The position numbers were made by a program, and so were the translations under genes. The notes under the pieces are model-generated. The model was not told the origin of the DNA. It did not search any database and saw only the letters and a list, made by a program, of their open reading frames with translations. A DNA stretch of 22,819 nucleotides from a virus. Positions 1 to 22,819 of the stretch are shown here, in pieces; position 1 is the first letter of the stretch; the number at the start of each line of letters is the position of its first letter. The stretch spans positions 1-22,819 of IMG/VR virus record IMGVR_UViG_3300025769_000908; one strand, given 5' to 3'.

Positions 1-120
1 GAGAGGGCTTCCCTTTAGCTTTAAAAACAAACTCGGTTCAGATACCGCCCAAAAAGGACGCAACCGCTAAAGGCTCTATATTTTTGTTATCAGGGCGAAA
101 TATGCAAAACCCTTAATTCA
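1..120. other. GC-richer, structured segment at left edge, unassigned
   Basis: No gene could be established. GC content is 28 of 60 bases in 1-60 and 22 of 60 in 61-120, but only 10 of 60 in 121-180, so there is a sharp boundary near 115. Two arms, CCTTTAGC (12-19) and GCTAAAGG (66-73), form a perfect 8-bp inverted repeat. It can be extended by AGAG (2-5) against CTCT (74-77) across a 6-base bulge. Inside lies a small hairpin, CGGT (34-37) with ACCG (44-47). A plus-strand frame stays open from 3 to a TAA at 114-116, but its product is not recognisable. Possibilities are a structured RNA, part of a terminal repeat or attachment site, or the tail of a neighbouring gene. The edge prevents a decision. 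Confidence 0.3.
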
Positions 121-185
121 TTATTTAATTTAGTTATTTATGATTTAAAGTCAACAACGGATAGTAAAATAATTGTAATTAATTT

Positions 186-224
186 AAAAAAATAGATAAG
201 CCTATAATTATAAGCCTATCTATT
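186..224 (-). terminator. Rho-independent terminator of the leftward late operon
   Basis: A 34-bp near-palindrome spans 191-224. Its outer arms are AATAGATA (191-198) and TATCTATT (217-224), around a TATAATTATA core. Of 17 pairs, 15 are Watson-Crick. The two exceptions are A/C on the plus strand but become G-U wobbles in a minus-strand transcript, so the hairpin is complete only when transcribed leftward. It is followed in that direction by seven U residues (plus-strand A run 186-192). There is no T run on the other side. Strand-specific pairing plus the U tract make this a good intrinsic terminator downstream of the lysozyme gene, although the stem is AT-rich. Confidence 0.75.
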
Positions 225-534
225 TAATGTATATGTAATGATAACTAATGTATTAATAAGGAGTAATGACAGCTATACTATATAGCTATGTATAAGCCTT
301 CATACTAATATGGGAACTTTAATCATATTAATATGTATTAGAAAAAAATAGACCCTAGCTCACACACAAACAAAACATTTAATTAGCTTTGATATACAAA
401 GGATTGAATATCCTATAATACAGCAATTTTTCTAAGGTTTATGCGGCTTTTTTTGGTCTGTTTGGGCTAGAATTTTGGAGGCGATGGGGAAAATTGGATA
501 GTCATTATCGATGATACCTACTCATATTTTTCTA
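225..534. other. Intergenic region without a gene
   Basis: This 310-base AT-rich stretch lies between the lysozyme stop and the terminator. No open frame longer than about 12 codons with a ribosome binding site was found on either strand. It contains several small inverted repeats: AGCTATA/TATAGCT at 271-287, an imperfect pair at 302-312 and 324-334, and AGGAT/ATCCT at 400-414. Leftward late transcripts should run through it to the terminator at 186-224, so it would form a long structured 3' untranslated region. I cannot assign a function. Confidence 0.5.
271..287. repeat. 7-bp inverted repeat with 3-base loop
   Basis: AGCTATA at 271-277 is the exact reverse complement of TATAGCT at 281-287, with CTA between them. 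The stem is AT-rich and has no T tract beside it, so it is not a terminator. It may be a protein-binding palindrome or an RNA hairpin in the 3' untranslated region of the late transcript. Confidence 0.35.
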
Positions 535-945
535 TCAAATATTTGCCATTACCTCTGACATACTTTTAGCTCTCTCTGGTGTCTGCTTTGCCCACTTTGA
601 GTCTAGCATTTCCATACTCGCAACTTTATACTGTTGGTCATTCACCGCTTTTAAAAACCTGACAAACTTAGAGACACCATAAGTCCCCATTTGGAATACC
701 ATCTCCACAACTAAACCATGAGCGGTTTGATTAACTTCAGGATTAGTTACAAGCTCTGAAGCTCCTACACAGGCTGTATCAAAGTCTGACTCAAATATCT
801 CTTCCCAACCTTCTTTAGTTGCAGGGATAGCTTCTCCGTCCATTATTCGATGACCGTATCCACCTGTTAAATACCCTTCAGTACACTTATAGGCTTCTAA
901 TCTGTATCCTTCATGTTCTTTAATACGAGCTTTGACGTCTTTCAT
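535..945 (-). CDS. Endolysin, T4-type lysozyme (glycoside hydrolase family 24)
   Basis: This 136-residue protein should hydrolyse the beta-1,4 bond between N-acetylmuramic acid and N-acetylglucosamine at host lysis. The N-terminus carries the family signature: HEG with catalytic Glu12, then Cys21, then Thr27 in a GYLTGGYGH segment. The spacing Glu-8aa-Cys-5aa-Thr fits the known T4/P21-type triad Glu-8aa-(Asp/Cys)-5aa-Thr, so the Cys in place of Asp is a recognised variant. There is no signal peptide or SAR segment, so release to the periplasm should depend on a holin. The ATG directly follows the stop of the upstream gene and has an AAGGAAG ribosome site 6 bases before it. It is the last gene of the leftward operon. 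T7 itself uses an amidase (gp3.5) from its early/middle region, so lysis gene content differs from T7. Confidence 0.9.
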   Translation of the reverse strand: MKDVKARIKEHEGYRLEAYKCTEGYLTGGYGHRIMDGEAIPATKEGWEEIFESDFDTACVGASELVTNPEVNQTAHGLVVEMVFQMGTYGVSKFVRFLKAVNDQQYKVASMEMLDSKWAKQTPERAKSMSEVMANI

Positions 946-1428
946 TTAAAACTTCCTTGTTAATGATAGTAATAGTTGAGGATACTCAGAGTTTTCTGAA
1001 TATACTTTAAGAGAATACACAATATCTTTCATTGTGTGGTTCTCATACGTTAGTGTTTGTCTTAATCCTTCATAATGATGTGATGTTTCTAATAAGATAA
1101 TATAATCACTTACTGAGTCACAATCACTTTCATATATCTTTACACCAAAGTTAGCATGAAGATTATTCAAAGGCTTCATGTGAGGTATATCTAAATCATA
1201 AGTACGGATACCAAATAAAGCGTTACCTTCCGTAGCAAATCGACTACGACCCCAGTTAGACTCTATTACACCTTGAGCAATCACTAGGCTCTCAGGGATA
1301 AACGTCTCTGAGACGCTGTTATGAGCTTTTAAACACGACTTTATAGTGTTAACAAACCTCTCTTGATAATCTTCCGCAAATACATTAAATGAGCTAAAAA
1401 ATATAACGATAAATACTAATACTTTCAT
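946..1428 (-). CDS. Exported Bax/FlgJ-like glucosaminidase (GH73-type)
   Basis: The 160-residue product begins with a typical signal peptide: MK, a hydrophobic stretch to about residue 16, and a VFA cleavage site near 18. The mature part has the glucosaminidase signature SLVIAQGVIESNWGRS followed by ATEGNALFGI, with Glu56 as the probable catalytic residue. The arrangement resembles bacterial Bax proteins and GH73 domains, which cut peptidoglycan glycan strands. Sec export would put it in the periplasm without a holin, unlike the cytoplasmic GH24 lysozyme next to it. The start is supported by a perfect AGGAGGT ribosome site 5 bases upstream, the strongest in the window. It lies between the large terminase and the lysozyme gene. 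It could act in lysis or in wall remodelling during infection; the sequence does not decide. Confidence 0.82.
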   Translation of the reverse strand: MKVLVFIVIFFSSFNVFAEDYQERFVNTIKSCLKAHNSVSETFIPESLVIAQGVIESNWGRSRFATEGNALFGIRTYDLDIPHMKPLNNLHANFGVKIYESDCDSVSDYIILLETSHHYEGLRQTLTYENHTMKDIVYSLKVYSENSEYPQLLLSLTRKF

Positions 1429-1452
1429 AAAGTACCTCCTGTTAGAAGGGTA

Positions 1453-3102
1453 CTATATCCACCTATCGTCTCTTGATTGTCTGCCTATGGTATGTTCCAT
1501 AAATCTCTCTAAATCTTTGTTAATCAAATCATCTTTATGTTGGTCAAAAGCTAGAGTTTGGTCTCTGTCAATTCTCTCAACCCAATAGTTAGCCGCAATA
1601 GCTAAAGCATCTATTTGGTCATCATGTCTTAACGCACCCTTCTCTCTTGTTATTCTAGTCATCTGTCTGAATAATTGGTGGTCAGGGTCTAGTTTAAAGT
1701 CTTCTTTGACGAGTAATTCATCAATAACAAGCCTATGAGTATTCATAATAGGCTCTAATGTGTCTATAATTCTCTTCTCTTTTTGAATATTATGTCTTAC
1801 TTCTTCTATTTCACATGGGTGTATCTTAGCCATAACAGGTTTTAGTAAGGCTGTAGCCATACCATCACCAAAGTTACTCTCGATAACCACATGATTTACT
1901 TTGTTTCTTTTAGCAATGTTAGATAATTTCTCTAATACAGTATCAGAATAACCACCTTCTAATGCTCCTATGTCTGTTAAATACAGAACACCATGTAACA
2001 TTTTAAGAACAGCATACGCTGTCTTATCTGCACCACGACCTGAAGGGTCAATAGACATAGCTACACCTTCAAATGGTGTAAACTCTTCTGACATATACAG
2101 AGGAGACGTCCAATAATCACCTTTAAGTCCAACATTAGGTAACTCAGGGTCAACCGCTTTTATTTGGTCTTGTCCTGAAGCCCATTGTATCTTAGCAGGA
2201 GCTTCTTCCCATGTAGAGCAACCTGATACAGTTATTAAATCATTAAGTTTAAGAGGGTGTTTGTTTGCATCAGATAAAGAAGTATCTAACATAAACTGTA
2301 AGTTAAACCCTGAACGACCATAAGAACTTAATCGTTCCATCAAATCTATTTCATTAAACCTGTTAGGGTCTGTAGGTTTACCTTCTTTGTCTGTAACCTC
2401 ATTAATAATTGGTGCTATCTTATGCCCATATCCTACAGTTTGTACTTTATCAGGATATAAAGCTGTCCATATTCTAGTTTTAAAGCCACGCTCTTCTAAA
2501 TCATTATATAATGACATTTCAGTTTGCGGTGTTCCTAGAAATACAATTCTACCAACTTTAGGTTTTATGATTGCATCAAATTCTTTTACTGTTTCACCTA
2601 ATCTGTCTCTCATTAGTTGTGTTTGAGAGTTATTAGCTGACTCAACGTCATCAGCAATAATTAAGTCTGCTCTTGAACCTGTAAGCTGTCCTGTAATACC
2701 CATAGATTTAACTGAGGGTGCATGTGAAGCTAATGCAGGTGCAACATCAAAGCTAACTTTACTTTGTCGTTGTTCATTTCTAGGCTGTAAGTGTTGTAAT
2801 AGTGGCATCTCAGCTATGAGACGCTGTGTAAATGTACTAAAGTCATCTGCTCTACTTTTACTTGCAGATACAACCAAGATATTTCTTTGAGGATTTAATA
2901 ATAGTTGGTGACAAACAAATGCACTTGTAATCCAAGATTTACCTACACCTCTAAATGCTTCTATAACTATTCTTTTCTCATCTGATTGCAGATAATCAGC
3001 TATGTCATATTGTATGGGTGTTGGTTCAGGTAAGTTTAAATGTTTCCAACATAAGTATAAAAAGTTTTTAAAATTCTTTATACGTTTATCCTTCAGTGTC
3101 AT
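1453..3102 (-). CDS. terL: Terminase large subunit (T7 gp19-like packaging ATPase/nuclease)
   Basis: The large terminase drives DNA translocation into the prohead and cuts concatemers. The longest open frame begins at 3138 with TTG; I prefer the ATG at 3102 (residue 13 of that frame) because GAGGA lies 8 bases before it. This gives 549 residues. In the longer numbering, the Walker A motif (FRGVGKS) is at 62-68, Walker B (LIIADDVE) at 159-166 and the coupling motif LGTPQTE at 201-207. The RNase H-like nuclease has acidic residues at Asp364 (SIDPSGRG), Glu420 (VVIESNFGDG) and the RHDDQIDALA motif at 504-513. Length and motifs match T7 gp19 (586 aa). The start overlaps the small terminase gene by 17 bases, as expected for a coupled terminase pair. 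Confidence 0.95.
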   Translation of the reverse strand: MTLKDKRIKNFKNFLYLCWKHLNLPEPTPIQYDIADYLQSDEKRIVIEAFRGVGKSWITSAFVCHQLLLNPQRNILVVSASKSRADDFSTFTQRLIAEMPLLQHLQPRNEQRQSKVSFDVAPALASHAPSVKSMGITGQLTGSRADLIIADDVESANNSQTQLMRDRLGETVKEFDAIIKPKVGRIVFLGTPQTEMSLYNDLEERGFKTRIWTALYPDKVQTVGYGHKIAPIINEVTDKEGKPTDPNRFNEIDLMERLSSYGRSGFNLQFMLDTSLSDANKHPLKLNDLITVSGCSTWEEAPAKIQWASGQDQIKAVDPELPNVGLKGDYWTSPLYMSEEFTPFEGVAMSIDPSGRGADKTAYAVLKMLHGVLYLTDIGALEGGYSDTVLEKLSNIAKRNKVNHVVIESNFGDGMATALLKPVMAKIHPCEIEEVRHNIQKEKRIIDTLEPIMNTHRLVIDELLVKEDFKLDPDHQLFRQMTRITREKGALRHDDQIDALAIAANYWVERIDRDQTLAFDQHKDDLINKDLERFMEHTIGRQSRDDRWI

Positions 3103-3313
3103 AAGGTAAGTCCTCAAGTATATTCTTAGCTTTCTCAACTATAGTTTCACTACTGTATGTTTTACATACGTCTAAACACACTTTCATTTCTGAAGCTGTT
3201 AGGTCTTCACCTGAAGTTAGTTTTTTGTAGGCTTGTGTGACTAATAGAACAGGTAACTCTTCTATTATCTTTTCTATGTTTGGTTTTACTTGTGGATTTT
3301 CCTTTTCATTCAT
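3086..3313 (-). CDS. terS: Terminase small subunit (T7 gp18-like)
   Basis: This 75-residue, mostly helical protein lies directly upstream of and overlaps the large terminase, the position of T7 gene 18 (89 aa). The segment LTASEMKVCLDVCKTY resembles the short helix seen in T7-type small terminases. No DNA-binding motif is obvious, so the call rests on size, position and this partial resemblance. Its ATG overlaps the stop of the preceding 39-codon gene (TAATG). Its own ribosome site is weak (GGAATAA, rather far upstream), which suggests translation by coupling. Confidence 0.75.
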   Translation of the reverse strand: MNEKENPQVKPNIEKIIEELPVLLVTQAYKKLTSGEDLTASEMKVCLDVCKTYSSETIVEKAKNILEDLPYDTEG

Positions 3314-3432
3314 TAAAAGATGTTATTCCAAAGAATAACTAGCAGGATAATACCTACACCTATTAAAAAACGTCTAAAATTTTTGTTTAAACCTTTCCAT
3401 GAATATTTAAACTCGTCTAAAAAATTTTGCAT
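3313..3432 (-). CDS. 39-residue single-span membrane peptide
   Basis: This small frame reads MQNFLDEFKYSWKGLNKNF, then a basic FRRF turn, then a hydrophobic span (about residues 23-36, LIGVGIILLVILW) ending NNIF. It is supported by an AAGGGA ribosome site 7 bases before the ATG, a start that directly follows the stop of the preceding frame, and a stop that overlaps the start of terS (TAATG). The topology would be N-terminus in the cytoplasm with a C-terminal membrane anchor. In T7 the holin gene 17.5 sits just before gene 18, so a role in lysis timing is possible, but the protein is shorter than known T7-type holins. A better holin candidate lies three genes upstream, so this could be an antiholin or accessory peptide. 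Confidence 0.65.
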   Translation of the reverse strand: MQNFLDEFKYSWKGLNKNFRRFLIGVGIILLVILWNNIF

Positions 3433-3483
3433 TTAGTATCCCTTTGGTTTCGGTTTTGGTTTCGGTTTTGGTTTTTTTGGCAT
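3433..3483 (-). CDS. 16-residue Lys-Pro repeat micropeptide (candidate)
   Basis: The frame encodes MPKKPKPKPKPKPKGY. It has its own AAAGGA ribosome site 7 bases before the ATG. The ATG is one base after the stop of the upstream 49-codon gene, and its TAA is immediately followed by the ATG of the membrane peptide. The spacing on both sides is that of a real operon gene. The product is extremely basic and would be an extended polyproline-type rod; it could bind nucleic acid or anionic envelope. One caution is that its last codons supply the AAGGGA ribosome site of the next gene, so the frame could exist mainly to couple translation. No function is known to me. Confidence 0.5.
   Translation of the reverse strand: MPKKPKPKPKPKPKGY
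3444..3478. repeat. Short tandem repeat encoding Lys-Pro
   Basis: On the plus strand the unit GGTTTC/GGTTTT alternates (12-base period) across this stretch. Read on the minus strand it gives alternating CCA/CCG and AAA codons, that is Pro-Lys. Such a run is prone to slippage, so the number of Lys-Pro units may vary between related phages. Confidence 0.6.
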
Positions 3484-3484
3484 G

Positions 3485-3634
3485 TTATTTTCCTTTCGCA
3501 GTTTTAGCCGCTCTTTTAAAATTTGCGGCGGTAGGAGAACCTTTTGTTCCAACTTTTCTCATTCTTTCATTACTACCAGACGCAATTCTTTTACGTTTAG
3601 CGTGAATGTTTGCATATAATCCTTTTTTAGTCAT
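3485..3634 (-). CDS. Small basic conserved phage protein, 49 residues
   Basis: The protein begins MTKKGLYANIHAKRKRIASG and continues with ERMRKVGTKGSPTAANFKRAAKTAKGK. It is strongly basic, with no acidic residue other than one Glu and no membrane segment. The KGLYANIHAKRKRI...MRK.G.KG.PT pattern is one I associate with small proteins near the packaging and structural genes of marine phages, without a known function. The ATG overlaps the stop of the holin gene (TAATG). Its charge suggests binding to DNA or RNA, perhaps as a minor packaged protein, but this is inference. Confidence 0.75.
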   Translation of the reverse strand: MTKKGLYANIHAKRKRIASGSNERMRKVGTKGSPTAANFKRAAKTAKGK

Positions 3635-4044
3635 TACTTTGTTAGTCCTTTCGATTTTTCAAAACTTCTCATTCCTGCAACACCCAACATTGAAGTGACT
3701 ATTGCTAGAAGCGAACCAGTTTCTATATTAGGAGCAGTTATTTCTAATCCTGAAAATTTTGCGTACCATTCTATTGAAGGTGAAAGTATAAACTCAAACA
3801 TTAAAGCAAAGCCGCCTACCCAACCGATTGCAGGTCTCCAACCGCTCACAAATATTGACCTGTGACCTGCTTCGACTTTATTTACATCTAATTGTTTTTC
3901 AGCTAACTTTTGCTGAATACGTTGCATTAATATTTTTTTATCTAGTTTCTCATCTTCTGAGGTATGGATTTCGTCAACTACTTTTGCAATAGTTTTTAAA
4001 GCTCCATCTTTACCCCCTAATAAACTTCCTATTACTTGGAGCAT
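3634..4044 (-). CDS. Holin, 3TM gene-transfer-agent type
   Basis: This 136-residue protein has an N-terminal hydrophobic/amphipathic helix (residues 1-12), a charged helical region (25-57) and the motif EAGHRSIFVSGWRPAIGWVGG (58-78). That motif leads into a membrane span (about 72-92). A second span is at about 109-126, followed by a basic tail. The HRSIFVSGWRP motif is characteristic of the family described as holin of 3TMs for gene-transfer release. Such proteins are thought to permeabilise the inner membrane and let the cytoplasmic lysozyme reach the wall; the GH24 enzyme at 535-945 needs such a partner. The start overlaps the upstream gene by 13 bases and has no clear ribosome site, so translation is probably coupled. 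Confidence 0.8.
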   Translation of the reverse strand: MLQVIGSLLGGKDGALKTIAKVVDEIHTSEDEKLDKKILMQRIQQKLAEKQLDVNKVEAGHRSIFVSGWRPAIGWVGGFALMFEFILSPSIEWYAKFSGLEITAPNIETGSLLAIVTSMLGVAGMRSFEKSKGLTK

Positions 4045-4163
4045 GAGCCACAGCCGCAGTTACATTTATTCTTTTTTACTAAGAAAAGTAACACTACTAA
4101 TATTATTAAGTTTAATGCTGAAATATCGTTCATTAATAAACTCCCTATTTGGTCTGTTTTCAT
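4032..4163 (-). CDS. Small membrane peptide with Cys-rich tail
   Basis: The 43-residue form starts at an ATG two bases after the upstream stop, with an AGGAT ribosome site. A second in-frame ATG at 4133 has an even better site (AGGGAG, 7 bases away) and would give 33 residues. The GTG at 4226 that opens the longest frame is unlikely. A hydrophobic segment (NLIILVVLLFLV) is followed by KKNKCNCGCGSCSK. Four cysteines within nine residues could bind metal or form disulfides, depending on which side the tail faces; the positive-inside rule would put the KKNK-containing tail in the cytoplasm. It lies among the holin and coiled-coil membrane genes, so a role in lysis control is plausible. No family recognised. 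Confidence 0.6.
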   Translation of the reverse strand: MKTDQIGSLLMNDISALNLIILVVLLFLVKKNKCNCGCGSCSK

Positions 4164-4165
4164 TT

Positions 4166-4366
4166 CTATCCTATCTTTAAAATTTTCATTATTGTCCAAA
4201 TTGCGGCGGTAGCCGCCCCTATCCACATGACTGCTTTAATGCTACCTTTTCCAGTAGCCAATTCTTGTTTGAGAGATTGGATAGCACTCCTATTTTCCTT
4301 AACTTCTATCTTTATCTCATCTAAGGTTTTTTGTAAGTTACTTACTTGGGTGTTCCAATCACTCAT
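4166..4366 (-). CDS. Coiled-coil protein with C-terminal membrane anchor
   Basis: This 66-residue protein has an N-terminal heptad-rich helix (about residues 5-38, VSNLQKTLDEIKIEVKENR) and a C-terminal hydrophobic span (about 43-62, IKAVMWIGAATAAIWTIMKIL). The layout resembles XhlA-type lysis accessory proteins, which have a cytoplasmic coiled coil and a membrane tail. The ATG overlaps the upstream stop (ATGA), with GGAG ten bases upstream. Its neighbour at 4363-4599 has the reverse order, membrane first and coiled coil second, so the two could pair through their coiled coils or work on opposite faces of the membrane. Confidence 0.7.
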   Translation of the reverse strand: MSDWNTQVSNLQKTLDEIKIEVKENRSAIQSLKQELATGKGSIKAVMWIGAATAAIWTIMKILKIG

Positions 4367-4599
4367 TCTCTGTAATCTCCATCAATCTCTAAACGTAGAG
4401 ATTTTATTTTATAATTTAATTCTAATATTTCTTGTTTTAAGGTTAGTACATTTTGATTTTCTTGTATGGTTACAATATCGTCTTTCATTATAGAAAAATC
4501 TTTCCATAATTGACCTACAATAAATACGTTAGCTACTAATGTTGAAAGTAATCCTGTTATTATAAGTATTGTTTTTAAATTAACATCTACTTGTGCCAT
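4363..4599 (-). CDS. Membrane protein with C-terminal coiled coil (i-spanin-like topology)
   Basis: The 78-residue product has one N-terminal hydrophobic span (about residues 9-30, LKTILIITGLLSTLVANVFIVG) and then a coiled-coil region (about 38-72, with IQENQNVLTLKQEILELNYKIKSLRLE). With the N-terminus inside, the coiled coil would lie in the periplasm, as in inner-membrane spanin (Rz) subunits, although it is shorter than T7 gp18.5 (143 aa). No lipoprotein (outer spanin) partner was found nearby. It overlaps the cysteine-rich micro-ORF upstream by 13 bases and the next gene by 4. Function uncertain; a lysis accessory role is an inference from context. Confidence 0.65.
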   Translation of the reverse strand: MAQVDVNLKTILIITGLLSTLVANVFIVGQLWKDFSIMKDDIVTIQENQNVLTLKQEILELNYKIKSLRLEIDGDYRE

Positions 4600-4643
4600 C
4601 TACCACAAGTACACTTTCCATCTTCGCAACAAGGATTAATCAT
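4587..4643 (-). CDS. 18-residue cysteine-rich micropeptide (candidate)
   Basis: The frame encodes MINPCCEDGKCTCGRWHK, with four Cys and one His. Its ATG overlaps the stop of the upstream gene in an ATGA junction. A GGAGATGG sequence lies upstream, though about 7-11 bases off, and the frame ends 13 bases inside the next gene. The same region of the genome has a second Cys-rich small product (4032-4163, tail CNCGCGSCSK). The spacing CC-x5-C-x-C could bind a metal ion. The junction geometry matches the other genes of this operon, but the frame is so short that chance cannot be excluded. Confidence 0.45.
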   Translation of the reverse strand: MINPCCEDGKCTCGRWHK

Positions 4644-4834
4644 AATTTATCCATCTCCTCTTTTACTTTTGTCCATGTGATTTCTGCGTGAGGATTAGTT
4701 GTTGTAAAACTACCATCTACTTCCCACTCAATAGTATTAAATGTTTCTTCATTAATTATATTTGTATGAATTGTTAAAGGTGTATTAGGTTTTAAAATTT
4801 CAATAGCTTTAAACATTTTATCTACATTGTTCAT
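4640..4834 (-). CDS. Small acidic protein after fibre gene, probable fibre chaperone-like
   Basis: This 64-residue protein has no membrane segment. It contains NTIEWEVDGS followed by an acidic helix (AEITWTKVKEEMDKL). The I-E-W core followed by a short turn and a charged C-terminal helix resembles small proteins encoded beside tail fibre genes of marine phages and the XkdW-like group. Both its start and stop overlap neighbours (ATGA at each end). It follows the last fibre-like protein gene, as the other chaperone-like genes at 6656-6970 and 7580-7903 follow theirs. Function is inferred from position only. Confidence 0.6.
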   Translation of the reverse strand: MNNVDKMFKAIEILKPNTPLTIHTNIINEETFNTIEWEVDGSFTTTNPHAEITWTKVKEEMDKL

Positions 4835-5340
4835 GCCGCAATCTCCATAACAGTAAATCTAGTAGCACTAGGGTTAAATGGCGAGCCTGCACTATTTCCA
4901 AAAATTCTTATTCTACCTACTCCTCTAGTTGCACAACCTAATGTTATATTAAAAGCACTCGTTGTATTTTGATTCCAAAAAGCAGAAACGTTACCAGAAA
5001 ATTCTATATAATGGTCATTTGCTGGCATACTATTTATGCTAAAACCTTGAGTTGCTCTTATTACACTTCCAGGTGTTTCTATAACAACTTGTCCACCTGA
5101 TGTCAGTGAAGCATTATTTCCATATAATTGATAACTAAAACTAAGTGTTGCAAATAAATTACTATTTGAGGCTGTTGGAGTATAAGAACAAGTAAGAAAA
5201 TTACTAAGACTTGCAGAAGTAGTATGAGTATCTCCAGTAAATTCATAAGATTGAACTTTTAAAACTTTGCCCCCACTAAAGTTGGCATTAGGCAAAGTAC
5301 CTGTAACACCTTGTGTTAAATTTAAAAATGTCTGTGCCAT
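4831..5340 (-). CDS. Beta-rich tail fibre-like protein, 169 residues
   Basis: The product starts MAQTFLNLTQGVTGTLPNAN, a short adaptor-like segment, then forms a beta-rich domain beginning KVLKVQSYEFTGDTHTTSAS and ending ATRFTVMEIAA. This resembles distal fibre domains of marine phages, where a trimeric beta sandwich may contact the host or cap the fibre. It is probably a virion surface protein. Its start overlaps the S74 fibre gene stop (TAATG). No enzymatic motif is seen. The receptor cannot be predicted. Confidence 0.65.
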   Translation of the reverse strand: MAQTFLNLTQGVTGTLPNANFSGGKVLKVQSYEFTGDTHTTSASLSNFLTCSYTPTASNSNLFATLSFSYQLYGNNASLTSGGQVVIETPGSVIRATQGFSINSMPANDHYIEFSGNVSAFWNQNTTSAFNITLGCATRGVGRIRIFGNSAGSPFNPSATRFTVMEIAA

Positions 5341-6659
5341 TATGCGTTCTCCAATGTTTGTACTCTTGCTTCAAGAGTTTCTATTTTTGTTATTGCTTCT
5401 TGTAAGGCACTTGTCAGTAAAGGAACTAATTTTGATTGGTCAATAGATTGTGCATTTATTTCTGTTGTAGAATAAGTTTTTGCATCGCCAACTTTTTTAC
5501 TCGGATTATCTCCTTGTGTTTCTACATCATCAGCCGTATATTTTGTTTTAACAGCCATAGCATCTTTATCACCACTAATTGCTTCTGGTACGACACTAGA
5601 TACTTCATGTGCAAAGAAGCCATCTACTGTTTTATCCTTATCATTTTTAAAATTAAACCTGTAAGGTTTTAAATTTTTAAGTCTTTTAATACCATCTGAT
5701 ATAGCTACTTCATTTTCTTTTAATCTGTAATCTGATGATGTGTTATATGATGTTGAATTGTTTGTTGACCGAATAGTACCAACTGTGCTTCCACTATAAT
5801 GAAAAGCCATTGGATATCCACTAGTATTAATAAAATTAGTTGCAACAGCTACTTCATCACCATCTCTTGTAAGACTTATTCTTTCCCCACCATCTGTCCA
5901 CATTCCACCATTAGCATTAAAGTTGTTAGCAGTTTTATTAACAAAAATTTCACCATAACTATCAATACGCATTCTTTCAGAGTCACCTGTTTTAAACTGC
6001 ATACTATTATTACCATGAGCATATACTATTGCACCCATTGTAGAATTTCCATTATCACCAAAATATATTGAGCCTTCATCATTGTTAGCTGAAAGTATTG
6101 ATAAACCACTTGCTCCACTACCTTCAATAACTAACTCATCACCATTTCCACCTACACTTGCACCACTATCGCCAGTTTTAATATGAAGTCCAACACCTAA
6201 ATCTTTTGAAGATAAACCACTTGTTGCAAAATAATTATCTGCGTTTGCACCAACACTAGCAAAAGCTAAAGTACCACTTCCATTAGTTGTTAATGCTTGA
6301 CCATTAGAGCCATCAGAAACATTAAGTTGCGTTATGCCTACAGAATTGTTTCCAAGTTTAGCTGAAGTAACTGCACCATCGGAAACTGTTGTTAGTAGTC
6401 CTACTCCAAAATGTTTAACTGAATTGCATACAGAACTCCCACTTGGGACAAAATCAAAGGTAACAGTAGACCCAGAAATTGTAAAATTATTTGCTTGTAT
6501 CACACCATCAATTTGAATTTGTAATGCGTCTGCACTTACTGGTACAAAAGCTACCGAGTTTTGTGTTAGGTTAAATGTTGTTGAACTTCCATTGAATGTT
6601 AAATTATCTAAAGTTGATATGTTATCTATTTGGTCTATTCCTCTTCCTATGTAACTCAT
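5340..6659 (-). CDS. Tail fibre/tailspike protein with S74 self-cleaving chaperone domain
   Basis: This 439-residue fibre protein has an N-terminal adaptor (about 1-80), a linker (DGAVTSAKLGNNSVG at about 95-110) and a repetitive beta-rich middle. The C-terminal peptidase S74 domain begins at residue 309 in SDYRLKENEVAISDGIKRLK and includes DGFFAHEVSSVVPEAI (346-361). The catalytic dyad is Ser309 and Lys314, five residues apart as in endosialidase chaperones, so the last 131 residues should be cut off after guiding trimer folding. The C-terminus ends in a short coiled coil (ITKIETLEARVQTLENA). It follows the tail-assembly-chaperone gene and overlaps it by 4 bases. It should be a host-recognition fibre or spike. 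Confidence 0.85.
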   Translation of the reverse strand: MSYIGRGIDQIDNISTLDNLTFNGSSTTFNLTQNSVAFVPVSADALQIQIDGVIQANNFTISGSTVTFDFVPSGSSVCNSVKHFGVGLLTTVSDGAVTSAKLGNNSVGITQLNVSDGSNGQALTTNGSGTLAFASVGANADNYFATSGLSSKDLGVGLHIKTGDSGASVGGNGDELVIEGSGASGLSILSANNDEGSIYFGDNGNSTMGAIVYAHGNNSMQFKTGDSERMRIDSYGEIFVNKTANNFNANGGMWTDGGERISLTRDGDEVAVATNFINTSGYPMAFHYSGSTVGTIRSTNNSTSYNTSSDYRLKENEVAISDGIKRLKNLKPYRFNFKNDKDKTVDGFFAHEVSSVVPEAISGDKDAMAVKTKYTADDVETQGDNPSKKVGDAKTYSTTEINAQSIDQSKLVPLLTSALQEAITKIETLEARVQTLENA

Positions 6660-6970
6660 TCTGGTTTACTCCATACTGTGTGTGTTAGTTCGCCATTTTC
6701 ATTTCTATCAAGAAGTGAGTCGTAATCACTTTCACTATAGGTACTAGGAATATCTCTTAGTGCTTGGCGATAGTCTGATTGTGCTGTTGTAATATTACCT
6801 CGTAATACCCACCAATCAGTTTCCAAAAGTTTTTGTTCTCTTATTCTTTTAATTTCAGTAAGTTTTCTATTAGTAGAATTATTATTCCAAGCTGTTTCTC
6901 TAGCGTCTATAATAGCTTGTTCTTCTGCTGTTGCGTCTCTTATTGTATTATTAATTATAACTTTACTCAT
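6656..6970 (-). CDS. Phage tail assembly chaperone-like protein
   Basis: This 104-residue protein contains LLETDWWVLRGNITTAQSD followed by YRQALRDIPSTYSE. The LLxxTDW...YRQALRDIP pattern is that of the phage tail assembly chaperone (APC) family found beside fibre genes. Such proteins help fold or attach fibres and are usually not in the virion. It lies between two fibre-like genes. The start follows the upstream stop by one base and the stop overlaps the S74 fibre start (ATGA). The family match is by motif only. Confidence 0.75.
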   Translation of the reverse strand: MSKVIINNTIRDATAEEQAIIDARETAWNNNSTNRKLTEIKRIREQKLLETDWWVLRGNITTAQSDYRQALRDIPSTYSESDYDSLLDRNENGELTHTVWSKPE

Positions 6971-6971
6971 T

Positions 6972-7580
6972 TTAACTATCTACCAATCCATAAATTTTAA
7001 CTGTTACGTTAATGTGTTGTGTGCTTGCGTAAAAAGTAACACCTCTAGCAGAAGCATTATTTTCATGTGTTCCACCAAAATAACCGCCTATGTTATTGGT
7101 GCTAGCATCAATATATCCAAAAGTACCATGAAAGTTTGTAAATTTAGAACTTGTGTAAGGGTCTTGTATCCACATTGACATTCTAAAACCATTTTTATTT
7201 GAAGCATTAGTAACACCAGAATCAGTCATTTGAACTCCGCCTTGATTAATTTGCGCTCTTTGTGTTGCGTTACCACTATCTGAAAAAATTCCTGTAAAGT
7301 TATACATATAATTATTTGTTATATCAGATGGAGTATCGTCTCTTAATTTCCAAAATATACTAACATTATTTGTTGCAGGAACTGCTTTAGTTACCACCAT
7401 AAGATAATTTTTATAAGTAGAAGAAAATACATTATCTACGCTTATTTGAGCCGCATTACTTCCTGTATCAGAGCCACCAAGATAAACTAAACCACCTGAA
7501 TTATCCCCTGTCACAGTACCAGTAAAATCAAAGTTTTGTGATAAATCTATTCCATCAGGTTTTAATAAAGTAAAAGGCAT
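6972..7580 (-). CDS. Tail fibre-like structural protein, 202 residues
   Basis: The protein begins MPFTLLKPDGIDLSQNFDFTG and continues with a Gly/Ser/Thr/Asn-rich beta domain. Segments such as VDNVFSSTYKNYLMVVTKAV and IFWKLRDDTP, and the C-terminal VTVKIYGLVDS, resemble a beta-sandwich domain common in marine phage appendages. No signal peptide or enzyme motif is present. The start overlaps the stop of the upstream 107-codon gene (TAATG). It is likely a virion surface component; whether it binds the host or decorates another fibre is unknown. Confidence 0.65.
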   Translation of the reverse strand: MPFTLLKPDGIDLSQNFDFTGTVTGDNSGGLVYLGGSDTGSNAAQISVDNVFSSTYKNYLMVVTKAVPATNNVSIFWKLRDDTPSDITNNYMYNFTGIFSDSGNATQRAQINQGGVQMTDSGVTNASNKNGFRMSMWIQDPYTSSKFTNFHGTFGYIDASTNNIGGYFGGTHENNASARGVTFYASTQHINVTVKIYGLVDS

Positions 7581-7903
7581 TATTCACTCTCCTTTGGATA
7601 TTTTGTTTTAATTTCTTGTACTTTAGTCTGCCAAGCGTCTAATCCATTTTCTGTAATGTATTCTAATTGCTCTGCTAGACTTCCATATTCTTTTTGTCTG
7701 TTCGCTACAGCGATTGCATTGTTTTCTAATGTTGTTGCTTGGGAAGATAAAGCGTCTAGTTGTTCGTCTGTGGGTTTAGGTTTATCTGTTGCGTTCCACT
7801 CTTTGATGTAATCTGTACCAGTATCATTTTGTAATTTTACTTCTGATGTAAAGTTTGGCGTTCTACCTAAGTATGCTTTTATTTTATTTGTTAAATTATT
7901 CAT
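7580..7903 (-). CDS. Fibre-associated chaperone-like protein, 107 residues
   Basis: The sequence has two recognisable segments: an N-terminal NFTSEVKLQNDTGTDYIKEWN with PKPTDEQLDAL, and a C-terminal YGSLAEQLEYITENGLDAWQTKVQEIKTKYPKE. The pattern Y-S-x-x-x-QL-x-x-I-x-x-G ... W-x-x-x-V-x-x-IK-x-x-YPK is common in small phage proteins next to fibre genes and suggests a fibre assembly factor. It follows the C1q-like fibre gene by 12 bases. I infer a chaperone or adaptor role from context; there is no experimental basis in the sequence. Confidence 0.65.
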   Translation of the reverse strand: MNNLTNKIKAYLGRTPNFTSEVKLQNDTGTDYIKEWNATDKPKPTDEQLDALSSQATTLENNAIAVANRQKEYGSLAEQLEYITENGLDAWQTKVQEIKTKYPKESE

Positions 7904-7915
7904 AATTTTTATTTC

Positions 7916-8758
7916 CTATGATGCTGAAATCCTAAATCCGTGACAATAAGTTCTTCTATCTGTAGCACCTCTTAAATAAACATTACCACTTATTGCATCT
8001 AGGTAAGCAAAAAATGTTATTACATCACCTACTGCTAAATCTACGATAATATCAACAGAAGCACCGATAGTGAAACCTTGATTATTACTATAGTCAGTAT
8101 ATGTTTCTACAATTTGAGAATCGTTTTTTCTAATAGATGTAACATTATTAGATAGCATACTATTTCCATCATTAGGATAAGAAATAGTGTGAACACTTAA
8201 AAAATACTTTCCTGCTTTTCCAGATGGAACTGTGAAGTTTGCTGAAGCACCAGTTGTAAAAGCGTTATCACTATCAAGTTCTTCTGTATCAAAAGCAATT
8301 TTTGTAGTTGTTTGGTCACTAACACTTTGATTTGCATTTAATCTAGCGGCAAAATAAGGTGTATTAGCTTCTCCAATTCCTGTTATGCTTCCACCTAATG
8401 CAACACTAGAGCCATTAATACTTACACTAGAGTTAGCAAGTTTAGAGTTTGCTATACTTCCTGCCAACATATCATTTGTTACTGTGCCTGTGTCTGGTGT
8501 TTGTGTAGCTACTGCTTTTCCTAGATAAGCAATTTCTACAATATCACTTGATACTAATGTTCCACCAAGAGTAATACGAGTAGAAGAAGTTAAAGTTAAA
8601 TTCGTGCTATCTTGTTTAACAAAGTTTACCCATACGATGACATCTGCTAGAGAAGATATGCTGTGGTTTAAATCTACATAAGCTGTAGTTATGCCAGTGT
8701 ATCGCTCTTTAGCGTTACTGATAAAACCATTTTGAGGTTTACTACCTAAATATGCCAT
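7916..8758 (-). CDS. Tail fibre-like protein with C1q-like domain
   Basis: The 280-residue protein has an N-terminal adaptor beginning MAYLGSKPQNGFISNAKERYTG, a linker with TVTNDMLAGSIANSKLANSS (about 92-111), and a C-terminal domain from about residue 135. That domain carries TPYFAARLNANQSVSDQTT, FDTEELDSDN and FTVPSGKAGKYFLSVH, hallmarks of the C1q/TNF-like jelly-roll fold. Such domains form trimers and occur at fibre tips. The linker has the same character as the one in the S74 fibre, suggesting related docking segments. It is likely a host-recognition protein attached to the main fibre or tail. Confidence 0.75.
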   Translation of the reverse strand: MAYLGSKPQNGFISNAKERYTGITTAYVDLNHSISSLADVIVWVNFVKQDSTNLTLTSSTRITLGGTLVSSDIVEIAYLGKAVATQTPDTGTVTNDMLAGSIANSKLANSSVSINGSSVALGGSITGIGEANTPYFAARLNANQSVSDQTTTKIAFDTEELDSDNAFTTGASANFTVPSGKAGKYFLSVHTISYPNDGNSMLSNNVTSIRKNDSQIVETYTDYSNNQGFTIGASVDIIVDLAVGDVITFFAYLDAISGNVYLRGATDRRTYCHGFRISAS

Positions 8759-8765
8759 GTATCTC

Positions 8766-9083
8766 CTATGCTACGTCAGTTAATAAAGAAACAATTACGT
8801 CTGCTGTGCCACCATCTTTTTTGACTTTTATTGCTCCACCACTAGGAATAACTATTTTTCCTTGAACACACTCTAGTGAACTTCCAGTTGGTAGGGGTGC
8901 ATTTTTAATTATGTATCTATCGTTAGACCCATCATTAAGAACTGCATCTACATTTATAGAAGTAGTACCTGTGTTAGAAATAAGTAAACCTATTACGATT
9001 TGCTTATTAGAAGTTGCAGAGACAACAGTAGTCAAATTATTATTAGCTAATGTTGCGTCAGCTTGTGAAAAATTATTTGCCAT
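8766..9083 (-). CDS. Small virion-like protein after tail fibre, 105 residues
   Basis: The protein starts MANNFSQADATLANNNLTTV and has a compact beta pattern with IVIGLLISNTGTTSINVDAV and CVQGKIVIPSGGAIKVKKDG. The composition fits a small beta-sandwich structural protein, similar to small proteins of marine podoviruses beside the tail fibre. No catalytic residues or membrane segments are visible. It lies 3 bases after the fibre gene. A fibre-decorating or capping role is possible but unproven. Confidence 0.6.
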   Translation of the reverse strand: MANNFSQADATLANNNLTTVVSATSNKQIVIGLLISNTGTTSINVDAVLNDGSNDRYIIKNAPLPTGSSLECVQGKIVIPSGGAIKVKKDGGTADVIVSLLTDVA

Positions 9084-9086
9084 GTG

Positions 9087-10661
9087 TTATCCTAATGCTA
9101 TTGCGAATGGGATACTGTTATCCGTTGCCGCAATGGTTAAAGTTTCATTACTTCCATTATTATTCTCAGTGAAAGTAACATTCGTACCTGCTACAAGTTT
9201 ACCATTTAAGAAACCTGCTGTGGTGTCGTTAGATGATACTTTAGAAGTCTCATCTGTGTTTACTCCAACAGAAGACCAAGCACTTCCATTGTAATATTTT
9301 AAAGCGTTAGATGAAGTATTATAAACTAAGTCACCTTCATCTAAGGAAGATGTAGGGTCACTTGAGTCTACTCTATATCTATCAGCAAAACTATTTACGC
9401 CACTAATATTAGAGGCTACTGTATTGACATTAGCTATCGCACCGCCAACTGTGTTAACATTAGCGATTGCTCCGCCAACTGTATTGACGTTAGCGATTGA
9501 ACCTGCCACTAAATCTATTTCTGAACTTGCCTCAGCTAAATCATCAGCTACAGCTTCTATTTCTGTTAGTTTATTTTCTACTGCCGCTACATCTGCTGAT
9601 ATTCCTGCCACCGCAGTTATATCACTAGAAATACCTGCTAGAGTTGTAATATTTGAATTTTGACCTGCTACTGTATTTATATTAGTAGCATTTGAATTGA
9701 CTGTATTAATTGCTGTTTGGTCTGAAGATGTTGGCGTTGTTCTAAGCCATGTTGTATTACCTAAGTCATACACCATCATCACATTATTTGTTGTATTAAA
9801 ATATAATGCACCATCAATTAAAGTTGCACCATCATTGTCAACTGAAGGATTTGAAGCCTTAGCTCCTAAATATCTGTCATCAAAGCTATCATAACTAGCC
9901 GCCGCAGATGTTGCTGAAGAAGCCGCATTAGTAGCTTGTGTTGACGCTGTACTAGCGGAACTAGCCGCCGCCGTAGCTGACGTACTTGCTTCACTAGCTT
10001 TTGTGGTAGCTGTCGAAGCTGATGTACTTGCTTCAGAGGCTTTTGTTGTAGCTGTTGAAGCTGAAGTCGAAGCTGAAGTAGCTGACGTACTAGCCTCACT
10101 AGCTTTAGTTGTCGCTGTAGAAGCTGAAGTCGAAGCACTTGTAGCACTTGTAGCCGCCGCCGTAGCTGAACTTGCCGCCGCAGTCGCTTGAGTTGTTGCT
10201 TGATTTACTTGTGAAGTAGCCGCCGTATCAACATAATTCTTTGTTGCGGCGTCTTGTGCTGACGTAGGGTCTACAACATTTCTTAATTTTTTAGTACCTA
10301 CATCATATTGAAAGTCTGAGTTTGATATTTTGATAACATCATCTGCGTCATCAATAGCTTCCTGAGACATAAAGAAACCTTGATTAGAGTCTGTATCTAA
10401 ATCATTTTCTGTTAATACTGAGCCTGAAGCATAATCTACTAATTTTGTTCCTTGACTTGTTGTACGCCTAATTTCAATAGCGGCACTATTAGCAGGAGCG
10501 GAACTAAAGGTAATTGTCGTACCTGCACCATTCCAACTAAAAGCTGTTGTAGCTGAACCTGCTACAGTAACAGTAATATCTGCTTGGTCTCTGTAACTAA
10601 AAGGTACAGAATACGCAGTTGTACTGCCGTTACCAGTGTAACGTACAAAACTATTAGCCAT
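9087..10661 (-). CDS. Tail fibre protein (T7 gp17-like N-terminal domain)
   Basis: Residues 1-145 match the T7 tail fibre N-terminal domain that docks the fibre to the tail, with FVRYTGNGSTTAYSVPFSYR and the IRRTTSQGTKLVDYASGSVL motif. Residues of about 150-250 form a Ser/Ala/Thr-rich region with 14-residue repeats (SASTATTKASEAST), probably a triple coiled coil. A DDRYLGAKASNP...GALYFNTTNN module follows (about 258-305). After more coiled coil with three copies of AIANVNTVGG (about 384-413) comes a second, related DRYRVDSSDP...GDLVYNTSSNA module (about 425-460). It lacks a long receptor-binding tip, so downstream fibre-like proteins may provide it. AAAGGA precedes the ATG by 5 bases. Confidence 0.9.
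   Translation of the reverse strand: MANSFVRYTGNGSTTAYSVPFSYRDQADITVTVAGSATTAFSWNGAGTTITFSSAPANSAAIEIRRTTSQGTKLVDYASGSVLTENDLDTDSNQGFFMSQEAIDDADDVIKISNSDFQYDVGTKKLRNVVDPTSAQDAATKNYVDTAATSQVNQATTQATAAASSATAAATSATSASTSASTATTKASEASTSATSASTSASTATTKASEASTSASTATTKASEASTSATAAASSASTASTQATNAASSATSAAASYDSFDDRYLGAKASNPSVDNDGATLIDGALYFNTTNNVMMVYDLGNTTWLRTTPTSSDQTAINTVNSNATNINTVAGQNSNITTLAGISSDITAVAGISADVAAVENKLTEIEAVADDLAEASSEIDLVAGSIANVNTVGGAIANVNTVGGAIANVNTVASNISGVNSFADRYRVDSSDPTSSLDEGDLVYNTSSNALKYYNGSAWSSVGVNTDETSKVSSNDTTAGFLNGKLVAGTNVTFTENNNGSNETLTIAATDNSIPFAIALG
9421..9510. repeat. Three 30-base repeats within tail fibre gene
   Basis: Three adjacent 30-base units (9421-9450, 9451-9480, 9481-9510) encode copies of a ten-residue IANVNTVGGA motif in the fibre; the third copy is diverged (IANVNTVGGA becomes AGSIANVNTV). 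The DNA units differ at several positions, mostly synonymous, so the repeat is old enough to have drifted while the protein periodicity was kept. Confidence 0.75.
9979..10125. repeat. 42-base repeats encoding the Ala/Ser/Thr coiled region
   Basis: Three copies of a 42-base unit lie at 9979-10020, 10021-10062 and 10084-10125, with a 21-base insertion between the second and third. Each encodes a SASTATTKASEAST segment of the fibre. Recombination between the units would change the shaft length. The opposite strand and other frames stay open here because of the low complexity, which produces spurious open frames. Confidence 0.75.
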
Positions 10662-10682
10662 GCTTATCCTTTATTTGTGAAT

Positions 10683-10701
10683 TTCTCTTCTAAGAAGGGA
10701 A
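10683..10701. promoter_or_regulatory. Imperfect inverted repeat before the tail fibre gene
   Basis: A 19-base inverted repeat with one mismatch and a 3-base loop lies in the 42-base gap between the gp16-like gene and the fibre gene. This is one of the few real intergenic gaps in the operon. It could be an RNA processing hairpin or simply a stem that protects the fibre message. There is no T run on the minus strand, so it is not a terminator. Confidence 0.25.
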
Positions 10702-10703
10702 CT

Positions 10704-13700
10704 TTATTTTTGAGCGTTTACGGCTTTAAGCCATATTTGTAGAGATGAATTTAGTTTCTCTTTTATAAATATCTCTCTATTTTTAAGAAGATTGATTAAT
10801 TCATTATTATCTTTAAACATAATGTCATAGGCTTCCCCCTCAAAATCATGCACTATTTTTAATAAGAATTTTTGTTTATAGTCATCACCTGCAACAATAC
10901 CTTCAGGTAGTTTATTCATTTGACTTGTAGGGTCAGTAATTTGATGTTCTATAATTTCTTTTAATGACGCTTCTTTTTTTAAGGGTGCATAAAAGACTTT
11001 CATATCCTGCTTTATTTCTAACCACCTATCATAGTAAGTTTGACCTTTATGTTCACCAGTTTTAAATCTTTTTTCTTTTAAGTTTATTCCTGTGTGTTTA
11101 TCTATTTTACTAGGAGCAGTATAATCAAAATCTCTTTCATTAAAGAATTTTGCTACAATACTATTCTTAAATTCTGTCATAGCAAAAGGAGAAGACCATA
11201 ATCCTGTCTTTCCGCCTAAGCCAAAGAACCACCCTCTTTCTCTATCAATCTTTTCTCCAAAGATATTACGTTGAGGCATAACTCTATTAGGGTCATCTAA
11301 AGGATTTAAAGCAGATAATCTGTCTGAAAATCCCCATATTTCTCTTTCCCAACTATCATTAACTCTACTAACATATCGCATAAAACCTGATAATGGTGCA
11401 AATTTATTTATAAATCTACCATACATAGAAGCCGCTAATCTTTCAGGGTCTCTTGTTTTCATCATACCATCACCTAAAATTAAATCTGCTGTTTCTAACA
11501 TATTTTTTGTATAAAATTTTGATGTAAAATTTCTTGTCATTGAAGCAATAACAGACATAGATAATTCTACATATTTATTTTCTACTTCTTCAGGTAAATC
11601 TTCATTGTGTTTTAAAAATTTATTTAATGCTTCTGTCATATCTGCCGCTATAAAAAAGGGCATTAAAAATGGGTCTAATCTATTAAGAGAAATGTGACGT
11701 CCATCTTGTGTTCTTAATGCGTAAGGTTTCCAACCAGTTGAAGCAGACCTTTCATCATTTTCTTTATAATTAGGAGAACCACCACTTGTTACCATTCCAA
11801 ATTGTGCCGCCATAAATGCACTACCCCACAATAACCAACCCATCTGTATTCTAGCGTTAGCTTCCGCCGCTTTTTCAGGATTTAGATATTTACCAGTTAC
11901 TTTATCTTTAGCCAACATGTGACGCATTTGTAATTGGTATCTGCCCACTAAAGGTAAGTGTTGAAAATTCCATCTTAATAAGTTTGAAGGAGTATTAATA
12001 AAGTGTAACCCAAATACTCTTGACCATCTATGTTTTGACGTCCATGCTAAAATACCGCCTGTTACGTTACCTTTTAATCGTTTACCAGTTTTAGGGTCAA
12101 ACGCCATTTGGTGAGCAGATTGCGTATAAGTAGAGTCTCTTGCGTATTCTAATGGGTCATTAATTTCATAAGCGTCTGCTTCTGTTGTACCTTTAACATT
12201 ACCTGCTTCTATAGCTTTACCACTGTTCTCTTGATATAATTTAGAGCGTCTTTGAAATTCTGCTTTATAGGCTTTTCTATTTTTTAATTGAAGAAAACTA
12301 CTAGATATTAATTCAGGATTTTCTCTCATTATAGCTGAGTTAACTTGTGCCGCTACTCTAGCTTTAAAGGTCATAGTTTTTAAGAACTCATCACCTGCAC
12401 TGAGAAGTCTTAGAGGTAGCGTTAATGTAAATGAAGAAGGTCTCCAAACAAATTTATTAACACCTTTACCCACAAAACCAAAAGGAGAAGTTAATAAATC
12501 TCCCCATTCATTAAACCATCTTTGCAGTTGACCTTGACGAATGTTGTTATCAACTTTCATTTGCATAGCATCTAGCACAGGTCTTCCCTGCCTAAACCCT
12601 CTGCCTAATCCCTGTATTGCATGAAGTATATAATAGTATTGATAGAAGTATGTTTGTAAGGCTTCTCTCGCTACTGTACCTGCTCTAGCTTGTCTTGTAA
12701 CTCCCATGTTTGCCGCTCTTAACAACATAACAAAAGGCTTCCATTGTGTTTGCACAAGAGAAGAAGCTATGTTTAATATGTGTGTATCAGGAGAAGAAAG
12801 TAAGTTGTTATTGACATACTCTGCCGCTAAATCCCAACTCTTTACTTTTCTAACATTTTGCATTGCGTCTTCAATAGCTTCATTACTATCTAACTTAGCA
12901 ACTTGACGCCAAAACTCTTCAGCGTTTCCATCAATTTTTTGTTTAGCTAATTTTGGATTTTCAGGATTAACAATTAATTCTGCTACATTTAATTCTTGTC
13001 TATTAATACGTTGAGCCGCTTGAGCTACAGCTATATTATTCTGTACTTGTTTTTTAACAATTAATAATTCTTTTCCTAATTCATCTCTTTCTGTTAATTC
13101 TTTTAATATTTTTGATTTTTCAACTGGCGTTAAATTTTCAAACTCCAACATACTTGCTAGTCTTTTTATGTCATCAATATTTTTAAGAATAACCATATCG
13201 TGAGCTAAGACAGTAGCCGCTAATTCTTTACCTTGAGAACCAAACTTTTCCATAGCTTTAATAACAGCTTGAGGATTAACGCCTAATCTCTCAGCACTCT
13301 CTTTAATCATTTGAAAAGATTTAGTTGCCGCTATTTCTTCTAAAACATTTGCTATTTCTTTAACAGCGTTTTTTAAATATACAGTTGTACCAAAAGTCCC
13401 ATCAGACATACGTTTATAATTAAACATAGTCTTAGGAGGCTTATCTGAATTAAGTAAACCTTCTTTAGCTGTCTGTCTTAATGATTTAATTCGTTGGTCT
13501 ATTGTTTCATTAGGATTAATTTTATTCTTTGCTTCTATTTCATCTATTTGTTTTTTAGTTTTGTTTTTATAAAAATCATTTCCTTTTTTAGTTATAGTCA
13601 AATCATCAAATAATTTTTTACCTGTTATTTCACTACGACCATAATTATGTAAATCAACAAGGTTTTTAACAGAATTATTTTTCTGTTGTCTTGATGTTAA

Positions 13701-14561
13701 TTTAAAACCTCCATAACTAAAAGCTCCACCAAAAACTGTACCAAAGCCAAATCCTGCGGCTGTTGAAATACCTAAATCTTTAAGACTAAACTCATCTTTA
13801 ATATCAGCTTGTATTGCTGTTGTTTGTAAAAGTGTACTATGTAATGCTCCTGTTCCTGCACCAATACCCCCTTCTACTGCCGCACCTTTAAGTACAGCTT
13901 TCTTTAATCCTTTTTTAGTAGCTTCTTTTTGTGCTTCTATAATAGCTCGTTCACTTATTTCTTTTGCAACTTTACCTTTAAGAGCTTCTTTAAGAGCTAC
14001 CTGATAAGTTTCTTTAGCTACTTGTTTACCAATACCAAAAGAAAGTAAGTTAATAGGGTCAGCTATCATTGCTCCCCCAAAATCATATAACCAACTTCCA
14101 AAGGTTCTATTAGGGTCATTCCAAAAATTAGGTAAAGATTGATACGTTTCCTGTATGTACGCAAATTGTCTTAATCTTTCAGGGTCATCAGCAAAGACAT
14201 TATATAAATCAAATGACATAGACGTTGTATTATTATTACGCCATGTTCTGTCATTATAAAAATACTCTAATAAGTCAGCATGAGACATACTTTTAAAATC
14301 ATCATTAAAAAATTCTTCGCCGTCTCTATGGTCATAATAACTTCTTAGAGTTTCTAAAAACTTTTCTGTTTGTATTTCGTCTAATGCGGCTTGAGCCGAC
14401 ATTGGTTTTCTAAGAGCTGTTGTATCTACATCAACATTATAGGATATACCTGTCGAGCCTCCTTCAATTTGGTTTTCTTGTAGCGACTCATCTTCAAAAC
14501 TATATGTTTTTAATATAGGTTCAATAGGTTTTTCATCTTCTATTGTAAATCTGTTTGCCAT
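10704..14561 (-). CDS. Internal virion/ejection protein (T7 gp16-like position), no transglycosylase domain
   Basis: At 1285 residues, and as the last internal-protein gene before the fibre, this corresponds to T7 gp16 (1318 aa), which is ejected to extend the DNA channel into the cell. Unlike T7 gp16, no soluble lytic transglycosylase motif (ES-x-GA-x-G-x-xQ type) is visible at the N-terminus. A Gly-rich, hydrophobic stretch lies at about 225-285, with GGIGAGTGALHSTLLQ and TAAGFGFGTVFGGAFSYGG. A second hydrophobic region is near 908-925 (WLLWGSAFMAAQFGMV), followed by a polar segment. Both could insert into the envelope. The start overlaps the gp15-like stop (TAATG). The call rests on size, order and composition. 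Confidence 0.8.
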   Translation of the reverse strand: MANRFTIEDEKPIEPILKTYSFEDESLQENQIEGGSTGISYNVDVDTTALRKPMSAQAALDEIQTEKFLETLRSYYDHRDGEEFFNDDFKSMSHADLLEYFYNDRTWRNNNTTSMSFDLYNVFADDPERLRQFAYIQETYQSLPNFWNDPNRTFGSWLYDFGGAMIADPINLLSFGIGKQVAKETYQVALKEALKGKVAKEISERAIIEAQKEATKKGLKKAVLKGAAVEGGIGAGTGALHSTLLQTTAIQADIKDEFSLKDLGISTAAGFGFGTVFGGAFSYGGFKLTSRQQKNNSVKNLVDLHNYGRSEITGKKLFDDLTITKKGNDFYKNKTKKQIDEIEAKNKINPNETIDQRIKSLRQTAKEGLLNSDKPPKTMFNYKRMSDGTFGTTVYLKNAVKEIANVLEEIAATKSFQMIKESAERLGVNPQAVIKAMEKFGSQGKELAATVLAHDMVILKNIDDIKRLASMLEFENLTPVEKSKILKELTERDELGKELLIVKKQVQNNIAVAQAAQRINRQELNVAELIVNPENPKLAKQKIDGNAEEFWRQVAKLDSNEAIEDAMQNVRKVKSWDLAAEYVNNNLLSSPDTHILNIASSLVQTQWKPFVMLLRAANMGVTRQARAGTVAREALQTYFYQYYYILHAIQGLGRGFRQGRPVLDAMQMKVDNNIRQGQLQRWFNEWGDLLTSPFGFVGKGVNKFVWRPSSFTLTLPLRLLSAGDEFLKTMTFKARVAAQVNSAIMRENPELISSSFLQLKNRKAYKAEFQRRSKLYQENSGKAIEAGNVKGTTEADAYEINDPLEYARDSTYTQSAHQMAFDPKTGKRLKGNVTGGILAWTSKHRWSRVFGLHFINTPSNLLRWNFQHLPLVGRYQLQMRHMLAKDKVTGKYLNPEKAAEANARIQMGWLLWGSAFMAAQFGMVTSGGSPNYKENDERSASTGWKPYALRTQDGRHISLNRLDPFLMPFFIAADMTEALNKFLKHNEDLPEEVENKYVELSMSVIASMTRNFTSKFYTKNMLETADLILGDGMMKTRDPERLAASMYGRFINKFAPLSGFMRYVSRVNDSWEREIWGFSDRLSALNPLDDPNRVMPQRNIFGEKIDRERGWFFGLGGKTGLWSSPFAMTEFKNSIVAKFFNERDFDYTAPSKIDKHTGINLKEKRFKTGEHKGQTYYDRWLEIKQDMKVFYAPLKKEASLKEIIEHQITDPTSQMNKLPEGIVAGDDYKQKFLLKIVHDFEGEAYDIMFKDNNELINLLKNREIFIKEKLNSSLQIWLKAVNAQK

Positions 14562-16624
14562 TATTTAACCTTATATTTTATTTGCAATCTTTTGAATAAT
14601 TCATCTATTTGGTCAGGAGTAATATATAAGTCTTCTAGTTTAGCGATTTTCCAATCATTACCTATGTCTTCTATTTTAAAAGAATCATCTGAAGATATTA
14701 TACTATTAACTTGGTTTACAAGATAATTAACCATAAGGTCAGCATCTTCTTCACTAATTTGTGCTAAAATTTCTTGTAGATATTGTTTAGGTACATCATT
14801 AGATAAAATATTCTGCTCAATGAATTTTTCAACTTCAGGTAAAATTGTGTTATTTTGCCAGTCTGTTATTTCAGCACCTTCAAAAGAGAACCACTGCTTA
14901 TCATCTTTACCAAAAGTAAATGCTTCTTTTAATTCATTAACTGGAAAAGCTAATGTTTGAGCTAATTGTAAATTATAAAGTATATTTTCTACACCTTTAT
15001 CAATACTTTCAATTTTTACTTGCTCTTCTTCTTCAATTTTCTTCTGTTTCTCTATTTCTTCATTTTCTTTATCTATCAATTCCTGTTCAATTACAGTCAT
15101 AGGTTTAGCGTCATCATTTGTACCCATAGGATTTGTGTTAGCGTCTCCATAAGTTTTCATTACATAATCACCTAATGTCTGCATAAACTGTCTTCTATCT
15201 TCATTAGAAGGTTTTTTCCCATGCTCATCAAAATAGCGTTTTTCATACGCATTAATTTCTATAGTCATGTAGTTAGCCGCTTTTCGTAATGCGTTATTAC
15301 CACCTTTTGCCTGAAATGCACCTGACGTATCAGTGTAAGCTCCTCTAATAGCACTGTTTATTAGACTTATTTGTTCTACATAAGTTGAGTTAGCCATATG
15401 TATTGGTGCAGAATTATTCTTAGCGTTAGCTGTAGCCGTTCCCCATAATCCTAATGCACCTGATAAGTGTTCAACTGGAATATTATTATCTGCCATATAC
15501 TTTGTAATATCACTTGGGTTTTCAAAATTACCTTCAATAACCATTACAAAGAAATCATCTACGTCATCAGGATTAACAGTTATATTTCTATCAGCATTAA
15601 TTAATCTATCAAATTGTAAAACTGAAGGAGGGTCTATTTCAAGTAACAAATCTCTAGCCTCATTTTGCATTTCAAAGTCACCTCTGTTTTCTTCGTTAAA
15701 AGCCAAAATTAATATGTCAGAAATTTTCTTTTGTTTTTCATCTTCTTTATCTATTCTATTTTGATTTTCTAATCTTGCACTCTTATCATTTAATTTAGAA
15801 ACTAATTCTGTTACTTGAGTTTGATTTGTACTAAGTAGAGAACCTAATTCATTACCTCCTGCACCTGTCCCTCTGTCTGACGTAAGTATTTCTAAAGCAA
15901 CTTGTATGTCTTCAGGAGTTTTAGCTGTCTGTAAAATAACTTCTGCATGACGTATAGCAACTTCATTCATTTCATCATTACTAAAGAAATATTGTTTTTG
16001 ACCATCTACAGAAGGAAGCTCTGTATTAAGTGATTTAACCATAGACCAATAATCATTATCTATATCAGTAACAGTTTGTAAAAGGGTAACACCTGCTTCC
16101 ATTTTTTTATTATGAGCATACTTAGCTCTGATAACACCATCTTTAATAGCTTCTTCTGCTTTGTATTGATTAAAGACTGTAGCAAAACCTGTAACATAGG
16201 CTTGGTCTTCGCCATTAAAATCAGGAATATGATTTTTATAAAACTCTTCTAAAGTTTGCGTGGTGTGGTCATAGTTATCTAAGTCTGCTGTAATTTTAGC
16301 AATAACATCTGCCGCTTTAAATCTTCCATTTTGACCATGTATTGCCGACTCTGCATACATATTAGAAAGCTCTTTATGTTGACCAGATAATATTTGTTTA
16401 CTAATGTCATCAGCATTTAAACCTGACGCATATAATTCTTGCATTTTATTAATAGCAATATTCTTTTTATCATTAATAAAATTCTGACTATACTGCTCTA
16501 AAGCAGGTGTCATATTACTTAGTGTATTTACTATTTGTGATAACTCATTACTTCTAGCGACATTAGGTCTACCTCCATATGTAGAACCATAATATTTATT
16601 TGATACTCTTGATTTATATGCCAT
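14561..16624 (-). CDS. Internal virion/ejection protein (T7 gp15-like position)
   Basis: This 687-residue, mostly helical, charged protein occupies the place of T7 gene 15 (747 aa), between the gp14-like and gp16-like genes. It has a basic, Tyr-rich N-terminus (MAYKSRVSNKYYGSTYGGRP) and a highly charged helical segment near 515-545 (NEEIEKQKKIEEEEQVK). No membrane spans or enzyme motifs are evident. T7 gp15 forms part of the inner core and the periplasmic ejection tube with gp16. Both ends overlap neighbours as TAATG. The sequence itself is too divergent to recognise, so the call depends on order and length. Confidence 0.78.
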   Translation of the reverse strand: MAYKSRVSNKYYGSTYGGRPNVARSNELSQIVNTLSNMTPALEQYSQNFINDKKNIAINKMQELYASGLNADDISKQILSGQHKELSNMYAESAIHGQNGRFKAADVIAKITADLDNYDHTTQTLEEFYKNHIPDFNGEDQAYVTGFATVFNQYKAEEAIKDGVIRAKYAHNKKMEAGVTLLQTVTDIDNDYWSMVKSLNTELPSVDGQKQYFFSNDEMNEVAIRHAEVILQTAKTPEDIQVALEILTSDRGTGAGGNELGSLLSTNQTQVTELVSKLNDKSARLENQNRIDKEDEKQKKISDILILAFNEENRGDFEMQNEARDLLLEIDPPSVLQFDRLINADRNITVNPDDVDDFFVMVIEGNFENPSDITKYMADNNIPVEHLSGALGLWGTATANAKNNSAPIHMANSTYVEQISLINSAIRGAYTDTSGAFQAKGGNNALRKAANYMTIEINAYEKRYFDEHGKKPSNEDRRQFMQTLGDYVMKTYGDANTNPMGTNDDAKPMTVIEQELIDKENEEIEKQKKIEEEEQVKIESIDKGVENILYNLQLAQTLAFPVNELKEAFTFGKDDKQWFSFEGAEITDWQNNTILPEVEKFIEQNILSNDVPKQYLQEILAQISEEDADLMVNYLVNQVNSIISSDDSFKIEDIGNDWKIAKLEDLYITPDQIDELFKRLQIKYKVK

Positions 16625-17163
16625 TATGATGTGTCCGTTTGTTTACCAAAATCTTTAAAATATTTTCTTTCACTTGCAGGTTTATCCAAATATCCCTGTC
16701 CTGCACCTGCTATCTCTAATCCTAATGACATAACACTAGGCTGAACTACAGGCTCTAAACTATTATAAGTACGTTGTAAGTTTGCGTATGCGTCATCTGT
16801 TTGGTTATTAAGAGTAAACATATCACCCATATACTCTTCAGATATTTGGTTATAATCTAAATCTGCCGCAGAACCTATGCTTCTCATTATTACAGCAGGA
16901 TTACCAAATCCTAAGTTGTGCATTTTTGCAATATCGTATTTCTTTTGTTGGTCTACTTTAAATTCTTCTAAGGCTTTTTCTCTTGCCGCCATACCTCGCT
17001 CAGTTTCTATTTTAGATAAGTCAACTAAGTAGGCTTTGTTGGCTGTCATTTTAGCTCTTGAATTAGCCCATGCTTGGTCTTTAGCCACTTGTTTTTTAGC
17101 TTGATGACCCATAACAGCTTGTCCTATTTTCATTACTGCCATAGCTTCATTTACGCCACACAT
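16624..17163 (-). CDS. Internal virion protein (T7 gp14-like)
   Basis: The 179-residue protein starts MCGVNEAMAVMKIGQAVMGH, like T7 gp14, which also begins Met-Cys with a short hydrophobic helix. A long helical, Ala/Lys/Glu/Gln-rich region follows (QVAKDQAWANSRAKMTANKA). T7 gp14 (196 aa) forms the outer-membrane part of the ejection channel. The Cys2 could matter for anchoring, but there is no lipobox. AAGGAG lies 8 bases before the ATG, inside the preceding gene, which it overlaps by 13 bases. Confidence 0.82.
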   Translation of the reverse strand: MCGVNEAMAVMKIGQAVMGHQAKKQVAKDQAWANSRAKMTANKAYLVDLSKIETERGMAAREKALEEFKVDQQKKYDIAKMHNLGFGNPAVIMRSIGSAADLDYNQISEEYMGDMFTLNNQTDDAYANLQRTYNSLEPVVQPSVMSLGLEIAGAGQGYLDKPASERKYFKDFGKQTDTS

Positions 17164-17636
17164 ACTTCAGTCTCCTTCATCACTAATAAGAATGGTATTT
17201 TTTCATATCCGTATTCTCCTAATTCTTCTTTCACTTCAAAACCTAAAAACTGTAACCATTTTAGCGATTGCCAATTTCTTTTATCGACAAAGTTATATAA
17301 GTGTTCATACCCCTCACTCATTTGCTCTATCCAATAAGGACACTCTTTTAAAAATTGTCTTGTATGATTAAATAAATTTTCACTTGATAATAACCATGCA
17401 CAGCCATAACCTTTTTCTGCACTTGGCGTTGACCCAAACATACCTATGACACCTTCTTCTTTAGTACCAATGATAGAATAAGTTTTATGACCTTCGATTG
17501 TAAAAGGAACGATTAAGGCTTCTAATGGTGAAGCATTATCGGAAGCTCTAATTTCTGCTCTATCTCCTTTTCTAATTTTAGGAGCTAACTCTAGTACATC
17601 TGCTAACTTAGCAATGCGTACATATTTTTCTTTCAT
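17151..17636 (-). CDS. T7 gp13-like protein (DUF2833, acetyltransferase-like fold)
   Basis: The 161-residue protein sits between tail tube B and the gp14-like gene, as T7 gene 13 does (138 aa). Residues of about 80-135 read CAWLLSSENLFNHTRQFLKE, then EQMSEGYEHLYNFVDKRNWQ and SLKWLQFLGFEV. The HLYNFVDKRN...SLKWLQFLGF pattern is typical of gp13/DUF2833 and of the GNAT acetyltransferase-like fold (the last helix-strand element). T7 gp13 is needed for correct internal core assembly. No acetyl-CoA binding loop is obvious, so catalysis is doubtful. AAGGAG precedes the ATG, which overlaps the tail tube B stop. Confidence 0.85.
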   Translation of the reverse strand: MKEKYVRIAKLADVLELAPKIRKGDRAEIRASDNASPLEALIVPFTIEGHKTYSIIGTKEEGVIGMFGSTPSAEKGYGCAWLLSSENLFNHTRQFLKECPYWIEQMSEGYEHLYNFVDKRNWQSLKWLQFLGFEVKEELGEYGYEKIPFLLVMKETEVCVA

Positions 17637-20128
17637 TACATTCTCCTTGAGCGTCTATGATAGTAACCCTCAACTTCTGCACTTGCTATAAACATAGGTA
17701 AGTGAGAACTACTTTTAATATTAAGAGTAAAATCTGTGTTACGACATTGAACAGGAACTCTTAGTGTACCTGAACTAATTGCAGGTGTACCTATTGTACT
17801 TCCTGCTGTACCAATAATATAACCATTCATATAAGTTGTATTTGTACTTCTATTCTCAGGAGATACTTCTACTTGAAAATATCCTGAGTTTTCAAAATCA
17901 AAATTTATTGTTCGTATTTGATAGCGACCTGACGTAATAGCCATAAGTCCTCTACCTGTATCTTCTCGAATATATTGAGGTGATAAAGTATATAAAGACT
18001 CATACGGAACACCTATGTAAACATTTGTGTGATTACCTACTAATGTATAGTTAGAGCCACTGACATATGTTAACGCATAGTTAGACCCATTAGTTGCATC
18101 AACTGCCATAAGTCCTGCCTTCGCACCATAAGGTGATGTGACTGTAGTTAAACCTGTAACTGCACTGTAAGTACCAGTAACTTTTTTTCGTAAATCTAAA
18201 TGAACATTAAAACCTACAGTTGTGTCTTCTAAATTTCTTAAATCTATTTTAAATAATTTTGTATCCTGTCCTTCAGCAGTAAATAAATAAACATAACTAT
18301 CGCTAGTCATACCTCCTAATATTTTTACTCCATTAAATGTCCACTTAGACCATGCTGTTTGTACCTTCTCACCTTTATCAAAGAAATATTTATAAAGATA
18401 TATTGTGTCAGCATTTGTTGGCGTTACGTTAGAACCTACAGAAGCAGGTGCTACTGTTCCATCTGCTGTATCAGATACTAAAAATAATAAAGTATCTTCA
18501 ATCGTATTACTTATAATTTGATACGGATTTGCAGGAATTAAATTTTGTACTGCTACACTAATATCTAAACCATCATTTGTTAAAGTATCATCATCAGCAT
18601 AGTATTCTCTTACTGCTGTATTATTATTTCTTGATTGACAAAAGTATGCAAACTTACCTGCCGCTACAGGAGTCACATTATCATCATGCTCAAACACTGA
18701 GACTTCATTTAGTATAGCTGACGTAGGTGTGATTGTGTCTCCACCTGAGTCTAATTTATATTGTGCTGTGTCAGAAAATACTAATAAAGTTTCATTAAAT
18801 GCTACAGTATTTTTAAGTGTATTAACTTGTGTACCTGACGCCGCTATATCAATAGGGTCAGTATCTAAAACTTGTGTAACTGTTGTAGCAAAGAAATTAA
18901 AGTAACTAGCATTTTCAGATAAAATTAAATTTTCTCCTGAAAGAATACCTAATCTACTTTTATAAAATGTTAAATTTTGAATTGCTTTACCAACAAATGA
19001 AGGGTCAGAGTTTGATGAAGAGTCTCCACATATTCTGTCAGTCCAATTTAATTTTTTAAATGTAAATGTCCCATTATTATTATTAATTAAAGCATGAGGC
19101 ATTGTAGTGTCTGTTAGTCCTACACTTGTAGCAGGAGCAATACATTCATTCCAAATACCATTACCTTTAAATTGGACAAAATAATCAGAAAGAGTATCTC
19201 CTTCATCACCTGTTACTTGTATAATAACATCATCTTTTCCATAGTAAGGAAGTTTAGTAAAATCTTGTATCTTATCTTTGATAGCATACATAGAAGCATT
19301 ACCTGCACCATCAGAAGTAGAAACAGTATAGTTTGCATTTCCATCAGTAGGTTTACCATAGATAACAGAGTCATAAGACTCAAAAGTAAAGTAGTTACTA
19401 ATACCAGAATAATTTGTTAAGCCTTGTGTAGTAGATAACGTAGCTCCTGTATCAGTACGAACAGTTTTAAATCCTATTTGTGACGCACTTCCATTCCAAT
19501 GTGTACTTGAAGTACCTTTTAAAAGTATATCTGTAATCTTATTTGTATCTCTAAATTCACTATCAGTAGTTGCATCATTACCACTAGGCATTTGAAATAT
19601 AACTTCTATCTCTTGTGCCATACTAGGGTGTTTAAGTGCAACTTTGTACTCTCGACCATAATTTGAAGTCTTAGCATAAATTAAAAACTCTTCTACTTTA
19701 GCCGCAGACGTTGTACTATCTGCTGTAGGCACAATAGATTTATTAGCAATAAAAGTATAGTCAGCAATATTAACTAATTTAAAATCTTCTTTTGGATTTG
19801 TAGAATTGAGATAAGTATTACCATCAGGATAAGAAACAGTTTTTTCATTACCTGCTAAATCATATACTTTTACACCATTGTCATAGAAAGCACATAAATA
19901 TTGGTTACTTTCATCACGCTGTATGTTCCATAATTTTGTTGTGTTGGGAAATACATTTGAAGCATCAAGTGTTGCTATATATTCAAGAGGTGGACGCTTT
20001 GATAAACCATTTACAATATTGTTTTGTAAATTTACTTGGTCAGTAGCTTGATTAATACCTCTTTGTGTAGGTGTTTGCTGAGATATACCATTTATAAAAT
20101 TAGGAATACTCTGCGATACAACTGGCAT
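17636..20128 (-). CDS. Tail tubular protein B / nozzle (T7 gp12-like)
   Basis: This 830-residue protein begins MPVVSQSIPNFINGISQQTP, then QVNLQNNIVNGLSKRPPLEY. That N-terminal pattern, with its SQSIPNFINGISQQ signature, is diagnostic of podovirus tail tube B/nozzle proteins. T7 gp12 is 794 aa, forms the distal hexameric nozzle of the tail and carries the fibres with gp11. The remainder is beta-propeller-like and Thr/Ser/Asn-rich, ending in basic residues (HRRSRRM). Both ends overlap neighbours as TAATG. Confidence 0.92.
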   Translation of the reverse strand: MPVVSQSIPNFINGISQQTPTQRGINQATDQVNLQNNIVNGLSKRPPLEYIATLDASNVFPNTTKLWNIQRDESNQYLCAFYDNGVKVYDLAGNEKTVSYPDGNTYLNSTNPKEDFKLVNIADYTFIANKSIVPTADSTTSAAKVEEFLIYAKTSNYGREYKVALKHPSMAQEIEVIFQMPSGNDATTDSEFRDTNKITDILLKGTSSTHWNGSASQIGFKTVRTDTGATLSTTQGLTNYSGISNYFTFESYDSVIYGKPTDGNANYTVSTSDGAGNASMYAIKDKIQDFTKLPYYGKDDVIIQVTGDEGDTLSDYFVQFKGNGIWNECIAPATSVGLTDTTMPHALINNNNGTFTFKKLNWTDRICGDSSSNSDPSFVGKAIQNLTFYKSRLGILSGENLILSENASYFNFFATTVTQVLDTDPIDIAASGTQVNTLKNTVAFNETLLVFSDTAQYKLDSGGDTITPTSAILNEVSVFEHDDNVTPVAAGKFAYFCQSRNNNTAVREYYADDDTLTNDGLDISVAVQNLIPANPYQIISNTIEDTLLFLVSDTADGTVAPASVGSNVTPTNADTIYLYKYFFDKGEKVQTAWSKWTFNGVKILGGMTSDSYVYLFTAEGQDTKLFKIDLRNLEDTTVGFNVHLDLRKKVTGTYSAVTGLTTVTSPYGAKAGLMAVDATNGSNYALTYVSGSNYTLVGNHTNVYIGVPYESLYTLSPQYIREDTGRGLMAITSGRYQIRTINFDFENSGYFQVEVSPENRSTNTTYMNGYIIGTAGSTIGTPAISSGTLRVPVQCRNTDFTLNIKSSSHLPMFIASAEVEGYYHRRSRRM

Positions 20129-20730
20129 TAGTATGTCCTTCGTGGAGGTCTGTTAATAATTGAGTAAGTGTTAGCGTCTCCTGAAAGAATATTTACATCA
20201 GCACTTCTTGTATCAGATTGTTTAAAAGTATTATGTGCTTCTTGCTCATCAGTACCAACTAATTGAGTAATTTCTTTATCACCAATAAAACGAGCCGCAA
20301 ATCTTCTAGCTGATTTTAATGTAATATATTGTCTTGCATATTCAGGGAGATGTTCAAATTGTTGTACTAGAACTACATCAAGTGTAGGTACAGTTGTAAA
20401 AACGTCAGTATGATTATCCATATCATACAAAAAGCCATCACGAATAACGACATTCATATAGCGGAAATCTGCTGAGGCGTCAGCTTGGACGCAGTTTGAG
20501 GGTAGTGGTATTTTATTGTCAGTGTCTAAAGAAACTACATACTTATATTGTGTATTAAAATTCCAACCTTGAGTTTGAACTGACATAGATGTTTCATCTA
20601 AAATATTTTTAGCGACTGATACATCTACATTCGTATTACCTGTAATTGTATTAACAGGAGCTTCACCTATTACTGATAACATAGTATTAACAGCTTGAAG
20701 CTCAGTAGTTGGAGTAATCTGTGTTGTCAT
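20128..20730 (-). CDS. Tail tubular protein A / adaptor (T7 gp11-like)
   Basis: The 200-residue protein matches T7 gp11 (196 aa) in size and order. Its N-terminus has TELQAVNTMLSVIGEAPVNT, the conserved gatekeeper/adaptor pattern, followed by ILDETSMSVQTQGWNFNT. It also contains the YITLKSARRFAARFIGD helix typical of the family. It forms the ring between portal and nozzle and, with gp12, the fibre attachment site. AAGGGA lies 4 bases before the ATG, just after the capsid terminator. Confidence 0.92.
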   Translation of the reverse strand: MTTQITPTTELQAVNTMLSVIGEAPVNTITGNTNVDVSVAKNILDETSMSVQTQGWNFNTQYKYVVSLDTDNKIPLPSNCVQADASADFRYMNVVIRDGFLYDMDNHTDVFTTVPTLDVVLVQQFEHLPEYARQYITLKSARRFAARFIGDKEITQLVGTDEQEAHNTFKQSDTRSADVNILSGDANTYSIINRPPRRTY

Positions 20731-20740
20731 AGTTTCCCTT

Positions 20741-20769
20741 AAAAAGAAGAAGGCGGAACTAAGTCCGCC
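20741..20769 (-). terminator. Terminator after major capsid gene (T7 T-phi-like position)
   Basis: Read on the minus strand, GGCGGA (20764-20769 complement), a 6-base loop and TCCGCC (20752-20757 complement) form a GC-rich hairpin. It is followed by TTCTTCTTTTT (complement of 20741-20751). This is an intrinsic terminator between the capsid and tail tube A genes, the same place as the T-phi terminator of T7 between genes 10 and 11. It should be partial, so that the tail genes are still expressed but at lower level than capsid. Confidence 0.85.
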
Positions 20770-20799
20770 CTCTAGTTAAGATTATGTAGTTAAAGAGGC

Positions 20800-21780
20800 T
20801 TACGCTTCTTTAATACCTACAGCCGCTTCAGGTCTTAGGACGCCATGTCCCATTGCGTATTTAGCAACCATTAATGTACCTTGACGTCTAATGTCATATT
20901 CCATTTCAGTTGATAAATCCATTAGCTTAACTGTACCTGCCGCACTAGGGTGACAAACTAATGCCACATAGTTAGTTAGGTTTACTGCTTGTGGTTTTGA
21001 AGCACCTGCGGTAGCCGAACCTGCGTCTGGTAGAGCAGTTGTAATGTTTGAAGCAACAAAGTGAGGAGTTGGTATTAATTCAATTCCTGCAACTTTAAGA
21101 ACTTTACCTTCAGCAACACCACCATTAGCACCACCACTGAAGTCAACATTGACTGCATTTGTAGCGTTAGCTAATTTGTAGTATTCTTCTAATCTTATGA
21201 ACGCTTTTCTACCTTCTTTTGGAACATAGTGAGAGTCTAAGTTAGAAGCGGCGTCAAACAATGAGTCAATCATTGCGTTTGCCGCAGTTGCCGCAGTAGC
21301 AGAAGCGATACTTGCATTAGTTAATACTGTACCTGCGTCTCCGCCTGTTACGTTGGTAGCCGCCTGAGCCGCTTGACCGATAGTTTGTAATACATGCTTA
21401 TCTTTTTGGAAAGCCAAAGCTCTACCAATTTCTGTAGAGTAAGCACTTCTTACGTCCCAGTGATTCTTAGCTTCTTCAATGTTGCTAAGGAATACTGAGC
21501 TTAATAGTAAGTCATTAATTGTAATGACTTTTTCGTTGTGGTTTACGTCACTTCCTGTGATTTCCGCACCTGCTGTGTGATAAGCCGCCGCTACTCTACC
21601 CATTACTGGAAAAGTTGCTGACTTACCATTAGAGATAGAACGAACCATCTCTGCACCTGCTGTTACTGAAGCCTGTTCAAAAGAAGTTAATACTTCTCCT
21701 GCAAAAACTTTCAGAAATAGGGCGTCCTCTGTACCAGAAGCATTGACTCTGCCCACCGATACTGGTGTTGCATTTGCCAT
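20800..21780 (-). CDS. Major capsid protein (T7 gp10-like)
   Basis: The 326-residue protein matches T7 gp10A (345 aa) in order and sequence character. N-terminal features include LFLKVFAGEVLTSFEQASVT and MVRSISNGKSATFPVMGRVA, followed by HNEKVITINDLLLSSVFLSN, all typical of podovirus HK97-fold capsids. It assembles on the scaffold encoded just upstream. It has a strong AAAGGAG ribosome site 6 bases before the ATG and a GC-rich terminator downstream, consistent with very high expression. No convincing frameshift site for a longer 10B-like form was found. Confidence 0.95.
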   Translation of the reverse strand: MANATPVSVGRVNASGTEDALFLKVFAGEVLTSFEQASVTAGAEMVRSISNGKSATFPVMGRVAAAYHTAGAEITGSDVNHNEKVITINDLLLSSVFLSNIEEAKNHWDVRSAYSTEIGRALAFQKDKHVLQTIGQAAQAATNVTGGDAGTVLTNASIASATAATAANAMIDSLFDAASNLDSHYVPKEGRKAFIRLEEYYKLANATNAVNVDFSGGANGGVAEGKVLKVAGIELIPTPHFVASNITTALPDAGSATAGASKPQAVNLTNYVALVCHPSAAGTVKLMDLSTEMEYDIRRQGTLMVAKYAMGHGVLRPEAAVGIKEA

Positions 21781-21804
21781 TTTAGTCTCCTTTGTTAAGG
21801 TTAT

Positions 21805-21897
21805 TTAAGAAAGCCTTACATGTTCAGTTTCATAATCAAGATTGTCCTCCGCAAAGGGTAAAGTTAATTCACTTATTATGTTCGGCAGTTGCCACAT
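21805..21897 (-). CDS. Candidate 30-residue acidic peptide between scaffold and capsid
   Basis: An ATG at 21897 opens a frame of 30 codons ending with TAA at 21805. The peptide begins MWQLPNIISELTLPFAEDNL and continues with DYETEHVRLS. It looks protein-like: acidic, with an amphipathic start. It fills most of the 133-base gap between the scaffold stop and the capsid start. Against it, no Shine-Dalgarno sequence lies at the right distance, although the scaffold stop is only 16 bases upstream and re-initiation is possible. It may instead be the leader region that carries a late promoter. Confidence 0.35.
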   Translation of the reverse strand: MWQLPNIISELTLPFAEDNLDYETEHVRLS

Positions 21898-21913
21898 ATA
21901 CCATGTCGCACAA

Positions 21914-22648
21914 CTATATTTTACTGTTAGCTAGTTTTGCTTTCACATCTGCTTGATAAGCAGGGTCACTCGCATATCTACTATCATTCATTGCAGTTGT
22001 AACTTCAGCCCATGAACGATAACCTTGTTCGCTAGTTGCTGACGTCTTACCTTGTACTAAACTTGGTTCAGTGCCATTAGCTTGTTCATATTTTGCTTTA
22101 AGTCCTTCTACTGCTAACTTAATAGTATCCATGTCTCTACTATTAACAGCTTGATTATATGCCTTCTTCTCGCCTTCAGTCATATTACTTGCCGCCCAGT
22201 CAGACATATTTTTATAGGCGTCATCACCACCTACAATACTTTTAACTTCGCTTTGTTGTTGAGTTGCAAGAGCTTGTTGCCCTTGTATAAAAGCGTCAAC
22301 ATAATCTTTTGGTATTCCTGCTTTCTCTAAAGACTCGTAAGAGCTATCATCTAGTTTACCATTTTCATTATATTGTGATTGTAAATTACTCATATCTAAA
22401 CCTGCGTTCTCTACAGCTTTTTCAGCTATCTCTAATGACTCTTCAGATTTAGTTTCTTCTTTCTTAGTTTCTTCTTTAGGAGCTTCTTCTTTTGGCTGTC
22501 CTAATTTTGTTTCTAATTCTCCATAGGCTTTAGCCATATCTTCAGGTGAATTAAATTTTTCAGGTAGCCACTCAGGTCTATCTGATTTTTCTTCGACTGG
22601 TTTTTCAGCCGTAGTTTCTTCTTGTTTTATTTCTACTTGTTCTACCAT
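21914..22648 (-). CDS. Capsid scaffolding protein (T7 gp9-like)
   Basis: This 244-residue, very acidic protein is rich in Glu, Lys and Gln (for example PKEEAPKEETKKEETKSEES at about 52-71). It has the short segment DRPEWLPEKFNSPEDMAKAY at 23-42, which recurs in podovirus scaffold proteins, and a basic C-terminal helix that should contact capsid. It is the assembly scaffold of the prohead and leaves before maturation. The ATG overlaps the portal stop (TAATG). Its place between portal and capsid is that of T7 gene 9. Confidence 0.9.
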   Translation of the reverse strand: MVEQVEIKQEETTAEKPVEEKSDRPEWLPEKFNSPEDMAKAYGELETKLGQPKEEAPKEETKKEETKSEESLEIAEKAVENAGLDMSNLQSQYNENGKLDDSSYESLEKAGIPKDYVDAFIQGQQALATQQQSEVKSIVGGDDAYKNMSDWAASNMTEGEKKAYNQAVNSRDMDTIKLAVEGLKAKYEQANGTEPSLVQGKTSATSEQGYRSWAEVTTAMNDSRYASDPAYQADVKAKLANSKI

Positions 22649-22819
22649 TATTGAGTATCCTGTTTCGATAAGTTATTTGCAACTGGTGCTATAGCTTTCT
22701 CAGCCATGCCCATCATTTGTTGTTGTTGCATTTGTTCTTGTTGAGCTTGTTGCTCTGCCATTAACTCTTCTTCCGTTTTCATTAAACCTTCTGTATCTAT
22801 TCCTAGACCAGTAGCTATA
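22648..22819 (-). CDS. Portal (head-tail connector) protein, C-terminal fragment (T7 gp8-like)
   Basis: The window ends inside this gene; 56 codons plus stop are visible. The fragment reads LGIDTEGLMKTEEELMAEQQ followed by a Gln/Met-rich tail and MAEKAIAPVANNL. A Gln-rich C-terminus after a helical IDTEGL-type segment is typical of T7-like portal proteins. Position immediately upstream of the scaffold gene, with a TAATG overlap, supports the call. The bulk of the protein lies outside the window. Confidence 0.8.
   Translation of the reverse strand, partial: IATGLGIDTEGLMKTEEELMAEQQAQQEQMQQQQMMGMAEKAIAPVANNLSKQDTQ

Follow-up and report, generated by a model that had tools for sequence, protein, structure and literature searches.

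An overlooked lysine-proline repeat micropeptide gene among the late genes of marine phages

A reading frame of 16 codons, made up almost wholly of alternating lysine and proline codons, lies between two small genes of a virus. The question raised by this locus is whether so short a repeat is a gene and, if so, what a free lysine-proline (KP) peptide could do for a phage. The window, meaning the whole stretch of DNA analysed, is a virus contig of 22.8 kb, and the nearest relatives with annotation are Autographiviridae that infect Pelagibacter. The transcribed order is three small genes (78, 66 and 43 aa), the holin gene, the gene of a 49-aa PHROG_16028 protein and the KP frame, followed by the genes of a 39-aa transmembrane (TM) protein, a 75-aa protein in the terminase small subunit (TerS) position, the terminase large subunit (TerL), a glucosaminidase and a lysozyme. 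The features of the window are the following.

3433..3483, minus strand: KP micropeptide gene, product MPKKPKPKPKPKPKGY followed by a stop; from translation and nine DNA haplotypes
3439..3444, minus strand: AAGGGA, Shine-Dalgarno-like site of the next gene, in KP codons 14-15 (Lys-Gly); the next ATG stands directly after the TAA
3491..3496, minus strand: AAAGGA, Shine-Dalgarno-like site of the KP gene, from the sequence, within the final codons of the 49-aa gene
3485..3634, minus strand: 49-aa strongly basic protein, net +14, PHROG_16028 (phrog_16028, E 8.8e-26)
3313..3432, minus strand: gene after KP, 39-aa single-TM protein MQNFLDEFKYSW...NNIF, conserved in all TerS-side KP phages
3086..3313, minus strand: 75-aa gene occupying the terminase small subunit position, judged by its place before TerL
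1453..3138, minus strand: terminase large subunit (DNA maturase B), by match to annotated pelagiphage TerL
3634..4044, minus strand: holin of the GTA_holin_3TM family (PF11351, E 1.2e-13; phrog_3427 holin)
21914..22648, minus strand: acidic scaffolding protein, net -19 from its charges (PF05396, E 3.3e-19)
21781..21913, minus strand: empty scaffolding-capsid interval, which holds KP and the 49-aa gene in HTVC109P-type relatives
20800..21780, minus strand: major capsid protein, Gp10A-like (PF21703, E 2e-85)

The 75-aa gene gave no family match in Pfam and PHROG profile searches. Two further genes on the minus strand of the window were recorded: a 43-aa single-TM protein with a conserved Cys-rich tail, KNKCNCGCGSCSK (4032-4172), which is retained in relatives with altered neighbours, and a fibre-like protein with tandem Ser/Thr/Ala repeats, ATTKASEASTSATSASTSAS (9087-10661).

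The KP frame as a gene

The KP frame reads ATG CCA AAA AAA CCA AAA CCG AAA CCA AAA CCG AAA CCA AAG GGA TAC TAA, and its product, nearly all alternating Lys and Pro with a net charge of +7, is probably a polyproline-II rod. The first-pass annotation had described it as a 16-residue ORF with its own AAAGGA, fitted between two genes, and the translation and junctions bear this out. The AAAGGA lies 7 nt ahead of the ATG, the gap to the upstream 49-aa gene (which ends at 3485) is 1 nt, and the 39-aa gene starts at 3432, straight after the TAA with 0 nt between. The expectation of a stiff cationic rod was likewise reasonable; in TonB, such repeats adopt the shape of polyproline-II rods (PMC10771500), and elsewhere they serve as rigid linkers (PMC6988741).

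In 40 Mb of sequence simulated with the dinucleotide composition of the window, (PK)2 was seen 128 times and (PK)3 not once, so five or six PK units are not expected by chance. Replication slippage falls outside such a dinucleotide null and is answered by the variation among relatives, which is synonymous; on both grounds a chance repeat was rejected. The first-pass annotation had also named absence or breakage of the frame in close relatives as fatal to the gene. A short-ORF-aware search of related phages found the frame intact, at the same place, in all close relatives (L006, L009, L010 and L011). The ORF at 3433-3483 is confirmed as a genuine gene that annotation overlooked.

The relatives compared at the DNA level were recovered via the 75-aa gene or the KP pattern. 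The 16-mer has nine DNA versions among them, eight of which give the identical peptide and one (L201) Glu instead of Gly. Counted as minimum changes per site, with sites treated as independent and no tree, the nine haplotypes hold 14 synonymous changes and 1 nonsynonymous change, where about 21-27% of changes are expected to be synonymous without selection (P 5e-9 to 1.5e-7). The Lys codons show three AAA/AAG changes and zero replacements. Judged from these sequences, the KP peptide is conserved while its DNA drifts, in phages of the ocean's commonest bacteria.

We define a KP-repeat phage micropeptide here as a free ORF of at most 26 aa that has a ribosome site to itself and contains three or more alternating Lys-Pro units. 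The ORF of the window has all of these properties, is conserved between phages at the amino-acid level and stands in a head/packaging neighbourhood, as the third gene before TerL.

Distribution, positions and the dual-coded end

The 16-mer is found in four contexts: between the 49-aa and 39-aa genes (the window, L006, L009, L010, L011), between the 66-aa and 43-aa genes (L007, L176, L205), between a homologue of the 49-aa gene and a 41-43-aa gene (L008, L183, L202, L207) and, in the Glu version, between the capsid and tail tubular genes (L201). The PHROG_16028 gene is a frequent partner, adjoining KP in the window, the L008 group, HTVC109P and HTVC309P. The genomes with the second context (contigs of 41.7 and 42.6 kb) yielded no match to PHROG_16028; the partnership of the two genes is therefore not obligatory.

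A whole-record pattern scan covered 16 Pelagibacter-type phage records and one Synechococcus phage. Clean KP micropeptides, both unannotated, were found in the cultured isolates HTVC109P (MPKQKPKPKPKPKPKPSKGY; MH598805.1 19980-20042) and HTVC309P (MPKYKPKYKPKPKPKSKGY; OR420751.1 21539-21598) only; a pattern match in S35-C6 was rejected, as it is not a KP short ORF. In both isolates the gene occupies the scaffold-capsid interval, with 1 nt separating it from the 49-aa gene that follows, and the whole-record scan gave no KP match outside this site. The scaffold-capsid interval is empty (136-141 nt) in the window and in each of the four TerS-side KP contigs in which it was read, and KP lies between the lysis and terminase genes instead. 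The KP gene therefore appears to have moved, and the two patterns point to one KP gene per genome, in one of two late-operon places.

The pair of KP and 49-aa genes was found in about 31 IMG/VR contigs by a targeted scan, and another scan added 3 contigs, about 34 in total. The design of the targeted scan imposes the adjacency in its set, but not the scaffold-capsid position. The peptides of these contigs have 17-24 aa, a variable repeat number and ends in KGY, KRY or KG. The first-pass annotation had asked whether repeat number varies, and in the wider relatives it does, over 16-24 aa. Many relatives have no KP gene, so it is not essential in general. The C-terminal residues of the 79-aa gp32 of HTVC109P, TETETKAETKTKTK, come from the first part of the KP gene read in another frame, so that the two genes overlap within the repeat (MH598805.1 19793-20042; L353 1294-1543). 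A 41-aa protein with the C-terminus KQKPKKPKPKPQY precedes a holin-like gene in L070 (2768-2893), L071, L073, L075 and L081, and its sequence suggests that the KP peptide may be fused to it. Neither this protein, searched against PHROG and Pfam profiles, nor the doubled 16-mer, searched against PHROG profiles, gave a match.

The scaffold-capsid slot was surveyed at 80 loci picked by capsid similarity only, not by KP. The interval before the capsid gene held KP (6 loci), other lysine-rich miniproteins, the 49-aa protein, DUF6321 (PF19846) proteins or nothing; the automatic class of other basic proteins holds some spurious short ORFs, and reliable assignments are those to named recurrent families. 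Taken together, KP or another lysine-rich miniprotein fills the slot in many of the surveyed phages. The PHROG_16028 protein (window 3485-3634) and a DUF6321 protein (L332 854-1099) both match parts of phrog_11180 and phrog_28131; from these matches the two miniproteins appear to be joined into one protein in some phages, a hint that they share a function. Other pelagiphage-like contigs carry a different small basic protein, for example MAKVPKYGAVVDYEKTIKGTSIGRRPNTSSMNKNRRRQGGAKKYRGQGRP, directly before the terminase small subunit position (L028 3856-4002, L064 3862-4014, L044 2388-2543, L066 3632-3742), and that of L028 has a weak phrog_17967 match.

Phages with unrelated terminases also carry KP genes. 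One arrangement runs TerL, 141 aa, KP, small basic protein, about 270 aa and head-tail adaptor, with the peptide MAKRPKPKPKPKPKGY and variants (L249, L423, L467, L487, L489, L495, L499). In outline, the orders around KP are TerL-KP-portal, TerS-KP-TerL (MLKKKPKPKPKPKPKPY; L256, L271) and KP ahead of TerL (L246, L282, L482); some short ORFs with a looser KP pattern are remote from TerL (G055, G060, G062). TerL is no more than 2 kb away in eight clean members, a count that is not a statistic because most of those contigs are short. A restricted-pattern scan of a cellular genome collection of 84,980 species gave one match, MAKKPKPKPKGK, in a Sedimentisphaerales MAG (L606); with this single match, a host gene family as the origin is not evident.

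The end of the KP gene has a second function. In most family members the codons of K-G-Y, K-R-Y or K-E-Y hold AAGGA, AAGG or GAGG, 5-9 nt before the next ATG. The AAAGGA stays where the Tyr codon has been lost (TAT to TAA in L359, L375, L397 and L401), and the Glu variant of L201 keeps the site as AAGGAA. Since the motif outlives both changes, the conserved end is, at least in part, a ribosome site, which leaves the K-P body unaccounted for. The Tyr end as a recognition motif was rejected for KGY, KRY and KEY ends, which the downstream gene's ribosome site largely accounts for; it does not account for KPY and KY ends. A terminal Tyr recurs as KPY or KY, with no embedded ribosome site, in L256, L271, L248 and L246.

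The first-pass annotation had thus been right about sequence and composition; it had missed the head/packaging family, the changed place in the genome and the K-G-Y end as a ribosome site.

Possible roles of the KP peptide

We give about even credence to the reading, drawn from sequence comparison, that the KP peptide is a late-expressed polycation that acts by charge on DNA or on the acidic scaffold in head assembly or packaging. The micropeptide would be produced in quantity alongside the capsid and packaging proteins and would act through its charge, not its shape. It could bind packaged DNA in a protamine-like manner and/or the acidic scaffolding protein, and such binding would aid head assembly or DNA packing; unrelated lysine-rich miniproteins in the same slot of other phages could do the same job. 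An electrostatic role of this kind is best supported because the charge of KP (+7) faces that of the scaffold (-19) and other polycations occupy the same slot; the 49-aa partner has +14. The scaffold-capsid, terminase or portal neighbourhood recurs in most relatives. However, the KP gene of the window itself sits between lysis and terminase genes, some of the looser KP short ORFs are distant from TerL, and the conservation of the KGY end is partly that of a ribosome site. A wider scheme is possible, if somewhat doubtful: marine podoviruses may have a slot for lysine-rich miniproteins and a movable set of these that can stand in for one another, the KP rod being the simplest. The miniproteins would serve as dedicated charge-neutralising cofactors of head assembly or DNA packing and be swapped between phages by sequence-unrelated substitutes.

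Polycations generally bind RNA and DNA, and the 49-aa partner protein is also very basic, so the peptide might act on nucleic acid or on the host (as an RNA chaperone, or a ribosome or nucleoid binder), unrelated to the particle. Such a role is rather unlikely, as the context is repeatedly that of late head/packaging genes, not early genes.

A cationic peptide encoded between the holin and the terminase/endolysin genes, as in the window, could also act at lysis as spanins do, by disrupting the outer membrane. The small genes of the window gave no spanin family match, and the 78-aa TM/coiled-coil gene at 4363-4599 is a candidate for an inner-membrane spanin subunit. The archetype of such lysis peptides, disruptin, is an amphipathic helix, but Pro at every second residue forbids a helix, KP has no hydrophobic face, and its gene is in the head module in most relatives. 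We regard this role as improbable, and less likely than that in head assembly or packing.

Equally improbable is that the ORF serves mainly for translational coupling and as the seat of the next gene's ribosome site, with the peptide a by-product of an unstructured A/C-rich stretch. The AAGGA or GAGG in the last codons of most members, which outlives Tyr loss, fits such a spacer, but third positions are free to change synonymously and the Lys and Pro residues stay constant, the repeat far exceeds the length that a ribosome site needs, and some peptides end in KPY or KY with no embedded site. A DNA element, in which (CCNAAR)n places GG tracts every 6 nt on the opposite strand as a weak G-quadruplex and the peptide is incidental, is very hard to credit: all proline codons do preserve the GG tracts, but the Lys codons, which should then change freely, show AAA/AAG changes and no replacement across the nine haplotypes, and every context preserves the start codon, the ribosome site and the distance to the following gene.

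Significance and comparison with known systems

Head-operon genes of 16-24 codons have been missed by annotation in very abundant ocean phages, even in cultured isolates. They raise a testable question, namely whether tailed phages make polycation peptides dedicated to assembling the capsid or packing the genome, for which the KP rod is a minimal case that is cheap to synthesise and assay. No description of a KP micropeptide was found in open-licence papers. The KP family, its mobility and its dual-coded end appear to be previously undescribed, and small basic phage proteins as such are an already known kind.

The closest likeness in composition is the proline-rich linker of TonB, which shares the alternating Lys-Pro and the expected polyproline-II rod. 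TonB has a TM anchor, a Glu-Pro half and a C-terminal TonB domain, whereas KP is a free 16-aa peptide without these; its ORF is bounded by its own start and stop, with no N-terminal TM segment or C-terminal TonB domain around a linker. The TonB likeness proposed at first thus holds for composition and for nothing beyond it.

Disruptin of phage phiKT (Holt et al. 2022, cited in PMC12819732) is, as the citing paper presents it, also a short cationic phage peptide, and the phage has holin and endolysin genes. By the same account disruptin is an amphipathic helix, whereas the KP repeat, with Pro at every second residue, cannot be one, and its relatives lie in head modules.

The PHROG_16028 49-aa and DUF6321 (PF19846) miniproteins are likewise small and lysine-rich, lie in the same scaffold-capsid interval and are often adjacent to KP, but they are longer and have no sequence homology to the KP repeat.

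Protamine-like proteins and histone H1 tails are polycations, Lys/Pro-rich or basic, which bind DNA through their charge. The KP peptide resembles them in its basic composition, but it is much shorter and its binding to DNA is putative.
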